Position numbers and translations under genes: made by a program. This document shows positions 1-64,000 of a DNA stretch of 64,000 nt, in pieces; the stretch's first letter is position 1; every line of letters begins with the position of its first letter. Source of the DNA: Candidatus Moanabacter tarae (GTDB lineage Bacteria > Verrucomicrobiota > Verrucomicrobiia > Opitutales > UBA2987). The notes beneath the pieces are model-generated. The model was not told the DNA's origin. It made no database searches and saw only the letters and a list, made by a program, of their open reading frames with translations. The DNA is taken from the NCBI GenBank assembly GCA_003226295.1, contig CP029803.1, positions 1,669,477 through 1,733,476 of the forward strand, written 5' to 3'.

Positions 1-1
1 A

Positions 2-571
2 TACAAACGCAACGAATTCGCCTACTTCGGACGAATTGCCTATTCTAACTACGATGCGGAACTCCGCCACGTCTTCGGATTGGCTGCAGGCTTACAGCCT
101 AACACTGAATATAAAGGATTAAACTCCACCGTGGACGTTGACAAAACAACTGCTTTAAACTTCTTCGCTCATCTCGGGTACGGGACTTTCAATCTGGACA
201 CTGAGTATATGTTCGGCGAAGCCGACGTGACGGGTGGCAACCACAAACACAACGGTTATGCCGTGCAGGCGTCCTATACATTCAACAACGCACCCAAAGG
301 AGTTTGGGAATTCGTTTACCGCTACTCTGCAGTGGACGGAACAGGAGCTAATGATCTTGTCTCAACTAAGGAAATTATCCGCAGAGCGAATATTTCCTCA
401 AAGTTCGACGAGGCTAATAAACTCGATCAGCACTACTTCGGCGTTAACTACCAATTCCAGGGACACGACGCAAAACTCATGCTTGGGTATGAATCGAACA
501 AGGCTACGGATACTACCTACGGCTCCCGTAACTTTTCCGGTTTCCGAACTCGCGTCCAAGTTCTCTTCTAA
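2..571 (+). CDS. Phosphate-selective porin (OprP/OprO-like), C-terminal part
   Basis: Only about the last 190 residues are present; the frame is open from base 2 and the start lies outside the window, so an internal TTG at 80 is not the true start. The protein shows alternating polar and aromatic strands typical of an outer-membrane beta-barrel (YAVQASYTF, HYFGVNYQF, KLMLGYE) and ends in RTRVQVLF, with the terminal Phe that the BAM machinery recognises. The strand pattern resembles OprP/OprO porins, which let phosphate or pyrophosphate cross the outer membrane. A decayed pstS-like sequence starts 48 bases downstream, which fits a former phosphate-uptake locus. The porin family call is by resemblance; another 16-strand porin is possible. 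Confidence 0.6.
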   Translation, partial: YKRNEFAYFGRIAYSNYDAELRHVFGLAAGLQPNTEYKGLNSTVDVDKTTALNFFAHLGYGTFNLDTEYMFGEADVTGGNHKHNGYAVQASYTFNNAPKGVWEFVYRYSAVDGTGANDLVSTKEIIRRANISSKFDEANKLDQHYFGVNYQFQGHDAKLMLGYESNKATDTTYGSRNFSGFRTRVQVLF

Positions 572-619
572 GCCTAAGGATTTTTCGAAACTAGATTAAG
601 ATATGTTACGTTAAAGAAT

Positions 620-854
620 ATGAAACGATCGCATATCATCATTACGCTTGTGACAGCCTCCGTCGCAACAACCTACAGCACCTTGTCATAGACCAAGCTT
701 GTCATCAAAGGCTCATATACTCTAGGAGCCAAGATGATCCCGAAGCTAGCCGAGACATATGAAAAAATATCCAGGCACCAAGTTCGGAATCGCCCCTATC
801 ATTAATGGCACAGCCCATATAGGAATGTCTAGCTGTGAACTTAAGGGATCTTGA
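620..854 (+). pseudogene. pstS: pstS remnant (phosphate ABC transporter binding protein), decayed
   Basis: Reading from ATG 620 gives a signal-peptide-like start (MKRSHIIITLVTASVATT), then an in-frame TAG at 689-691. Beyond the stop the same frame gives KLVIKGSYTLGAKMIPKLAETYEK, which matches the N-terminus of PstS-type phosphate-binding proteins (usual pattern IKGSDTLGAKM). One extra A in the six-A run 762-767 shifts the frame; in the shifted frame it continues YPGTKFGIAPIINGTAHIGMSS, the usual ING-TADIGMSSR region, but without the EGSTTG-like segment between them. The other roughly 250 residues of PstS are missing. The Asp of GSD, a phosphate ligand in the family, is Tyr here. Stop, frameshift and deletions together argue for a dead gene rather than a sequencing error. 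Confidence 0.75.
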
Positions 855-1256
855 CCCTCTTTAGCATTCGGAATCGCTTGTGGATAGTCTCCCTCTGAAA
901 GAGGGCCAAAAGTGAATAAATTGAGTCTATAGAGATTATTCTTAGATCAACAACTCGCCTAGGATATTCTGGTCAATCTCAGCCGTATGATGATTAACTC
1001 TTAAGCCTCCAGGTAAGATCAGAAATCGAACACTGGAATGAATGACCGAATAATTAATCCTCCGGATTCGGTTTGAATTTAGAAGTCATTGGCTGGCTCC
1101 TACATCAACAAAACATTTAGAACAGAATTGGGAATCTCAAGCTGTGTTAACGAGTGGTCAATTGAGACTATCCGGATCTTCTCCACTCGAATTTGCTAGC
1201 TTGGTTTGCGTAATTAGACTTTACTGAGTCCATTAGTCCAATTCTCGGATGCAAAC
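855..1256. other. Intergenic region, no gene seen
   Basis: No open frame with coding character was found. A small hairpin CCCTCT-GAA-AGAGGG lies at 890-904 without a following T-run. The rest may be further eroded pstS or spacer, but I recognise no more PstS motifs in it. The promoter of the downstream LarA-like gene presumably lies at its right end. Confidence 0.4.
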
Positions 1257-2567
1257 ATGAAACTCCTCGAACAGATCTGTATGCTCGATTACTCCGGGAC
1301 ACTTCCTTCCTCTTTCCTTGAAGTTCGACAAGATTTCGATGCCCCGAGAATCAGAGATATTTCTCGGAGAGTACAATCTGCCCTTCAAGAGGGTAAAATC
1401 TTAAACCAGATGCGAAAAGGAGACAGTGTCGCCGTAGCACTTGGAAGCCGAGGGATCGCAAATATTGCTGAAATCGCTAAATCAACAATTGATTGCCTAC
1501 GACTAGCCGGTCTGAAGCCGTTTGTAGTTCCTGCCATGGGAAGCCATGGTGGGGCCAGAGCCAACGGCCAAAAGGAAGTTCTATCGCATCTCGGCATTAC
1601 GACGCAAACGGTGGGGGCCGAAATCCGAGCCTCGATGGAAGTGAAAGAGATTGGGAAAATTGATGGCGGCCCGTCCCTTTTCCAAGGAGCGGCTTCCGCC
1701 GAAGCTGATCACACTCTCCTGGTCAACCGGATCAAACCGCACACTGCATTTCGAGGTAAACTGGAGAGTGGCCTTGCCAAAATGGAAGTCATTGGCCTGG
1801 GATGTCAACGGGGTGCTTCACTAATGCACAATCTTGGAATTCCCGCCTTCCAGAAGTTTCTCGGCCCATCTGCACGAATATATGAAAAGAACTCCAATGT
1901 AGTTGGCGGTGTGGCGATTCTGGAAAACGCTTATGAAGAGACCGCCCAGATTTCAGGACTTTCAAAAACTGAAATCGGCACCACGAAGGAGTCTGATCTA
2001 CTCAGGAAAGCCGCCAAACTTATGCCCAGCCTTCCTTTTCCTGAAATCGAGGTCTTGGGAGTTCGCCAAGTCGGAAAAAATATTAGCGGTACCGGAATGG
2101 ACCCTAACATTATTGGCCGCCTCATGATACCCCGTCAACCTGAAGAATTTGGCGGTCCGGACATAGCAATCATTACTGTCTTCGACCTGACCAAAGCAAC
2201 AGGAGGTAACGCCAATGGAATCGGTCTCGCAAATGTCGTAACCTCTAGAGTAGTAAACAAAATCGACTGGAAGGCTACATATACTAATGCTTTGACAGCA
2301 GGGATCCTTGGTATGCAACGCAGCAGCCTTCCTCTTACCGCACCCGACGACCGTTCTGCTCTCCAAATTTCTATCCGGAACTGTGGCCACTCACCAGAAG
2401 AGGCGCGTGTTGTTCTTGTTCAAGACACCCTCACTCTTGACCGTCTCTGGGTAAGCGAAACTTTGAGAACTTTGGTGGATGAGCACCCTCGCCTCAAAAT
2501 AGTACGGAAAATTCCCCTGTCTTTCTCGAGTAACGGTTCCCTCTATAGTCCCTGGGATTTGCGGTAA
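1257..2567 (+). CDS. LarA-like (DUF2088) domain protein
   Basis: The 436-residue protein resembles the lactate-racemase N-terminal domain family (DUF2088/LarA-like). The N-terminal half has a Rossmann-like segment (VAVALGSRGIANI) and the family-typical PAMGSHGGA motif around residue 98, followed by VNRIKPHTAFRG near residue 157. True LarA uses a nickel-pincer nucleotide attached to a lysine and racemises lactate; many members with the GSHGG motif have no known substrate, and no larB, larC or larE maturation genes are visible here. It stands alone between the pstS remnant and a convergent peroxiredoxin. The family is clear, the reaction is not; a 2-hydroxyacid racemase or epimerase is an inference. 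Confidence 0.65.
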   Translation: MKLLEQICMLDYSGTLPSSFLEVRQDFDAPRIRDISRRVQSALQEGKILNQMRKGDSVAVALGSRGIANIAEIAKSTIDCLRLAGLKPFVVPAMGSHGGARANGQKEVLSHLGITTQTVGAEIRASMEVKEIGKIDGGPSLFQGAASAEADHTLLVNRIKPHTAFRGKLESGLAKMEVIGLGCQRGASLMHNLGIPAFQKFLGPSARIYEKNSNVVGGVAILENAYEETAQISGLSKTEIGTTKESDLLRKAAKLMPSLPFPEIEVLGVRQVGKNISGTGMDPNIIGRLMIPRQPEEFGGPDIAIITVFDLTKATGGNANGIGLANVVTSRVVNKIDWKATYTNALTAGILGMQRSSLPLTAPDDRSALQISIRNCGHSPEEARVVLVQDTLTLDRLWVSETLRTLVDEHPRLKIVRKIPLSFSSNGSLYSPWDLR

Positions 2568-2637
2568 TCCACAACCTCCTCCTCACACTGCGCATAGGCT
2601 AGTAATCTCAAAATCTCTATTCCGCAGCAAAATCCGT

Positions 2638-3294
2638 CTATGGCTGCTTGACCAGACGAAGGTACGGTTTCACCTCTTTCCAACCACCCGGAAAGGTCTT
2701 CTTTGCTTCCTCATCAGAAACCGCCGGAACAATAATAACACAATCTCCATTTTCCCAATTTGCCGGTGTTGCAACCTTATGAATTGCAGTCAGCTGCATT
2801 GAGTCAAGAGCACGTAGAATCTCATTGAAATTGCGGCCGGTTGTCATCGGGTAAGTAAGCATCAGCTTGATCTTCTTATCAGGCCCAATTATAAACACAG
2901 ACCTTACAGTTGCGTTGTTCATTGCGGTCCGTCCTTCACAAGTTCCCGTTTCCTCTGCAGGCAACATATTGTAAAGCTTAGCAACCGACAGGTCAGTATC
3001 TCCAATCATTGGGTAATTAACCGCATGCCCTTGTGTTTCTTCAATGTCTTTAGCCCATCTCTTATGGTCTTCAACTGAATCAATGCTGAGTCCAATGATT
3101 TTGCAATTTCGTTTCGAGAATTCTGCCTCGAGTCCAGCCATGGTTCCAAGCTCCGTCGTGCAAACCGGCGTAAAGTCCTTAGGATGGGAGAAAATTACTG
3201 CCCAACCATCTCCAATCCATTTATGAAAATCGATTTTTCCCTGGGTCGTATTCGCCGTAAAATTTGGCGCTTCATCATTAATTCTTATGCTCAT
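2638..3294 (-). CDS. 1-Cys peroxiredoxin (Prx6 subfamily, AhpC/TSA)
   Basis: The protein reduces hydrogen peroxide and organic peroxides in the cytoplasm through one peroxidatic cysteine. That Cys45 lies in FTPVCTTELG, the Prx6-type PxxxT/SxxC signature, preceded by the FSHPKDF strand. Length (218 residues) and the long C-terminal extension (VATPANWENGD...) match Prx6-like enzymes rather than the shorter AhpC. The family usually works without a resolving cysteine and is recycled by a small thiol or thioredoxin partner. The gene is convergent with the LarA-like gene and lies downstream of folD on the same strand, 189 bases away, so it probably has its own promoter. Confidence 0.9.
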   Translation of the reverse strand: MSIRINDEAPNFTANTTQGKIDFHKWIGDGWAVIFSHPKDFTPVCTTELGTMAGLEAEFSKRNCKIIGLSIDSVEDHKRWAKDIEETQGHAVNYPMIGDTDLSVAKLYNMLPAEETGTCEGRTAMNNATVRSVFIIGPDKKIKLMLTYPMTTGRNFNEILRALDSMQLTAIHKVATPANWENGDCVIIVPAVSDEEAKKTFPGGWKEVKPYLRLVKQP

Positions 3295-3483
3295 TTAAAT
3301 TCTTTTCTCCTTAGGATTTGTACAGTATTCGGCTAACACCTGGCAACTATAGATATAGCCAATCAGCATTACATAGTATAGGATGTACTATGTCATAACG
3401 CCGAATATGTTCTGCGTTAAGGAATCCAGCATCCAAGATGCCAAGGATCAAAAATGTTCTCACATCCCAAAGGCCAATATTTC

Positions 3484-4347
3484 CTACCCATTAAATCTCC
3501 GTCGCTCTGCACACTCAACTGCGTTTCGAAGTAGTAAGGCCACAGTAGTCGGCCCAACCCCGCCCACTCTAGGCGTAATCCAACTAGCCACCTCTCCAAC
3601 CGACTCATCCACATCGGGCAACAGCTTTCTCCCTCGCCATGAAATTCCCCCGCTAATAACAACTGCGCCCGTCTTGACCATTTCCGGCACCACGACTCCA
3701 GGACTGCCCACAGCCGCTACTAAAATGTCGGCTCTTTGAGTGAGTTCCGCCGCATTAGGGACAGCACTGTGCACCATCGTAACTGCGGCATTAGCACCCC
3801 GCATTTTCAAAGAAAACATTAGCGCCATCGGCCGACCTAAAGTAGGACCACGGCCAATCACCACCACTTCTCGTCCTTCTACAGGTATTTTGTAATGTTC
3901 CAGCATGGCTATGATTCCCGAGGGAGTACAAGGCCGAGGCCCAGGTTCTTGTAAAACTAACCTACCAAGGTTGACCGGAGTTAATCCATCAGCATCCTTC
4001 TCAGGATCTACCATCAAGAGTGCTTCGTTTAGATCAAATCCTCTCGGGACCGGACTCTGGATCAGATAAGCATCCACATCCGGGTTTTCATTAAACTCTC
4101 GGACCACGCTCAGAAGTTCAGCCTGCCCCGCACTCCCTGGAACTCGACGGTCGAAGGATCGAATGTCATACTCTCGACAGGTCTCGTGCTTCTTCCTTAT
4201 GTACCCTAAACTGGCAGGATCATCACCCACCAAGATTGTCCCGAGACCAGGAATATTTCCCTTCTTCCTCAGCTGAGCAACCCTTCTAGAGACATCCTTC
4301 AGTACGGCCTCAGCAACTGGTTTTCCTTTTAAAAGATTCGCTTTCAT
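3484..4347 (-). CDS. folD: Bifunctional methylenetetrahydrofolate dehydrogenase/cyclohydrolase FolD
   Basis: FolD oxidises 5,10-methylene-THF to methenyl-THF and hydrolyses it to 10-formyl-THF, feeding purine and fMet synthesis. I chose the ATG at 4347 (MKANLLKGKP) because it gives 287 residues, the usual length; a frame extension to 4434 adds 29 unrelated residues. Family motifs are present: the catalytic Tyr49-x3-Lys53 in GYIRKK, QSPVPRGFD (usually QLPLP), DPEKDADGLTP, CTPSGI, the dinucleotide-binding VIGRGPTLGRP, and GVGPTTVALLL near the end. The usual GRSxxVG is varied to GRGPTLG, which may affect NADP preference. Confidence 0.95.
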   Translation of the reverse strand: MKANLLKGKPVAEAVLKDVSRRVAQLRKKGNIPGLGTILVGDDPASLGYIRKKHETCREYDIRSFDRRVPGSAGQAELLSVVREFNENPDVDAYLIQSPVPRGFDLNEALLMVDPEKDADGLTPVNLGRLVLQEPGPRPCTPSGIIAMLEHYKIPVEGREVVVIGRGPTLGRPMALMFSLKMRGANAAVTMVHSAVPNAAELTQRADILVAAVGSPGVVVPEMVKTGAVVISGGISWRGRKLLPDVDESVGEVASWITPRVGGVGPTTVALLLRNAVECAERRRFNG

Positions 4348-4876
4348 AGCCGCTACCCTAATCCCGTAATTTTTCACGGAACCTCTTCTTGCACCCGAAT
4401 GAATCATCGATCTGGAACCACCACAACTTAGCAATGGATAGATCCCTGTTTTGAATCACTTTAAAATTTCACCTGCCTACCTAATTTCCTGTTTTCATTT
4501 TATCCGCATCAACATTGGCTTTACCCTTATATTCCCTCTATTGCTGACATTTGATCGTATTATCCAGCATATTCGCCCTAAAGACTATCATAAAATTTAA
4601 CACTCATTCGTAAGCTTCTATTCCTTACTATTAAATTGGCAGCCCGTGCGGACTTTTAAAAAGACTCGGCCTATTTCAAAATTACAACTGCCCGCAACGA
4701 AGAATATATTCAAAAATCTGAAATTATCTCTCCTTCATGTTCAACCCAAAATCAATCAGGTTAACCCGACTTGACGTAGGTGCCTCTGTATTATCAAATA
4801 GACCCTTTCCTACAGGAGAAAGTTCACCCGGTCCGGATGAACTTGAGTACTGGTATTAAAAACAGCAGCACTTGGT
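4348..4876. other. Long A+T-rich intergenic region upstream of folD
   Basis: This region carries the divergent upstream sequences of folD (minus) and of a possible small plus-strand ORF. It is A+T rich and I see no RNA gene or known protein. The one structured element is the near-palindrome at 4821-4843. A 62-codon frame from 4780 has no recognisable features and is not called. Confidence 0.4.
4821..4843. promoter_or_regulatory. 23-bp near-perfect palindrome, possible operator
   Basis: The bases AGTTCA-C-CCGG-T-CCGG-A-TGAACT form a dyad with 6-bp outer arms and 4-bp inner arms broken by a single C/A mismatch. The loop would be only one base, so a protein-binding DNA operator is more plausible than an RNA hairpin. 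It lies 33 bases before the small two-helix ORF at 4877. No regulator is known for it. Confidence 0.3.
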
Positions 4877-5086
4877 ATGCAGAATACAAAACAAAATCTT
4901 TGGGTCCAAACACTTCTCTCACTTATCTTCCTCAGCATATTTGGGACAATAATTTATGGCTTTACTGACTACTTCCTTAAGTACCGCCAATTTTATTGGG
5001 AGGTTTTTATTGGATCCTTGCTCTTCCTTTATCTGTTCATTTTAATCTTTCCTTGGAGAATTATGAAATCAGATAGTCGAGGATAG
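4877..5086 (+). CDS. Possible small two-helix membrane protein
   Basis: This 69-residue frame has two hydrophobic segments (about residues 9-28, WVQTLLSLIFLSIFGTIIYG, and 42-60, EVFIGSLLFLYLFILIFPW) joined by a basic/aromatic loop and followed by a positively charged tail (RIMKSDSRG), a plausible hairpin membrane protein topology. No Shine-Dalgarno is evident before the ATG and I recognise no family. It sits alone in a long intergenic region between folD and the alanine symporter. It may be a real small protein or a chance hydrophobic frame in A+T-rich DNA. Confidence 0.35.
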   Translation: MQNTKQNLWVQTLLSLIFLSIFGTIIYGFTDYFLKYRQFYWEVFIGSLLFLYLFILIFPWRIMKSDSRG

Positions 5087-5345
5087 ATTAGGGGATGGAG
5101 TGCTTCACTCAGTTTACAATTCCAACAGATCGACATGAATATCTTGGTTAACTTCCGTTAACCGCTGAAAGAACTAAACCTTTGAAATCATCGTAGGTTT
5201 ACCTTACCTCGATTTAGGTAGGATCTTATATCGAAGGGTACAGAAGTTCAACTGCCGCTTGAATTAACTTGGACAAAGCTCAAGACAAAGTATAGGATGA
5301 AGATGTACTCTCGATGAGCCAAGGATCTCGAACTATCATCTGTTG

Positions 5346-7079
5346 ATGGCCGTACTCGAAACTCTGGTCGATTTTCTCTGGGGCCCCTGGACGCCCTGGT
5401 TTCTCTTTGTCATTGGTGTCTTCTTCACCGTCTGGACAAGATTCATACAATACAATACCCTTACTCACGGAATTTCAGTGGTCAGGGGAACTTACGACCG
5501 CTCCGATGACCCTGGGGCTATTAATCACTTCCAGGCTTTATCGGCTGCCCTATCGGGCACAGTTGGACTCGGTAATATCGGAGGAGTCGCTCTTGCAATA
5601 GGGATTGGAGGACCTGGTGCTCTGTTTTGGATGTGGGTCGTGGGATTTTTCGGGATGGCGCTCAAGACGGTTGAGATTACTCTCGCTATGATCTACAGGA
5701 ATACTGAAGACCCAGATAATCCTCACGGTGGTGCTATGTGGGTAGTCGATAAGGCACTCGGCAGCAAAGGAGGGATCTGGAAAACACTTGCCAAAATTAT
5801 TGCAACCTTCTTCTGCCTGACATTGATCAACTCGGCCCTAACCGGGAGCAGTATGTTCCAATCCTGGAATGTAGCTAACCTCACGGAGAATTACTTTGGC
5901 CTACCTCCAGTCGGTTCCGGAGTCTTAATGATTATTTTAGTCGGACTGGTCATAATTGGGGGCATCAAACGCATCGGACAGGTTGCTGCACAACTTGTTC
6001 CCCTGATGTGCATTCTTTACATAATTGCCGCATTTGTCGTCCTCGCACTCCATATCGAAAAAATACCCTCTCTCCTGACGCTTGTTGTAAAAAGCGCATT
6101 CAATTCGACCGAACCAGAAGGAGCTTTCCTTGGTGGCACAGTCGGCTTCGCCTTTATGCAAGGGATGAAACGGGCCCTTTATTCAAATGAAGCAGGTCAA
6201 GGATCAGCACCAATCGCCCACGCAGCCGCGAAAACCAGTGAACCTGCAAGAGAAGGTATTGTCGGAGGAATCGGACCCTTTATCGATACCATTTGTATCT
6301 GCTCCCTAACAGCTATGGTTATTTTAGCCACTGGAACTTGGAATCGAAATGCTATCGGTCAATTCGGCGATGACATAATCTTGATACAGATAACCGACAG
6401 CCGAGATCCTATCTGGAGAGTGAACGCCTCGCATGATATCACCAAATTACCTCGTCTCCAGCAAGAAGAGTGGAAACGGGGATCACAATTCTTTGTCTTA
6501 GCAAATGTAGTGGGTGCTGTCCACGGAGAAACCGGCTCTAATACTATCCCGGTAACCGGGCAAATAATCGAAACCAGGATAGCTACTAATAAAAAAATGG
6601 CCGAAAAACTCCGTCTAAAATGGAAAGACCTGAGATTGAATGAAAGCGACTGGATTGGAGTACCCTCTGGTATTGTCTTAGAAAATCCTGAAGTTTACCG
6701 TCACTATGGAGGCGCCTACCTGACTGCCCACGCATTTGACCGACAATTTCCCGGTCTTGGGAAGTGGCTTGTTACTTTCGCATCCTGGCTTTTCGCCATT
6801 TCAACCATGATTACCTGGGCGTATTACGGGGAACAAGGAATAGTTTATATTTTTGGAAACCGTAGCGTCCTTCCCTACAAACTTTTCTTCCTCATAGCGG
6901 TGTTTTACGGAGCTACCGGAATCAGTGGTACTGGCCATATTCTCTCTATAATCGATATCAGTACGGGCGCTATGCTATGGGCGAATCTTCCTATTGTCCT
7001 GGCCCTTGGTCATCTTGCCGTTCGCTCCCTCAACGAATATCTCCATCGGCTCAAAAACGGTGAATTCCATCCCCGTTAA
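5346..7079 (+). CDS. Sodium:alanine symporter, AGCS family
   Basis: This inner-membrane carrier of the AGCS family (AlsT/AgcS) imports alanine or glycine with Na+. Family signatures include ALSGTVGLGNIGGVALAI, GGPGALFWMWVVGFFGM and, further on, SNEAGQGSAPIAHAAAKT. At 577 residues it is longer than the common 450-540: a hydrophilic stretch of roughly 120 residues (about 340-460) lies between the middle and last membrane blocks, a variant seen in some marine bacteria. The frame also opens at TTG 5343, directly before ATG 5346; I prefer the ATG. Both neighbours are transcribed toward or away independently, so it appears monocistronic. Confidence 0.9.
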   Translation: MAVLETLVDFLWGPWTPWFLFVIGVFFTVWTRFIQYNTLTHGISVVRGTYDRSDDPGAINHFQALSAALSGTVGLGNIGGVALAIGIGGPGALFWMWVVGFFGMALKTVEITLAMIYRNTEDPDNPHGGAMWVVDKALGSKGGIWKTLAKIIATFFCLTLINSALTGSSMFQSWNVANLTENYFGLPPVGSGVLMIILVGLVIIGGIKRIGQVAAQLVPLMCILYIIAAFVVLALHIEKIPSLLTLVVKSAFNSTEPEGAFLGGTVGFAFMQGMKRALYSNEAGQGSAPIAHAAAKTSEPAREGIVGGIGPFIDTICICSLTAMVILATGTWNRNAIGQFGDDIILIQITDSRDPIWRVNASHDITKLPRLQQEEWKRGSQFFVLANVVGAVHGETGSNTIPVTGQIIETRIATNKKMAEKLRLKWKDLRLNESDWIGVPSGIVLENPEVYRHYGGAYLTAHAFDRQFPGLGKWLVTFASWLFAISTMITWAYYGEQGIVYIFGNRSVLPYKLFFLIAVFYGATGISGTGHILSIIDISTGAMLWANLPIVLALGHLAVRSLNEYLHRLKNGEFHPR

Positions 7080-7405
7080 AGTTTGGGATAGTGTTCAGAA
7101 AAGAAAATCACGAAGTAAATTAGTTTAGAAAGAACTGAAGCTTCAGACAAAATCAAGGAAGCCCATTCATGCATATGAGCTGCATAGAATTACGATCGAT
7201 TGCCTAATCAACCCTAGGGTAAAACATTCCCTTATAAATAAAGCAGTCCCATAATTCCATTTGTCTAAAAGAAGACCGATCCAGACTTTGGAAGAATTTC
7301 ATCACCAAGTTAGCATTAAGTTGAGTCTACGATAAATGAACTGAAAATCAAAAATTGAAATTTCTTGAAAACTGAGGGCTTTCGCTGCTCCTTATCGCTC
7401 GCTTC
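7080..7405. other. Convergent intergenic region, no gene seen
   Basis: It separates the 3' ends of the alanine symporter and the MFS gene. It is A+T rich and holds a 12-bp palindrome CTGAAGCTTCAG at 7135-7146 but no clear terminator with a T-run. No ORF or RNA was recognised. Confidence 0.4.
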
Positions 7406-8788
7406 CTAGTTCTCAGCTCGCTCAACCGTCTCAGAATACGATCCTAGGGAAAGCCAAAGTAGTCCAACTGCTATAATGTGCCCTCCTCCTGCCACCAAAA
7501 CCAGAGAGTAGCGGACCATCTGTAAATCCTGGAATACTTGCTCAGTGAAAAAAGCAACCGCGGTTGGACCGATTCCAAGACCGATTATATTGATAATAAA
7601 GAGGTAGAGGGCTGAAGCTTGTGCTCTCATCCGTGAAGGCATCATTTCCTGGATAGCAGCAGCGGCGCAACCGAATGGCATGGCGGCTGTAAAAAGAGTG
7701 GGAAACAACATGGTGAGAGAAAGCGAAACATTTGGCATTAGGGGATAAGCAATTCCGAAGGGCAGCCAACTGATCGAAGCAATCAAAATGGTGACCATGT
7801 TAGCATTTTTGATCCCACGGCTCGAGAGCCAGTCGGATAACCTTCCTCCCGTTAAAACCCCCGCAGCACCTGCCGCCATCGTAAGAATCCCATACCAAAT
7901 TCCCATTTCCCGAGGCGCCCAACTGTGGATCCGCTCAAAAAAAGCCGCGTCCCAAAAGGCACCCGCATAGGCCGATAAGGAAAGAAAGGCTATACCAAAA
8001 TTGTGACAGAATAGAGCCTTCCGGTTTTCACTAAGAAAACGCATTACTTCTTTTAATGGAACGCCAACACCTCCTTTTCCCTCTCTGTTTAGTCCCGATT
8101 GCTTTAGGCCCTTCCGGCTAGGTTCCCTCACTGTCGCTAACAAAAAGGTCATCAAAAGACCTGGGATCCCGACCATGAGAAACACAACCTGCCACGGCTG
8201 GATATTTCCAAGGATAAAAAGTGGCTCACCTCCACGGAGTGCGATGGTCCGTTCGGCCCAACCAAGAAGAATAGCACCACCGGTAAAGGCCAAACCAGCC
8301 CCCAGATAGATCCCCATCGAGTAAATACTCAAGGCAGTCGCTCGTCGGTGACTGGGAAAATAATCCGCAATAATCGAGAAAGCAGCCGGTGACAGTGCTG
8401 CTTCACCAAGTCCCACCCCCATTCGCAGTAGGAGGAGATGGGAAAATCGGCTAGCAAATCCACAGAGGGTCGTCATTAGGCTCCACACTACAACCCCAGC
8501 CGCAATCAGACCCCGACGATTACTAGAATCGGCTAACCGCCCTAAAGGAATTCCAAAGATCGTATAGAATATAGCGAAACTGAGCCCACCCAAAAGGCTC
8601 ATCTCTACATCCGATAGACCGAGATCGGCCTTCATCGGTTCTACCAGGAGAGCGATAATTTGGCGATCGACAAAGGAAAGTGCATAAAAAAGCATAAGGA
8701 TCCCGACGACATACCACGAGTAACCTTCCGAGTAATCGGGCTCTACTTTATCTAAATCGAAGTTTTTTTTGTCGTCTGTGAACTTCAT
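7406..8788 (-). CDS. MFS transporter, spinster-like
   Basis: The 460-residue protein has twelve predicted membrane segments and the N-terminal signature of spinster-type MFS carriers: YALSFVDRQIIALLVEPMK, then GRLADSSNRR in the loop between helices 2 and 3, and GVGLGEAALSPAAFSIIADYFP in helix 4-5. Bacterial members often sit near catabolic enzymes and are thought to move organic acids or lipids; the substrate here is unknown. The ATG at 8788 lies inside the preceding FecR-like gene (41-base overlap) and has a good GGAAAGG ribosome site 7 bases upstream, so the overlap is probably real and the two genes are co-translated. Confidence 0.85.
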   Translation of the reverse strand: MKFTDDKKNFDLDKVEPDYSEGYSWYVVGILMLFYALSFVDRQIIALLVEPMKADLGLSDVEMSLLGGLSFAIFYTIFGIPLGRLADSSNRRGLIAAGVVVWSLMTTLCGFASRFSHLLLLRMGVGLGEAALSPAAFSIIADYFPSHRRATALSIYSMGIYLGAGLAFTGGAILLGWAERTIALRGGEPLFILGNIQPWQVVFLMVGIPGLLMTFLLATVREPSRKGLKQSGLNREGKGGVGVPLKEVMRFLSENRKALFCHNFGIAFLSLSAYAGAFWDAAFFERIHSWAPREMGIWYGILTMAAGAAGVLTGGRLSDWLSSRGIKNANMVTILIASISWLPFGIAYPLMPNVSLSLTMLFPTLFTAAMPFGCAAAAIQEMMPSRMRAQASALYLFIINIIGLGIGPTAVAFFTEQVFQDLQMVRYSLVLVAGGGHIIAVGLLWLSLGSYSETVERAEN

Positions 8789-9455
8789 TCATGTGCCTTT
8801 CCAGCATCTTGACGTAGCTCCACTCGAGCCCTTGAGCAATCTTTGGTGTTTTCCCATTCTCTAAGAAAATATGGCTATCTCCACTGACCGGACGAATCTC
8901 CCCGTTAGGCAACTCAATCCCTATGCGTCCATGCCAAGAGGCGATTGAAGGTTGTGTCCCCTTGCGTGAAAATACATAAAATGAGGTCTTAAGGAGATAA
9001 GGGTTGGGAAGCGGGCTGACGGATGAGAAAGGCGTCTTAATCACAAATCGTGACCTTGAGTCGAGTACTTTAACTTCGCAAAAAAATTCACCGTAAGGGA
9101 TTTCCAACACAGTTCGTGAAAAACTCGGCTCCCTCTTCATATCGTAAAGGCTTTTCTGAGGTGACTCAAAGGGTAAAACTTTAAAATCCTCCACGTAAAC
9201 CTTTGCCTCCCCTATCACCAACAAAGCAGCTCCATTAGCCATCAACATCACCACTCGAGCGCCCTTACTTACATGAATAGATACTCCCTCTACCAACTGG
9301 GCCCCGTTGCTCACTCGATAGGTCTCACTTCCGGAAGTCACCTCTATTTTTGACCGTACCCCGGATAATGTAATGAGACCTCTAGGAAGCTCTTTCGCAC
9401 TAGGCCTCTGGATCACCAGTACGAGAATAGCAATTATTAAGAGAGATCTTCGCAT
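8748..9455 (-). CDS. Exported FecR-like domain protein
   Basis: The protein begins with a signal peptide (MRRSLLIIAILVLVIQRPSA). Residues 25-95 resemble a FecR domain: ITLSGVRSKIEVTSG, GAQLVEGVSIHVSKGARVVMLMANGAALLV, then a short beta-rich tail. FecR domains sense or bind in the periplasm; classical FecR is an anti-sigma factor with a membrane anchor, but here there is no cytoplasmic domain and no ECF sigma gene nearby. The gene overlaps the start of the MFS transporter by 41 bases and so forms a two-gene unit. The C-terminal 100 residues are basic and of unknown role. The FecR assignment is by pattern only. Confidence 0.5.
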   Translation of the reverse strand: MRRSLLIIAILVLVIQRPSAKELPRGLITLSGVRSKIEVTSGSETYRVSNGAQLVEGVSIHVSKGARVVMLMANGAALLVIGEAKVYVEDFKVLPFESPQKSLYDMKREPSFSRTVLEIPYGEFFCEVKVLDSRSRFVIKTPFSSVSPLPNPYLLKTSFYVFSRKGTQPSIASWHGRIGIELPNGEIRPVSGDSHIFLENGKTPKIAQGLEWSYVKMLERHMNEVHRRQKKLRFR

Positions 9456-9650
9456 GGGATGCAGGTGTTTAAATTTCCCTTTAACTTAACAAGCACCAGA
9501 TTCATATATGCATATTATTGAGCCAAAAGTCCTATAAGAGAATTTACTTTTTCTCCACACCCTAAAGCTCGATCCCCAGGCTCCTACCCTCTTAGAACTA
9601 AGCAGTATCTTCTCTGGAGAACAGAAGAGTAACAGAAAATTTTCGACCTT

Positions 9651-12600
9651 CTAGCTTTCAACTGAACTTTCTCTGTTCGCACCAACCTCCTCAGTCCTTC
9701 CCGATTCGACGTTGAAGCGCATAGAGACGAGTTTAGAAACACCTTTTTCCTGCATTGTTACTCCGAATATCGAATCAGATGATGCAATGGTCCTTTTATT
9801 GTGTGTGATTATGATGAATTGAGAGAATTCTGTAAACTTTTGCAACATAGAGACAAAACGCCCAATATTAGCATCATCTAGAGGAGCATCAAGTTCGTCG
9901 AGCAAGCAAAAGGGACTTGGTTTGACCATGTAGATGGCGAAAAGTAAGGCGACAGCGGTCATTGTCTTTTGACCGCCACTCAAGAGAGCTAGAGTCTTAA
10001 GTCTGGTACCTGGAGGTCTAGCCGTTATTTCGATTCCAGATTCTAAAACATCCTCTTTATCAACTAGCTCTAGATCTGAATGACCACCTCCGAAAAGTTT
10101 TGAGAAAGTGAAGATAAAGTTTTCTCTGATTTTACCAAAGGTCGCCTGAAACATTGCTTGGGAGGTCTTATTAATTTCATCGATCGCGGCCAAGAGCTGC
10201 TCTTTTGATCTCCATAAATCATTGCTCTGTTCAGTTAGAAAGGAGTGCCGATCCTTGAGTTCTCGATACTCCTCAATCGCAATAAGATTCACAGGACCCA
10301 TCGTCGTTATCCTCTCCCGCAAGATCTCAACTTCTTTGCAAACGATAGCCCAATCAGTTAATTCTATGGACTGAAGATCCTCCTCTGAAGGTTCCTTTCG
10401 CTTCGGCTCTTCTTCTCCTAGTACACTTTCGTCATCGAGATCTAGCTGAACTCTCTCCTTAAGCTCATCCCCTGCCTCCCATAACTCATGTTTCCAATCG
10501 ATTCTATCTAAATCGATCTCATACTCCCTCCGAGCCTTCTCTTGCAGGAATCTCAGCTCAGTGTTAGTCTCTGCAATTCGAATCTCTATCTTATTTAGCT
10601 CAGTTTCTAATTTATTATGTTCCGATCTCTCCTCCCCTAAAGCCTCCTCCAGTCGCTTAGTCTCGGACTCTGCACGCAGTAGCTTGCCCCGATCGGTCTC
10701 CACGGAAGCTAATGTAACGTCCAACGTCTTTTCAACCTCACCGGCTCGCTTCTCTTGCTCCTTACTTTCCATTTTCAGCAACTCAGCCTGTTCAAGGAAA
10801 GTATCAACTTCCTGCCTTCTCTTAACCAACAATCCTCCGATCTCGGATGACTGTCTCTCAATTTCGTCCAATTTTCGCTCAATACTTTCCAGCTTCTGCT
10901 TTCTCTCCGCCAAATCGAGCCTCACATCCGAAAGCTTCTCCCTCCTTCGATCACGTTCACTCCGAAGTTCCTCTGCACTAATTTCTTCGTTCGCTGCTGC
11001 CTTTTTCAACGTTTCAATCTCACTCTCAGCAGTTTTTAGATCTTGGTGGGCATTCGTTCGTTCAGATTCCAATATCTCCCGACTTTGCTCTAAACGATTC
11101 AGTTGGGTCCGAGCTTCTTCTATACGATATGAATTGCGCTCCAGGTTTTCGCGAACGCCTATATTCTGACCCTGTGCAAGTGAAACTTCCTGAGATATCT
11201 CAAGCAGGAGTTTTCGCTTGCTTTCGATATTTGCCTCTTTCTCTTCTAGTTGCTTGAGTAACCTCTGAGCCCTATCTCTTAAGCCATCGCGGTCCATTTC
11301 TGCCTTCTCTTTGCCTTCCCTCAACAACTTCACCCTTTCCGCTCGCTGCAGGAAAGTATCTCCCTGGCCCGCTTTGTGCCCACCGAAAAAGAGACCTCTC
11401 CGGTCAATCAGCTCGCCATTTCTGGTTGCAACGAAGATAAACTCAAATTCTGGATTCTCCCTCCAATAATCTAAGAACTCTGAAATCTCATCGCAAAAAT
11501 AGCAGTCTTCAAGGAGAACAGATAGATATCCCTGCATTTCTGGCTCGCGGGCACGCACAATGTCCTTAGCCGGTTTCAACCAAATAGGAAAATTTGGAAT
11601 CTCCCCTATAAGTCTCGGCGGTGCTGTTATTTGAAGACAAACCCTTCCTAGCTTTCGATCGTCCAATCGATCGATTATCGGAGTGATTGTATCCGGATCG
11701 TCAAGGACCATTGTATCGACAGCCGGGCCAAGAAGGGAAACCATCGCTTTAGTATAACCGGAATCAATATGGAGAAATTTACTAAGAATTCTGAAAGAAT
11801 CTTTCTCGAGTAGGTCGTCTAACTTCCCTTCAAGCAAGGCCTTTGCACCATCACCGTACCCCTCGAACCTTTCCTCTAAGTTCTCGATTAAGGAAATTTG
11901 TGCTGCTTGCTCCGCAATTGTTCGCTCTGCCTGTTGAATTTCGGACTGGAGATTACGATATGCGATTTGAAGCTCCTCCCATTCCCTCTGTCTCTCACTC
12001 AGATTCGTCTCTTCCTTCTCGCTCTGCTTCTTTCCTGCTTTAAGCGTCTTTTCAATGTCCTGCTGCTCAGATAGAAGCCTCATACGCTCCTCTTCAGAAC
12101 TGTGGATCTCATCAGAGAATTTTCCGCGTTCGATCTGAAAAGTCTGTAATTTAACCTCTAATGAGGTGCACTTAGAGCGCAAACGCGGGATGTTACTTTC
12201 GGTTACCTCAAGCTTTCCTCTCCTTTTCTCGAGATCAGACTCGACCTTATCTAAATCAGAAACAAGAGAAGACAGCTCCTGATTCTCAGTGCTGAACAAA
12301 TCATCCGAGGTGAAGACTAGATTCAGCTGCTCCTCTTTGATCCGAAAATCCCCCTTCGCCTGTTCCTCCAACAGCTTCTGGTCTTTCTCAATATCCGTTA
12401 TCTCTATCCTGATCTCAGAGATTCGTTTCTCAATATCACTTGTACGAATCGCTGCTAATTCAGCACGATTCTCAGATTGCTCCTTCTCCGACTTTAGATC
12501 GAACATTCTTTGCTGAGCATCCCGAAGAGTTTCGTAAAGTTCGCTCTTTTCTATTCTCCACCGTTCCAATTCCTTTTCCCGACCTTGAAGGATCCGATTT

Positions 12601-13373
12601 AAAGCTTCTGATTTTTTTCTGAGCGCCACCGCCTCCGTTTCGGCCGCCCCAACCGTCCCACGCAAATCACCCCAAGCTCTGGCCTGTACAGAGAGATCAA
12701 GGTGGTTAAGCCGACGCTTAATCCGTTTGTAGCGCAGTGCTTTGCCTGCTTGCCGCCTCAGGGATCCAATCTGTCGCATGACTTCCTCGGTCACATCCGA
12801 GACCCTAGCTAAATTAGTATCGACAAGACTCAGCTTGTTAAGTGCCTCTCTTCGCTGCGCCTTATATTTTGAAATTCCCGCGGCTTCCTCGAAGATACTA
12901 CGCCGCTCCTCAGGATTCGTCGATAGGATCTGGTCAATCTGACCCTGCAGCATAAAGGAATAGGAAACTCGCCCGACCCCCGTATCCAAAAAAAGCCGGT
13001 GAATATCCTTGAGACGGCAAGCATTCCCGTTCAGGAGGTACTCACTGCTGATATCACGTGAAAGGCGACGAACTACCTCTACCTCGTTATAAGCCGTTCC
13101 TAATTCCTCCTCACACTCTGTGAATACTAATGCAACCTCGCAAAGATTAACAGCCTTTCGTGAGTCCGTTCCCTGGAATATCACATCCTGCATCTGGCCC
13201 GCGCGGAGAGACTTTGCACTCTGTTCACCCAAGACCCACCGTATTGCGTCGGCAATGTTACTCTTACCACAACCATTCGGACCTACAACCGAGGTGACCC
13301 CAGGGGTCAAATTGATCACAGTCCCGTCAGCGAAACTCTTAAAGCCATTTATGCGCAGCTCTTTTAGATACAT
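9651..13373 (-). CDS. smc: Chromosome segregation protein SMC
   Basis: SMC dimers form the ATP-driven condensin ring that organises and segregates the chromosome. The start at ATG 13373 gives MYLKELRINGFKSF, the standard SMC N-terminus; 20 extra codons upstream are non-conserved. Visible domains: Walker A GPNGCGKSN (31-39), long coiled coils rich in Glu/Lys/Arg, a globular hinge roughly 500-660 (ENLEERFEGYGDGAKALL through RRGLFFGG), a second coiled coil, then the ABC signature LSGGQKTMTAVALLFA from residue 1131 and Walker B FCLLDELDAPLDD. Length 1240 is normal. It lies 118 bases downstream of the Lpt permease on the same strand; scpA and scpB are not in the window. Confidence 0.97.
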   Translation of the reverse strand: MYLKELRINGFKSFADGTVINLTPGVTSVVGPNGCGKSNIADAIRWVLGEQSAKSLRAGQMQDVIFQGTDSRKAVNLCEVALVFTECEEELGTAYNEVEVVRRLSRDISSEYLLNGNACRLKDIHRLFLDTGVGRVSYSFMLQGQIDQILSTNPEERRSIFEEAAGISKYKAQRREALNKLSLVDTNLARVSDVTEEVMRQIGSLRRQAGKALRYKRIKRRLNHLDLSVQARAWGDLRGTVGAAETEAVALRKKSEALNRILQGREKELERWRIEKSELYETLRDAQQRMFDLKSEKEQSENRAELAAIRTSDIEKRISEIRIEITDIEKDQKLLEEQAKGDFRIKEEQLNLVFTSDDLFSTENQELSSLVSDLDKVESDLEKRRGKLEVTESNIPRLRSKCTSLEVKLQTFQIERGKFSDEIHSSEEERMRLLSEQQDIEKTLKAGKKQSEKEETNLSERQREWEELQIAYRNLQSEIQQAERTIAEQAAQISLIENLEERFEGYGDGAKALLEGKLDDLLEKDSFRILSKFLHIDSGYTKAMVSLLGPAVDTMVLDDPDTITPIIDRLDDRKLGRVCLQITAPPRLIGEIPNFPIWLKPAKDIVRAREPEMQGYLSVLLEDCYFCDEISEFLDYWRENPEFEFIFVATRNGELIDRRGLFFGGHKAGQGDTFLQRAERVKLLREGKEKAEMDRDGLRDRAQRLLKQLEEKEANIESKRKLLLEISQEVSLAQGQNIGVRENLERNSYRIEEARTQLNRLEQSREILESERTNAHQDLKTAESEIETLKKAAANEEISAEELRSERDRRREKLSDVRLDLAERKQKLESIERKLDEIERQSSEIGGLLVKRRQEVDTFLEQAELLKMESKEQEKRAGEVEKTLDVTLASVETDRGKLLRAESETKRLEEALGEERSEHNKLETELNKIEIRIAETNTELRFLQEKARREYEIDLDRIDWKHELWEAGDELKERVQLDLDDESVLGEEEPKRKEPSEEDLQSIELTDWAIVCKEVEILRERITTMGPVNLIAIEEYRELKDRHSFLTEQSNDLWRSKEQLLAAIDEINKTSQAMFQATFGKIRENFIFTFSKLFGGGHSDLELVDKEDVLESGIEITARPPGTRLKTLALLSGGQKTMTAVALLFAIYMVKPSPFCLLDELDAPLDDANIGRFVSMLQKFTEFSQFIIITHNKRTIASSDSIFGVTMQEKGVSKLVSMRFNVESGRTEEVGANRESSVES

Positions 13374-13491
13374 ACCAAAAACTTCTGGCCAAGGTAGACC
13401 TGAGGAAAACTCCGAGAAGGACCTTCCAAACAATTTAGCCTCAAGTCAAAATCAGACTCCATTCCCAAACTCATCTACTAGTAAAGGTCAA

Positions 13492-14667
13492 TCAGCAAGA
13501 GCGATTCTCCCGTATGATAAGGTAGATACCAACACTCTGAAAGCCCAGATTAGGCAACCAGATTAAAATCTCAGGGTGCAGTTCTGGACGCGTTTCGAAC
13601 CACCCCACAATAACCATTAAGAAGTAATAAACGAATGCGAGAGCGAGAGCGAGAGCGATATTTGCATAAGCTTCTTTGCGTCCAACCTTTATTCCCAGTG
13701 GAATTGCTATTAATCCAAGTGAAATTACCGAGACTGCCATAGCAAAATTTTTGTGAATCCGTAGCTCATACTTAATTTTTTCGCTTTCGACCACTCTGTA
13801 ATCTGAATCGCCCAATTTGGATCGAGTTTTTAGCTTCTCCAACTCTCGGTTGTAGAATTTCCATTTCTCGATAAGTTCGTTAAGGTTGAATGCCGCAGGT
13901 TTTGAAACTCCCGGAATTCTACCCAGTAATCGGCCCAAAGGGAGCCGGATCCCATCCGTTTCGCGAAAAGATATTGTCGTAGGTGTACGTTTAAGATCAT
14001 CTGGATTCTCTCGATTTCTCAACTCCGCAAAACCATCCCTTGCCGTCAGGACGAGAGAATCCGAATCCCGATTATATGAGATCTCTCCATGAAGAGCGCG
14101 AACCAAAAGAACCGCTCGACGTCTTTCATCAAGTTCCCAGATCCAGATATCCTCCAATTGATTACCCTCTTTTTTGCGAATATAAAGGACATACCCCGGG
14201 AATTCGTGAATCGGTTTCCCAACCTCGATAAAGCTCAAAGGATCTTCTCGAAACACGTTGGGTAACAATGTTCTGTAACGTCTAAATGCTTCAGGTGCTT
14301 GGTAATTATTAATCTGCGCCGAGACTGCAGCACCAATCAATGCTACCGCCACTATAGGCGAGACGATTGCCCAAGTTGATTCGCCAGCTGATTTTAAGAC
14401 AACGATTTCCTGACTCGAGGACATTCGCCCCAGGACGATAAGAATACCTGTTAATATCCCGAGCGGGAGGGCGAAAGTAAAAACATAGGGAATAAGCAAT
14501 AGAATAAGTTCAAGGAACGTCCCCCATGAAAGATGACTCGAGGCAAGAAGACCAAGAACATCTCGAATCGCATTTCCTGTCAAAAGTACAAATACGAAAA
14601 GACCAACAGAAAGAAGACTAGTAACGATGACTGACTTAAAAATGTAGAACTTGTAGAGTTTCATCAT
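13492..14667 (-). CDS. LptF/LptG-type permease (YjgP/YjgQ family)
   Basis: LptF and LptG are the inner-membrane permease subunits of the LptB2FGC machine that extracts lipopolysaccharide for transport to the outer membrane. The 391-residue protein has the family layout: an amphipathic start (MMKLYKFYIFKSV), three N-terminal membrane helices with the coupling segment GRMSSSQEIVVLKSAG, a periplasmic beta-jellyroll domain (about 110-270) and three C-terminal helices including FAMAVSVISLGLIAIPLGI. ATG 14667 (or the next codon) follows a GAGAG site by 8 bases; the upstream GTG 14676 is less likely. Only one of the usual pair is here, and which one cannot be told by eye. Order on the minus strand is lpt permease then smc. 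Confidence 0.88.
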   Translation of the reverse strand: MMKLYKFYIFKSVIVTSLLSVGLFVFVLLTGNAIRDVLGLLASSHLSWGTFLELILLLIPYVFTFALPLGILTGILIVLGRMSSSQEIVVLKSAGESTWAIVSPIVAVALIGAAVSAQINNYQAPEAFRRYRTLLPNVFREDPLSFIEVGKPIHEFPGYVLYIRKKEGNQLEDIWIWELDERRRAVLLVRALHGEISYNRDSDSLVLTARDGFAELRNRENPDDLKRTPTTISFRETDGIRLPLGRLLGRIPGVSKPAAFNLNELIEKWKFYNRELEKLKTRSKLGDSDYRVVESEKIKYELRIHKNFAMAVSVISLGLIAIPLGIKVGRKEAYANIALALALAFVYYFLMVIVGWFETRPELHPEILIWLPNLGFQSVGIYLIIRENRSC

Positions 14668-14832
14668 TGAAGCCACTCTCAGATTCTGTCGAGATGGTAG
14701 CTTTTCGCAACTAGGAATGTTTCGAATTTAACTCAATTTAGATATGCGTGGCTTTCAGTGGACTCCGAAGTTCCGCGAAATGGCGGTTATAAACGCCTGA
14801 CAGATTCCTACTTGCACGCCAATTCTAGAACA

Positions 14833-15258
14833 ATGAAGATTGCCCTGGGCGCAGATCACGCCGGCTACGGCTACAAGGAAACGGTTAAGACTTTCCTTCT
14901 AAATTCCGGCCATGAAGTGGAGGACTTTGGGACTGACAGTGATGAATCGGTCGATTACCCACTGTTTATTCGTCCAGCAGCCGAAGCGGTAGCACGGGGA
15001 AAATGCCAAATGGGTATCGTTTTCGGTGGTTCCGGAAACGGAGAAGCAATTTGTGCAAACAAGGTTCAGGGCATTCGATGTGCAGTGTGTTGGAATATGG
15101 AAAGCGCCCGTCTTGCGAGTGAGCACAATCATGCAAATATGATCTCGATAGGACAAAGGATGGTCGACAAAGAGACAGCATTAAAAATCGTTCGAATCTG
15201 GCTCAAAACTCCTTTTGAAGGGGGACGACACCAAAGAAGAATTGCCATGCTAGACTAG
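14833..15258 (+). CDS. rpiB: Ribose-5-phosphate isomerase B
   Basis: RpiB interconverts ribose 5-phosphate and ribulose 5-phosphate in the pentose phosphate pathway. ATG 14833 gives MKIALGADHAGYGYKE, the family start, and 141 residues; the frame runs open 25 codons upstream but those are not conserved. The loop GGSGNGE (65-71) carries the Glu used as catalytic base in the actinobacterial-type enzyme (M. tuberculosis RpiB) rather than the Cys of E. coli RpiB. SEHNHANMISIGQRMV (96-111) is the phosphate/ring-opening segment. The gene is divergent from the Lpt permease, so the promoters lie in the 165-base gap. Confidence 0.93.
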   Translation: MKIALGADHAGYGYKETVKTFLLNSGHEVEDFGTDSDESVDYPLFIRPAAEAVARGKCQMGIVFGGSGNGEAICANKVQGIRCAVCWNMESARLASEHNHANMISIGQRMVDKETALKIVRIWLKTPFEGGRHQRRIAMLD

Positions 15259-15393
15259 AATCCGGGCAGAGAAGGACGTGCGAATTCGCGGCCAATACCC
15301 CCGACCGCTAAATGACCAATTCTGGACCATACCAAAAATCTCTAATAAGGTTTATGGTTTGGGGAGCCCAAACTCCGTTGAAATCCATCAGAA

Positions 15394-16461
15394 TTAATTT
15401 TTCTCACGATCGAAACTTGCATCGAGGGTGAGCGAGGGGTTGAACGAAAGCTCAAGATCTGGATCAAACACGCTACCGGTTTCGTCAACCCTTGAGGCGA
15501 AGGCAATCATCGATGCATTATCCCCTGTGTGGTGCGCCTCAGCACAGAAAAACCTCACCCCAAAACGACTTGCCAAACCTTCCATCATGTCACGGAGTTG
15601 CTGATTGTTCGCAACTCCTCCGGAAAGACCCAAACTACGAAACCTTCCAACATCGAGGAATTGCTTGGTCTTAATCGTGAGGGCTTCAACTACAGCCGCC
15701 TGGTAACTTGCACAGAGATCAGGCAAGAGTGAATCCAACTTATCATCATTCACTTTCTCCATCCGGTAGCGGAGACTTGTCTTGAGGCCTGAAAAACTAA
15801 ACTTTGGTTCTCCTGAGGAAACAAAGGCTCGGGGAAAAGCGAAGGCTTTATTGTCTCCAGGCTTCCCGGTCTCTTCAATCAAAGGTCCGCCAGGATATCC
15901 AAGACCAAGGAGTCTGGCTCCTTTGTCGAGAGCCTCTCCCGCAGCATCGTCGACCGTTTGGGCCAAAATCTGCAACCTTAGATTCTTATCAATCTCAAAG
16001 AGGAGCGTATTACCGCCAGAAACGATCAAACCTAGATGGGGCAGATAGCCAGAAAGTCTAGAAGCAAACGATTCCGGCTCAGATTGATAAAGGCCAATAA
16101 AAGGGGAATAGGCATGCCCACGGAGATGATTAACCCCGACTAAGGGAACCTCGAATTCCAACGCTATACACTTCGCTAAAGCGATCCCCATGGCCAAACA
16201 ACTGGCCAATCCGGGACCACATGTTACAGCTACATACTCAATAGTTTCCTTATCTATTCGCCAATGCACCTTGGAAAGTAACCGAGGCAAATGTCTGGTA
16301 TGCTCCCTACTGGCAAGATCGGGAACAACACCTCCGTGATTCTGATGTATCGGGATCTGACTGTGGATCCATTCTCGGATCTCCCCTCTCTCCGGTTCGA
16401 AGAGAGCTACCGCCGATTCATCGCAGGAACTTTCGATTGCCAGTATCACTCTCGTTTGCAA
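15394..16461 (-). CDS. tsaD: tRNA N6-adenosine threonylcarbamoyltransferase TsaD
   Basis: TsaD transfers the threonylcarbamoyl group to A37 of tRNAs that read ANN codons, working with TsaB and TsaE. The protein has the ASKHA-fold motifs ILAIESSCDESAVAL at the start, HGGVVPDLASREH, GPGLASCL, the metal-binding His112-x3-His116 in NHLRGHAYSP, LIVSGGNTLL, DDAAGEALDKGARLLGLGYPGGP and GGVANNQQLR. Length 355 is typical. It is divergent from the TlpA-like gene with a 29-base gap, so the two promoters must overlap each other or lie within the neighbouring genes. Confidence 0.97.
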   Translation of the reverse strand: MQTRVILAIESSCDESAVALFEPERGEIREWIHSQIPIHQNHGGVVPDLASREHTRHLPRLLSKVHWRIDKETIEYVAVTCGPGLASCLAMGIALAKCIALEFEVPLVGVNHLRGHAYSPFIGLYQSEPESFASRLSGYLPHLGLIVSGGNTLLFEIDKNLRLQILAQTVDDAAGEALDKGARLLGLGYPGGPLIEETGKPGDNKAFAFPRAFVSSGEPKFSFSGLKTSLRYRMEKVNDDKLDSLLPDLCASYQAAVVEALTIKTKQFLDVGRFRSLGLSGGVANNQQLRDMMEGLASRFGVRFFCAEAHHTGDNASMIAFASRVDETGSVFDPDLELSFNPSLTLDASFDREKN

Positions 16462-16490
16462 TCCGTGTGTTAATCATTATAGTTATAAAA

Positions 16491-16994
16491 ATGCGAGGTC
16501 ATATAAGCAAATCCAAATATATCATATTTGTTCTTGGCACCATACTCATTGTGAGCTGGGCACTTCAAAAGAACCCCAATGAATATGAAAGTCCAATCAG
16601 CCAAGTGCTTCTCCCTCTCGAAGTCGATATCGTGAGCGGTCCGCCAATCCAAATCGACAACCCGGTTTTGATCGAATTTTGGGCTACATGGTGCACCCCT
16701 TGCAAGAATACGATTCCCGTCCTGAACGAAATTTATGAGAATTATCAAGACCGAGGACTCCAAGTCGTCGGGCTAACATCGGAAGATGAACTGATCGTCT
16801 CTAAATCACTCGAGCAACTCCCTATTGACTATACGATCGCCATTGACCCAAACCATCAATATTTCTCTCTCTTCCGCGTCACCAGCATCCCTCATCTTGT
16901 TCTTATGGATGCTGGTGGAGTAGTCCTCTGGCAAGGACATCCGCTCCAGTTTCCAGAGAGAGTCCTAGCTCGTGTTTTTAGTGATGCCGGCTAA
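16491..16994 (+). CDS. TlpA-like membrane-anchored thioredoxin
   Basis: The 167-residue protein has one N-terminal membrane anchor (about 9-25, [17 protein letters not shown]) followed by a periplasmic thioredoxin fold. The redox site is WATWCTPC (Cys68, Cys71), and the cis-proline loop is SIPHLVLMD. Such proteins reduce periplasmic disulfides, for example in cytochrome c maturation or as partners of DsbD; the specific target cannot be told. I chose ATG 16491 because an upstream TTG frame (16437) would run into tsaD and adds only 18 hydrophobic, non-conserved residues. Confidence 0.8.
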
Positions 16995-17302
16995 AATATG
17001 GTTACGCTGACAGGCGTGGGAAAAAATTAAAGGCCTACTCTCCAAGACATCTCCTTAATGCCTGGATCCTCTTTACCCAATATCAAAAATCTGGTCGCCA
17101 GGAGAACCGTAAAAATAGGAAACAGTCTTTTCTCCACATGTGGTATGCCGTGGACATTCCGGATATCACATTGGCAGAGCAAGCAGTATTACGGTCTAGA
17201 ATTCTCCCTATTCCCAGATTATTTCTGAAAGACAAAAAGCTTGAATCATTGCCTTTATCTCGCTTTCCTCACCCCTCGAGTATCGAGAGAACTAAATCTG
17301 CC
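16995..17302. other. Intergenic region upstream of rpmB
   Basis: No gene is seen. The frame upstream of rpmB stays open for 55 codons but has no conserved character. A small dyad CTCGA-GTA-TCGAG at 17275-17287 lies 16 bases before the rpmB start and could be a leader hairpin. No convincing -35/-10 pair was found. Confidence 0.35.
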
Positions 17303-17530
17303 ATGTCAAAAATCTGCGTTGTAACTGGTAAACGCCCCCATCGGGGTGGTCGCATCAGCCGCAAGGGTATCCCAAAAAAAAGTGGGGGTATCGGCACCTA
17401 CCTGGTTAAGCGAGTCAAGCGCTCATTTAAGCCAAACCTGCAGAAAGTGCGTGTCCGTATGCCAAATGGACAGGTAAAACGTATCTGGGTATCGGCAAAG
17501 GCGATTAAAGCGGGGAAGGTAACCAAATAG
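17303..17530 (+). CDS. rpmB: Large ribosomal subunit protein bL28
   Basis: The 75-residue basic protein begins [23 protein letters not shown], the bL28 signature, and continues with [13 protein letters not shown] and the C-terminal [16 protein letters not shown]. It is a structural protein of the 50S subunit. Of the zinc-binding cysteines seen in some bL28 proteins only one is present, so this is the zinc-free form. It is a single gene with no neighbouring rpmG. The ATG was set by family alignment. Downstream, AGCTGAATC around the stop codon (17529-17537) can pair with GATTCAGCT (17603-17611). Confidence 0.95.
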
Positions 17531-17851
17531 CTGAATCTCTGTCGCACAGTAGTGCTATTAAGCTTTTTGTCCATTTTTTCGACAGATTCCTAACTCCTCT
17601 CGGATTCAGCTGTAGCCCATTGTCGCATTGCTCGATGACAGGAAATTCTGATCGACTTTCTTGCTAATAGATCATTCCTGTCGTTACATCCATCGCGATT
17701 GGCGTCATTCGCATACGACACCACTACAATCGAGGTACTGCGCATTCGCCCAAACCAGATTGAAAATGCTCAAGGAATAGGGAGCCTGCTCTAAAACCTG
17801 ACCCTTGCAAACGAGTACAAAACAGGCTTTATGCCAGCCATCAAAAGCAAC
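17531..17851. other. Convergent intergenic region rpmB/bcp
   Basis: No ORF or RNA gene is recognised. Inverted repeats link the rpmB stop region with 17580-17611: GAATC..TGTCG can pair with CGACAGATTC, and AGCTGAATC (17529-17537) with GATTCAGCT (17603-17611), with a loop that includes a TTTTTT run near 17573. This could be an elaborate terminator. Confidence 0.35.
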
Positions 17852-18316
17852 CTACCCCCTAAGTGCCGCGAGCGCTTTGGGAACGGTATCTTTCGGGCTC
17901 ACATTATACCATACCGAAAAAACAATCCCTTTCTCATCGATGATAAACGAAGATCGAATGATTCCCAGATAACTTTTGCCGTACATCACTTTCTCTCCCC
18001 AAACACCATAAGCTTCTGCCACTGCGTGGTTACTGTCAGCCAAAAGTGAAAATCCAAGACTGAACTTCTCATCAAATTTCAGTTGATCCTCAGGACTATC
18101 TGGACTTATCCCAATAGGCACCGCAGCCAATTCGGATAATTTCCCAAGAGACTCGCTAACGTTGCATGATTGAACAGTGCAGCCAGGCGTATCTGCCTTA
18201 GGATAGAAAAACACCAATACCTTGCGACCAATAAAGTCGGACAATCGTACAATTTTCCCTTTTTGATCCTGCAATTTGAATTCAGGGGCCGGATTTCCTA
18301 CTTTGAGTTTACTCAT
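17852..18316 (-). CDS. bcp: Thioredoxin-dependent thiol peroxidase (BCP/PrxQ)
   Basis: BCP reduces hydroperoxides with electrons from thioredoxin. Cys46 in DTPGCTVQSC is the peroxidatic residue and Cys51, five residues on, is the resolving cysteine as in E. coli BCP. The fold markers VGNPAPEFKLQDQ and FFYPKADTPGC are present, and the length is 154. ATG 18316 (MSKLKVGNPAP) is preferred over the 12-codon upstream extension. This is the second, unrelated-type peroxidase in the window. The gene lies 107 bases downstream of tRNA-Arg on the same strand. Confidence 0.93.
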   Translation of the reverse strand: MSKLKVGNPAPEFKLQDQKGKIVRLSDFIGRKVLVFFYPKADTPGCTVQSCNVSESLGKLSELAAVPIGISPDSPEDQLKFDEKFSLGFSLLADSNHAVAEAYGVWGEKVMYGKSYLGIIRSSFIIDEKGIVFSVWYNVSPKDTVPKALAALRG

Positions 18317-18423
18317 CACACCGATGTATACTCTCCTCCGAAAGCCTTTCAATCCAGAAGTTTAAAAACTCTATTCCCCATATGCAATAGGGACACTCAG
18401 ACTTCTTATGAAAAAGAGCATCT

Positions 18424-18498
18424 TGGTACTCCCGCCGGGATTCGAACCCAGATCCTCGGTTCCGGAGACCGATGTTCTATCCATTGAACTACGGGAGC
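18424..18498 (-). tRNA. tRNA-Arg(CCG)
   Basis: On the minus strand the 75 bases fold as a tRNA: acceptor arms GCTCCCG/CGGGAGT (with a G-U first pair), D-arm GTTC...GAAC, anticodon stem TCGGT/ACCGA around the loop CTCCGGA, giving anticodon CCG (arginine, codon CGG), and a T-loop TTCGAAT with stem TGGG/CCCG-type pairing. The 3' CCA is encoded. It is a lone tRNA 107 bases upstream of bcp. Confidence 0.95.
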
Positions 18499-18982
18499 AT
18501 TTTCGCATGCGATCGCAAATCCTCTACCGCTAATAAGCGATCCGGAAGGAGGAAAATAAATTTGAACCTTGGTCACTTCGAGTCAAATCTAAAGCCTCAA
18601 GCTCGAGCTCCATAAAAACCAATTTAGGAACGTATCTTTCCCCTTATCCAAGGCTTCGTAATCTGTTGCCATACTTTGCATTGCGAGATGGCTAGGATCC
18701 TCTTTCCCTCGAATTCACTCTTTTCGAAATATCTTATTTGTAGTTTTATACTCTCTCCAGCATCTTATCTTTATTATCCCACTTCCTCCACAGGTCTACA
18801 TGTTTTCAGTGTTTAGATAACAACCTTCTCAATCCAACTAAGCCGAGCTTCCAATTCGTTACAAACCTGAAGGTCGTAATTAGGTGATAGGTTACGTTGG
18901 GAGATTGCGGTTTCGTCCATGAGTAGCTTAACTCTCGAACCCTTCTACATTCGGGCATCCCAAACTACTTTAAACAGCTGAA
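18499..18982. other. Intergenic region upstream of tRNA-Arg, no gene seen
   Basis: No coding frame or structured RNA was recognised. A palindrome TGCGATCGCA lies just upstream of the tRNA. A CCGGAAGGA-like string near 18540 resembles the SRP RNA loop but has no matching stems. The tRNA promoter should lie at the left end on the minus strand. Confidence 0.4.
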
Positions 18983-20218
18983 TTAATGTTTAAGCTTCAT
19001 GCTTCCAGTAATTTTGTTTGGAATCGCATACCAATCCAAGACATCTCCATTTAGTCCAATAGCTTTAAATCGGATCTCTTCCATCGACGCCTGAACAACC
19101 CAAAAGTGACGGACCTTTCGACTAAAGGCTACGTAATCCCGCGCCCTTAGTCGATGGGTTCGACGCCCAAAACAACCATCCCCAAGGTAAAGTGTTCCTC
19201 GGGGATCTACGACGCCATTGCGCATCCGGGGGGTCCTTTTCAAAACGTGACCGTGGTTCTCAAACGCTACAGTAAGGCCAAATCGGTCGAAAAGCGGAAG
19301 CCAATGTTGTCGACCTAAGGCATGGTATCTTCCCTCGTATCTATGAGAAGCTGGATATAAAGGTATGTGGTAAACAGCAATACGGTGTAGGACGTCTCTT
19401 CTAGCTAAAAGCTCTTTCCCAAGCCAGTCCGCTTGCTCTCCCCCGTGATTTGCTACGTGTCCACTGTCGAGAATAAAAACGCCGACATTTTTTCCAAATC
19501 CTCGATAAAAGTAGCTTTGATTAGATTCTCCTTTCTGACGGAAATACCCAAAAAAGAATGGGGCCTTCTCGTGCGACTGCCCGTAACCACCCATTACTTC
19601 GTGATTCCCAATCGCAAGCACCATAGGCACCATGTAGCCTTCAGAGGTGACACAATTTAGTCGCCAATTGTCAAACCATCGATCCCACTTCGAATAGTTG
19701 CTTAACCTACCGTTTGCATAGGCAATATCACCTCCCACAATAACAAAAAGGGGGTCCATCTCACCCACAACTTTCAGCATTTGGGCTGTCTTATCACTCA
19801 CACCCATATCTCCTCCTACAATGAATCGTATCTCTCTATCATCCGAAGGTATGGTCCTAAATTTGAATTCCTCGCTGAACCCGAGTTCTTCGTTACCAAT
19901 CACGAAATAGTAACTCATGTCCGCATCCAGACCAACCAGATTGGTCCAGTAAATCGATCTTTCCGGCAATAAGCCCTCAATAGTAGATGCCACCGTTGAA
20001 CTCAAGTAGCGATAAGCTCTCTGCTCCCCTCCTCGGCTCTCCGTGTCGTATCGGATCTCTGCTTCTACTGGCTCACCGAGAATCTGGAAATTCACTGTCA
20101 TCGTGGTCGATGGATCCCCTTCCCACGTCAGGTATACGTGCCGTGGAATCGTACCTTCTGACGCAAGAATCCAGCTTAATGCTACGATCCATGATACAAT
20201 TATTTTCTTTCGCCCCAT
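18983..20218 (-). CDS. Exported metallophosphoesterase, purple-acid-phosphatase-like
   Basis: After a signal peptide (MGRKKIIVSWIVALSWILASEG) the protein has an N-terminal fibronectin-like domain typical of purple acid phosphatases (HVYLTWEGDPSTTMTVNF) and a calcineurin-type catalytic domain. The metal-binding motifs are FIVGGDMG, VIVGGDIAYANG, AIGNHEVMGG, VYHIPLYP and NHGHVLKRT, the last matching the GHxHxxKRT block with N in place of G. It probably releases phosphate from organic esters outside the cytoplasm. ATG 20218 was chosen because it starts the signal peptide; 11 extra codons upstream are not conserved. It is divergent from eda. Confidence 0.85.
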   Translation of the reverse strand: MGRKKIIVSWIVALSWILASEGTIPRHVYLTWEGDPSTTMTVNFQILGEPVEAEIRYDTESRGGEQRAYRYLSSTVASTIEGLLPERSIYWTNLVGLDADMSYYFVIGNEELGFSEEFKFRTIPSDDREIRFIVGGDMGVSDKTAQMLKVVGEMDPLFVIVGGDIAYANGRLSNYSKWDRWFDNWRLNCVTSEGYMVPMVLAIGNHEVMGGYGQSHEKAPFFFGYFRQKGESNQSYFYRGFGKNVGVFILDSGHVANHGGEQADWLGKELLARRDVLHRIAVYHIPLYPASHRYEGRYHALGRQHWLPLFDRFGLTVAFENHGHVLKRTPRMRNGVVDPRGTLYLGDGCFGRRTHRLRARDYVAFSRKVRHFWVVQASMEEIRFKAIGLNGDVLDWYAIPNKITGSMKLKH

Positions 20219-20565
20219 GTCCCACACAATTACAATATCAAACTCCACCATAGAGTATCCATACAGAATGGAAAAGGGCAGTGTTTGTTCTTTCGTTTCT
20301 GGGAACCGAAGGAATCCTCCTCATTTTTGAAGTAACCATCCATTTACATCTACCCCCAGAAGAAGATCCTCTCAAAACCTATCTTCTGAACTTGATCTTT
20401 TCGGTAATATACAGAAATGGAAAGATTAAGGCGACAAAGAATGTAATGTTTGGGGTAGCTCACTTGCATATATTCTCTATCCAACCGCCATATAATTTTT
20501 CCACGATTAGCCAAACCAAAATTCAATACTGACAAACGTCCAAGCTTAGCCTTAACTTCCATAAT
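20219..20565. other. Divergent promoter region between metallophosphoesterase and eda
   Basis: The region is A+T rich and must hold promoters for both flanking genes. I see no assured -35/-10 pair, RNA gene or protein. Frames on either strand here are short and lack coding character. Confidence 0.35.
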
Positions 20566-21216
20566 ATGGAACTTCCCTTCAACCTTAAACTCGCAGAAAG
20601 ACTGTCCCAGACCCAAGTAGTTGCTGTTATTGTCATTGAAAAAGTGGAGGATGCAGTACCCATGGCAAATGCCTTAATGGAAGGCGGTATCGATGCAATT
20701 GAGCTTACCTTGAGAACACCCGTTGCAATCGAAGCCATGAAAAAAATCGTCCGCGAATTACCAGAGATGAGCGTTGGAATTGGTACTGTCATTGAGATCG
20801 AACAAGCGCGAACAGTACACGGGGAAGGAGCTGCTTTCGCAGTTGCGCCTGGCATGAACCGAAAAGTTATGGAAGAGGCTATTAGACTAGGACTCTCTTT
20901 TGCTCCAGGCGTGGCGACACCTTCCGATATTGAAACGGCTCTCGAGTACGGATGCCGCCTGCTGAAATTTTTTCCCGCAGAACCGATTGGTGGGCTCTCC
21001 TATCTTCGTAGTATGGCAGCCCCTTACATGCACCTCGGTATCAAATATATACCCCTCGGAGGCATCAAACCGGCAAATCTGAAAGAGTACCTTGAGGATC
21101 CCTTGATCGCCGCAATCGGGGGATCTTGGATCGCTCCCAAAGACCTAATTAACGAGAAGAACTGGAATATGATCACTGTAAACTCCCGAGAAGCTCGAGA
21201 AATCACCTTAAGTTAA
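20566..21216 (+). CDS. eda: KDPG/KHG aldolase (2-dehydro-3-deoxyphosphogluconate aldolase)
   Basis: This class I aldolase splits 2-keto-3-deoxy-6-phosphogluconate into pyruvate and glyceraldehyde 3-phosphate. The active-site residues are visible: Glu in IDAIELTLRTP, the Schiff-base Lys in CRLLKFFPAE, and the phosphate loop IPLGGIKPANL. The trimeric TIM-barrel length (216) is normal. No edd, kdgK or uronate gene is adjacent; a PfkB kinase lies 5 kb away. It is followed after 187 bases by the OPT-like transporter on the same strand, so co-transcription is possible but not assured. A related role such as KHG or DgaF-type cleavage cannot be excluded. Confidence 0.92.
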   Translation: MELPFNLKLAERLSQTQVVAVIVIEKVEDAVPMANALMEGGIDAIELTLRTPVAIEAMKKIVRELPEMSVGIGTVIEIEQARTVHGEGAAFAVAPGMNRKVMEEAIRLGLSFAPGVATPSDIETALEYGCRLLKFFPAEPIGGLSYLRSMAAPYMHLGIKYIPLGGIKPANLKEYLEDPLIAAIGGSWIAPKDLINEKNWNMITVNSREAREITLS

Positions 21217-21403
21217 GAGTTCTTTGGGCTTTCTCCGACTGATTACTTGACGGAGAGTAATTTGAAAGTATTCACTTCTTTAGGTACGTCGTATATTAAC
21301 CAGAGAATTCCTCGAAATTACGACTGCCTGGAACTGAGATGAGTACCACCATTTACGACCGCCCTCCCTCTCTCATGGCATCACTCCGAAAAAAATCGAG
21401 TAT

Positions 21404-23527
21404 ATGAACGCCCATCGAGAAACGAAGGAAAACCGCGATGCGGAAGTTGAACGGTATCGTACACTCCTTGAAACCCCAAAAGAATTCAAGGAAGGATTCG
21501 GGTGGACTACCGTTATTGGAATTTTCTTCTGCGGTCTCGTTATGATGCCGGGGGGTATCTACCTCGGTTTAATGACTGGCGGGAATCTGAGCACGGCGGC
21601 TTCATGGGTTACTGTGATACTATTTATGGAGATTGCCCGGAGAGCCCTCCAGCCACTCTCGAGACAAAATCTCGTCGTGCTCCTACATGCCGCCCACGTA
21701 ATGATGATGGGGAATCTCCTCTTCCCCGGAGGGCCCCTCGCACATCTCGTCTACCGCGCTTACCTGGTTGGAAGCGATGTCGTCCGTGACGCCGGCATGT
21801 TAGGTGCTTTCCCTAGTTGGTTTGCCCCTCCCCATGATAGTGCAGCCGTCCTCGAAAGAACATTCCTGCATACTGACTGGATCATCCCTATCGCCATAAT
21901 GTTTTTCATCCTTCTTATTGGGATGATTCAGAAGTATACCATTGGATATTTTTTCTTCCGCCTTACTTCTGACGTTGAGCAACTACCCTTTCCGCTGGCG
22001 CCAATACAAGCACAAGGCGCCATGGCCTTGGCGGAAGCGGATATGAGTAGTACTTCGGATGAATCAAAACCCCGAAAAGCCGAGTACTTAAAGCCGGGCC
22101 TCGACCACCTGACTAAGCGAAAAAAAAGCAACCGATGGAAAATATTCTCCCTTGGTGCCTACCTCGGAATCGGTTTTGGTGTCATCCAAGTAGGTATTCC
22201 AGCTGTGACCGGACTTTTTCTGGCCAAGCCATTTTATCTCATCCCACAGCCTTTTCTCGATACAACTGTCCTTACGGAAGGATTACTCCCGGCCACTCCT
22301 ACTGGCCTCACGATCGACCTCGGCATTATCTTCCTTGGATTCGTTCTCCCCTTCTGGGCTGTAATGGGAACTTTTGCCGCGATTGTCCTTACAGCAATTA
22401 TTAATCCTATTCTACACTATGTTGGTGTGCTCCACACCTGGAAATCGGGAATGGACACCGTCAATACTACATTCTCTAACGATATTGATTTCTGGCTGAG
22501 TTTCAATATTGGAGCCGGATTAGGCATCGCAATTGTCTGTATCTATTCGACTGTTAGGGACTTCCGAAGAAAGCTAAAAGAAATCCGCGAAAACCCATCC
22601 ACCGATGGCGTTAGGGAAGACATTTGGGCACCCCCAAGAAAAGGAAGGGGGGACTATCCTCTCTGGATTGCTCTCGTGATTTACTTGATCTCAGCAGTTG
22701 GGATGGTCGGCTTATCTTTACTTCTACTGCCCCGTACACCAGGTATCATTTTCTTCCTTTTCTTCTTCGCTTTTCTTTACAGTCCGTTTATCTCCTACGT
22801 TAACGCGCGCCTACTCGGAATCTCGGGCCAAAATGTCGATATTCCCTACATTAAAGAGTCTGCATTCCTTCTTTCCGGTGCTAAAGGCATTGACATTTGG
22901 CTAGCACCAATCCCTGTCGACAACTATGGATACCAAGCCCAGGCATTTCGCGTAAACGAATTAACAGGAGTTCGATTCTGGTCCCTGATCAAAACCGATC
23001 TTGTTGCCCTTCCTGTCCTATTTATCCTCTCTCTCCTTTTCTGGCAGTTCATCTGGCACTCGGATGCAATTCCATCCGAGGTCTTTCCTGCCGCACAGAT
23101 CAACTGGGAACTTCAGGCCAAAAAACAGGTCCTTCTATATTCTTCAACCTTTATTGGACCTGGGGAAGACCCCTCTGAAAAACGATTTGAGGACACCGAG
23201 TTCAGTAAGGCTATCCATCCTAAAATCATCGGGGGAGGACTCTTCGGTATTCTCATTCTTTATCCGCTACTTACATTTTTTGGCTTACCTATTATGCTTA
23301 TCTACGGTATGATGAGGGGCTTTGGTCAATTTCCTCACATCATGATTCTTGAAGTCGTGGGAGCAATGCTTGGGCGATTTTATTTCCAGAAACAATATGG
23401 GAGCCAAGATTTCCTCCGAATGGCACCCACTCTACTTGCCGGATATTTTACCGGTGTCGGACTAATCAGCATGGCGACAATCGCTCTTCGTCTGATCAAA
23501 GCAGCCGTTTCCGGAACCCCATTTTAG
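21404..23527 (+). CDS. OPT-like polytopic transporter
   Basis: The 707-residue protein has about fourteen hydrophobic segments and resembles the oligopeptide transporter (OPT) superfamily: GWTTVIGIFFCGLVMMPGGIYLGLMTGGNLSTAASWVTVILF near residues 33-75, then LEQLPFPLAPIQAQGAMALAEA-type text around 185-205, a GGGLFGILILYP block near 605 and a C-terminal helix pair. A hydrophilic loop (about 205-245) is rich in Lys and Glu. OPT proteins import peptides or metal chelates. Just downstream on the same strand lie an ABC permease and two ATPases with little spacing, which suggests a joint function. OPT membership is my reading of the pattern and should be tested. Confidence 0.6.
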   Translation: MNAHRETKENRDAEVERYRTLLETPKEFKEGFGWTTVIGIFFCGLVMMPGGIYLGLMTGGNLSTAASWVTVILFMEIARRALQPLSRQNLVVLLHAAHVMMMGNLLFPGGPLAHLVYRAYLVGSDVVRDAGMLGAFPSWFAPPHDSAAVLERTFLHTDWIIPIAIMFFILLIGMIQKYTIGYFFFRLTSDVEQLPFPLAPIQAQGAMALAEADMSSTSDESKPRKAEYLKPGLDHLTKRKKSNRWKIFSLGAYLGIGFGVIQVGIPAVTGLFLAKPFYLIPQPFLDTTVLTEGLLPATPTGLTIDLGIIFLGFVLPFWAVMGTFAAIVLTAIINPILHYVGVLHTWKSGMDTVNTTFSNDIDFWLSFNIGAGLGIAIVCIYSTVRDFRRKLKEIRENPSTDGVREDIWAPPRKGRGDYPLWIALVIYLISAVGMVGLSLLLLPRTPGIIFFLFFFAFLYSPFISYVNARLLGISGQNVDIPYIKESAFLLSGAKGIDIWLAPIPVDNYGYQAQAFRVNELTGVRFWSLIKTDLVALPVLFILSLLFWQFIWHSDAIPSEVFPAAQINWELQAKKQVLLYSSTFIGPGEDPSEKRFEDTEFSKAIHPKIIGGGLFGILILYPLLTFFGLPIMLIYGMMRGFGQFPHIMILEVVGAMLGRFYFQKQYGSQDFLRMAPTLLAGYFTGVGLISMATIALRLIKAAVSGTPF

Positions 23528-23579
23528 CTAAACCGAGTTAAGAGAGGGCAGTTGAAACCTTGTTTCCCATAAACCTTAT

Positions 23580-24620
23580 ATGATACCAAACCAGATCGTC
23601 CTTCCCAGGAAAGTGGCTTTTAATGTCGTCATTCAGGGTTTTCGTATTCGATTTGGCCGATCTGTCGTCACCGTACTCGGTGTAGTCCTCGGCATAGCCT
23701 TCCTCATGAGCATTCTTTCGAGTCAAGCTCTTCGAAAGGGCGTTGTTGCCGAAGATGAAATCCGTCTTGAAATAAGTCGTATGCTCAATTTTCTCAGAGC
23801 AGAAATGGGCCCTCCAGAAGAACGTACCGTTGGATTGATTCTAACGGGATCGTTGAACGAAACCGAAAGTCGTCTTATCCTAGAGCTTGAAAAGGAGGGC
23901 CTTGGAAAGCTAAAATGGACAGGCTTCTACGAGGAAGAGTTCCCAATTCCAATTCAGGATGTCGTGCTCGAGAAGACTGTGGAACAAGCCGTTGGAGAGG
24001 ATGTCAGTGCTATTCTGATAATGGGTTCGGGGCCCCTACCGAACATAGACTGGATAAATCTTACGGAAAAATCCCGCCAAAAAGTACTAGCTCTGAGCCG
24101 AAAGCAAAATTTTGATTTCCCATTTTCTGCCGGAACGGTAGTCGACCTGTGGCGTGAAATGAGACCAGAAGAAATTGCCAAAGCAGAGAGAGACATAGCT
24201 AAAGAGAAGGTGCGGAGTATATGGATAATCACAATTTCTCTAATTGTAACCATTATTGGAATTAGCAATGCAATGCTCATGTCAGTCTCCGAAAGATTCC
24301 GTGAAATAGGCACTATGAAATGCCTCGGAGCGCTGTCAGCCTTCGTTAGAATTATTTTTATTATTGAATCCGGTATCATCGGCTCTATCGGAGGTATCCT
24401 TGGTTGTTTTGTCGGAGTCCTTTTTTCATTTCTTGCCTATACCGTGACTTACGGCATTTCTTTGGCTGCTATCTCCTTCCTTGATGGTGGCGCTTCTCTC
24501 GCCTTTGCAGCTCTCATAAGTCTGCTCCTCAGTATCGCAATGTCTATCCTTGCTGCCATTTATCCAGCTAGCGTTGCAGCTCGAATGGTTCCCGCAGATG
24601 CACTTCGTTCTAACGTTTAG
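23580..24620 (+). CDS. MacB/FtsX-type ABC transporter permease
   Basis: The 346-residue protein has one N-terminal membrane helix (about 29-48, VVTVLGVVLGIAFLMSIL), a large extracytoplasmic region (about 50-210) and three C-terminal helices, the last two ending in SIAMSILAAIYPASVAARMVPADALR, the FtsX-domain signature with SERFREIGTMKCLGAL just before it. This is the layout of LolC/LolE and MacB permeases, which move lipoproteins or other substrates out of the inner membrane rather than import solutes. It lies 52 bases after the OPT-like gene and 14 bases before the first ATPase. Only one permease gene is present, so it likely works as a homodimer. Confidence 0.85.
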   Translation: MIPNQIVLPRKVAFNVVIQGFRIRFGRSVVTVLGVVLGIAFLMSILSSQALRKGVVAEDEIRLEISRMLNFLRAEMGPPEERTVGLILTGSLNETESRLILELEKEGLGKLKWTGFYEEEFPIPIQDVVLEKTVEQAVGEDVSAILIMGSGPLPNIDWINLTEKSRQKVLALSRKQNFDFPFSAGTVVDLWREMRPEEIAKAERDIAKEKVRSIWIITISLIVTIIGISNAMLMSVSERFREIGTMKCLGALSAFVRIIFIIESGIIGSIGGILGCFVGVLFSFLAYTVTYGISLAAISFLDGGASLAFAALISLLLSIAMSILAAIYPASVAARMVPADALRSNV

Positions 24621-24634
24621 TACCTTTTAGCCCA

Positions 24635-25423
24635 ATGATGCCGGAAACCCCAAATGATCATCCTATGATCAAGGAGCTCTTCAGCGCTTCAGCTAAAAAA
24701 GAGCGGGAATGCATAATTCATGCCGTCGATGTTAAAAAAATATATCGCATGGATAAACAGGAGACACAGGCTCTCCGCGGGGCCACTCTTGATGTCTACA
24801 AAGGTGAATACCTTTCCATAATGGGCCCATCTGGCTCGGGGAAGTCTACGCTCTTCAACATGATTGGAGCCCTTCAAAAACCGACTTCCGGAAAGGTTTA
24901 TATCGATCAGGTAGACATCGCCCAACTCGACCATAACGAACTTGCCTGGCTTCGCTGTCGCAAGATCGGGTACATCTTCCAAACATTTAACTTAATCCAG
25001 GTGATGACATGTCTTGAAAACGTTACTCTGCCCATGAGCTTTGCCGGGACCGAATCGGAAACCGCCCGAGAGAAAGGATTAGAGATCTTGCGGCTAGTGG
25101 GTCTTCAGGAGAGAGCCCTACATAAACCCGCGGAATTAAGTGGCGGGCAACAACAACGGGTTGCAATCGCCCGTGCTCTGGCTAACAGTCCGGAGATCAT
25201 ACTTGCCGATGAGCCTACTGCTAATCTTGATCAAAAAACCGGAGCTGAAATCATCGATTTACTCGCTGAACTTAAAGAGAGCTACGGAGTAACTATTATC
25301 TCGGCAACCCATGACCTCAAGATGCTTAAGAGCTCCGACAGAATCCTTTGGATCGTCGATGGAAGGATTGTTAAGTCGGCTAAACCAGATGAATTAGATT
25401 TTGATAGCCCGGAATTTCACTAA
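24635..25423 (+). CDS. LolD-type ABC transporter ATP-binding protein, copy 1
   Basis: The 262-residue ATPase has Walker [10 protein letters not shown], the Q-loop FQTFNLIQ, signature [15 protein letters not shown], Walker [13 protein letters not shown] and H-loop ATHD. The segments place it in the MacB/LolD group of ATPases. It carries about 30 extra residues at the N-terminus compared with its neighbour. Its stop codon overlaps the next gene's start by one base (TAATG), a sign of translational coupling. Together with the second ATPase it looks like a tandem duplication that has diverged; the pair probably forms a heterodimeric motor for the single permease. Confidence 0.93.
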
Positions 25424-26145
25424 TGGCAGAACAAATTGTGCAGGTCGAGGACGTCAAAAAACTCTACCACATGGGAGACGAAGAGGTTTGGGCCTTGAAG
25501 GGGATCAGCCTGGATATTCGTAAGGGGGAGTTCTTATCCATCATGGGCCCATCCGGCTCTGGAAAATCAACCCTCTTCAATCAAATTGGGGCTCTCGACG
25601 TACCAACTGAGGGAAGAGTCTTTTTTGAAGGTGAGTCAGTTTTCGAACTTTCCGAAAGCCAACAGGCCTGGTTCCGTTGCAATCAAATTGGCTACATTTT
25701 TCAGACCTTTAATCTAATCCCTGTTATGAGCGCGCTGCAGAATGTCTCCCTACCCATGCTCTTCCAAGGAGAAGAAGCCATCAGGGCAGAGCAAAGAGCG
25801 ACTGATATTCTCGATCGTGTTGGCTTGGGACATCGCCTCCACCATAAGCCATTTGAATTGTCTGGGGGCCAGCAACAGAGAGTTGCTGTTGCACGTGCTC
25901 TCGCCAACACCCCTTCCCTCATCCTTGCTGACGAACCAACTGGAAATCTCGATACCAAGACCGGCTCCGAAATCGTCGATTTACTCAAAAGTCTCAACAC
26001 AAAAGAGGGCGTAACTATCGTTTGCTCCACCCACGATCCAAAAATGATTGCATCTTCGGATCGTATCTGCTGGATCCTCGATGGACGCCTTGAACGGATC
26101 TCAAGTGGGGCCGACTTCGACCTTAAAGAGATGGAGCAGAACTAA
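25423..26145 (+). CDS. LolD-type ABC transporter ATP-binding protein, copy 2
   Basis: The 240-residue protein repeats the motifs of its neighbour: [46 protein letters not shown] and STHDPKM, and ends with the same style of tail (SSDRICWILDGRLER against [15 protein letters not shown]). The start overlaps the stop of copy 1 by one base. Its 3' end overlaps the 3' end of the opposite-strand kinase gene by 23 bases. All catalytic residues are intact in both copies, so neither appears dead. Confidence 0.93.
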   Translation: MAEQIVQVEDVKKLYHMGDEEVWALKGISLDIRKGEFLSIMGPSGSGKSTLFNQIGALDVPTEGRVFFEGESVFELSESQQAWFRCNQIGYIFQTFNLIPVMSALQNVSLPMLFQGEEAIRAEQRATDILDRVGLGHRLHHKPFELSGGQQQRVAVARALANTPSLILADEPTGNLDTKTGSEIVDLLKSLNTKEGVTIVCSTHDPKMIASSDRICWILDGRLERISSGADFDLKEMEQN

Positions 26146-27187
26146 AAGCTGTTCGGTACCCGTACTTCTCTCCTAATTCTAGGCAATCCTTTAGGGGAAG
26201 AATTCCTTCTGAAGTTGTAGAATGAAAAAGACAGCTAGCGGCAATGCAGGTACCTGTTTGAAGACTTTTTTCTATTGTCATGCCTTCGTGAAGGCCATAA
26301 ATAACCCCTGCTGCAAAGGCGTCTCCCGCACCCACAGTTCCGAGGATTTCTGATTTAGGTATTTGCACAGAGCCTTGCACAAATACATTCCCATCGCGGG
26401 TCATAGCAATCGCTCCACTCGGAAAATGAACAATGACAAATTCACAAACTCCCATATCAAAACAAACCTTTGTAGCCCGTTTGATTTTTTCGACATCCGG
26501 TTGGTATTCGTTGCCCGTTGGGAAACCCGATATCTGGCCTATCTCGAAGCAATTTGCAAATAGGACGTCAACGAATGGAAGACATTTTTCAGCAGCTTCA
26601 CTGAATTTACCATCCTCCACACTTACCAAATCAATTGACGTTTGTAACCCAGACTTTTTGTATTTCGACAATACATACGCACCGTCACAATTTCCAGAGG
26701 AGTCGATTGAACTGAGACCGGGTAATAGATTAAGGTAGGCAAGATGGAAGCACCGGGCTTCCACACGCTCAAAATCAAAGTGTCCTGCCCTGAAGAGAGC
26801 ACTTGTTCCTTTCCGGTATAAAAACCCCCGCCTACCGCTAGATTCAACACTCAACACGTCTGTAAAGGGAGTTGGAGCTTCATCCGTCGTCTTCATCGAT
26901 GCCATATTGATTCCCACTTTGCGACAATCGTTGAGAATGTAATCACTATTCGCATCATTCCCCAACAGCCCGATACCGATAAGCGGAAAATCAGCTCCAA
27001 TTTTCGCCAGATCTTTGAGTAGGTTATAGGGACCTCCTCCGTTAGATCGGTTTTCCTGGAGAACCTCTACTGCCTGTTCAAGCTCCGGGAATTTATTGAT
27101 TACTTTCACATGATCCACACACCAGCTTCCAGCAGCAATAATTCCAGGTGGGGATCTGTCAGGGCGCTCATCTACCATAAAATCCAT
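26123..27187 (-). CDS. PfkB-family carbohydrate kinase
   Basis: The 354-residue protein has the ribokinase-fold signatures: an N-terminal AAGSWCVDHV strand, a glycine-rich SNGGGPYNLLKDLAKIG, and the anion-hole/catalytic motif GTVGAGDAFAAGV near residue 290. These enzymes phosphorylate sugars or nucleosides with ATP; the substrate (for example 2-keto-3-deoxygluconate, fructose or adenosine) cannot be read from sequence. A start at 27178 (MVDERPD) is also possible. The gene is convergent with the ABC cassette and upstream lies the FprA-like reductase on the same strand, 48 bases away. Confidence 0.85.
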   Translation of the reverse strand: MDFMVDERPDRSPPGIIAAGSWCVDHVKVINKFPELEQAVEVLQENRSNGGGPYNLLKDLAKIGADFPLIGIGLLGNDANSDYILNDCRKVGINMASMKTTDEAPTPFTDVLSVESSGRRGFLYRKGTSALFRAGHFDFERVEARCFHLAYLNLLPGLSSIDSSGNCDGAYVLSKYKKSGLQTSIDLVSVEDGKFSEAAEKCLPFVDVLFANCFEIGQISGFPTGNEYQPDVEKIKRATKVCFDMGVCEFVIVHFPSGAIAMTRDGNVFVQGSVQIPKSEILGTVGAGDAFAAGVIYGLHEGMTIEKSLQTGTCIAASCLFHSTTSEGILPLKDCLELGEKYGYRTAFSSAPSL

Positions 27188-27235
27188 TCTCTAAATTCTC
27201 AGGTATTCGAGTTTTAATTTCCCAAGACATCCCCC

Positions 27236-28627
27236 TCACTGATCGAGAGCCTTGTACATTTCCGTTATGGTAGTAAATTTCTCACGGATTTTTCCTTTCT
27301 CTCTCCCTCTCTCGATCTCAAACCCGTTTAGTCGCTTCCAATCTTCAAAAGCCACGAATCGAACGCCTCTTTCCCGCAACATTCCCGGAAAAGCCTCTTC
27401 TTCGCCCTTGGGTAAACCCTTCGCAGTTTTACCTTTGAGATCTTTCAGCATTGAATCTACGGTGATAATAGAATCCCTTCGATTCGTCCCAATCAGCCCG
27501 GTTGGACCTCGCTTTGCCCACCCCACGACGTATTGTCCTTCAATTCGATTATCTCCTTCGTCCGTCACTCTGCCGGATTCATTTGGGATTCGGCCAAGAT
27601 TCTGGTCAAAAGGAACCCCGGGGATAGGGACGCCGCGATATCCTACTGATCGTAGGACCATCCCCACCTCAAGAGTCTCAAACTCATTCTTTCCTCTCGG
27701 TTTAGACGTTCCCGACTCGTCCCGGTAAAGTTCATTCTTCTCAATTCTCACGGCCTCCACCCGCCCATTGCGACCTAATATCTCAACTGGAGATACCAGG
27801 AAGCGTAATTTCACTTTTTTTGGCTCAACGCCTTCCCCTAGCTTAGACTGGTCAGTCAAGAATTCAACATTACGGCGACAATTTGCATCTGACAAATCCC
27901 CCTCAGAGAGCTGATCCAATACAACCTCGGAAGGATCAATGATCAAATCCACACCACTTAGTTCAGCAATTTCTTTTATTTCCTTCGTTGTAAAGGAAGC
28001 CTGGGCAAAGCCTCTTCGCCCAAGGATCAAGATCTCTCTAACCCGACTTTCCCGGAGTGCTTCTAGAGCGTAATGCGAAATATCTGAATCCTCAAGCTCA
28101 TCCGGCCTCCTGCTCAAGATACGCGTTACATCCATCGCAACGTTACCAACCCCTACTACTGCTACCCGCTCAACTGAAAGATCAAACACATGCTCCTTAT
28201 GTTCGGGATGCCCATTATACCATCCGACAAATTCCGTTGCTGGACAACTTCCGATCAGTTCCTCGCCAGGGATTCTCATTTTCCGATCCGATTCATTGCC
28301 GACAGCATAGATAATTTGGTCATAATTTCCCTTGAGATCTTCTATGCTGATATCTCGACCCAGCATTACATTTCCAAAAAAACGAAAGCCCGGCATCTCA
28401 GCAACCCGGGTATAGATAGTGGTAACCGCCTTAATCTTCTGATGGTCTGGGGCCACACCACCTCGGACCAAACCGAACGGCGTAGGAAGCCGATCGAGCA
28501 TATCCACTCGGATTGAAATCCCCGCTCTTTTAAGCAAAGATTCAGCGGCGTAGAACCCAGATGGGCCAGCACCAACTATTGCCACCCGAACGGGCCTCTC
28601 TACAGCCCCAAAGGAAAACCTTTTCAT
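27236..28627 (-). CDS. Ferredoxin/adrenodoxin-type NADP+ reductase (FprA-like)
   Basis: The 463-residue flavoprotein transfers electrons between NADPH and ferredoxin, in the adrenodoxin-reductase family. The FAD-binding motif is [15 protein letters not shown] near residue 17, followed by the family-specific [16 protein letters not shown]; the NADPH-binding motif is [15 protein letters not shown]; and [15 protein letters not shown] closes the FAD site. Its ATG overlaps the stop of the UDP-glucose dehydrogenase gene (ATGA), so the two are translated together, although their roles are not obviously linked. A 2Fe-2S ferredoxin partner is not in the window. Confidence 0.92.
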
Positions 28628-30051
28628 GCTTTTTCTGAACTCCGGCCTATACCGAATGCGTGGAAACCTATTTCTTCAATATCCTTGAGATCGAGAATAT
28701 TTCTACCATCGAAGAGGAAAGCCGGTTTTTTCATTGAGTCAAAAATCCTCTTGAAATCGAGCTCTTTGAATTCATCCCACTCCGTCATTACGGCCACAGC
28801 ATGCGCCCCAGAACAGGCCTGATAAGGATCCGACACTGTCTCAATTTTGTCCCTTAGTCCAGCTTCAGAACGGATAATGCTCAGCGCATTCTTAATTTCC
28901 TCCGATAATGCTCGGGGATCGTAAATAGAAAGGCTTGCTTCCTCTTTGAGGAGATCACGACAAACATATATAGCCGCGGATTCCCGTATGTCATTTGTGT
29001 CCTTCTTAAAGGAAAATCCTAGAATGGCGATCCTCTTCCCTGAGACAGAGTTAGAAAGTTCCTTCACGATTCTACTCGAAAACCTTCTCCTTTGGAGACT
29101 ATTCATAACCACGACCTGCCGCCAATATTCTGCTACTTCCGACAACCCGGAACTCTCGCAAAGGTAGATTAGATTCAAAATATCCTTTTTAAAACAGGAG
29201 CCACCGAATCCAACAGACGACTTGAGGAACTTCGAGCCAATACGTGAATCGGCGCCAACAGCTTCGGCAACTTCATCAACATTAGCTCCGGTTTCTTCAC
29301 AAAGCATTGAAATTGAGTTAATCGAGGAGAGGCGTTGTGCTAGGAAAGCATTTGCAGTTAATTTGGAAAGTTCGGAAGACCAGAGATTGGTCGTGATAAT
29401 CCGCTCCCTTGGGACCCATTTCGCATAGATTTCAACAAGCTTTCCAATTGCCTGAGTTCCTTCGAGACTCTCATCTCCACCAATCAGGACACGATCAGGA
29501 TTCTCCAAGTCCGCTATGGCGGTACCTTCGGCTAGGAACTCTGGATTCGAAAGCACCTGAAATCTGGCATTCCGCTCATTGGCATTAAGAATACGCCTGA
29601 TCGATTCGGCAGTCCGTACAGGGACGGTTGATTTCTCGACTACAATCTTGCCTGAATCCGAGACATCGGCTATTTGCCTAGCGCTATTCTCGATATACTT
29701 CAGATCGGGAGCAAAGCCTGCACCCAACCCGTTTGACTTCGTCGGCGTCGGAAGACACATGAATATAATGTCCGCCCTATAAATGCCCCCTTTGATATCT
29801 GTTGAGAAGAAGAGGTTACGACCTCTAACAAGACCGAGAATCTCATCCAATCCCGGCTCAAATATAGGAGGCTTGTCCGAATTCCATGCAGCCACTCTCT
29901 TAGAATCTACATCTACGACGGAGACTGTAATATCCGGACATTTGTACGCTAACATGGCCATGTGGGGGCCTCCCACAAAACCAGCACCTATACAGCAAAT
30001 CTCCAATGTCGATGGAACCATCGAACTAGAGTTTTCATTATCTTCTTTCAT
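28624..30051 (-). CDS. UDP-glucose 6-dehydrogenase (eukaryote-like type)
   Basis: The enzyme oxidises UDP-glucose to UDP-glucuronate with two NAD+ for exopolysaccharide or lipid sugar synthesis. The N-terminal Rossmann domain has [22 protein letters not shown], whose GGP and length (475 against about 440) match the eukaryote-like UGDH group. The catalytic cysteine is in [13 protein letters not shown], and [23 protein letters not shown]-type (here [13 protein letters not shown]) mark the central and C-terminal domains. The gene overlaps fprA-like by 4 bases. The first ten residues are poorly conserved, so the start could be the ATG ten codons in. Confidence 0.93.
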
Positions 30052-30169
30052 TGAAGATTCCGTAGATTATAAACCTTCACACTTCCCTTCCAAGGTCTAT
30101 TAGACAGTTCTATCAAAGACAAAATCATTTTGACCATAACAGCGCACTGAAAACGAAAGAAGCCTAGGA

Positions 30170-31441
30170 CTATGAGAACTCCTTGGCCACTTTAGCAAAT
30201 CTCCGACCTGCCTCTTCGAGCTGATTTCCATCTAACGAACCGAAGCTCAAACGGATATAATTGTTAGGAGGTCTTTCCGCAAAGAACAATTCACCCGGCA
30301 CATAGAGCACACCCTCCGCTATACAAGCCCTACAAAACTCAGAGTCTAATCTGGTGTCAATCCGATCCGGTGCTCGGAGCCAAAGCAGGATGCCTCCGGT
30401 CGGAGTCTCCCAATCCCATTCCATTTCCTTTAGACCACCGTCAAGCAGTGTTTCCTGTAAAATGTCCATTTTTACTTTGTAGTGCTGACTAATCTTCCTT
30501 AAATACTCGGCATAACGTCCATCTGCTATAACCTGCTCGATTATTGCCTGAGCAAAATTGGATGTCCCGAAATCTTGTTGACCCTTAACTCGGGCAAGAT
30601 TGTTGAACCAATCTGCTTCGGAACAATAGGCGTAACCCACTTTTAATCCAGTTGAGAAAGGCTTCGTAAATGTCCCAGCGTAAAGAGTAGGAACTCCTTT
30701 GAATTCGGCCATACTCATATGGCTTGGTGCAGGAAAGGGGGAGTGGAAGTAGAGCTCGCGGTAAGCTGCATCCTCGATAAAAGGAATACGGAAGGGAAGG
30801 GATCTCAACAGATTTCCAAGTTGACGCTTTTCCGTTACGTTCATCGAACGCGTGGATGGATTGGCAAAATAGCTCACGATGTAAAGTCCCTTAACTCGGA
30901 TGATGTCTCCACTTTCCGCAAGTCCGTTGATCATCTCTTTCAGACCCTTAAAATCAAGCTCTCCATTCTGAATTACCGGTATGGGTATGGGGGTTACACC
31001 TAATCCCTTGAGCACCTCTAGAAAGACAAAATAGGTTGGCTGTTCGACCAAGATTATATCGCCGGGATCACAAAGGATCTGAATCGCAAGGTAGAGCGCC
31101 TGTTGTGAGCCATTCGTAATAAGAATACGATTCGGGTTCAAAGAAAGCCCCTCTTCCCCGGGATATTGCGCCAAGAATCGTGCGATTCCTTCTCTCAGTC
31201 CACGTCTTCCATTATTTAACCCATACTGTAGGTGCTCGGGATCTGTGCCAAGTTGCGCCAGCTCACCGACCACCTCGCTAACCAGGTTAACTGGCATAAC
31301 CGAATTATCCGTGAAACCTGCTGCGAGAGAAAGGAGACTTGGATCTCCAAGGGCAAGATCCATAAGACGTACAATCTCGGGATCTGAAAGGTTTGCACCA
31401 AGCCTCGAGAACCTCATATTCTTGGTATCGTATTGTTCCAT
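30170..31441 (-). CDS. PLP-dependent aminotransferase, class I/II (LysN/AAA-transaminase-like)
   Basis: The 423-residue protein resembles 2-aminoadipate/multi-substrate transaminases (MocR-related catalytic domain without the DNA-binding part). Features are LSLAAGFTDNSVMP at the start, YGLNNGRRGLREGIARFL, the PLP-anchoring ITNGSQQALYL and EQPTYF, the aspartate in FIEDAAYRE, and the Schiff-base Lys in GTFTKPFSTGLKVGY. It probably transfers amino groups from aromatic or aliphatic amino acids to 2-oxoglutarate. It stands alone with a candidate terminator between it and the upstream TolB-like gene. Confidence 0.87.
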   Translation of the reverse strand: MEQYDTKNMRFSRLGANLSDPEIVRLMDLALGDPSLLSLAAGFTDNSVMPVNLVSEVVGELAQLGTDPEHLQYGLNNGRRGLREGIARFLAQYPGEEGLSLNPNRILITNGSQQALYLAIQILCDPGDIILVEQPTYFVFLEVLKGLGVTPIPIPVIQNGELDFKGLKEMINGLAESGDIIRVKGLYIVSYFANPSTRSMNVTEKRQLGNLLRSLPFRIPFIEDAAYRELYFHSPFPAPSHMSMAEFKGVPTLYAGTFTKPFSTGLKVGYAYCSEADWFNNLARVKGQQDFGTSNFAQAIIEQVIADGRYAEYLRKISQHYKVKMDILQETLLDGGLKEMEWDWETPTGGILLWLRAPDRIDTRLDSEFCRACIAEGVLYVPGELFFAERPPNNYIRLSFGSLDGNQLEEAGRRFAKVAKEFS

Positions 31442-31585
31442 TTTTCAAGTACGAGTTAAAAAGCCCTTTAAGCAAAACCTAATACAGCCGTTTGAAGATT
31501 GCTAAATAACCCAGTAATTTGCCACCGTCATATTTGAAGTCTAGGATTCTAAGAATGAAAATCTTTTTCCTATGTTTTAAATTAA

Positions 31586-31599
31586 TCCCCATTGGGGGA
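31586..31599 (-). terminator. Candidate intrinsic terminator after the TolB-like gene
   Basis: On the minus strand TCCCC-CAAT-GGGGA forms a 5-bp G+C-rich stem followed by TTAATTTAAAAC. It lies between the TolB-like stop and the aminotransferase start. The T-run is interrupted, so the call is tentative. Confidence 0.35.
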
Positions 31600-31714
31600 A
31601 ACCCGTGAAGCCAGAATTCGAAGCAACCGATTGCTAGCGCGGCCTTTAAACGATTCGGCAATGAAGTCATGCTACAGCAAGCATAGCATTATTCGTCCTT
31701 CCCGCTACGATTCC

Positions 31715-32968
31715 TTAAGGAAACGGGTAGACGAAATGAGGCTGAAAAATTTTTCCCTGTCCTCGTCGATGCAGCTCTGTTGATCTTCCAGTCTGAGAAT
31801 CCAATAAGACTAAACCTCGTTTCTTTCCCTTTCCTGCCGTGTAGACAATATGCCTTCCATCGTTGAGCCAGGTTGGTTCAACGGCGTCGCCTCCACCTCG
31901 GGTTATAACCTTTGTTCTCGATTCAGCCATATCGTAAAGTGCAATCTTAAACCTTCTACCCTGTAGAATCGTAAATGCGATCTGATTCGGGTGAACCGGG
32001 TTCCAAGCTGGCTCAGCACAAATACCGCTTATATTCGTCGGGATTCTCTCAGGTCGGCCGCCGGTGATTGAAACGCGAAAGAGTTGAGGACTCCCTAACC
32101 GATCAGAAGTAAAGGCAATAGTTCTCCCATTAGGTGCCCAAGTTGGATCAGCTTCCACAGCGTTTCTTGAGTTGGTAAGTCGTCGTATGTGAGTACCACT
32201 CAAATCACAGATGTAAAGTTCCGCATTCCCTACGCTTGAGAGGATTAGAGCGATTTCAGTCCCTCTAGGATTAAAGGTTGCTCCTGTATTGGATCCTTTA
32301 AAACCCATAAATAGCTCTCTCCGTCTGGTGCGCAGGTCAGTTTTATAAATATCGGGAAATCCATTCGGATAGTAGCTTGTAAAGAGAACACTTCGCCCGT
32401 CAGGTGACAGATTTGGAGAAAGGCACTTCGCACCGTCTTTGGTAACTCTTACCACATTGACGAAAAAAAGGTCCGAAATATACACTTCAGGGGATCCAGT
32501 CTGGTCACCCACCCAAACGAGCTTCCCAGCAAAATAGCCTGGATTCCCAGAGGTCTTCCTCACTGCTAAATCAGCAGCTTTAAGGACAGCTTGGGTCAAA
32601 TTAGTACCGCTCACTCTCTTTTGGAAAAGGATCGTAGCTGGGCTTCCACTGAGGACAGTAAGCTCAACTTGGTTATTCTCAAATATAGAAAATCGAAATT
32701 CAAAGTCGCTCTGACCACTTCGCTGCAATCCATAACCCCCGTGGGAAGAAAATGCCTTTGACACCAAGCTTACGACCCAATCCGAATCTGCCGTTATCTC
32801 AACCTCGATTGTCTTTCTCTGAGATTCGCGATTGATGACACCAAGGTTAAAACCTTGAGTCAGCTCATCGGCTCCCAACCAATTCACCTGAAATAAGCCA
32901 ATACAGGCAAGTAATGAGATCCGAAGCATCGGGAAGGGAATTATCGATATCTCATCCAACCTTCGCAT
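31715..32968 (-). CDS. TolB-like periplasmic beta-propeller protein
   Basis: The protein has a signal peptide, an N-terminal domain (about 40-170) like the TolB D1 module with KLVWVGDQTGSPEVYISDL, and then repeats of the WD/TolB type: LSPNLSPDGRSVLFTSYY, ATFNPRGTEIALILS, DPTWAPNGRTIAFTSDRLG, PAWNPVHPNQIAFTI, EPTWLNDGRHIVYTA. TolB keeps the envelope connected through Pal and TolA. ATG 32968 gives an N-terminus with two acidic residues; ATG 32929 (MLRISLLACIGLFQ) would give a cleaner signal peptide. No tolA, pal or tolQ gene is nearby, so a non-Tol propeller is possible. Confidence 0.7.
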   Translation of the reverse strand: MRRLDEISIIPFPMLRISLLACIGLFQVNWLGADELTQGFNLGVINRESQRKTIEVEITADSDWVVSLVSKAFSSHGGYGLQRSGQSDFEFRFSIFENNQVELTVLSGSPATILFQKRVSGTNLTQAVLKAADLAVRKTSGNPGYFAGKLVWVGDQTGSPEVYISDLFFVNVVRVTKDGAKCLSPNLSPDGRSVLFTSYYPNGFPDIYKTDLRTRRRELFMGFKGSNTGATFNPRGTEIALILSSVGNAELYICDLSGTHIRRLTNSRNAVEADPTWAPNGRTIAFTSDRLGSPQLFRVSITGGRPERIPTNISGICAEPAWNPVHPNQIAFTILQGRRFKIALYDMAESRTKVITRGGGDAVEPTWLNDGRHIVYTAGKGKKRGLVLLDSQTGRSTELHRRGQGKIFQPHFVYPFP

Positions 32969-33223
32969 CTTCACACTATTCCATGAATTCGTTAATAAAA
33001 CAATAGCGTTTACACACCATCTCAATTACCCCACCGTTCCGGGCATGAATGAGCTGCAGACAATATCTCATCGATCCTAACAACCCGTAATCATAAATCC
33101 GAGCAACTGGAGAAAATTATCCCAAAAAATACTCTGGCCATTGCATCATAACTGCCGGAATCTTAACCAAGCAGTTCTCCCACATAAATTATTGTTAAAA
33201 CTGATAAGACCTGAAATTAGATT

Positions 33224-34300
33224 ATGCCTTCTAGCCAAATGGATAAAAATACGATCTTCAATCTACTTCGGCAGGTTAATTATCCAGGATTCAGTCGAGA
33301 TATAGTTTCTTTCGGCCTGATTCGTGATGTTCAATTCCAGAATGAAAACGTCACCATCAAACTTGAAGTCTCCACCGACAATCCCAAAATACCCACCCAA
33401 ATAAAAGCCGAGGTAGAGTCCATCCTCACACGGGCCGAAGGAATTTCTAATGCGGACGTTCGTATTGCTCTCAAAACCCCTACTAGTCCAACTCCACCCA
33501 GCGCCCCAATGCCACGAAAGATACCCGGGGTTAAGCATGTTATTGCAATTGCTAGTGGGAAGGGAGGCGTTGGGAAGTCAACTTTTGCCGTCAATCTAGC
33601 CTGTGCTGTGGAGCGAATCCTAAGTGCGAGGGGCATGCCGCGTCAGACAGGGATCATGGACTGCGACATCTATGGTCCTTCCATTCCGCTAATGATTGGA
33701 ATAAACACTCGTCCTGAGATTGAAGACGAAAAAATTCTGCCAATAGAAAACTTCCACATCAGGGTCATGTCTATGGGATTCCTCGTCGACGACCAAACCC
33801 CTGTTGTCTGGCGCGGGCCTATGGTGACTCAGACAATTGTACAATTCGCCCAATACGTTGATTGGGGAGAGTTGGAATTACTTATAGTCGACCTGCCCCC
33901 CGGCACCGGTGACGCCCACCTCACTCTTGTTCAGAACATTGCAATTGACGGAGCTATCATTATCACGACTCCCCAAGCAGCCGCCTTTAATGTTGCTTGT
34001 AGGGGCGCCCGTATGTTCGACAAAGTGAACGTTCCTATTCTCGGCGTAGCAGAAAATATGAGTTACCTCGAAGATCCTACTTCAGGTGAACACAATTACA
34101 TCTTTGGAAAGGGCGGCGGTGAGACTACCGCAACCTTCCTAGAAACCGACCTCTTTGGTCAGGTACCACTGGACCCAAGAATTCGTGAAGGCGGAGACAT
34201 TGGCGTTCCATCAGTTGTCGGATTCCCCGATTGTAACGCCTCACAAATATTTAACCAAATTGCGGAAAAAACACTCGCCAAACTGCTAATCGGAAAATAG
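33224..34300 (+). CDS. mrp: Mrp/ApbC-type Fe-S carrier ATPase
   Basis: The 358-residue protein has an N-terminal MIP18/DUF59 domain (about 1-90) and a ParA-like P-loop ATPase with the deviant Walker A SGKGGVGKSTF near residue 111 and the Mrp motif DLPPGTGDAHLTLVQ. Mrp proteins carry 4Fe-4S clusters for delivery to targets. The usual CxxC segment late in the protein (MSYxxCPxCG) reads MSYLEDPTSG here, so both cysteines are lost; some bacterial Mrp homologues lack them. The ATPase part is intact. A small conserved-looking ORF follows after 44 bases. Confidence 0.88.
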   Translation: MPSSQMDKNTIFNLLRQVNYPGFSRDIVSFGLIRDVQFQNENVTIKLEVSTDNPKIPTQIKAEVESILTRAEGISNADVRIALKTPTSPTPPSAPMPRKIPGVKHVIAIASGKGGVGKSTFAVNLACAVERILSARGMPRQTGIMDCDIYGPSIPLMIGINTRPEIEDEKILPIENFHIRVMSMGFLVDDQTPVVWRGPMVTQTIVQFAQYVDWGELELLIVDLPPGTGDAHLTLVQNIAIDGAIIITTPQAAAFNVACRGARMFDKVNVPILGVAENMSYLEDPTSGEHNYIFGKGGGETTATFLETDLFGQVPLDPRIREGGDIGVPSVVGFPDCNASQIFNQIAEKTLAKLLIGK

Positions 34301-34344
34301 CTTCGGCACTGAAATCTCCTGCCGGAATTTATCCAAATTTCCCG

Positions 34345-34566
34345 ATGAAAGAAGAAACTTCGACAAACACCGACTCCAGTCGTAGCGACTTCGCCAAGAA
34401 TTCAGGCCTCTATAAAGAATTTCTCGCGGAGCGGGAAGAAATCCTGAAACATAAATGGCTAGAATCGGAAAAACTCGGACATGATATCGGCTTTGAGAAA
34501 GCTCTCCTGGATTGGATCCGGAACTATCGAGATGATTGGAGATCGGGTCGAAGGTGTAGTGGTTAA
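34345..34566 (+). CDS. Small protein with DUF4032-like motif
   Basis: The 73-residue acidic/basic protein has the segment HKWLESEKLGHDIGFEKALLDWI, which resembles a motif recalled from the C-terminus of DUF4032 proteins (HRW-x-LSE-x-x-G-x-[DE]-[IV]). There is no signal peptide or membrane helix; it is predicted to be helical and cytoplasmic. It follows mrp after 44 bases on the same strand and may be co-transcribed. Function is unknown. Confidence 0.55.
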   Translation: MKEETSTNTDSSRSDFAKNSGLYKEFLAEREEILKHKWLESEKLGHDIGFEKALLDWIRNYRDDWRSGRRCSG

Positions 34567-34984
34567 CATCTGGCCATAAAGCGAATCTCTGAGTCGCTAA
34601 TGCATTAATCGACGTAACCGCGTGTAAAGGGCAGTTAGACGAAAAGCACGATTTCTCTACCTGATTTCGCGATGGATTGTATGTCGCCTCAAATGAGGGT
34701 TGTACTTCTTTTTTTCGACACGTTCCGTCTGGATTCTTTTATTCCGCGTGGACAAATACCGTGAGACCGGCTTCCCTTCTTTTCGCGCCTCCGTGCATTC
34801 TAGGGTTATGTGTTCTCTGGGCATAGTCTAAAACTATTTTGGAAACGGGCATGATACTTCGACCATGCCTGGATTCAACCTCAAAATTGAGGGAGGTTAT
34901 CTCAACTAATTCAATTTACTTGATGCATCCCCTAAATAGAAAACTACATCTTGTCCAGTCTCCCTTTCCTTTGAGAACGACGAA
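34567..34984. other. Convergent intergenic region with weak hairpins
   Basis: It lies between the small ORF (plus) and the EIIA-DAC gene (minus). CCTCA-AA-TGAGG at 34687-34698, with a run of seven T at 34709-34715, may end the mrp unit, although the T-run starts ten bases after the stem. AACCTC/GAGGTT (34877-34882 with 34893-34898), or alternatively CCTCAA/TTGAGG inside it, is a weak candidate on the other strand. No gene was seen. Confidence 0.35.
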
Positions 34985-36349
34985 CTAAATATGGTCACCC
35001 GAACCCCGATGACTGAGCGGCAACATGACCCCTTTACGAAACAGTGTGATCTGACCGCTACTCGCTGAGACAACCACCGCTATACAATCAGCTGCCATTG
35101 AGATAGCAGACGCTGCTGAGTGACGCGCTCCTAGTCCACTAGGCATATCCAGGTAGAAGTCTCCGTGTGTGTGAATCAAACTTCCAGCGGATTCGACAAC
35201 GCCGTTACCACGAATCATAAAAGCTCCGTCAATCGACGAAAATTCCTTAATCGTCTCGTGCATGAAGGGATTGAGAACGTTTCGGTCCTCCTCCTTATGT
35301 CCAAAGAAAGGATTTAACACCAGTGGTGTTATCATCTTGTTCATCTTTTCTGAATAACCCAACACAAAAAGGCAACCAATTGGCCTACCCTCTCGTCCTT
35401 CAACAGCCAATTCCGATGCGATGGAAAGAATTCGCTCAATTACTTCAACCGCAACTCCTGAGGGGAGAAGATTCTTCTCTGCTGTCAATACGGTGGAAAA
35501 TTCCTCGGAGACATCGATGACAGCCAAGGTGTCAAATTGATTACTTCTTGGAATTCCCCCCACGCAACAGATTCTGTCTTCATGAGATAATATGCCTCGG
35601 GTCAACCCTATCAGGATCGCACTTCGTAACTGCGACAGCCGTTGATTGGCAAAAGATCGAATCTCGATGGTAGCGTCAAACTTCATCCTGTGCTCTCGCG
35701 ATTCAGAAACTTGGCTATCTCGCACCCTGACCGTTTTCATTTTAGCAAAAGGCCGACTCGCATCGATTCCACCTTCTACGGTGTCTTCAAACAAGAGTAT
35801 ACTAGTGCAATTGGCTTCTCGCGCAATTGTCTCTGCCTCTCTTAGAAAGAGTCGATTGAATCGACTCTGCTTTAGAATAGGCTTTACCAATTCCCCAGAA
35901 ATTCTTTGCAAAAATCGTTCTCGAAATCCAGTCAAGGTTTTCTCCTCAAGCAGATAATCTACCATAGCCTGTTCCTGAAACAATTTAGCTACTTCCGCCA
36001 AGACACTCAGGTAATTCCTATCCTGTTCAGAGGCAAGAAGTAGGACAACAATTCTCGTTGCTTCATACTCTGGTTTGCCCTCGTAGTCTAGACCATCTGG
36101 ACATCTTCCAATAGCGAAGATGTATGCACCGTTCATCTTGAAACGAATGTGCGGCATCACTACCCCATTGCCCAAATACGTCGTCATTGCCTTTTCCCGA
36201 ACTAGAAGCTCACGTAATATCCGCTTCCGGCGGTAGTTGCCCCCAATTCGGGAGCCAATTACGGTCAGGAGTTCATCGATCGCTCCCCTAAAATCAGTGC
36301 TCTTTAGGTCGACGATCCGGGTCTTTGCTACATATCTATTAAGGCGCAT
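34985..36349 (-). CDS. PTS EIIA domain fused to a CdaZ-like diadenylate cyclase (DAC)
   Basis: The 454-residue protein has three parts. Residues 1-155 resemble a PTS EIIA type 2 (PtsN/fructose-type) domain with the phospho-accepting His67 in NGVVMPHIRF. Residues 165-290 look like an alpha/beta pyruvate-kinase-C-type domain (REAETIAREANCTSILLFED). Residues 300-445 match the DAC domain of CdaZ-type diadenylate cyclases: ELAVEGREGRPIGCLFVLG, ILNPFFGH-type text (VLNPFFGH), DGA at 374-376, GLGARHSAA at 405-413, and ACIAVVVS. DAC proteins make c-di-AMP from ATP. The catalytic DGA and RH residues are present. No other PTS component is nearby. The fusion suggests that carbon or nitrogen PTS state could control c-di-AMP, which is inference. 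Confidence 0.75.
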   Translation of the reverse strand: MRLNRYVAKTRIVDLKSTDFRGAIDELLTVIGSRIGGNYRRKRILRELLVREKAMTTYLGNGVVMPHIRFKMNGAYIFAIGRCPDGLDYEGKPEYEATRIVVLLLASEQDRNYLSVLAEVAKLFQEQAMVDYLLEEKTLTGFRERFLQRISGELVKPILKQSRFNRLFLREAETIAREANCTSILLFEDTVEGGIDASRPFAKMKTVRVRDSQVSESREHRMKFDATIEIRSFANQRLSQLRSAILIGLTRGILSHEDRICCVGGIPRSNQFDTLAVIDVSEEFSTVLTAEKNLLPSGVAVEVIERILSIASELAVEGREGRPIGCLFVLGYSEKMNKMITPLVLNPFFGHKEEDRNVLNPFMHETIKEFSSIDGAFMIRGNGVVESAGSLIHTHGDFYLDMPSGLGARHSAASAISMAADCIAVVVSASSGQITLFRKGVMLPLSHRGSGDHI

Positions 36350-36420
36350 TGCTAATTACTAGGGCTTGTCCCAAGTTTAAAACTTCCACCCAAACTTCCT
36401 CTTTATACAAGCTGAATCTT

Positions 36421-37458
36421 CTAAAATCGAATCCACCTAACTTGCATAGTATTCCCAGTCCCTAAACCAAGAGACTCGGCAAAATGAAGCAAAGGTAGAT
36501 TATCCCCCAAATTCTGGAATCCGGTATTATTACGGTGGAGATTTATCCTCTCGAGCACCAACGCATCGAGGATGACCGGATTGACACTCATCCAAAGACG
36601 CCTCTCAGATCGGGTATAGAGTGAATTGAAAACTGGGCCACCAATAAATTGATAGCACTCCAATGGCATTATAGTCACAGCCAAGCTCGCAACGATTTCG
36701 GGAATTGCTGCGATCTCAGCCGCAGCAATCGGGGCATTGGAGGCACTGAAAAAGAAACGTTCACGATTGCTAATATTCCACAGAGTTGCATTCCCGATTG
36801 CTCCACTCACCCCCAAGGCAGGATGGTCCATAGCCACAGGCATGTTAACCCAGAAATCTACATCCGTTAGAAGAGGTTTAGGTAGATAGCTTTTCCTCTC
36901 CTCACGCCCAGGAATTTTCTCATAGGGGCCCAGCACATCAGGCGCATAAGGCATGCCGCCCTTCGGATATAGAGCACTCTCATAAAACCAGACTGGATCA
37001 TACAATTCATTTCGATCCAGAACCTGAACCGGAACTCCTTCGAAGTGAATACCTTCCCCTTTGCTAAGAATTGGGATAAAACCAGATTTTCTCAAACTCG
37101 TCTCATTTAAATCCAAAAGGAAAATCTCTTCCCGCCTGTAGCCCCTTCTGTGTAGTGACTCGATTACGGCCCGTACCAATGGGACCGGAGTCGCTATTCC
37201 GCTCCCCGAATTTGTGTATATCTTAAGTCCTACTCTTCTCTTTACTCCTGGAGTTAGACTTCTATCCGTCCTCTCCTCAAAGCTTTTCAACAGCCTCTCC
37301 ACCGCTACAATGTACTCTTCTTGAGTAAACTCCCGCATCGAATATTCCCACACATAATCCGTGTACATCTCCCGTTCGCTCCCAAATCCCCATATCTGAC
37401 CGTCCGTGAGTAACGGTAAAAAGATGAGCAAACTTGAAAAAAGAGTGGTGGCCTTCAT
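36421..37458 (-). CDS. Exported DUF362-like protein
   Basis: After a signal peptide (MKATTLFSSLLIFLPLLTDG) the 345-residue protein resembles DUF362 proteins: VGLKIYTNSGSGIATPVPLVRAVIESLHRRGYRREEIFLLD matches their N-terminal block (GIKVN...GLATRPELVEAVIE), and VDFWVNMPVAMDHPALGVSGAIGN their central block. DUF362 proteins often carry Fe-S clusters, but this one has no CxxCxxC cluster. ATG 37458 was chosen because it starts the signal peptide; a frame extension upstream is not conserved. It is divergent from the TPR lipoprotein with a gap of 100 bases. Function is unknown. Confidence 0.55.
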   Translation of the reverse strand: MKATTLFSSLLIFLPLLTDGQIWGFGSEREMYTDYVWEYSMREFTQEEYIVAVERLLKSFEERTDRSLTPGVKRRVGLKIYTNSGSGIATPVPLVRAVIESLHRRGYRREEIFLLDLNETSLRKSGFIPILSKGEGIHFEGVPVQVLDRNELYDPVWFYESALYPKGGMPYAPDVLGPYEKIPGREERKSYLPKPLLTDVDFWVNMPVAMDHPALGVSGAIGNATLWNISNRERFFFSASNAPIAAAEIAAIPEIVASLAVTIMPLECYQFIGGPVFNSLYTRSERRLWMSVNPVILDALVLERINLHRNNTGFQNLGDNLPLLHFAESLGLGTGNTMQVRWIRF

Positions 37459-37558
37459 TTCAACTCTTGACAGGCAAAGAGTGCGGAAGGAAGTTATCGC
37501 TAGGAAATAAGAATTGGCCGGGAGCATATCTCCGAAACGCGTCTAAAGCATCTTCAAA

Positions 37559-38998
37559 ATGAGAAATAAAAAAACGGCCCTCCTGTTTCTTCTGCTATCC
37601 TCTTTTCTGCTTCTCTCATGCAAGAGCCAAGAAACTATTATGGTGGAAAAAATAGCAGAAGCCAACGAAAATCTGTCGGAAGGAAAGCTAGATCAGGCCA
37701 TAGGATTACTAGAGGCTCTCGATTCTCGCTACGAGAGGGAGGTAGAGATAAAGGAAGCATTAGCATTCGCATACGCGGAGAAAAAGGATTATGAAAGTTC
37801 TGCACAAATGTTTTCGGAAATCGTCGGGCTAGATGACAACAAGGCTCATTTTCTACTAAATGCCGCCAACATTTTGGAGAATGCCGGGAAACTGGAGGAA
37901 GCTGCCGGAAAATACGTAGAATTCCTTGAGCACAAACCCGAGTCCTCACAGGGCTGGAGAACACTAGGCCGAATTAACAAAGATTTGAACAAACCGAGGG
38001 AGGCGATAAAATACTACCTCGAAAGCTACCGCATAGTGCCCAACGGGAAAAGTGCCGTCCAGCTCGGAAATCTCTTCGCTAAATTGGCTAATATCCCTAA
38101 CTCAGAAAGTTGGTACCAGACTGCTATCGAACTCAACGACGGGAATGAGCTCGATGCTCTCCTAGGTTTGCTGTCAATCGCCTTGGAGAAAAACAACCCA
38201 GAGTACGCTCATAAAATTGTTTTAAATTTGGATCAGGCTCACCCAGGAGAGCTCGATGTCTCCAATTTCGCTTCGGTTCGGTCTGATCTCGCGCGTTGGA
38301 AAGAACAACAAGATGCACTGAAAAGGGAACTTGAAGAACAGGAAAAATTGGCAAACGAGCTTAGAGAAAAGGCCGCAGCGGCACGCCGAGCCGAGAAAGA
38401 AGCAGCGGCACGTCGAGCCGAGAAAGAAGCAGCGGCACGTCGAGCCGAGAAAGAAGCAGCGGCACGCCGAGCCGAGAAACAGCTCATGGCAAAATCAGAT
38501 GAAGAGCATGAATCAGAAGCCGAGAATCCCCTCACTTCCCTGGCAAATGCTCGGCATCTCAAGTCCGAAGGCCTTCTCGATGAAGCCGTTGCCCAGTATT
38601 GGGAAGTAATAAAACTCGATGATACATCCGGAAGTATCTGGAGTGAACTATCAAGTTCTTATCTCCAAGCGGGACAGGAATCCTGGGCAGAGGCAACGGC
38701 ATTGGAAGCTATTCGACGTGACCCTCTCAACTCTCACTTCAATCTTCAATACCTTACCGCTGTACGACTGACCAAGGATCAATTCAGCTATCTCGAGGAA
38801 CTGAAGAAGGCCAAGGAAAAACTTCGGAACAGCCCTGAAATAACACTCGCTCTTGCTAGAGCCTACAGGGAAATTTCAGGAGGCGCTGTTGAGGCCGCTG
38901 CTTTATATCAGGAATTTCTTATTCTTGCCCCAAACCACCCAGATCGGGAGATTGTGGAGGCAGAATTAACTAACCTTCCAGAGACTATCAACCTGTGA
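37559..38998 (+). CDS. TPR-repeat lipoprotein with Ala/Arg/Glu/Lys linker
   Basis: The signal sequence ends in the lipobox LLSC (Cys21). Residues 40-240 form TPR-type repeats (LDQAIGLLEALDSRYE, YESSAQMFSEIVGLDDNKAHFLLNAANILE). A charged linker of four 9-residue repeats (EAAARRAEK) spans about 272-307, and more TPRs follow to residue 479 (LDEAVAQYWEVIKLDD). Such lipoproteins act as periplasmic scaffolds, for instance in secretion, polysaccharide export or envelope assembly. It precedes dnaG by 105 bases but probably does not share its operon. Partner unknown. Confidence 0.7.
   Translation: MRNKKTALLFLLLSSFLLLSCKSQETIMVEKIAEANENLSEGKLDQAIGLLEALDSRYEREVEIKEALAFAYAEKKDYESSAQMFSEIVGLDDNKAHFLLNAANILENAGKLEEAAGKYVEFLEHKPESSQGWRTLGRINKDLNKPREAIKYYLESYRIVPNGKSAVQLGNLFAKLANIPNSESWYQTAIELNDGNELDALLGLLSIALEKNNPEYAHKIVLNLDQAHPGELDVSNFASVRSDLARWKEQQDALKRELEEQEKLANELREKAAAARRAEKEAAARRAEKEAAARRAEKEAAARRAEKQLMAKSDEEHESEAENPLTSLANARHLKSEGLLDEAVAQYWEVIKLDDTSGSIWSELSSSYLQAGQESWAEATALEAIRRDPLNSHFNLQYLTAVRLTKDQFSYLEELKKAKEKLRNSPEITLALARAYREISGGAVEAAALYQEFLILAPNHPDREIVEAELTNLPETINL
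38372..38479 (+). repeat. Four 27-bp tandem repeats within the TPR lipoprotein gene
   Basis: The unit GAAGCAGCGGCACGTCGAGC plus CGAGAAA recurs four times in phase (27 bases, 9 codons, encoding EAAARRAEK), the first unit starting GCCGCAGCG. Units differ at one or two bases (CGT/CGC), so it is a recent in-frame expansion likely to vary in length between strains. Confidence 0.9.
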
Positions 38999-39103
38999 AA
39001 ATAGTGCAACCTTTTGAATCGGTACTGATAGAGAATTACTACTTAAGACAGCGAAAAAGAGTTTAGCAATGTTGAGAAGTTTCAAATCCGACCGATTCTT
39101 GGA

Positions 39104-40966
39104 ATGCCAATAATTGCGCGCAGTTGCATTGAGGATATCAAAAACAGGGTTGACCTATATGATTTGGTTAGCCCAGTTGTCGCCCTCAAACGTTCCGGAC
39201 GGAATTATGTGGGCCTGAGTCCGTTCAGCAATGAAAAGACACCTTCATTTTACGTCTTACCTGAGAAAAACATCTTCAAATGTTTCTCAAGCGGCCATGC
39301 CGGCGACCTTTTTAGATTTGTGCAGCTACACGAGAAATTACCCTTCGTGGAGGCAGTAGAAGCAGTCGCTAATCGTTTCAGCCTTACTCTCGAATATGAA
39401 GATGGCTCTTCAGCACCTCGAGAAACTCGTTCACGGCGGAAAGAGATCCTTGAAATCCATGAATATGCAACCGATTTCTTTCACCGAAAATTTCTTTCCT
39501 CCAATTCTATTGGTAATGCGGTTCAATCCTACTGGGTAGCAAAACGGCAATTCCCTATTGAAATTGCCAAAGAGCACAAGATCGGGTTCTCCCCAATCGA
39601 TGGAACTGAACTTAACCAACTTGTTTGTAAAAAGGGGTTCAGCCTAGAGGCCATCAAGCAATGCGGGCTTTTTTATTTCCGAGAGGACGAATCCGAACCG
39701 GCTCGTTTCCGCCCTCGCTTCCGCGGAAGGCTGATGATTCCCATTCGCGACTATCAAGGCCAAGTCATCGCATTTACTGCCCGCGAACTGGAAATGACGC
39801 CCAACGAGAGCTCCTCTCGCAGGGCGAAGTATATCAATTCTCCAGAAACTCTAGTCTTTAACAAAAGCCGAGTCCTATTCGGCCTTGATCACGCTCGTCA
39901 CTACATTGATAACGTCGGAAATTTTCTCCTCGTAGAAGGTCAACTCGATGCTATTCGTGCTTGGCAATTTGGTTACCATACTGCGGTCGCACCCCAGGGA
40001 ACATCTATCACGGAAGATCAACTCCTTATCCTAAAACGCTATACCAACTCCATCGACTGCCTTCTAGATGGTGATGAGGCAGGGCGCAAGGCGGGTTTGC
40101 GGGCAGTTCCAATGGCATTTAAGACAGGTCTTGAATTCAAGTTTCTCACCCTTCCCCAAGACTCCGACCCCGATTTATTGTTTCGGCAAGAAGGTGTTTC
40201 TGCTATTGAATCACTTAACCGTCGGAAAGAATCCGCTTTGGCCTTCGCTATTCGCACTCTCCTTCCAGATAAAACCCCTTCTCCTCCGGAGGTAGCCCGT
40301 ACCCTCTCCGGCCTTTTTGAAATGATAAACAACTGTGAGCTAACAGTAGCCCAGGACGGATATCTGGCTGAGGCCGCTACCCTTCTTAAGATCGACTTTG
40401 ATTCTGCTCGTCACGACTTCCACCGTTTTCAATTCCGAAAAGGGAGAAAAACTAGAAATTCAGTCTCCCCGCATTCTGGTGAAACGTTGGAAGAAAATAG
40501 CCCCGGAATGTTGACAACTGCTGATTATGAGCTACTTTTGGTGGTTTTTCATCACAAGGAACTTGCTGATTCGATTTCAGAAGTCATTGATCTTGAATGG
40601 ATTGACGAATCTACTTTGCATGGGAAAATACTTATCCGGGTGTTAGCTGCGGCGTACGAGGGCACGTGGGACGGTCCGTTGAATTCTGACGACCTGCTGG
40701 AAAACGACGAAGAGAGAGACTGCATCTATACAATAATGGCGAGAGAATCCCCCTTTGATGACCCTGTTGCTAAGACTAATGATTGCATGCACTCACTATT
40801 CCAGAGGTACATAAATATGCAGAGTAAAGAAATAGAGGCTCAAATCTCTGCTCTGCCATCGCCTTCAAAAGACTATCCTAATCTTCAGCGCCGGCTTATA
40901 GAGCTCCGCCGTTCTCGGGATCAAGTCTCAAAATTCCATCTGCCCGCTTCTACTCAAATCGATTGA
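39104..40966 (+). CDS. dnaG: DNA primase DnaG with degenerate zinc finger
   Basis: DnaG makes RNA primers for DNA replication. The N-terminal zinc-binding motif that usually reads CPFHxEKTPSFxV...CFGCG here reads SPFSNEKTPSFYV (39-51) and KCFSSG (59-64), so three of the four metal ligands are lost while the rest of the fold is conserved. The catalytic core is intact: RFRGRLMIPIRD, the TOPRIM EGQLDAI (278-284) and DGDEAG (322-327). A C-terminal domain of about 180 residues, which binds DnaB, is present but divergent. It is followed after 6 bases by rpoD, as in the macromolecular synthesis operon (rpsU is absent). Confidence 0.95.
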   Translation: MPIIARSCIEDIKNRVDLYDLVSPVVALKRSGRNYVGLSPFSNEKTPSFYVLPEKNIFKCFSSGHAGDLFRFVQLHEKLPFVEAVEAVANRFSLTLEYEDGSSAPRETRSRRKEILEIHEYATDFFHRKFLSSNSIGNAVQSYWVAKRQFPIEIAKEHKIGFSPIDGTELNQLVCKKGFSLEAIKQCGLFYFREDESEPARFRPRFRGRLMIPIRDYQGQVIAFTARELEMTPNESSSRRAKYINSPETLVFNKSRVLFGLDHARHYIDNVGNFLLVEGQLDAIRAWQFGYHTAVAPQGTSITEDQLLILKRYTNSIDCLLDGDEAGRKAGLRAVPMAFKTGLEFKFLTLPQDSDPDLLFRQEGVSAIESLNRRKESALAFAIRTLLPDKTPSPPEVARTLSGLFEMINNCELTVAQDGYLAEAATLLKIDFDSARHDFHRFQFRKGRKTRNSVSPHSGETLEENSPGMLTTADYELLLVVFHHKELADSISEVIDLEWIDESTLHGKILIRVLAAAYEGTWDGPLNSDDLLENDEERDCIYTIMARESPFDDPVAKTNDCMHSLFQRYINMQSKEIEAQISALPSPSKDYPNLQRRLIELRRSRDQVSKFHLPASTQID

Positions 40967-40972
40967 TTTATT

Positions 40973-42766
40973 ATGGCCCCAACAAAGACAAAACGAACTT
41001 CAAAAAGAGCTTCCGGGACTAAAAAGACCAAAGGTCAAAAAAAAGCTCTCTCCGCTAAAGAAAAGGCTAAGACTAAAAAGGCACCCATTCTTAGTGACGG
41101 GAGTCCGAAAACCGCCGTCATCAACGATAAGATTCGGGAATTGATCAAGTTGTCGAAGGAACAGGGATACCTTACTTTCAAGGACATTAATAAAGAGCTT
41201 CCCAAAAGTATCAATGCCCCTGATGAGATCGAGAATGTTATTTCAATTCTTGAAAATCTGGAAGTTGACATCATCGATTCGGAGGATGTTGAGCGCTATA
41301 AAAAGCGCCTCGAAGATAATACTGAGACACAGCTTACGAGTTCACAACTCGACATTCTCGACGATCCGGTACGAATGTACCTGAAGCAGATGGGGCAGGT
41401 GCCGCTCCTCACTCGAGAAGAAGAGGTTGCTATTTCAAAGCGAATTGAAAATGCGGAGCAGAGAGCCCAAAACGAGCTTTTTTCCGTCGGCTTAGCAACT
41501 CGCTTTCAGATCGATCTAGCGAAAAAGCTTCTCAATCGTGAAGAACGTTTTGATCGAATAGTTCTCGATAAAAAAATTGATAGCCGGGAGCATTATTTCA
41601 AAAACCTGTCAAAGTACATCGCGCAAACTGAGGAAATTGATGCACGGATGGAAAAGGCTTGGAGTGATTCTTTTCGTGCTAATACAGAGCCAAGTCGTAA
41701 AAGGGCGATTACCCGATTCCATAAGTACGAAGCGAAGCTCAGACCTGTATTGAAGAAATATTGCTTTAAACTAAAAATCCTGGAGGAATATCTTCACAGC
41801 CACGATAAAAGCATCCGTAAAGTCAGGTCCGAATTAGAACATCTCCGCTTAGCAGAATTAGCCCGAACCAGTCGACATCGGGCTATCGACACGAAAAAAA
41901 TTAAAGCGCGCTTGAAAAAATTTCACGATAAGATGCGCATCGAGCCAGCCAAATTTCTTCAAATCGTACAGGATGTGCGAAAAGGAATGAGGCAGGCCCA
42001 CAGGGCAAAAACGGAAATGGTGGAAGCCAATCTGCGTCTGGTCATCAGTATCGCAAAAAAGTACACTAACCGTGGTCTCTCCTTTCTTGATCTAATCCAA
42101 GAGGGCAATATGGGGCTAATGAAAGCAGTCGAGAAATTTGAGTATCGGAGAGGGTACAAGTTCTCCACCTACGCTACATGGTGGATTCGCCAGGCGATCA
42201 CCCGGTCCATTGCTGATCAAGCCCGTACTATCCGAATTCCTGTTCACATGATTGAAACACTAAACAAGGTCATGCAGGTCCAAAAACAACTCCTTCAAGA
42301 ATTGGGTCACGAGCCAACTGCCGATGAAGTGGCGGAAGAAATGCAACTACCGGCAGAAAGGGTACAAGCAGTTATGAAAATGGCTCAGCAGCCGATTTCT
42401 TTACAAAGTCCAGTCGGGGAAAGCGATGACACCAATTTTGGCGATTTCATAGAGGATAAAGGTGCTGAAAACCCATATGACATGACAGCCTACAGCCTTT
42501 TGAGAGAAAAAATAATGGACGTACTCGATAGCCTAACCGAGCGGGAACGAAGAGTCTTATCACTTCGCTTCGGCCTGGTTGATGGATACAGCCGCACTCT
42601 TGAGGAAGTAGGCCGGCAATTCAATGTCACTCGAGAAAGAATTCGCCAAATTGAAGCAAAGGCCTTGCGCAAAATGAGACATCCTACACGCATCCGACAA
42701 CTCCATGGGTTCTTTGAACCGGATTCTGCCGGCCGTCAACTTGAGGCTTCGCCTAAACGAGCGTAA
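40973..42766 (+). CDS. rpoD: RNA polymerase primary sigma factor RpoD
   Basis: This sigma-70 directs RNA polymerase to housekeeping promoters. The N-terminal 40 residues are lysine-rich ([20 protein letters not shown]), followed by a region 1.1-like domain ([23 protein letters not shown]), region 1.2 [22 protein letters not shown], a non-conserved region of about 200 residues, region 2 ([33 protein letters not shown]), region 3, and region 4 ([39 protein letters not shown]). The length of 597 is normal. It starts 6 bases after dnaG and is followed by tatA after 32 bases. Confidence 0.97.
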
Positions 42767-42798
42767 CTTTCTCTATTTACACAACGTTTCTTTTAGAT

Positions 42799-43131
42799 AT
42801 GGTACCGCCCCAAATGGTAGAAAGTCTCACACCCTCACAACTGGTGGCTTTCCTCCCCAACATTGGGACTACCGAACTGATAATTATTTTCTTTGTAGTC
42901 CTTTTACTCTTTGGAGCAAAGAAGCTTCCTGAGCTAGCCCGGGGGATGGGAAAATCGATTAAGGAATTCAAGAAGGCAACCTCGGAGATTGAGGATGAAG
43001 TACGAACCGCCATTGAGTCATCCGATACCGATGCAACTCCCCCATCGTCCAATTCTTCTCACTCTAAAGACGATGCAACTGCGACAAATCCTAAAGAGGA
43101 AACCGAGGAGCAGAAGGCAAAAGAGTCCTAA
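42799..43131 (+). CDS. tatA: Sec-independent translocase subunit TatA/TatE
   Basis: TatA forms the pore-like oligomer that moves folded proteins with twin-arginine signals across the inner membrane. The 110-residue protein has a short membrane helix (about 25-40, [15 protein letters not shown]) with the [23 protein letters not shown] hinge and amphipathic helix that define the family, then an acidic, Ser/Thr-rich cytoplasmic tail. Codon 6 (MVESLTP) is an alternative start. It follows rpoD by 32 bases and may be read with it; tatB and tatC are not in the window. Confidence 0.93.
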
Positions 43132-43228
43132 AATTCTCTCCAGGTAAACCTTTTCAGAAAGTTGCCTATGATTCAGCTTTTTTTACGTGTCCGCGGAGAG
43201 GAACTTAACGCTCAACTCGGACGGAATC

Positions 43229-43720
43229 CTACAAACACGCTTTGAGTTGCTCCTCGACCCGTGTGACTGATTCCGCTGTAACGTCAACGCTGGGAACAGT
43301 AAATTTTCTCCCAAGTTTCCTCATTAAGTAGGTCTGAGGTTTGCCAGGTTCCGCCCGCCCTACCGGTTTCAGTATACGTTTGCGTTCCAGCATGATCGCA
43401 AATAGGTATTTAAGTATGGCCTTTTCCTCCAGCTCCCCGTCCTCATCGTCATAAAGAGAGAGGAAAAACTCCTCAACAGACGCAGTCTCTCCACTAGTGC
43501 CCTCAGAATTATCTTCTTCCTCATTCAGCCAACTCCCCCACCAACCCAAAACAACGCCGGGCGATTGGTATATCTCCTTCTCCTCGTCCAGAATATCGGC
43601 ACGAACTAGATTCCCCTCTTCGGTCCGGACAAGGAAACTAATGATTCGCTCTCCTTTAAGAAACTCCCTTCCAGAATGTTCGGAGTGCTTTGATAAGGAC
43701 TTTACCTGCCAGTCGGTCAT
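43229..43720 (-). CDS. Conserved hypothetical acidic protein
   Basis: The 163-residue cytoplasmic protein begins MTDWQVKSLSKHSEHSGREFLKGERIISFLVRT and contains LERKRILKPVGRAEPGKPQTYLMRK. I recall related unnamed proteins in Verrucomicrobia with the pattern Gxxf-GDRVVxFLV near the start and LERKRxLrPVG near the end, but no function is known. There are no motifs for metals, nucleotides or membranes. It is convergent with tatA and has its own start ATG at 43720. Predicted alpha/beta with an acidic middle. Confidence 0.5.
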   Translation of the reverse strand: MTDWQVKSLSKHSEHSGREFLKGERIISFLVRTEEGNLVRADILDEEKEIYQSPGVVLGWWGSWLNEEEDNSEGTSGETASVEEFFLSLYDDEDGELEEKAILKYLFAIMLERKRILKPVGRAEPGKPQTYLMRKLGRKFTVPSVDVTAESVTRVEEQLKACL

Positions 43721-43916
43721 TATAAAAAATTAGGTTAGACTCATCATAATAGCTGAGGACATAGGTTACGGCTAATCCCGCTTTCCAGGAAGAAGAATAA
43801 CATCCGGAATGTTATAGATTTCCGTTCATCTTATTGCCTCAATATCAACTTTTCGTAAACACGTTTTTGCAGTTTACTTCCTATTTCCTTCAAATCCACT
43901 GATTATCAAAATTCTA

Positions 43917-44504
43917 ATGACCCTCCATAATAAAAGAACCGGAATTGCTGCACTTATTGTAATTGATGTACAGGAAGCCTTTCTGAAGACCCTTCATAAT
44001 CCATCAGCCTTCCTCCACCGATGTTGTTTTGCTTGTAGGGCCGCCTCCCTTTTAGAGGTCCCAATAGTAATAACCGAGCAGGTGCCTGAAAAATTGGGCT
44101 ATTGTCACTCTGCTATCATCGACTCCGCTCCTGTCGCTAAAGTATTTCCAAAGGAAACCTTTTCAGCCATGAAACTAGTAGAGCTAATTCAACACCTCGA
44201 AGAATCGAATGTTGAGCACCTCATTATGGCCGGCTTAGAAACTCCCATCTGCGTATATCAATCGGCGATTGAAGCGCTACGTCTCAATTTTAATGTTACT
44301 CTTCTGACAGACTGTATTTCCGGACGAAGGCAGGAAGATGCTTCTACAGTGTTGAACTATCTTGGACGAGAATCAAATTGTCACCTTTTACCTTCTGAAT
44401 CAGTCTTTTACAGCCTTTTAGAGGATGCAAACCACCCAAAATTCAAGGATTTTACAGATCTAGTGAAAGCCTTCCACAGTCCTCGACAAGAGGAGTCAAG
44501 CTAA
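43917..44504 (+). CDS. Isochorismatase-family cysteine hydrolase
   Basis: The 195-residue protein has the family catalytic triad Asp (LIVIDVQEAF), Lys (VFPKETFSA) and Cys (AGLETPICVYQSA). Members hydrolyse isochorismate, nicotinamide, ureido compounds or other amides; the substrate here is unknown, and the short form resembles YcaC-type hydrolases. It precedes the YhaM-like gene by 4 bases on the same strand, so the two are probably one transcript. Confidence 0.85.
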   Translation: MTLHNKRTGIAALIVIDVQEAFLKTLHNPSAFLHRCCFACRAASLLEVPIVITEQVPEKLGYCHSAIIDSAPVAKVFPKETFSAMKLVELIQHLEESNVEHLIMAGLETPICVYQSAIEALRLNFNVTLLTDCISGRRQEDASTVLNYLGRESNCHLLPSESVFYSLLEDANHPKFKDFTDLVKAFHSPRQEESS

Positions 44505-44508
44505 CAAG

Positions 44509-45498
44509 ATGAAATCTCCCACCATTGCTGAGCTGCAGAGTAGCGATCGTAGTGAGAGCGTTACTTTTGAAGCGATTTTTCTATTCCGAAAATCAGCTGT
44601 TAAAAGAGCCAGAAACGGGAACGAGTTTCTGACCGTTGAACTCGGCGACTGCACAGGCAACTTTCAATTTGTCTGCTTCAACGACAACCCAACACGTAGT
44701 TTCTTTGGTAATACTGAACCTGGAACTCCAGTCAAAGTTTCAGGCCACACCGACTTTTACGAGGAGCGATTCTCGCCTCGAATCCATACCGCTCATTCGA
44801 TATCTGAAGAAGAACTGTCGGACTCGAGTTTAATGGAGCGCTTGGTTGCTTCTTCTGTCGAAAATTCAATTGACCTCTGGAATGAGTTGATCGACTACAC
44901 CAACCAGATTAGAGAGGACCGGCTGAGGAAAACAGTACATAAGGTTTTATCTGAAACAGAAATCGAACTGAAATTCATTCCTGCCGCAATTTCGATGCAC
45001 CACGCATATCGAAGCGGTCTTCTCGAGCACACCGTTAACCTTTGCCGCGCTTGTATCGCGCTCCTCCCCCACTACCCCGACATAAATAAGGACTTGGCTT
45101 TAAGTGGAGTCATAGTCCACGACATTGGAAAAACAAAAGAATACACCCACCACAAACAGGGGCTTGCAACCACCCGCAGTCGGATCGGAATTCTCCAAGG
45201 ACATGTCGTACTTGGCTACAGGATCGTACGAAAAGCCGCAATTCAGTGTGAGCTCTCTCCGGAATTAATCGAGCGTCTTGAACACATTGTTCTCAGCCAT
45301 CAAGGAGAACTTGAATGGGGTGCAGCTTGCATGGCTTCGACCCCTGAGGCTGTCTTCGTCTCAATGCTCGATAATCTCGATGCCAAATTAGGAATGGTCC
45401 AACAGGCTATCCGAACCTCTCTGCCAAATCAAGAGTTCTCAGAGTACCTTCCCGGGCTCAAGTCAGCCCTCCTCCTTCATCTCAACCCAAAGTCTTAG
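44509..45498 (+). CDS. YhaM-like 3'-5' exoribonuclease (OB fold plus HD domain)
   Basis: The 329-residue protein has an N-terminal OB-fold nucleic-acid binding domain (about 20-110; GNEFLTVELGDCTGNFQFVCFND) and a C-terminal HD domain with HHAYRSGLLEHTVNLCR and VIVHDIGKTKEYTHH, as in Bacillus YhaM, which degrades single-stranded RNA and DNA from the 3' end. The final block LDNLDAKLGMVQQA is typical of YhaM. It lies 4 bases after the isochorismatase-like gene. The hairpin TTCCCT/AGGGAA at 45637-45657 between it and the convergent fmdB-like gene may end transcription. Confidence 0.85.
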   Translation: MKSPTIAELQSSDRSESVTFEAIFLFRKSAVKRARNGNEFLTVELGDCTGNFQFVCFNDNPTRSFFGNTEPGTPVKVSGHTDFYEERFSPRIHTAHSISEEELSDSSLMERLVASSVENSIDLWNELIDYTNQIREDRLRKTVHKVLSETEIELKFIPAAISMHHAYRSGLLEHTVNLCRACIALLPHYPDINKDLALSGVIVHDIGKTKEYTHHKQGLATTRSRIGILQGHVVLGYRIVRKAAIQCELSPELIERLEHIVLSHQGELEWGAACMASTPEAVFVSMLDNLDAKLGMVQQAIRTSLPNQEFSEYLPGLKSALLLHLNPKS

Positions 45499-45636
45499 AA
45501 CAGCACTCGATTAATGGAAAAAACAATCAACCATCACAGCTCAAAATTCAGTACTTCATCCAGACAACCTTATTGGGCATTTCTCTCATTTGATTGCAAA
45601 TCAGCTTCAATTTGAAACTCATCCGATTCAGGAAAC

Positions 45637-45657
45637 TTCCCTAAAGGCTACAGGGAA
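45637..45657. terminator. Candidate bidirectional terminator hairpin
   Basis: TTCCCT (45637-45642) pairs with AGGGAA (45652-45657) around a 9-base loop, followed by CTGATTTTC. It lies in the gap between the convergent YhaM-like and FmdB-like genes. The stem is short, so confidence is limited. Confidence 0.3.
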
Positions 45658-45699
45658 CTGATTTTCAATACTCCTCTCTTAATGAAATGGAATTCTATC

Positions 45700-46023
45700 C
45701 TAATCATTTTTATTGGCCTTTTTAGTTTTTGAAGTGACTCCCTTGCTGTCCTTTTTTGTCTCTTTTTTATCTTCTTTTGTCGTCTCTTTTCCTCCCGGCC
45801 TAGATTCTTTTTCTTCTGCCTTCTTTCCTTCTTGTGATGCCCTCTTGTAGTCGGTTTCGTAGAATCCGCTACCCTTGAAAATTATTCCCGCTCCCGCCCC
45901 GATCAGTCGTTTCACTCTTCGACTCTTGCAATCAGGACACTTCTTTAATGGATCTTCAGTGATTGACTGAAAAACCTCAAACCGCGATTGGCATGCGGCA
46001 CATTCGTACTCATAGGTAGGCAT
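45700..46023 (-). CDS. FmdB-family zinc ribbon protein
   Basis: The 107-residue protein begins MPTYEYECAACQSRFEVFQSITEDPLKKCPDC, a zinc ribbon with two CxxC pairs as in FmdB proteins, followed by a lysine-rich, low-complexity tail (KKETKKDSKGVTSKTKK). FmdB was linked to formamidase regulation, but the family is mainly of unknown role, perhaps in nucleic-acid binding. The tail could bind RNA or DNA. Start ATG at 46023. Confidence 0.85.
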   Translation of the reverse strand: MPTYEYECAACQSRFEVFQSITEDPLKKCPDCKSRRVKRLIGAGAGIIFKGSGFYETDYKRASQEGKKAEEKESRPGGKETTKEDKKETKKDSKGVTSKTKKANKND

Positions 46024-46203
46024 TGTGATACTAATCTCGCCAGGAAAAATTTAATAAGGAATTTCTCTCATCTGAAGGGTTTTGACAACTCAATCTAATT
46101 ACGCCCAAATCCAATTCTGTCGCAATATCCGGTTTCACAAAGGTGAGTCGAATAGGATATAAAGTTGTTTAAGCCAAGTTAAAAAGAAGATCCTTTAAGA
46201 GCA

Positions 46204-47082
46204 ATGGAGATTGAAGAAAAGCTGAGTCAGCTCAAGGCACGTATTGAAACTGGTCTGTCTCAATACGTACCGGACGGAAACACTCGCCCAAAGGTTCTCC
46301 ACGAAGCAATGAATTACAGCCTCAGAATAGGAGGGAAACGGCTGCGACCCACGCTCCTCATACTTGCGAGTGAACTCTATCCAGCTAGGGCCGATCCAAT
46401 CCCTGCAGCTTCCGCGATTGAGTGCCTTCATACTTATTCTCTTATCCACGACGATCTACCCAGCATCGACAACAGTGTTTTGCGTAGAGGACAGCCCTCC
46501 TGTCATATTCAGTTCGACGAGGCCACCGCAGTTCTCGCTGGCGATGCTCTTCTCACCCACTCCTTTGCTCTGCTGGCAGACGCCTATAAAGATCAACCCG
46601 ATCTCGCAACGGCCTTGATCGGTGAGCTCGGCTCGGCGGCCGATAGTCGACGATTGATCGGAGGTCAAATGGAAGACATACTAGCAGAAGATTCTGACTG
46701 CAGTCCCGAGCAACTCGATTACATTCACATCAATAAAACAGCTTCTCTTATTCAAGCTACTTTAGTAATGGGAGTTCGACTGACCTGGGCAGAATCAAGT
46801 CAGCTAAATCTCGCCGCCGAATTGGGACGAAATCTTGGTCTTGCCTACCAGATTATCGATGACATTCTCGATGCGACGAGCGATACCAAGACACTCGGCA
46901 AGACAGCGGGCCAGGACTCAGACCGAAAGAAGAATACCTATATAAAGCTGCACGGACTATCCCGATCTCGAGCAAAAGCCGGAGAGCTTACTACTGCTGC
47001 CTTAGCTGTTTGCGACAAAATGGATGCAGACACAAATCTGCTCACGGCAGTTATAAATCGAATGGAGCATCGAATCAACTAA
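46204..47082 (+). CDS. ispA: Polyprenyl synthase (farnesyl/geranylgeranyl diphosphate synthase)
   Basis: The enzyme condenses IPP with allylic diphosphates to give C15 or C20 isoprenoids for quinones and carriers. The first Asp-rich motif HDDLPSIDN (82-90) and the second YQIIDDILD are present, with the FPP-type RIGGKRLRP block and GKTAGQDSDRKKNTY near the end. Length 292 matches short-chain IspA. The 3' end overlaps the convergent M20 gene by 8 bases. The product chain length cannot be told; the residues before the first motif would decide it. Confidence 0.9.
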   Translation: MEIEEKLSQLKARIETGLSQYVPDGNTRPKVLHEAMNYSLRIGGKRLRPTLLILASELYPARADPIPAASAIECLHTYSLIHDDLPSIDNSVLRRGQPSCHIQFDEATAVLAGDALLTHSFALLADAYKDQPDLATALIGELGSAADSRRLIGGQMEDILAEDSDCSPEQLDYIHINKTASLIQATLVMGVRLTWAESSQLNLAAELGRNLGLAYQIIDDILDATSDTKTLGKTAGQDSDRKKNTYIKLHGLSRSRAKAGELTTAALAVCDKMDADTNLLTAVINRMEHRIN

Positions 47083-48448
47083 CTCCGGCTAACCTGCCCA
47101 GTATTCCTTCTGAGACCGCACACCCGTTCTCGAAAATCCCCAAGTGAATGCTCTCATTTGGAGAATGGAGGTTGTCTTCAGGTAAGCACAGGCCAATCAT
47201 AATAGAATCCAGCCCCACCACCTTCTTAAGATCTGCAATAATTGGTATACTACCACCCTCACGCAGATAAAGAGGCTTTCTTCCCGTCACCTCTTGAATT
47301 GACTGCTCCGCGGCCTGAAAGGCCTTGGCAAGTATCGGGGACTGATCCGTAGGAGTATTCCCCTTCCCAGGAGGAACCACCAAATAAGGCTCCCCACAAT
47401 GCCCTTCAAGAATCTCGAGGCTCACCTTTGACGAGCATTTTTCCCTCAGGAACCCAATGAGTAAATCCTGGATTCGAACTGGATCCTGATTGGGAACCAA
47501 ACGACAACTGATCTTAGCAAAGGCGCTACTTGGGATTACAGTCTTCGTTCCCTCACCAGAATAACCTCCTCCAATCCCATTGAACTCTATAGTTGGTCTG
47601 AATCGTATCGCCTCGAAAGGGTCAATCATCCTCTCGGTATGAAACGCCTTAGTCCCCAACAATTTTAGATAGTCGTCTTTATTATCTGCGATACTACACA
47701 ATTCTTCTCGCTCCCAGTCACTCGCATCAAGGACATCATTATAAAACCCGGGAATATTTATTCGGCCGTCTGAATCGTGAAGCGAGGCACATATTTCCGT
47801 TACCGCTTGAATCGGATTCATTACAACACCGCCGTGAATTCCCGAATGAAGGTCAACCCGAGGTCCTTTTACTTTCAATTCCAAACTTAGGATACCGCGA
47901 AGTCCAGTTGTGATCACTAACTGTTCTGGACTGACACTTGCAGTATCAGAAAGTAGGACGAAGTCAGCCTGAAGACGATCTTTGTAATTTTGTAGGAAAC
48001 CAGAAAAACTCGGGCTGCCAATCTCTTCCTCACCCTCTATAAGAAATGTGATCTTCAAAGGTAATTCCGCGTGTTTTTCCAGAAGTTTTCCCACCGCGCT
48101 GATATGCGCCAACAAAGGTCCTTTATTGTCCACAGCACCGCGCCCGTAAAGTCGATTACCTCTCACTTCAGGCTCGAATGGAGGAGAGGTCCAATTCTCA
48201 ATGGGATCAGGAGGTTGGACATCGTAGTGCCCGTAGATAATCACATGAGGCCAGCTCGATGGACCCGTTCGTGATCCTAAGACTATCGGGTGAAGAGGGG
48301 TATTTACTGTCTCCACCGAAAGACCAAGGCCTTCCAGTAGTCGGACTACATATTGCCGTGACTGCTCCATCCCTTCCCCATAGGTCGGATCAGTCGATAC
48401 ACTCTTGCAACGGACGAACTCCTCGATTGCTTCGATTGGCTCAAACAT
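47075..48448 (-). CDS. M20 family metallodipeptidase
   Basis: The 457-residue enzyme belongs to the M20 group with carnosinase-like dipeptidases. Metal ligands appear as His74 and Asp76 in IYGHYDVQ, then GRGAVDNKGP, the catalytic EGEEEIGS, and a bridging segment LLSDTA; the dimerisation lid holds VDLHSGIHGG. The C-terminal REGGSIPI carries the last ligand region. It probably cleaves dipeptides to free amino acids in the cytoplasm. The gene is convergent with ispA (8-base overlap) and has its own start; an M48 protease gene lies upstream on the same strand. Confidence 0.9.
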   Translation of the reverse strand: MFEPIEAIEEFVRCKSVSTDPTYGEGMEQSRQYVVRLLEGLGLSVETVNTPLHPIVLGSRTGPSSWPHVIIYGHYDVQPPDPIENWTSPPFEPEVRGNRLYGRGAVDNKGPLLAHISAVGKLLEKHAELPLKITFLIEGEEEIGSPSFSGFLQNYKDRLQADFVLLSDTASVSPEQLVITTGLRGILSLELKVKGPRVDLHSGIHGGVVMNPIQAVTEICASLHDSDGRINIPGFYNDVLDASDWEREELCSIADNKDDYLKLLGTKAFHTERMIDPFEAIRFRPTIEFNGIGGGYSGEGTKTVIPSSAFAKISCRLVPNQDPVRIQDLLIGFLREKCSSKVSLEILEGHCGEPYLVVPPGKGNTPTDQSPILAKAFQAAEQSIQEVTGRKPLYLREGGSIPIIADLKKVVGLDSIMIGLCLPEDNLHSPNESIHLGIFENGCAVSEGILGRLAGVS

Positions 48449-48560
48449 CCGTGTATTCTACCGTCCCTTCCCTGTTCCGATGCAAACCGAAAATTTCGGA
48501 ATTCCGGGATTATAATCTAGCGCAATACTGTTTATTCAGGCGATCCACAGTGAAAAAGTT

Positions 48561-49397
48561 CTATTGGATGATAATGCCTTCCATGTGATTTGTTTTATGA
48601 ACACTACTCTGAGTGATTTCATACTCCTCGATTGCTTCCGGCATAGCTTCGCGGAGATTCCTAATCCTTGTTAAATACGAGGGATGAGTAGATAGGGGTT
48701 TGGATAAAGCTAAATTTGAATTCTCAGCCAAAATCCTTTCCCATAGAGCATATGCTGCTGTGGGATTATAACCAGCTCGAGCCGCGTAGATTAACCCAAT
48801 TTCATCAGCCTCTTTCTCCATTTTCCTATTAAAGCCCAATCCTCCCATAGAGCACCCAAGCCCGTATGTATCGAGTATTGCCCCCTGAACGAGGGAAGAT
48901 TGACCCGATGTAATAATGGCCAACCCGACCCTCCCCGCCTGGCTCAATTTTTGTTTTGAAAGACGTTCATTAACGTGTTTTGCCGTCATATGGGCGATTT
49001 CATGACCGATAACAATCGCCAGTTCACCATCAGTTTTCACAGCCTTGAAAAGGCCCGTGAACACACCAATCTTGCCACCCGGCATTGCAAATGCATTAAA
49101 AATGCTGGGGTTTTCGAAAACCAAAAACTCCCATTCGGTAAGATAAATGTCGGTTGATGCCGCAGCGATAACTTTCTCTCCAACTTCACGTACCATTTTG
49201 ATATAGCCCAGATTCTTCGATAACGGATACTGAGACTTCATTAAATCAAATTGTCGTATGCTCTCCTTAATGACATATTCATCAGATACCATATTAATAG
49301 CAGTTCTCCCAGTAACCGGTACGGTGTTACACCCGGGAATCCCCAACAAAAGAAGGCCAAAGGCAATTCCAGAAAAAAGGATCGGTTGCTTCCTCAT
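48561..49397 (-). CDS. M48-family lipoprotein metalloprotease
   Basis: The signal sequence ends in the lipobox LLGIPGC, so the protein is a lipoprotein. The zinc-binding site HEIAH is in VIGHEIAHMTAKHVNERL, and the third ligand Glu is in EKEADEIGLIYAARAGY. This is the short, Oma1/LoiP/YcaL-type domain (278 residues) used in envelope quality control of outer-membrane proteins. The start ATG is at 49397. The gene is on the same strand as the M20 dipeptidase and 112 bases upstream of it. Confidence 0.9.
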   Translation of the reverse strand: MRKQPILFSGIAFGLLLLGIPGCNTVPVTGRTAINMVSDEYVIKESIRQFDLMKSQYPLSKNLGYIKMVREVGEKVIAAASTDIYLTEWEFLVFENPSIFNAFAMPGGKIGVFTGLFKAVKTDGELAIVIGHEIAHMTAKHVNERLSKQKLSQAGRVGLAIITSGQSSLVQGAILDTYGLGCSMGGLGFNRKMEKEADEIGLIYAARAGYNPTAAYALWERILAENSNLALSKPLSTHPSYLTRIRNLREAMPEAIEEYEITQSSVHKTNHMEGIIIQ

Positions 49398-49489
49398 TCC
49401 TTAAATATAGATTCCTGCACAATTAATGGGGCAGGGTTTGATAAACGGTCTCTAATTTATTTCCTGTAATTGATAAAAGAGCCGAGCGG

Positions 49490-51037
49490 CTAGTGCCGAA
49501 AATGACGGCAACCTGTAAAAACCATTGTCATTCCCTCACTGTTTGCTGCATCGATCACTTCCTCATCCCGAATCGAGCCCCCGGGTTGGATCACCGCTGC
49601 AGCACCTGCATTCGCGCCAGTCATCAGCCCATCCCGGAAGGGAATCAATCCATCTGACGCCATTGCAGAACCTTTCAGTGATAGACCGGCGGCCTCAGCT
49701 TTAGTCACTGCAAATCTCGCACTGTCCACTCTCGACATCTGTCCCGCCCCTATGCCTAGAGTCCGTTCGGCCGATGCAAAAACAATGGCATTCGATTTTA
49801 CGTGTTTTGCAACTTTCCAGGCAAAGAGGAGAGCCTTCCAATCTACTTCATTAGGTTCCTTCTGCGTCACAACTTTAAAAGTACTAGGGTCATCTTTCAT
49901 TTGATCTCTATCCTGGACTAGAATCCCGCCCTCAACAGTTCGGATTTCCCTACCGCCTTGGACTATCGTTTCCTTTTCCCTAACGAGCAGCCTAAGGTTC
50001 TTTTTTTTGCTAAAAAGCTGCTGTGCCTCATATGAAAACCCTGGAGCAATAATGATTTCCAGCCATACTCGGCTCATAAGTTTGGCAGCTTCTCCATCCA
50101 CCTCTCTATTAACTGCTACAACGCCACCGAAAGGCGCATCCATATCAGTAGCAAAAGCCTCTTCCCATGCTCTCCCTAAATCTTCTGCACTAGCAACTCC
50201 ACAGGGATTGTTGTGCTTGAGGATAACAGTCGTGGGTATATTAAACTCGTCGACTAGATTAATTGCAGCAGAAGCATCGAGGATATTGTTGTAACTCAAA
50301 TCCTTTCCTTGAATTTGATCACAGCCTCCGAGAAATCCTCCGTATAATGAAGCATTTTGATGAGGATTCTCTCCGTAACGTAATTGTTTCTCCTTTGAGT
50401 AACTCAGACTTAAAATTTCTGGCAGGTCATCTCTATCAGAACTTAAAACCGCGGGACGACCCCTATTAAAATACCCCGATATGGAACAATCGTATCGTGC
50501 AGTATGGTCGAACGCTTTGGCAGCAAGAGTTCTGCGGAGATCTTTGATGTTATTTTGGTCTTCAAGCCCGGAAGTAACCAATGAATAGTCACTAGGATCA
50601 CATACAACCGTTACATGCTCCCAATTTTTCGCCGCTGCCCGCAAAAGGGTTACGCCACCGATGTCAATCTCCTCTATGATCTCGTTTTCCGTCACACTCG
50701 GCTTTCCCAGAGTCTCTTGAAAAGGATACAGGTTGACCACCACCAGATCGATGAGAGAAATATCATATTGTCGAGCTTCTTCCAAGTCGGTCGCCACACC
50801 GCGCCGACATAAAATACCTCCGTGGACTTTCGGGTGAAGAGTCTTAATCCGTCCTCCCATAAGTTCGGGAAATCCGGTATATTCGCTCACATCGATAACT
50901 TCCCCGATCTCCCCTCGTAGGAGTTCTGCCGTTCCTCCAGTCGAAATTATCGAGTATCCATACTTCTTTCGAAGCTCTCGAGCAAAGTCGACGATGTTTG
51001 CTTTGTTGCTTGTCGAAATTAGGGCAAATCTCTCCAT
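49490..51037 (-). CDS. purH: Bifunctional AICAR transformylase/IMP cyclohydrolase
   Basis: PurH carries out the last two steps of de novo purine synthesis. The N-terminal IMP cyclohydrolase (MGS-fold) has ISTGGTAELLR and GGRIKTLHPKVHGGIL; the AICAR transformylase domain has the catalytic KHNNPCGVA (Lys-His) and RYGENPHQNASLY. The C-terminus ends in IPFRDGLM...RHFRH as in the family, and the 515-residue length is normal. It uses 10-formyl-THF, which FolD in this window can supply. The gene is single; upstream is a 270-base gap likely holding its promoter. Confidence 0.97.
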   Translation of the reverse strand: MERFALISTSNKANIVDFARELRKKYGYSIISTGGTAELLRGEIGEVIDVSEYTGFPELMGGRIKTLHPKVHGGILCRRGVATDLEEARQYDISLIDLVVVNLYPFQETLGKPSVTENEIIEEIDIGGVTLLRAAAKNWEHVTVVCDPSDYSLVTSGLEDQNNIKDLRRTLAAKAFDHTARYDCSISGYFNRGRPAVLSSDRDDLPEILSLSYSKEKQLRYGENPHQNASLYGGFLGGCDQIQGKDLSYNNILDASAAINLVDEFNIPTTVILKHNNPCGVASAEDLGRAWEEAFATDMDAPFGGVVAVNREVDGEAAKLMSRVWLEIIIAPGFSYEAQQLFSKKKNLRLLVREKETIVQGGREIRTVEGGILVQDRDQMKDDPSTFKVVTQKEPNEVDWKALLFAWKVAKHVKSNAIVFASAERTLGIGAGQMSRVDSARFAVTKAEAAGLSLKGSAMASDGLIPFRDGLMTGANAGAAAVIQPGGSIRDEEVIDAANSEGMTMVFTGCRHFRH

Positions 51038-51307
51038 ATCGTGGCATTAAGACACGAGGATACCATCGTTCAATGACAATCGTTCCTTTTCGGTGCAATG
51101 TTAGTTAGACCAAGCTATCGAGGAGTTTCCCTTAAAGCAATACCACCCTGTCTATTTCTCACTTTAATGGCACACAATTTTTCGGTTTACTCCTCCCAAA
51201 AATAACCGGTCTGTTCTGAAGTTCGCGGTAGCTCATTGCATTCTAGAAGTTCGAAAATTCTGTACCCATACTCACAAAGTCCGCTGGGCTTACTCTACCA
51301 CAGACTC

Positions 51308-51739
51308 CTAGACTAACGCCAGGCTGAAATCGATCGTCAATGCTAGCCTACCATCATCACGTTTGGCAGACCCTTTGAGGAAGTGGAATTTCCCTAGTCG
51401 CGACTCTAGATAGATTGCTTCAATTTCGAGTTCCTCTCCGGGACGCACAATGTTCTTGAATTTTGCCTCCGTTATTTTTGAGAGGACGGGAGTAGACCCC
51501 TCAATACTGACTCCGCCTTCACGAAAGCGTTTAACCAGGAGAATCGCTCCAGTTTGAAAGACTGCCTCGCAAAGGAGAACCCCAGGCATAATAGGATTTT
51601 CCGGATAGTGTCCTTTGAACTGCGGTTCATCTTCGCGAATCAGCCTTTTCGTAACTGCTTTTTTAGCGGTTACCTCGATCAAGCCATCTACGAAGAGGAA
51701 CGGCGGCCGATGCGGTATTAACTCTAGAATCTCGTCCAA
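51308..51739 (-). CDS. fabZ: 3-hydroxyacyl-[ACP] dehydratase FabZ-like
   Basis: The 143-residue hot-dog enzyme removes water from 3-hydroxyacyl-ACP in fatty-acid synthesis. LIPHRPPFLFVDGLIEV is the FabZ start, and GHYPENPIMPGVLLCEAVFQTGAIL carries the catalytic His and Glu (His43, Glu57). ATG 51739 is the only sensible start. No lpxA, lpxD or fab genes are adjacent; the Xer recombinase lies 175 bases upstream in the same direction, so it is likely a separate unit. Confidence 0.9.
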   Translation of the reverse strand: MDEILELIPHRPPFLFVDGLIEVTAKKAVTKRLIREDEPQFKGHYPENPIMPGVLLCEAVFQTGAILLVKRFREGGVSIEGSTPVLSKITEAKFKNIVRPGEELEIEAIYLESRLGKFHFLKGSAKRDDGRLALTIDFSLALV

Positions 51740-51914
51740 AGTAAATGGAGTTTAAGCCTTGATGACTTCAATAACAAGCCGTTTGAAACGAAGGTGCCTC
51801 TCCTTCGCAATCGATCTGATTATGCAATAGAATCCCAACTCAAACCTAGGTCCTATTCCCGAATTTACAATCATGTTTAAATCTATATCTCTATCCCGAC
51901 CGCTCCGAGAATCC

Positions 51915-52823
51915 TTACGCTCGAGGATGCGCCCCCTGGTGCACTTGTTTTAGCCTGGCAATGCCTATATGAGTATAGATTTGAGTAGTGGAGAGACTAG
52001 CGTGCCCCAGGAGATCCTGAACGATTCTCAGGTCTGCGCCGTTATTGATGAGATGGGTTGCATAGGAGTGGCGGATTTTGTGGGGAGACATATCCATTGG
52101 CAGTCCAGCGATAGCCAAATAGCATTTCACCAGCTTCTGTACCTGTCTTACAGTCATCCGTTTCCCACTGTCGCTAACTAATACTGGACTATTATACGAG
52201 CTTTGGAGAGCAAATTCTGCCCTGAATTTCGTCAGGCATGCATGTGCCACCTTTCCAAGGGGACAAAGTCTTTCTTTGTTTCCCTTACCCCAGATCCGAG
52301 CTACCCCAGAATCGTTGTCGATCATTCCGTAGTTTAACGACACCAATTCGCTCACTCTCAACCCACCCCCGTAGAGTAATTCCAAAACTAATCTATCCCT
52401 CCAGGCTTGGAAGGGGGAATTTCGTTCGTTATCCAACAAACGCATTGGACTTTCTAATAGTTCCCTGATTTGAAACTCCGTGAGAAACTTCGGAAGGCTT
52501 TTCCGCAATTTAGGTAAAACCAGCCCTTGAAAAGGATTGGCCATAACGGCCTTTCTCTTGAGGAGATATCTGTAGAAGGTACGGAGGGCTGAGATATGAT
52601 TGTGGAGAGTACGACGGGACAATGTTCGCTGGCTCTCGATAACAAAATCGCGAACTATTTTACTGTTGATAACATTAATGCGGCCGTCCCATTGGTTACT
52701 ACGCGCCCAACTAAAGAACCGTGCGATCGCCTGACTGTAGTTTCTAAGGGTGTATGGAGAAAGACGCCGCTCTAAAGCTAGATAGTTGATGAATTCCTGG
52801 ATACGTTGCTGTTCTTCTTTCAT
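51915..52823 (-). CDS. xerC: Tyrosine recombinase XerC/XerD-type
   Basis: Xer recombinases resolve chromosome dimers at dif. The 302-residue length and a SAM-like N-terminal domain (QEFINYLALERRLSPYTLRNY) are as in XerC/XerD. Catalytic residues are Arg (GGGLRVSEL), Lys (GKGNKERL), His-x2-Arg (HKIRHSYATHL), His (LLGHASL) and the Tyr nucleophile (QIYTH). ATG 52823 fits the family; 12 codons upstream are not conserved. It is 64 bases downstream of sufT. Nothing here indicates a mobile element, so I read it as the housekeeping recombinase. XerC versus XerD is not decided. Confidence 0.87.
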   Translation of the reverse strand: MKEEQQRIQEFINYLALERRLSPYTLRNYSQAIARFFSWARSNQWDGRINVINSKIVRDFVIESQRTLSRRTLHNHISALRTFYRYLLKRKAVMANPFQGLVLPKLRKSLPKFLTEFQIRELLESPMRLLDNERNSPFQAWRDRLVLELLYGGGLRVSELVSLNYGMIDNDSGVARIWGKGNKERLCPLGKVAHACLTKFRAEFALQSSYNSPVLVSDSGKRMTVRQVQKLVKCYLAIAGLPMDMSPHKIRHSYATHLINNGADLRIVQDLLGHASLSTTQIYTHIGIARLKQVHQGAHPRA

Positions 52824-52887
52824 TACAAAACAACCACGTGAAATCCATTTCCCGTACAATGAAACGTAGTCAACGTTTGACGTAACC

Positions 52888-53445
52888 CTAGTCGATACCC
52901 AATACCTGCCGACCCTCCCGGGAGATCATATTTGGAGTCCACTTCGGGTCCCACACAATCTGCACATCAGCAGATGCAACTTCCGGCAGACTTTCGATTT
53001 TGGTACGCGCATCCTCCGCAATTACTGGACCCATTCCGCAACCTTGAGCTGTAAGGGTCATTTTAACTTCGACCCGACTCCTCCCATCCCCAAGTTCAGT
53101 CGCCTCAAGATCGTAGATTAAACCCAAGTCAACAATATTAACTGGAATCTCCGGATCGTAGCAGGTTCTTAGAGTATTCCAAATCTGATCCGTCGTCGAC
53201 CCAACCGTTCCTTCTTCTGTAGGGATTGCATCATCCCCATTAAATTCCTTTACAAACCTTTCTCCCAGCGCATCGACATCTCTGCTACTGACTCTATATA
53301 ATCCGTCCTCGTAGCGCACCGTCACACTGCCTCCGCGGGCTTGTGCAATGATCACCCGACTGCCCGCTAAAAGCTTAGCTGAGTCGCCCATCGGGACCAA
53401 AGTTACCTCGCAATCTCGGACTAGTTCAATCTCTTGCCCTTCCAT
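52888..53445 (-). CDS. sufT: Iron-sulfur cluster assembly protein SufT
   Basis: The 185-residue protein has the MIP18/PaaD-type domain (about 84-180) with CYDPEIPVNIVDLGLIYDL and the conserved TLTAQGCGMGPVIAED, preceded by an N-terminal SufT-specific beta domain (ELVRDCEVTLVPMGDSAKL). SufT helps maturation of Fe-S proteins. Only sufT of the suf genes is in the window. It precedes the Xer gene by 64 bases on the same strand. Start ATG at 53445 is the family one. Confidence 0.92.
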   Translation of the reverse strand: MEGQEIELVRDCEVTLVPMGDSAKLLAGSRVIIAQARGGSVTVRYEDGLYRVSSRDVDALGERFVKEFNGDDAIPTEEGTVGSTTDQIWNTLRTCYDPEIPVNIVDLGLIYDLEATELGDGRSRVEVKMTLTAQGCGMGPVIAEDARTKIESLPEVASADVQIVWDPKWTPNMISREGRQVLGID

Positions 53446-53865
53446 GATACACCCTCCCAGTTAGCGGAATTCTACTGCTCCCTCTATCAATTACAACCTA
53501 ATTAGGTGAAAACTCAATGGAAGCCTTTCCCGGTCGCAAATCTTCATCGTTTGCTTTAAGGGCAGAGTTGAAGCTGTGTGCAATAATTACTGCGGCATGG
53601 AGTTGTGGAAGGAAAAATAATTCCCTTTCGGTATCAGATATACAGATGGTTACAATTCCTTGTCTATTCCCCTCTCGACTTCTAGCCTAATTTACTGGAC
53701 TCGATATTAATTATCTCACTTAATCCCGGTTCGGGATTTCTATATATAGGGGTCGTGGGGTTTCCCAAAAAAATTAATCCTCTAGTGGTGTCTCATCCAT
53801 AGCTACACAAAAGAAGCGCGCTACATTGGAGAAAACTCCCTGAAATCGATAAGGAAAGAGAGTCA
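53446..53865. other. Divergent intergenic region sufT / luciferase-like gene
   Basis: It must hold promoters for sufT (minus) and the monooxygenase (plus). A perfect 7-bp stem AATCCCG-GTT-CGGGATT lies at 53722-53738, followed by TCTATATATAGGG. The monooxygenase has a strong ribosome site AAGGAAAGAGAG at 53851-53862. No RNA or ORF was recognised. Confidence 0.4.
53722..53738. promoter_or_regulatory. Perfect 17-base hairpin/dyad
   Basis: AATCCCG (53722-53728) and CGGGATT (53732-53738) are exact complements around a 3-base loop, next to an A/T-rich TATATATA that could be a -10-like element. It may be a leader hairpin or an operator for the luciferase-like gene 130 bases downstream. Not tested further. 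Confidence 0.3.
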
Positions 53866-54942
53866 ATGGAAGTAGGATTCTTTACGATGCCAATGCATCC
53901 TCCCGGTGTAGATTACACGGAATCTTTGGAGCATGATCTGGAACAAATTATAACCTTGGACAAACTTGGGTTCTGTGAAGCCTGGATTGGGGAACACTTC
54001 ACTAGCGCCTGGGAGAACATACCGGCCCCGGATCTATTGATTGCCAGTGCAATCCATCAAACCGAAAGCATTGTCCTGGGTACAGGGGTAACATGCATGC
54101 CTAACCACAATCCATTTATGATCGCTAGCCGCATCGCTCAACTTGATCACATGTGCCGCGGTCGATTTCATTGGGGCGTAGGATCAGGTGGCTTCCCTGG
54201 CGATTTCGAAGTTTTTGGTTTTGATCCCAAGACGGGTGAGCAACGTGGGATGACTAACGACGCAATCGACCTTGTGCTAAAGCTGTGGGACAACCCTCGC
54301 CCCGGCCTTTATGATCATAAACACTGGCGCTTTACGGTACCCGAACGTGACAATGAAATCGGGTTGTGGTACCACATGAAACCCTACCAAAAGCCACATC
54401 CGCCAATCGGAGTGGCTGGAGTAACCGTCAAATCAAGTACATTAGTCACAGCCGGGGCACGAGGTTGGATCCCCATGAGCATCAATGTTGTTCCAACCAG
54501 GATCATCCAATCTCATTGGGAGGCCGTTTTGGAAGGAGCTGAAAAGGCTAATATCATTGCTGATCGCTCCAAGTGGCGTATCGCCCGTAATATCTTCGTT
54601 GCCGAAACGACAAAAGAAGCTAGGAAACAAGCTATAAACGGATCATTGGGTCGTGATTTCCGGGACTACTTCCTTCACCTTTTACCCAAGTGCAAAATGC
54701 TTGATTTGATGAAATCCGATCCCAACATGCCAGATTCCGATGTGACGCTAGAATACCTGGCTGACGAGATTTGGGTAGTTGGCAGTCCCGAGCATGTCGC
54801 AGAGAAATTACAACAGCTCTACGAAGATATAGGAGGTTTTGGAGTACTCCTAGCCCTGGGACACGAGTGGGATCCGAAAGAAGCATGGCTCAATTCCATG
54901 AGGTTGCTCAAAGAAGAAGTTTTACCTCGGCTCGGAAACTGA
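53866..54942 (+). CDS. Luciferase-like (LLM class) flavin-dependent monooxygenase
   Basis: The 358-residue protein is a TIM-barrel flavin-dependent oxidoreductase of the luciferase-like family: MEVGFFTMPMHPP at the start, GFCEAWIGEHFTSAW, GTGVTCMPNHNPFMIASRIAQLDHM, RGRFHWGVGSGGFPGD, and GVAGVTVKSSTLVTAGARGWIP. Members use FMNH2 or F420 with oxygen on varied substrates such as alkanesulfonates or terpenes. It has a strong Shine-Dalgarno (AAGGAAAGAGAG, 53851-53862). It is convergent with the TonB-dependent receptor. Substrate unknown. Confidence 0.85.
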   Translation: MEVGFFTMPMHPPGVDYTESLEHDLEQIITLDKLGFCEAWIGEHFTSAWENIPAPDLLIASAIHQTESIVLGTGVTCMPNHNPFMIASRIAQLDHMCRGRFHWGVGSGGFPGDFEVFGFDPKTGEQRGMTNDAIDLVLKLWDNPRPGLYDHKHWRFTVPERDNEIGLWYHMKPYQKPHPPIGVAGVTVKSSTLVTAGARGWIPMSINVVPTRIIQSHWEAVLEGAEKANIIADRSKWRIARNIFVAETTKEARKQAINGSLGRDFRDYFLHLLPKCKMLDLMKSDPNMPDSDVTLEYLADEIWVVGSPEHVAEKLQQLYEDIGGFGVLLALGHEWDPKEAWLNSMRLLKEEVLPRLGN

Positions 54943-55143
54943 TTTAAAGATTCGGAGTTGTAGGTTTTAAGGTGCCTACGCATACGCTTAACAGAAATAT
55001 CTAGAGTTTTTGGCATTCCGATCGTTTGGAATACTCTCGGCTTGGGCCTAAGAGTATAGGGATATGAAGTGCAATGAGCTAACCGGATTCGTTCTGAGTT
55101 GTTCGCCGGAGGATTAAGCCCGGGAGAAGGAACCTCTCCGACA

Positions 55144-57528
55144 CTAAAACTTGTATTTTAGACCCGTTTCGATCTTCCACGAGCTATATTCGTTGTCCTT
55201 GATCCGAGAAGGATCACCCTTGTAGCTCCTCTCAGGCCAGTTTACGAAATTAGATAATTTCAAGAAGGACCGTAACTGTTTCGTTAATTGAAAACTAAAG
55301 GCTAAATCAACCCTCAAGGCATCTTCCATGAACTCATCTCGTGCCAATTCAGAACCAATTTCTTCCAAATAAATGCTTTGGTAAACTAGAGAAAAGGTGG
55401 TGGTGAGTGAACCGAGATTATGTTTTGCGGTCAACGCTGCAAAATGGTTGGATCGTTCGGGCAAAGGGAGGACTTCGCCAGGACGACTGTCTGTATCCGC
55501 AGAAGTGTCCGAGAAAGTGTAGAACGCCGTCAATGTAATGTCGCCCAGCAATGGGCGAAGAGATTCCAACTGGCGCTCCCATCCTAGTTCAACGCCCCCT
55601 ACCGATGCTTGGTTACCGTTTTCCTTACGGCGACGATTATACCCATCGAAAGGGCCGCCCTGTATGATTTCTTCGGAATCGTAGAAAAATGCATTAAGCT
55701 TTTTGTAGTAGCCAGCTATACTCAGGTTTCCAACGGTCTCGTTTTCCAGATATACCGCAAGGACCAAATTATCGAATTTAGTTGGTTGGAGGTTAGGGTT
55801 CCCCTCACTGACAAACTGAAAATTCGTTGTGATCCTTCGGAACGGAACGAGATCAAAATAATCTGGACGAGCTAGCGTTTGAAACCAGGCCGCCCGGATT
55901 TTTGTGCTCTGACTGAGCATGTATTCCAATTCAACTGAACCCAACAATTTGGAATACTCGCTCCCTCCACTAACAGTATCGGTCGACAAGTAATTCCCCT
56001 CATCGTCTGTTTTAAGGATATTGCCGGTAGTTCCCAAGTTAGTGTTCTCAAAACGGACTCCCCCTTTAAACGACCAGCGCTCGATCTCGAAGGCCTGGAG
56101 AAAGTAAGTACCAAAAACCTCCTCCGAGGCCTGATAATTATTGGTATCTGACTCAATTCGGGTTCTGCCAGAGTTGAGGGAGAAACGCCCATCCTCCGTC
56201 CCAATTAAATTACGAAAGGCCGGGCTGTTGATACTAGGACCTCCCAAATAGGTATCTCGAATGACTAATCTTTGATCCTTTCCGGCTACTGCGTCTAATA
56301 AGAGTTGGCCATTGAATTCATCAAATACGGTATTCTCATAGGTATTTTCTCGTTCCTTCGAACGATATAACATCCCCATCCGGAGACTGCCTGCTAAGGA
56401 ACCCAGATTCATCCGCCTCTCATAATTAAACTGGAGGGCTTTATCGTCGTCCTTCGTGCCAGAGTTTCTCTTACTATATTCTTTAAAGTGAAACAAGCTA
56501 GGGTCATTAAGATCTCGTCCGTTTAGAACCGATACAGCAGGGAAAGCTGGATTTGGGAGTGAGTATTCGTAGTCAATTCCTTCTGATCGAAAAATCGGAT
56601 TTATATTTCCCAGACTCTCTCTCTCCCACCGGGACAAATAGAAACTGTAATCGAAACGAGAATGTTCTCCCCAAACGTCACCTCCAACTATAACTCGGAA
56701 AATTTTTCGTTTACCACCGACATCATAGAGTATCACTTCTGAAGAGGCATCACGCACAAGTACAGAATTATAACCACCTGGTTTCGAACCATCCGGCACT
56801 AATGAGGCTATCTCCCCTTCCGCAAACCAGTACCTTTTGAGCATATAGTTTACATTGTCGGTCCGATCCTGGATGGTAGACTTGAAGTAGACCTCGTGCT
56901 GCTTACTCAGTCGGTGATCGACTGTTATAACCGCCTGGTTTCGAGTCGTCTCTGCAGAATTAATACTCAAGCGCATTCGATCGATAAAGAAGAACTCTTG
57001 GCCTTTAAATTCACGCTTGCGCCAGCGTAACCCCAACTTCTCGAATACCTGATTAGAACCAGTCCTGTCTCCTTTCACCGTAATAGCCCACCGGTTTTCT
57101 TTACCTAGAATCTGGCTATTCGTTCCCTTAAATTGAAGGAATCCGGAACCAAATAAATCACTATATTTGTAGGAAATCTCGCCACTACCGGAGCGTTTCG
57201 GGCCACTAAATGGTCTTCCAAACGGAAATCGTGCCCGTTCGTTAACGCCTTCGGAGTCGATATCGGACAGCATAACATTCCCTATATCTCCAATCGATTG
57301 ATACTCCGTTGCCAGGGGATTTCGTTTATCCAAAACTCGTTGGCGTTGACGCGGGTTCTCATCCACACTTCCGTCTGTGTTGTCCACCGTCCTGTGTTGC
57401 TTTTTATTTTCAGGAGGCTGCAAAAACTGCGGTTCCTTACTTGTGGAATCCTGCCCCCAAACCCCCAAAACAGCTACCGACAGGGATACTGTAAAGATTA
57501 CTATTGAGGAAGGTAGCAATGGAGTCAT
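55144..57528 (-). CDS. TonB-dependent receptor lacking a recognisable plug domain
   Basis: The 794-residue protein has a signal peptide (residues 1-25, IFTVSLSVAVLGVWG) and a long barrel with GEISYKYSDLFG, LRWRKREFKGQEF, RAAWFQTLARPDYFDLVPFR and NPNLQPTKFDNLVLAV, the C-terminal TonB-receptor pattern, and ends in LKYKF. Between the signal and the first barrel strand (about 25-110) I find only a polar stretch without a plug or TonB box, where about 150 residues of plug are expected. Receptors usually import siderophores, glycans or cobalamin. It is likely a degraded or unusual receptor. It stands just upstream of the catabolic set but is on the opposite strand from it. Confidence 0.75.
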   Translation of the reverse strand: MTPLLPSSIVIFTVSLSVAVLGVWGQDSTSKEPQFLQPPENKKQHRTVDNTDGSVDENPRQRQRVLDKRNPLATEYQSIGDIGNVMLSDIDSEGVNERARFPFGRPFSGPKRSGSGEISYKYSDLFGSGFLQFKGTNSQILGKENRWAITVKGDRTGSNQVFEKLGLRWRKREFKGQEFFFIDRMRLSINSAETTRNQAVITVDHRLSKQHEVYFKSTIQDRTDNVNYMLKRYWFAEGEIASLVPDGSKPGGYNSVLVRDASSEVILYDVGGKRKIFRVIVGGDVWGEHSRFDYSFYLSRWERESLGNINPIFRSEGIDYEYSLPNPAFPAVSVLNGRDLNDPSLFHFKEYSKRNSGTKDDDKALQFNYERRMNLGSLAGSLRMGMLYRSKERENTYENTVFDEFNGQLLLDAVAGKDQRLVIRDTYLGGPSINSPAFRNLIGTEDGRFSLNSGRTRIESDTNNYQASEEVFGTYFLQAFEIERWSFKGGVRFENTNLGTTGNILKTDDEGNYLSTDTVSGGSEYSKLLGSVELEYMLSQSTKIRAAWFQTLARPDYFDLVPFRRITTNFQFVSEGNPNLQPTKFDNLVLAVYLENETVGNLSIAGYYKKLNAFFYDSEEIIQGGPFDGYNRRRKENGNQASVGGVELGWERQLESLRPLLGDITLTAFYTFSDTSADTDSRPGEVLPLPERSNHFAALTAKHNLGSLTTTFSLVYQSIYLEEIGSELARDEFMEDALRVDLAFSFQLTKQLRSFLKLSNFVNWPERSYKGDPSRIKDNEYSSWKIETGLKYKF

Positions 57529-57815
57529 TTTCTAAAGGTCAAGCCCCGGATACCTGTTAATCGAAATCGAGAGGCTCTCCCAGGTTTAGTCTAACTAGCC
57601 TAAGTAACAACAGATGCCAATTCTAAACCTAATTTTTTCATAGAAAACTGAAACACTCAAAACAGGATCGCACTCCGATATCGAGTTGTACACGTCACAC
57701 GAATTACACCAATCAATAGGAGCATCTATCAAAACGGAGAAAGAAAGCGCGGAGATTGCAAACACCAAAAGGCAAACCTTGACTTTGGGTCCAAGGATAA
57801 TTTGACCTTAAGGCC

Positions 57816-58574
57816 ATGAAATCAGGCGGAATCGAAATACCAGAGATAATACGTCCCGAGAAAGGATTGATTGGTCGTCTAGAAGGAATCGGTAGTGCTA
57901 CTGCTAGCGGAGAACTAGCCAAACTTGGAATTCGAAACTCCCACATGATCGGCCCACTGCCGAGACTGGAAGGCGCAAGCATCGTCGGGCCCGCTGTCAC
58001 TCTTCATTTCCTACCTAAGCGCGAGGATCTACACAAACATGGGGAATACACTAACCCAGAAGAACAACTTCATCGCCACGCCCTCTACCAAACACAACCC
58101 GGAGACATTGTCGTCGTTGATGCTCGCGGAGATATGAGTAGCGGTATTTTCGGTGATATGATGTTGACCTTCTTTAAGGGTAGAGGAGGCGCTGGAGTTA
58201 TAGTAGATGGCTGTATTCGGGACTATCCTAAGGTCAAGGAATTAGAACTTCCCCTTTGGACGCGTGGCTTTACTCCAAACTTTCATGTCCAAACTAACAT
58301 TTGGCCAGTCGCTGTGAACTGCCCAATCGCATGTGGCGGCTGCCTAGTCGTGCCTGGCGATATTATCATCGCCGATGATGACGGAGCAGTTGTTGTGCCC
58401 ATTGGATTAGCTGAAAAAGTAGCGGAATTGGCGGGAGAACATGCCGAATGGGAAGTTTTTAGCCGAGAACGTCTTCTCTCTGGCGGCGACCTGCGTAAAT
58501 ATTATCCCCTCAAGGAAGAGGCACGGGCCGAATATGAAGAGTGGAAAAAGAAACATGGATGTAGTAAACCATGA
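57816..58574 (+). CDS. RraA-family protein (HMG/CHA aldolase-like)
   Basis: The 252-residue protein has the RraA fold: GPAVTLHFLP near residue 58, QPGDIVVVDARGD (95-106), AGVIVDGCIRDYPKV (126-140) and PLWTRGFTP. RraA in E. coli inhibits RNase E, but relatives are metal-dependent aldolases for 4-hydroxy-4-methyl-2-oxoglutarate or oxaloacetate decarboxylases; the aldolase Arg-Asp pair (Arg135, Asp136) is present. In this context a catabolic lyase is more likely. It begins a same-strand run with the SelA-like, amidohydrolase and DSD1-like genes. Confidence 0.82.
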   Translation: MKSGGIEIPEIIRPEKGLIGRLEGIGSATASGELAKLGIRNSHMIGPLPRLEGASIVGPAVTLHFLPKREDLHKHGEYTNPEEQLHRHALYQTQPGDIVVVDARGDMSSGIFGDMMLTFFKGRGGAGVIVDGCIRDYPKVKELELPLWTRGFTPNFHVQTNIWPVAVNCPIACGGCLVVPGDIIIADDDGAVVVPIGLAEKVAELAGEHAEWEVFSRERLLSGGDLRKYYPLKEEARAEYEEWKKKHGCSKP

Positions 58575-58759
58575 TATTTATGGAATTGATTTTGTTACTA
58601 GGTCAAAGCTCGAAAAAAAGAGCCAATAGTTCTGAATCTGGGACGTCTTATTGGCCGATAATGCAACAAGACTCCCCCTGATCTCCTTCATCAAGCAAAC
58701 CTGCCGTACACCATTTATTTCAGATCTTTAGTTCAGCTCCCAAACTAGATTAAATCCTC

Positions 58760-59878
58760 ATGGCCAGCCACAGAATTTTTCCTACCTACGAATCCATCGG
58801 AGTAAGACCGCTAATCAACTGCAAAGGCACAATAACCATGGTGGGGGGGTCCATAATGTTACCCACAGTGATCGATGCTATGAACGATGCGGCAAAATGT
58901 TACGTCAATCTCGAGGAATTGATGGAGGCGGTGGGTGCCCGTATAGCCGAGCTGATGCAATGTGAGTGGGGCCTCGTAACGACGGGATGCGCAGCAGCTT
59001 TATGCCAGATTACCGCCGCTTGTGTAGCCGGGACTGACCCGGAGAAGATAGCCCTTCTACCGGATACAACTGGTATGAAAAACGAAGTCCTGGTGCAACC
59101 AACTCACCACCATGGTTATGAACACGCCGTGAGGATGGTTGGGGTGCGGATGATTGAAGTCAGAGACTTGGAAGAGCTTAAGTCGGCTATTAACGACCGT
59201 ACAGCCATGCTGCTACTATTTGGTGATGCGTCAGATCGAGGGACAATCTCAGTCCGTGATACTGCGCAGGTCGGACGGGACCACGGAGTTCCAACCTTTG
59301 TTGATGCTGCTGCTGAACGTCCCGATGTACCCAATTGGTATTTGTCTGAGGGCGCCGATGCGGTAGCGTATAGTGGCGGGAAATGTCTTCGAGGCCCTCA
59401 GTCATCTGGTTTCGTTCTCGGCCGCAAAAATCTCCTCCAAGCTGCTTTTATGAATGGTTCGCCACACCAGTCTATCGGACGTCCTATGAAAGCGAGCAAG
59501 GAGGAAACAATGGGTCTTCTGGCAGCTATTGAGCAGTGGTTCATTCGAGATCACAATATGGAATGGAAGCTATGGGAAAGCTGGCTTGGAATAATTGCAC
59601 AATCCGCGACAATATTTGATTTCGTGACTGCATCAATCAGGCCACCTGGTCGTTCTAACGTTGCCCCAGTTCTTTCTATTGAATGGAGCCACGAAATATT
59701 GGGAATCTCTGGAGAGGAAGTCTCTCACAGACTCTCACGAGGAGAGCCACGAATTGAAGTTAATAGCCATGAAAAGGGAATCTCGATCATGCCCTACATG
59801 ATGGAGGACGGAGAAGCCGAAATCGTAGCACAACGACTGGCCCAGATTCTCAAAGAGGCTGAACGAACTGAAACTTGA
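58760..59878 (+). CDS. SelA-like PLP-dependent enzyme (DgaE-type)
   Basis: The 372-residue protein belongs to the SelA/DgaE fold type I group. The PLP Schiff-base Lys208 is in YSGGKCLRGPQSSG, Asp182 in TFVDAAAERPDV holds the cofactor, and LINCKGTITMVGGSIM is the usual N-terminus. It is not selenocysteine synthase: it lacks the extended N-terminal tRNA-binding region, and no selB is near. Relatives such as DgaE are D-glucosaminate-6-phosphate ammonia-lyases, and others act on amino acids. Here it is 185 bases after the RraA gene and 267 before the amidohydrolase. Confidence 0.8.
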   Translation: MASHRIFPTYESIGVRPLINCKGTITMVGGSIMLPTVIDAMNDAAKCYVNLEELMEAVGARIAELMQCEWGLVTTGCAAALCQITAACVAGTDPEKIALLPDTTGMKNEVLVQPTHHHGYEHAVRMVGVRMIEVRDLEELKSAINDRTAMLLLFGDASDRGTISVRDTAQVGRDHGVPTFVDAAAERPDVPNWYLSEGADAVAYSGGKCLRGPQSSGFVLGRKNLLQAAFMNGSPHQSIGRPMKASKEETMGLLAAIEQWFIRDHNMEWKLWESWLGIIAQSATIFDFVTASIRPPGRSNVAPVLSIEWSHEILGISGEEVSHRLSRGEPRIEVNSHEKGISIMPYMMEDGEAEIVAQRLAQILKEAERTET

Positions 59879-60145
59879 GTGTTGATGAGAGAATCAGACC
59901 TTAACCTAGAACAAGCTTTTTACTTTTCATGTTAGGCAATCGAGACGTACACCTGGCCCTTCTTAGTCTGTGGAGGAATTACTGCTCTGACTTCTCCAGC
60001 AAATGGTCGGGGAAACGCCACATACAGGCTAAGCCAATGGAAGATTGCCGAACCATCACGCGAAAGGGGCTCCTGATTTATGCAATTTTTGCCAGAGCAG
60101 ATTTAGAATCTACTCAGAACAATTTAGGATTTAATTTATTTAGGC

Positions 60146-61336
60146 ATGAAATTGGAAAACAAGGCTGATCTTCTACTTAAAGGCGCTCGGGTCATTGATC
60201 CAGCAAACAAACGGAACAGCATCCTCGATCTGACCATAAAGGACGGAAAGATCTCTAGGATCGACAACGAGATCTCATCCGATCAGGCCGACACTAGCAT
60301 TGATCTTTCGGGTCTGTTAGTTACTCCCGGACTCATTGATATGCATCTGCATGCCTATGCCACAAGACATCATCGCTCCGGAAACTTTATGGACAGCCTT
60401 AATCCCGATGCCCATTTTCCCGCTTCTGGAGTCACAACCTGTGTTGACACAGGAACTGCCGGTGCGGATGAAATCGGACATTTCCGCGAAACCGTGATGG
60501 ATCAATCAAAAACACGAGTCTTGGCCTACGTGAATATTGCAAAACCCGGCATGGGGACACCTGAACAGACCATCTCAAACTTCGATGCAGAAGCAGCTGC
60601 TGAGGCGGCAGAGACGCATGCCAAAGTCGTGGTCGGGATTAAAACCGCCCACTATTGGACTAATCTGCCCTTCGATAAGGACCATCCTCCATGGGAATCG
60701 GTCGAAAAAGCCGTTGAAGCAGGAAATCTCTGTAATATGCCTGCTATGATCGATTTCCACCCTCGCCCGCCGGATCGTCCCTATTCGGAACTACTTCTTA
60801 AAAAACTACGCCCGGGTGATATCCACACCCACGTCTTCGCACGGCATATTCCAACCATCAACGAAAATGGTAAAGTCGAGCGCTACATGTTTCAGGCCCG
60901 AGATAGGGGTATCTGGTTCGATCTAGGGCACGGGGCTGCGAGCTTTTGGTTCCGCAACGGCATTCGAGCCATCGATGAAGGGTTCGGACCCGATTCCATC
61001 AGCACAGACCTGCACATGTCTAATATCCTGGGTCCTGTCTTCACTATGGCGGACACAATGTCCAAATGTTTAATTATGGGAATGTCTCTCGAAGAAGTAA
61101 TCTTCAGATCTACCGTAACGCCGGCACAAGCTATTCAACGGCCCAAGCTCGGTACTCTCAGTGTTGGGGCCGAAGCTGACATTGCCGTCTTCGATCTTCA
61201 GAAAGGCGAATTTTCTTATCCTGACTGCGGCCGTAAACGGTTGGACGGCAAAGAGCGTCTAGAATGCAAATTGACAATTCGCAACGGCGAGGTCATCTAC
61301 GATCGTGACGCTATGACTGCAGCACCGTGGAAATAA
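60146..61336 (+). CDS. Amidohydrolase/deacetylase-family metallohydrolase
   Basis: The 396-residue protein is a TIM-barrel amidohydrolase. The first metal site is His67-x-His69 in DMHLHAY, the carboxylated Lys166 is in VVGIKTAH, further ligands are His205 (MIDFHPRP), His229 (HTHVFA) and Asp288 (STDLHMSN). The N- and C-terminal strands form the typical small beta-sandwich (LLLKGARVIDP, GTLSVGAEADIAVFDL). Homologues next to SelA-like enzymes are often called deacetylases, and dihydroorotase-like activity is another option. Start ATG at 60146. Confidence 0.85.
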   Translation: MKLENKADLLLKGARVIDPANKRNSILDLTIKDGKISRIDNEISSDQADTSIDLSGLLVTPGLIDMHLHAYATRHHRSGNFMDSLNPDAHFPASGVTTCVDTGTAGADEIGHFRETVMDQSKTRVLAYVNIAKPGMGTPEQTISNFDAEAAAEAAETHAKVVVGIKTAHYWTNLPFDKDHPPWESVEKAVEAGNLCNMPAMIDFHPRPPDRPYSELLLKKLRPGDIHTHVFARHIPTINENGKVERYMFQARDRGIWFDLGHGAASFWFRNGIRAIDEGFGPDSISTDLHMSNILGPVFTMADTMSKCLIMGMSLEEVIFRSTVTPAQAIQRPKLGTLSVGAEADIAVFDLQKGEFSYPDCGRKRLDGKERLECKLTIRNGEVIYDRDAMTAAPWK

Positions 61337-61427
61337 GCCTATGTTCCTTCCATAGTCGAGGTGCAGTTTTATACTTTTAAGGTGTTCTTCCACTCGGCTA
61401 ACCATCATCTAACCAATTCCGATACAA

Positions 61428-62525
61428 TTGAAAAATTATATAGGACGCCCCAAGGAAGATCTAGATACACCGGTTGTTCTGGTGGACCTGGAAATCATGG
61501 AGAAGAATATCGAGAAAATGGTTGGTATTATCGTCAAGAGCGCCGGCGTCCGCTGGCGGCCCCACACGAAAGCGATGAAGACGCCAGAGCTTGCTCAAAA
61601 GTTGCTGGACGCTGGAGCTTCGGGTATCACCTGTGCGAAACTTGGTGAAGCCGAGGTCATGGCAGATGCCGGTATTACCGACATCCTTGTCGCCAATCAA
61701 ATCGTAGGTCCTTATAAGATTGCTCGGCTCGTTGAGTTGCGCCACCGGGCAGACGTCATGGTTCTTGTCGATAACAAAGAAAACATCGACGCATTGGATC
61801 GGGCAGCGCAAGAGAGTGGGATCATCCTCAAGGTACTAGTCGAAGTTAATGTTGGAATGGATAGGGCAGGGGTTGAGCCAGGCGAACCGGTCCTTGAGTT
61901 AGCAAAAAAAATCGAAGAGTCCAAAGGCCTCGAATTCTCAGGCATCCAGACCTGGGAATCTCACACACTAAAAATTACCCCTTTGGAAAAAAAAGAGCGT
62001 ACTCTCGCTGAAGCAATAAAACGGTTTGTCGACTCTGCGGAACTTTGCCGAAAAAATGGAATTTCAGTCGATATCTTGAGTTGTGGAGGAACTGGAACCT
62101 ACTGGATTAGCGCGGTACAACCTGGGATCACAGAGATCGAAGCTGGTGGAGGGATTTTTTGTGACATCCAATACCACAAAAATTTTGGTGTGGCGCACGA
62201 TTACGCCCTGACTGTATACTCGACGGTCACCAGTCGGCCCACGCCTACTCGACTCATCTGCGACTCCGGAAGGAAAACCATGAGCACCGATGCCGGCACC
62301 CCTAAACCATTAGGTATGCCTGAAGTCACCTCGGTCAGCCTTTCAGCCGAACACGGAATTGTTCAATTCGCTGAACCAACCTCTAAACCGACAGTCGGCG
62401 ATCGTATTGAATTCGTCGTCGGATACTCCGACACCACCACCTTTCTCCACGACTACATCTACGGTATCCGCAACGGTATCGTCGAAACTGCCTGGCCCCT
62501 ATTGGGAAGAGGGAAATTGCAGTAA
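61428..62525 (+). CDS. DSD1-like PLP enzyme (D-threonine aldolase/D-serine dehydratase family)
   Basis: The 365-residue protein has the alanine-racemase-type barrel with the PLP Lys48 in RPHTKAMKTPEL, then GASGITCAKLGEAEVMADAG, NVGMDRAGVEPG, and a C-terminal beta domain with HGIVQ and FLHDYIYG. Family members are D-threonine aldolases or D-serine/D-3-hydroxyaspartate dehydratases that need a divalent metal; likely ligands are the His of EHG and a downstream Cys/His. It starts at TTG 61428, since the nearest in-frame ATG lies well inside the conserved region. It ends the catabolic run. Confidence 0.87.
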   Translation: MKNYIGRPKEDLDTPVVLVDLEIMEKNIEKMVGIIVKSAGVRWRPHTKAMKTPELAQKLLDAGASGITCAKLGEAEVMADAGITDILVANQIVGPYKIARLVELRHRADVMVLVDNKENIDALDRAAQESGIILKVLVEVNVGMDRAGVEPGEPVLELAKKIEESKGLEFSGIQTWESHTLKITPLEKKERTLAEAIKRFVDSAELCRKNGISVDILSCGGTGTYWISAVQPGITEIEAGGGIFCDIQYHKNFGVAHDYALTVYSTVTSRPTPTRLICDSGRKTMSTDAGTPKPLGMPEVTSVSLSAEHGIVQFAEPTSKPTVGDRIEFVVGYSDTTTFLHDYIYGIRNGIVETAWPLLGRGKLQ

Positions 62526-62875
62526 AAGCGTTAATCGGCGGCAAGTTCATGGGTCGAATATCCCCGTTAGTAAAATACGGTTCTTAACATTCGTAGACCA
62601 GCCCCCGGAAATTTTAGGCCACGATATCAGTAAAAGATTCGCTGGTAACTGGATCAAAAGGGACAATAGGTGCCACAAGATAAATAATGAAACCCCCAGC
62701 TATTTCGAATCTATCCCGGTTAACTGGTTAATCAATCTGCCAAATAAAAACACCATATCTATTAATCCCCCGATTGAGCGCACTAATGGCAGCATCTCAG
62801 GAATACTTTTATGTTCCTATAAGGAATAAATCAGCCCACAACTAAAAGCTGAAACAGCTTTTGGTCCATAGGATC
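62526..62875. other. Convergent intergenic region with terminator structure
   Basis: It separates the DSD1-like gene from the convergent dehydrogenase. A frame reads through most of it (to 62829) but lacks coding character. The right end holds the hairpins 62844-62862 and 62858-62889. Confidence 0.45.
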
Positions 62876-62889
62876 CTATGGACCAAAAG
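62844..62889. terminator. Two overlapping hairpins incl. a 32-bp perfect palindrome
   Basis: AAAAGCTG-AAA-CAGCTTTT (62844-62862) is an 8-bp stem ending in TTTT. It shares its last bases with a perfect 32-bp palindrome, CTTTTGGTCCATAG followed by GATC and its mirror, at 62858-62889. The palindrome contains the last codons and stop of the dehydrogenase gene. The two hairpins cannot form at once. Together they look like a bidirectional terminator between convergent genes. Confidence 0.6.
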
Positions 62890-63907
62890 AGTAGCCCAAC
62901 TTAATCGAGAATTCAGGATTCTCTGCCATTCTCAAGTATCCCTCCATAATGTTTTCCACCGGTACAGGATCCGACACAATCCCAACTCCCGTAATACAGC
63001 CGGAAACAATAAACCGATGACTGGTTTCGAGAATCCGGATCTCACTCCATCGTGGATGATCACGGGATGGATCACTGCAGGCTCGCGAAAATATTATATT
63101 CGGTCGGTTTATGTGGGCCTCAGCGCCAAAATCTAGACCAGCTTCGTAAGGAGTCGGGGAAGCACCACAAACCACGGTTCCACCGAAAGCAACGCCACGG
63201 AGGGCATCCTGCAAAGCACTATGCTTTCCACTATATTCGATAACAACATCAGCTCCGCGCTTTGCACAGATTTTTTTTATCTCCTTCCCCGCATCGATTC
63301 GCGTTGGATCTAAAACATGGGTTGCACCCAGATTTTCCGCCACCTTGCGTCGATTTTCGAGTGGATCTACGGCAACAATCGGATGTGCACCTGCCAATCG
63401 AGCAATCTGTAAACCCATAAGGGATATCGCACCTAACCCGAAAAATGCTACTGCATCCCCAATACGGATATGCCCATCACGAATCGCTCCCAAAGAAAAA
63501 TTAGCCGGATCAAGACAAACCCCCGACTGCCAAGGCACTTCTTTCGGTAGCAGCCAGACGCGGGTTTCGGGGACCGTATGCACCCGTTTTATTCCTCCAT
63601 AGGCGAGAACTCGATCGTCTATGGAGAACTTTCTCACCTCTGCGCCGAGTTCGATTATTCGCCCTACTACCATGTTTCCAATCCTCATAGGTTCACTTAC
63701 AGAATCCTTGTTGTGATCGAAAACACTAAGATTAGGATCCATTTTGCCCCGAAAGGCGGTGCCACCTTTGAACCTCGAAAGTTCCGTTCCATGCTTTGCT
63801 GCTCCGAATTGCGCTTCGATGCGCACATCTCTAGGAGCTAACTTTGGTATATCGTAATCACGCCACTCGATCGTGTGGGGTGCCGTACATACTGCTTCTC
63901 TAAGCAT
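62876..63907 (-). CDS. Zinc-type alcohol dehydrogenase-like (MDR) oxidoreductase
   Basis: The 343-residue protein has the MDR fold. The N-terminal GroES-like half has MRIGNMVVGRIIELG and DRVLAYGG; the Rossmann half has VAFFGLGAISLMGLQIARLAGA near residue 155 and VVIEYSGKHSALQDAL. The usual catalytic Cys of the zinc site is replaced: the corresponding place reads FGAAKHGTELSRFKGG, so metal binding may differ or be absent, as in polyol or bacteriochlorophyllide-type relatives. Its substrate is likely a sugar or polyol, by family. It is convergent with the DSD1-like gene, and its stop lies within the palindrome at 62858-62889. Start ATG at 63907. Confidence 0.85.
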   Translation of the reverse strand: MLREAVCTAPHTIEWRDYDIPKLAPRDVRIEAQFGAAKHGTELSRFKGGTAFRGKMDPNLSVFDHNKDSVSEPMRIGNMVVGRIIELGAEVRKFSIDDRVLAYGGIKRVHTVPETRVWLLPKEVPWQSGVCLDPANFSLGAIRDGHIRIGDAVAFFGLGAISLMGLQIARLAGAHPIVAVDPLENRRKVAENLGATHVLDPTRIDAGKEIKKICAKRGADVVIEYSGKHSALQDALRGVAFGGTVVCGASPTPYEAGLDFGAEAHINRPNIIFSRACSDPSRDHPRWSEIRILETSHRFIVSGCITGVGIVSDPVPVENIMEGYLRMAENPEFSIKLGYSFGP

Positions 63908-64000
63908 GAAATAGAGAGAATTATTTTTTCTGACTTATGCGAGATCCATCTGAGGTAATTATGAATCTTTGGGGAACTTAAAGTCTGATAACATCTTAAC

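Follow-up and report, generated by a model that had tools for sequence, protein, structure and literature searches.

A minus-strand gene at positions 34985-36349 of the window (the whole 64,000-nucleotide stretch that we analysed) encodes a fusion of a PTS EIIA domain of type 2, a DacZ_P domain and a diadenylate cyclase (DAC) domain, and this architecture is an old, order-wide and already established enzyme class rather than a one-off. The gene product would be a soluble DacZ-type diadenylate cyclase carrying an N-terminal EIIA-Ntr-like regulatory domain. That the EIIA domain regulates the cyclase we consider likely; that it does so through phosphorylation of His67 in the source organism is the view towards which we lean with less assurance. 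The gene and its features are:

34985-36349, minus strand: whole gene, EIIA type 2 + DacZ_P + DAC, 454 aa (Pfam, alignment, AlphaFold2)
35894-36349, minus strand: EIIA-Ntr-like domain, residues 1-152 (PF00359, 54.1 bits; AlphaFold2 fold compared with PtsN)
36149-36151, minus strand: His67, predicted phospho-acceptor, in VMPHIRF (aligned with the PtsN PH motif)
36011-36013, minus strand: Tyr113, at the position of the second active-site His of PtsN (aligned with Burkholderia PtsN)
35876-35890, minus strand: low-confidence linker between EIIA and DacZ_P, residues 154-158 (pLDDT <50)
35492-35863, minus strand: DacZ_P sensor domain, residues 163-286 (PF21755, 48.5 bits)
35027-35407, minus strand: DAC catalytic domain, residues 315-441 (PF02457, 67 bits; NCBIfam DacZ; Foldseek CdaA and DisA)
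35222-35230, minus strand: DGA motif, residues 374-376 (D374 and G375 invariant in 75 sequences)
35120-35137, minus strand: GLGARH motif, residues 405-410 (G405, G407, R409 and H410 invariant in 75 sequences)

Architecture, predicted structure and class of the fusion

The reading frame begins with ATG, spans 454 aa and is free of internal stops. All three Pfam models scored above their cut-offs: PTS_EIIA_2 over residues 42-138 (E 2.2e-14, 54.1 bits, cut-off 27), DacZ_P over residues 163-286 (E 8.7e-13, 48.5 bits, cut-off 27.4) and DAC (PF02457) over residues 315-441 (E 1.4e-18, 67 bits, cut-off 27). A preliminary description of this gene had proposed an N-terminal EIIA type 2 domain with His67 in VMPHIRF, a PK_C-like middle domain and a DAC domain with DGA and GLGARH; the profile search that it suggested bore this out, and His67 and both DAC motifs lie at the residues it gave. 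The middle domain is Pfam DacZ_P; a PK_C-like fold is reported for the N-terminal part of DacZ proteins (Braun et al. 2019, PMC6741144). In sequence alignments, GVVMPH around His67 pairs with GVAIPH of Burkholderia PtsN, and the regions around DGA and RH align with CdaA. The nearest NCBIfam model was haloarchaeal DacZ (103 bits over residues 213-442), whose equivalog cut-off of 430 was missed; by these scores the fusion appears to be a relative of haloarchaeal DacZ and not that equivalog.

An AlphaFold2 model built on a 75-sequence alignment had a mean pLDDT of 87.7, a break at residues 154-158 and a pTM of 0.59; these values indicate that the domains are modelled with confidence while their mutual placement is uncertain. 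The top Foldseek matches of this model in the PDB were EIIA-Ntr/PtsN structures (3urr, 4gqx and 2a0j, TMt 0.82-0.83), followed by the diadenylate cyclases CdaA and DisA, so that structure prediction, a second suggested check, also came out in favour of the proposed domains. Together, the Pfam scores, the 75-sequence alignment, the AlphaFold2 model and the Foldseek matches rule out a chance or mis-called reading frame, and it is virtually certain that the three-domain fusion is real.

The preliminary description could not place this architecture, which turned out to be present across Opitutales. The 75 relatives in the full-length alignment are collinear over the whole protein, with domain matches to DAC in 75, to EIIA_2 in 74 and to DacZ_P in 73. 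A phylum-wide sample yielded a match in 40 same-order genomes besides the source genome, nearly all full-length and at 39-56% identity, and none in 2; outside the class, 4 genomes of other classes had a full-length match at ~30% identity. Matches, mostly full-length, were also found in 64 of 70 relatives. An alignment-based scan of named genomes yielded 503 confirmed relatives, unlike a scan with the single sequence as query, which gave zero matches. The best 80 of these 503 were named Opitutales, Opitutaceae, Puniceicoccaceae, Lacunisphaera, Opitutus, Oleiharenicola, Pelagicoccus or unplaced Verrucomicrobia, and full-length fusions are present in Lacunisphaera, Opitutus and Pelagicoccus records. 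An Opitutales bacterium (Verrucomicrobiota) is accordingly the most likely source of the window. More than 500 confirmed relatives and an order-wide full-length protein rule out a one-off fusion or an assembly artefact.

The names of DacD and its sister classes were reportedly coined by Corrigan and Gruendling in 2013. Opitutales proteins were already listed as DacD in 2019, the representatives coming from Lacunisphaera, Coraliomargarita, Puniceicoccaceae and Opitutae (Braun et al. 2019, PMC6741144), and the fusion shares this Opitutales-type host group, in which it is the standard DAC. Judging by the taxa of those representatives, the fusion is probably a DacD. In the open literature we found no biochemistry or other experiment on DacD or the fusion class, and by title and abstract the three open papers naming both "diadenylate cyclase" and "EIIA" describe no such fusion.

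Among characterized proteins, DacZ/CdaZ of Haloferax volcanii and Methanocaldococcus has the DacZ_P-DAC core in common with the fusion, and H. volcanii DacZ synthesizes c-di-AMP with Mn2+ (PMC6741144); in descriptions of the archaeal proteins, however, the N-terminus is PK_C-like and EIIA is absent. CdaA and DisA share the DAC fold and the DGA and RH motifs, but the membrane helices of the former and the DNA-binding part of the latter are both absent from the fusion. The likeness to PtsN/EIIA-Ntr extends from the fold and the His67 motif to the EI and HPr partners and to a PTS without a matching sugar permease, whereas PtsN is a free protein with a second active-site His and the fused domain has Tyr there. 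The EI-Ntr (PtsP) of the nitrogen PTS is also a longer form than the EI of the fusion's genome (~600 aa).

Gene context was rejected as a functional clue: the neighbours (a DUF362-like gene, mrp/apbC, a primase and a sigma factor, with nuoA in most relatives) are housekeeping and uninformative, and no PTS or K+ genes lie close to the fusion gene. Elsewhere in the genome PgpH and HPrK lie ~4 kb apart, a closeness that we also set aside, as each gene stands at the end of an ordinary operon of its own. Many relatives have a solitary nuoA-like gene, for NADH dehydrogenase subunit A, directly before the fusion gene; the window lacks it at this site (36349-36421). The conserved gene upstream of the fusion (36421-37527, minus strand), found beside it in many relatives, encodes a protein with a signal-peptide-like N-terminus, whose DUF362 match is weak and falls short of the Pfam cut-off. 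Further on, a tandem repeat coding for AARRAEKE units (38239-38562), within a TPR protein (37559-38998), opens a long frame on the opposite strand.

The cyclase domain and probable c-di-AMP turnover

The source genome is one contig of 2,633,965 bases (2.63 Mb, 98% complete), and the fusion carries the sole DAC detected in it, accompanied by one PgpH-type phosphodiesterase. DGA, GREG, NPF and RH are fully or almost fully conserved across the 75 sequences (D374, G375, R409 and H410 invariant, A376 nearly invariant). The third residue of the RHR motif of CdaA, in contrast, is Ser in the fusion and not Arg; in most relatives it is Ala or another small residue, and Arg is missing in nearly all. On alignment, the key DAC residues thus hold in DGA and Arg-His and depart from expectation at the third RHR position. 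Among 52 relatives, PgpH was missing in 4/5 DAC-less versus 3/47 DAC-bearing genomes (Fisher p 6e-4), a count weakened by incomplete bins; two genomes with neither are G102 (99% complete) and G306 (95%). This joint disappearance suggests that the fusion makes the product degraded by PgpH.

The replacement of this Arg by Ser, Ala or another residue in nearly all fusions might also mean that the DAC domain has little or no catalytic activity and that the fusion acts as a receptor for c-di-AMP or ATP. This we consider very unlikely given the (near) invariance of DGA, GREG, NPF and RH, the position of this DAC as the only one in a genome with a PgpH phosphodiesterase, and the co-loss of the two. 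We therefore infer c-di-AMP production and hold it highly probable that the fusion is an active synthase.

Several genomes of the order depart from the one-cyclase pattern. G102 and G306 show an apparent loss of c-di-AMP signalling. G315 encodes a second DAC (L079 / L245), a membrane protein of 398 aa that is similar to CdaA, ends in what looks like a YbbR/CdaR-type extension and adjoins a DHH-type protein, maybe a nanoRNase or phosphodiesterase. EIIA-less DacZ paralogs occur in G173 (L058), G324 (L113) and G334 (G334:C3:36903-37730); in G173 and G334 they coexist with the fusion, and those of G173 and G324 have NPC where the fusion class has NPF.

His67, the EIIA module and the PTS

New here is the inventory of PTS and c-di-AMP genes around the fusion in its own genome. 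It encodes exactly one EI (motif GGLTSH), exactly one HPr (GIHARPA and the NGKS serine site) and exactly one HPrK (with a P-loop), and its sole PTS_EIIA_2 domain is that of the fusion. Of the EII components, the search covered the EIIA_2 and EIIA-man types, and no EIIA-man was found. Because there is no other EIIA_2 and no EIIA-man, the PTS looks small, transporter-poor, regulatory and PTS-Ntr-like, and on the same grounds we rejected a sugar-specific PTS. Of the coupling to sugar or nitrogen PTS flux put forward earlier, the PTS-Ntr-like form is retained, sugar flux being unlikely.

Given the single EI, HPr and HPrK and no further EIIA of the types searched, the PTS of this genome might be a dedicated PEP-to-c-di-AMP relay, the fusion being its sole terminal phospho-acceptor and His67~P directly setting the K+-governing messenger, a reading that we regard as doubtful. 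Across the order, c-di-AMP is not the only reason for keeping the PTS, since EI, HPr and HPrK persist in the fusion-less G102 and G306. HPr must serve another purpose in G314, which has Tyr at position 67, an intact EI motif and no second EIIA_2. Signals could also run in reverse, or the fusion be a phosphate sink: c-di-AMP or ATP bound at DAC or DacZ_P would alter phosphate uptake by EIIA and thus the HPr~P pool. Occupancy of the only EIIA_2 acceptor of the genome would indeed affect HPr~P, and the retention of HPr and HPrK in fusion-less genomes implies other jobs for HPr; yet no further acceptor after EIIA turned up, and the strongly conserved DAC residues point to synthesis as the output, which leaves this an improbable explanation.

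Among the 74 Opitutales fusions with an EIIA region, position 67 is His in 66, position 51 is Arg in 66, and position 113, the site of the second active-site His of PtsN, is Tyr in 73. At this second position a distant fusion (G004) has His, and the free EIIA of G102 has, by eye, Phe. Position 67 is Tyr in family f65 (G294, G314, G323 and G333), where the rest of the EIIA domain is well conserved, and the three of these four members that were searched (G294, G314 and G323) retain EI, HPr and HPrK. It is Ser in family f4 (G149 and G176), where EIIA scores weakly (26.6 bits), and G149 retains all three PTS proteins. The f65 loci (L090, L091, L097 and L121) represent a natural non-phosphorylatable or altered form of EIIA.

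Six DAC-bearing genomes, all of 0.8-1.0 Mb, lack EI and HPr. The EIIA module is gone in G309 and G320 (family f80) and in G321 (f81), is decayed in G316 (f83), and is kept together with His67 in G296 and G313; it is also gone in G329, an f80 member beyond the EI/HPr search. Losses and decay are confined to small genomes without EI, HPr and HPrK. By genome, the module is lost in 4/6 without a PTS versus 1/41 with one (Fisher p 4e-4); by lineage, it is lost or decayed in 3/5 without EI and HPr versus none with them, a small count in which genome reduction could cause both the PTS and the module losses. In the tree, both outright losses (f80 and G321) are nested among EIIA-bearing relatives and are therefore secondary, the placement of G316, on a long branch, being less sure. 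The single PTS-bearing exception in the count by genome, G324, is probably no module loss: its lone EIIA-less DacZ clusters with the additional DacZ of G173, and loss of the whole fusion, or a gap, is more likely than loss of the EIIA module.

The EIIA domain could instead regulate in its unphosphorylated state, as a fixed interaction or oligomerisation module or as a protein binder, with His67 a remnant. Such a role would fit the Tyr or Ser that stands in place of His67 in two families with a PTS, one of them (f65) with an otherwise well conserved EIIA, the Tyr at the second active-site position across the order, and the module kept in G296 and G313 without EI or HPr. The same points count against a His67 relay, and so do the Ser in RHR, the distance of the gene from PTS and K+ genes and the uncertain placement of the domains. 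Against a purely unphosphorylated role stand the retention of His67, and of Arg51, in 66/74 fusions and the clustering of EIIA erosion in genomes without EI and HPr, and we judge it rather unlikely. The PTS-controlled synthase of the preliminary description thus gains from the domains, the residues and the encoded EI, HPr and HPrK, and is weakened by the replacement of His67 in two PTS-bearing lineages.

A possible route from PEP to potassium control

The best reading of these results, and to us a moderately probable one, runs from PEP through EI, HPr and His67 to c-di-AMP and on to K+/osmotic control. EI would draw phosphate from PEP and hand it to HPr, and HPr would in turn phosphorylate the EIIA domain at His67. 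The presence or absence of this phosphate would shift the seating of EIIA on DacZ_P and DAC, and this seating would set c-di-AMP synthesis by the dimeric DAC domain; the sign of control is not readable from the sequence. HPrK could throttle the relay via Ser phosphorylation of HPr. The messenger would act on RCK_C-type (TrkA_C) K+ transport proteins as candidate targets, and the genome encodes two such proteins, TrkA and a KefB-like antiporter, each carrying a pair of TrkA_C domains. Riboswitch targets are unlikely, since the c-di-AMP riboswitch RF00379 is absent from this genome and from 50/51 relatives. Finally, the PgpH-type phosphodiesterase would clear c-di-AMP. The net effect would be to place K+ and osmotic balance under the PEP/energy state, with a second messenger in between.

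Many bacteria use c-di-AMP to regulate K+, and by analogy the fused PtsN-like domain could reach K+ control through the messenger. In E. coli, unphosphorylated PtsN controls K+ proteins by binding (PMC13104625, PMC11808508). There PtsN touches TrkA, YcgO and KdpD directly, whereas the fusion would act via the messenger instead. A link between PTS state and c-di-AMP is not described in the literature that we searched, and c-di-AMP goes unmentioned in a 2026 review of the nitrogen PTS. The regulation of diadenylate cyclases is largely open. PtsN and c-di-AMP each control K+ in a wide range of bacteria, as separate systems, and a protein that covalently joins a PtsN-like domain to a cyclase makes a link between the PTS and c-di-AMP directly testable in one purified system. 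Furthermore, the order offers natural controls in orthologs whose residue 67 is His, Tyr or Ser or whose EIIA module is lost, and these variants, together with the inventory of the source genome, make the regulation itself directly testable.
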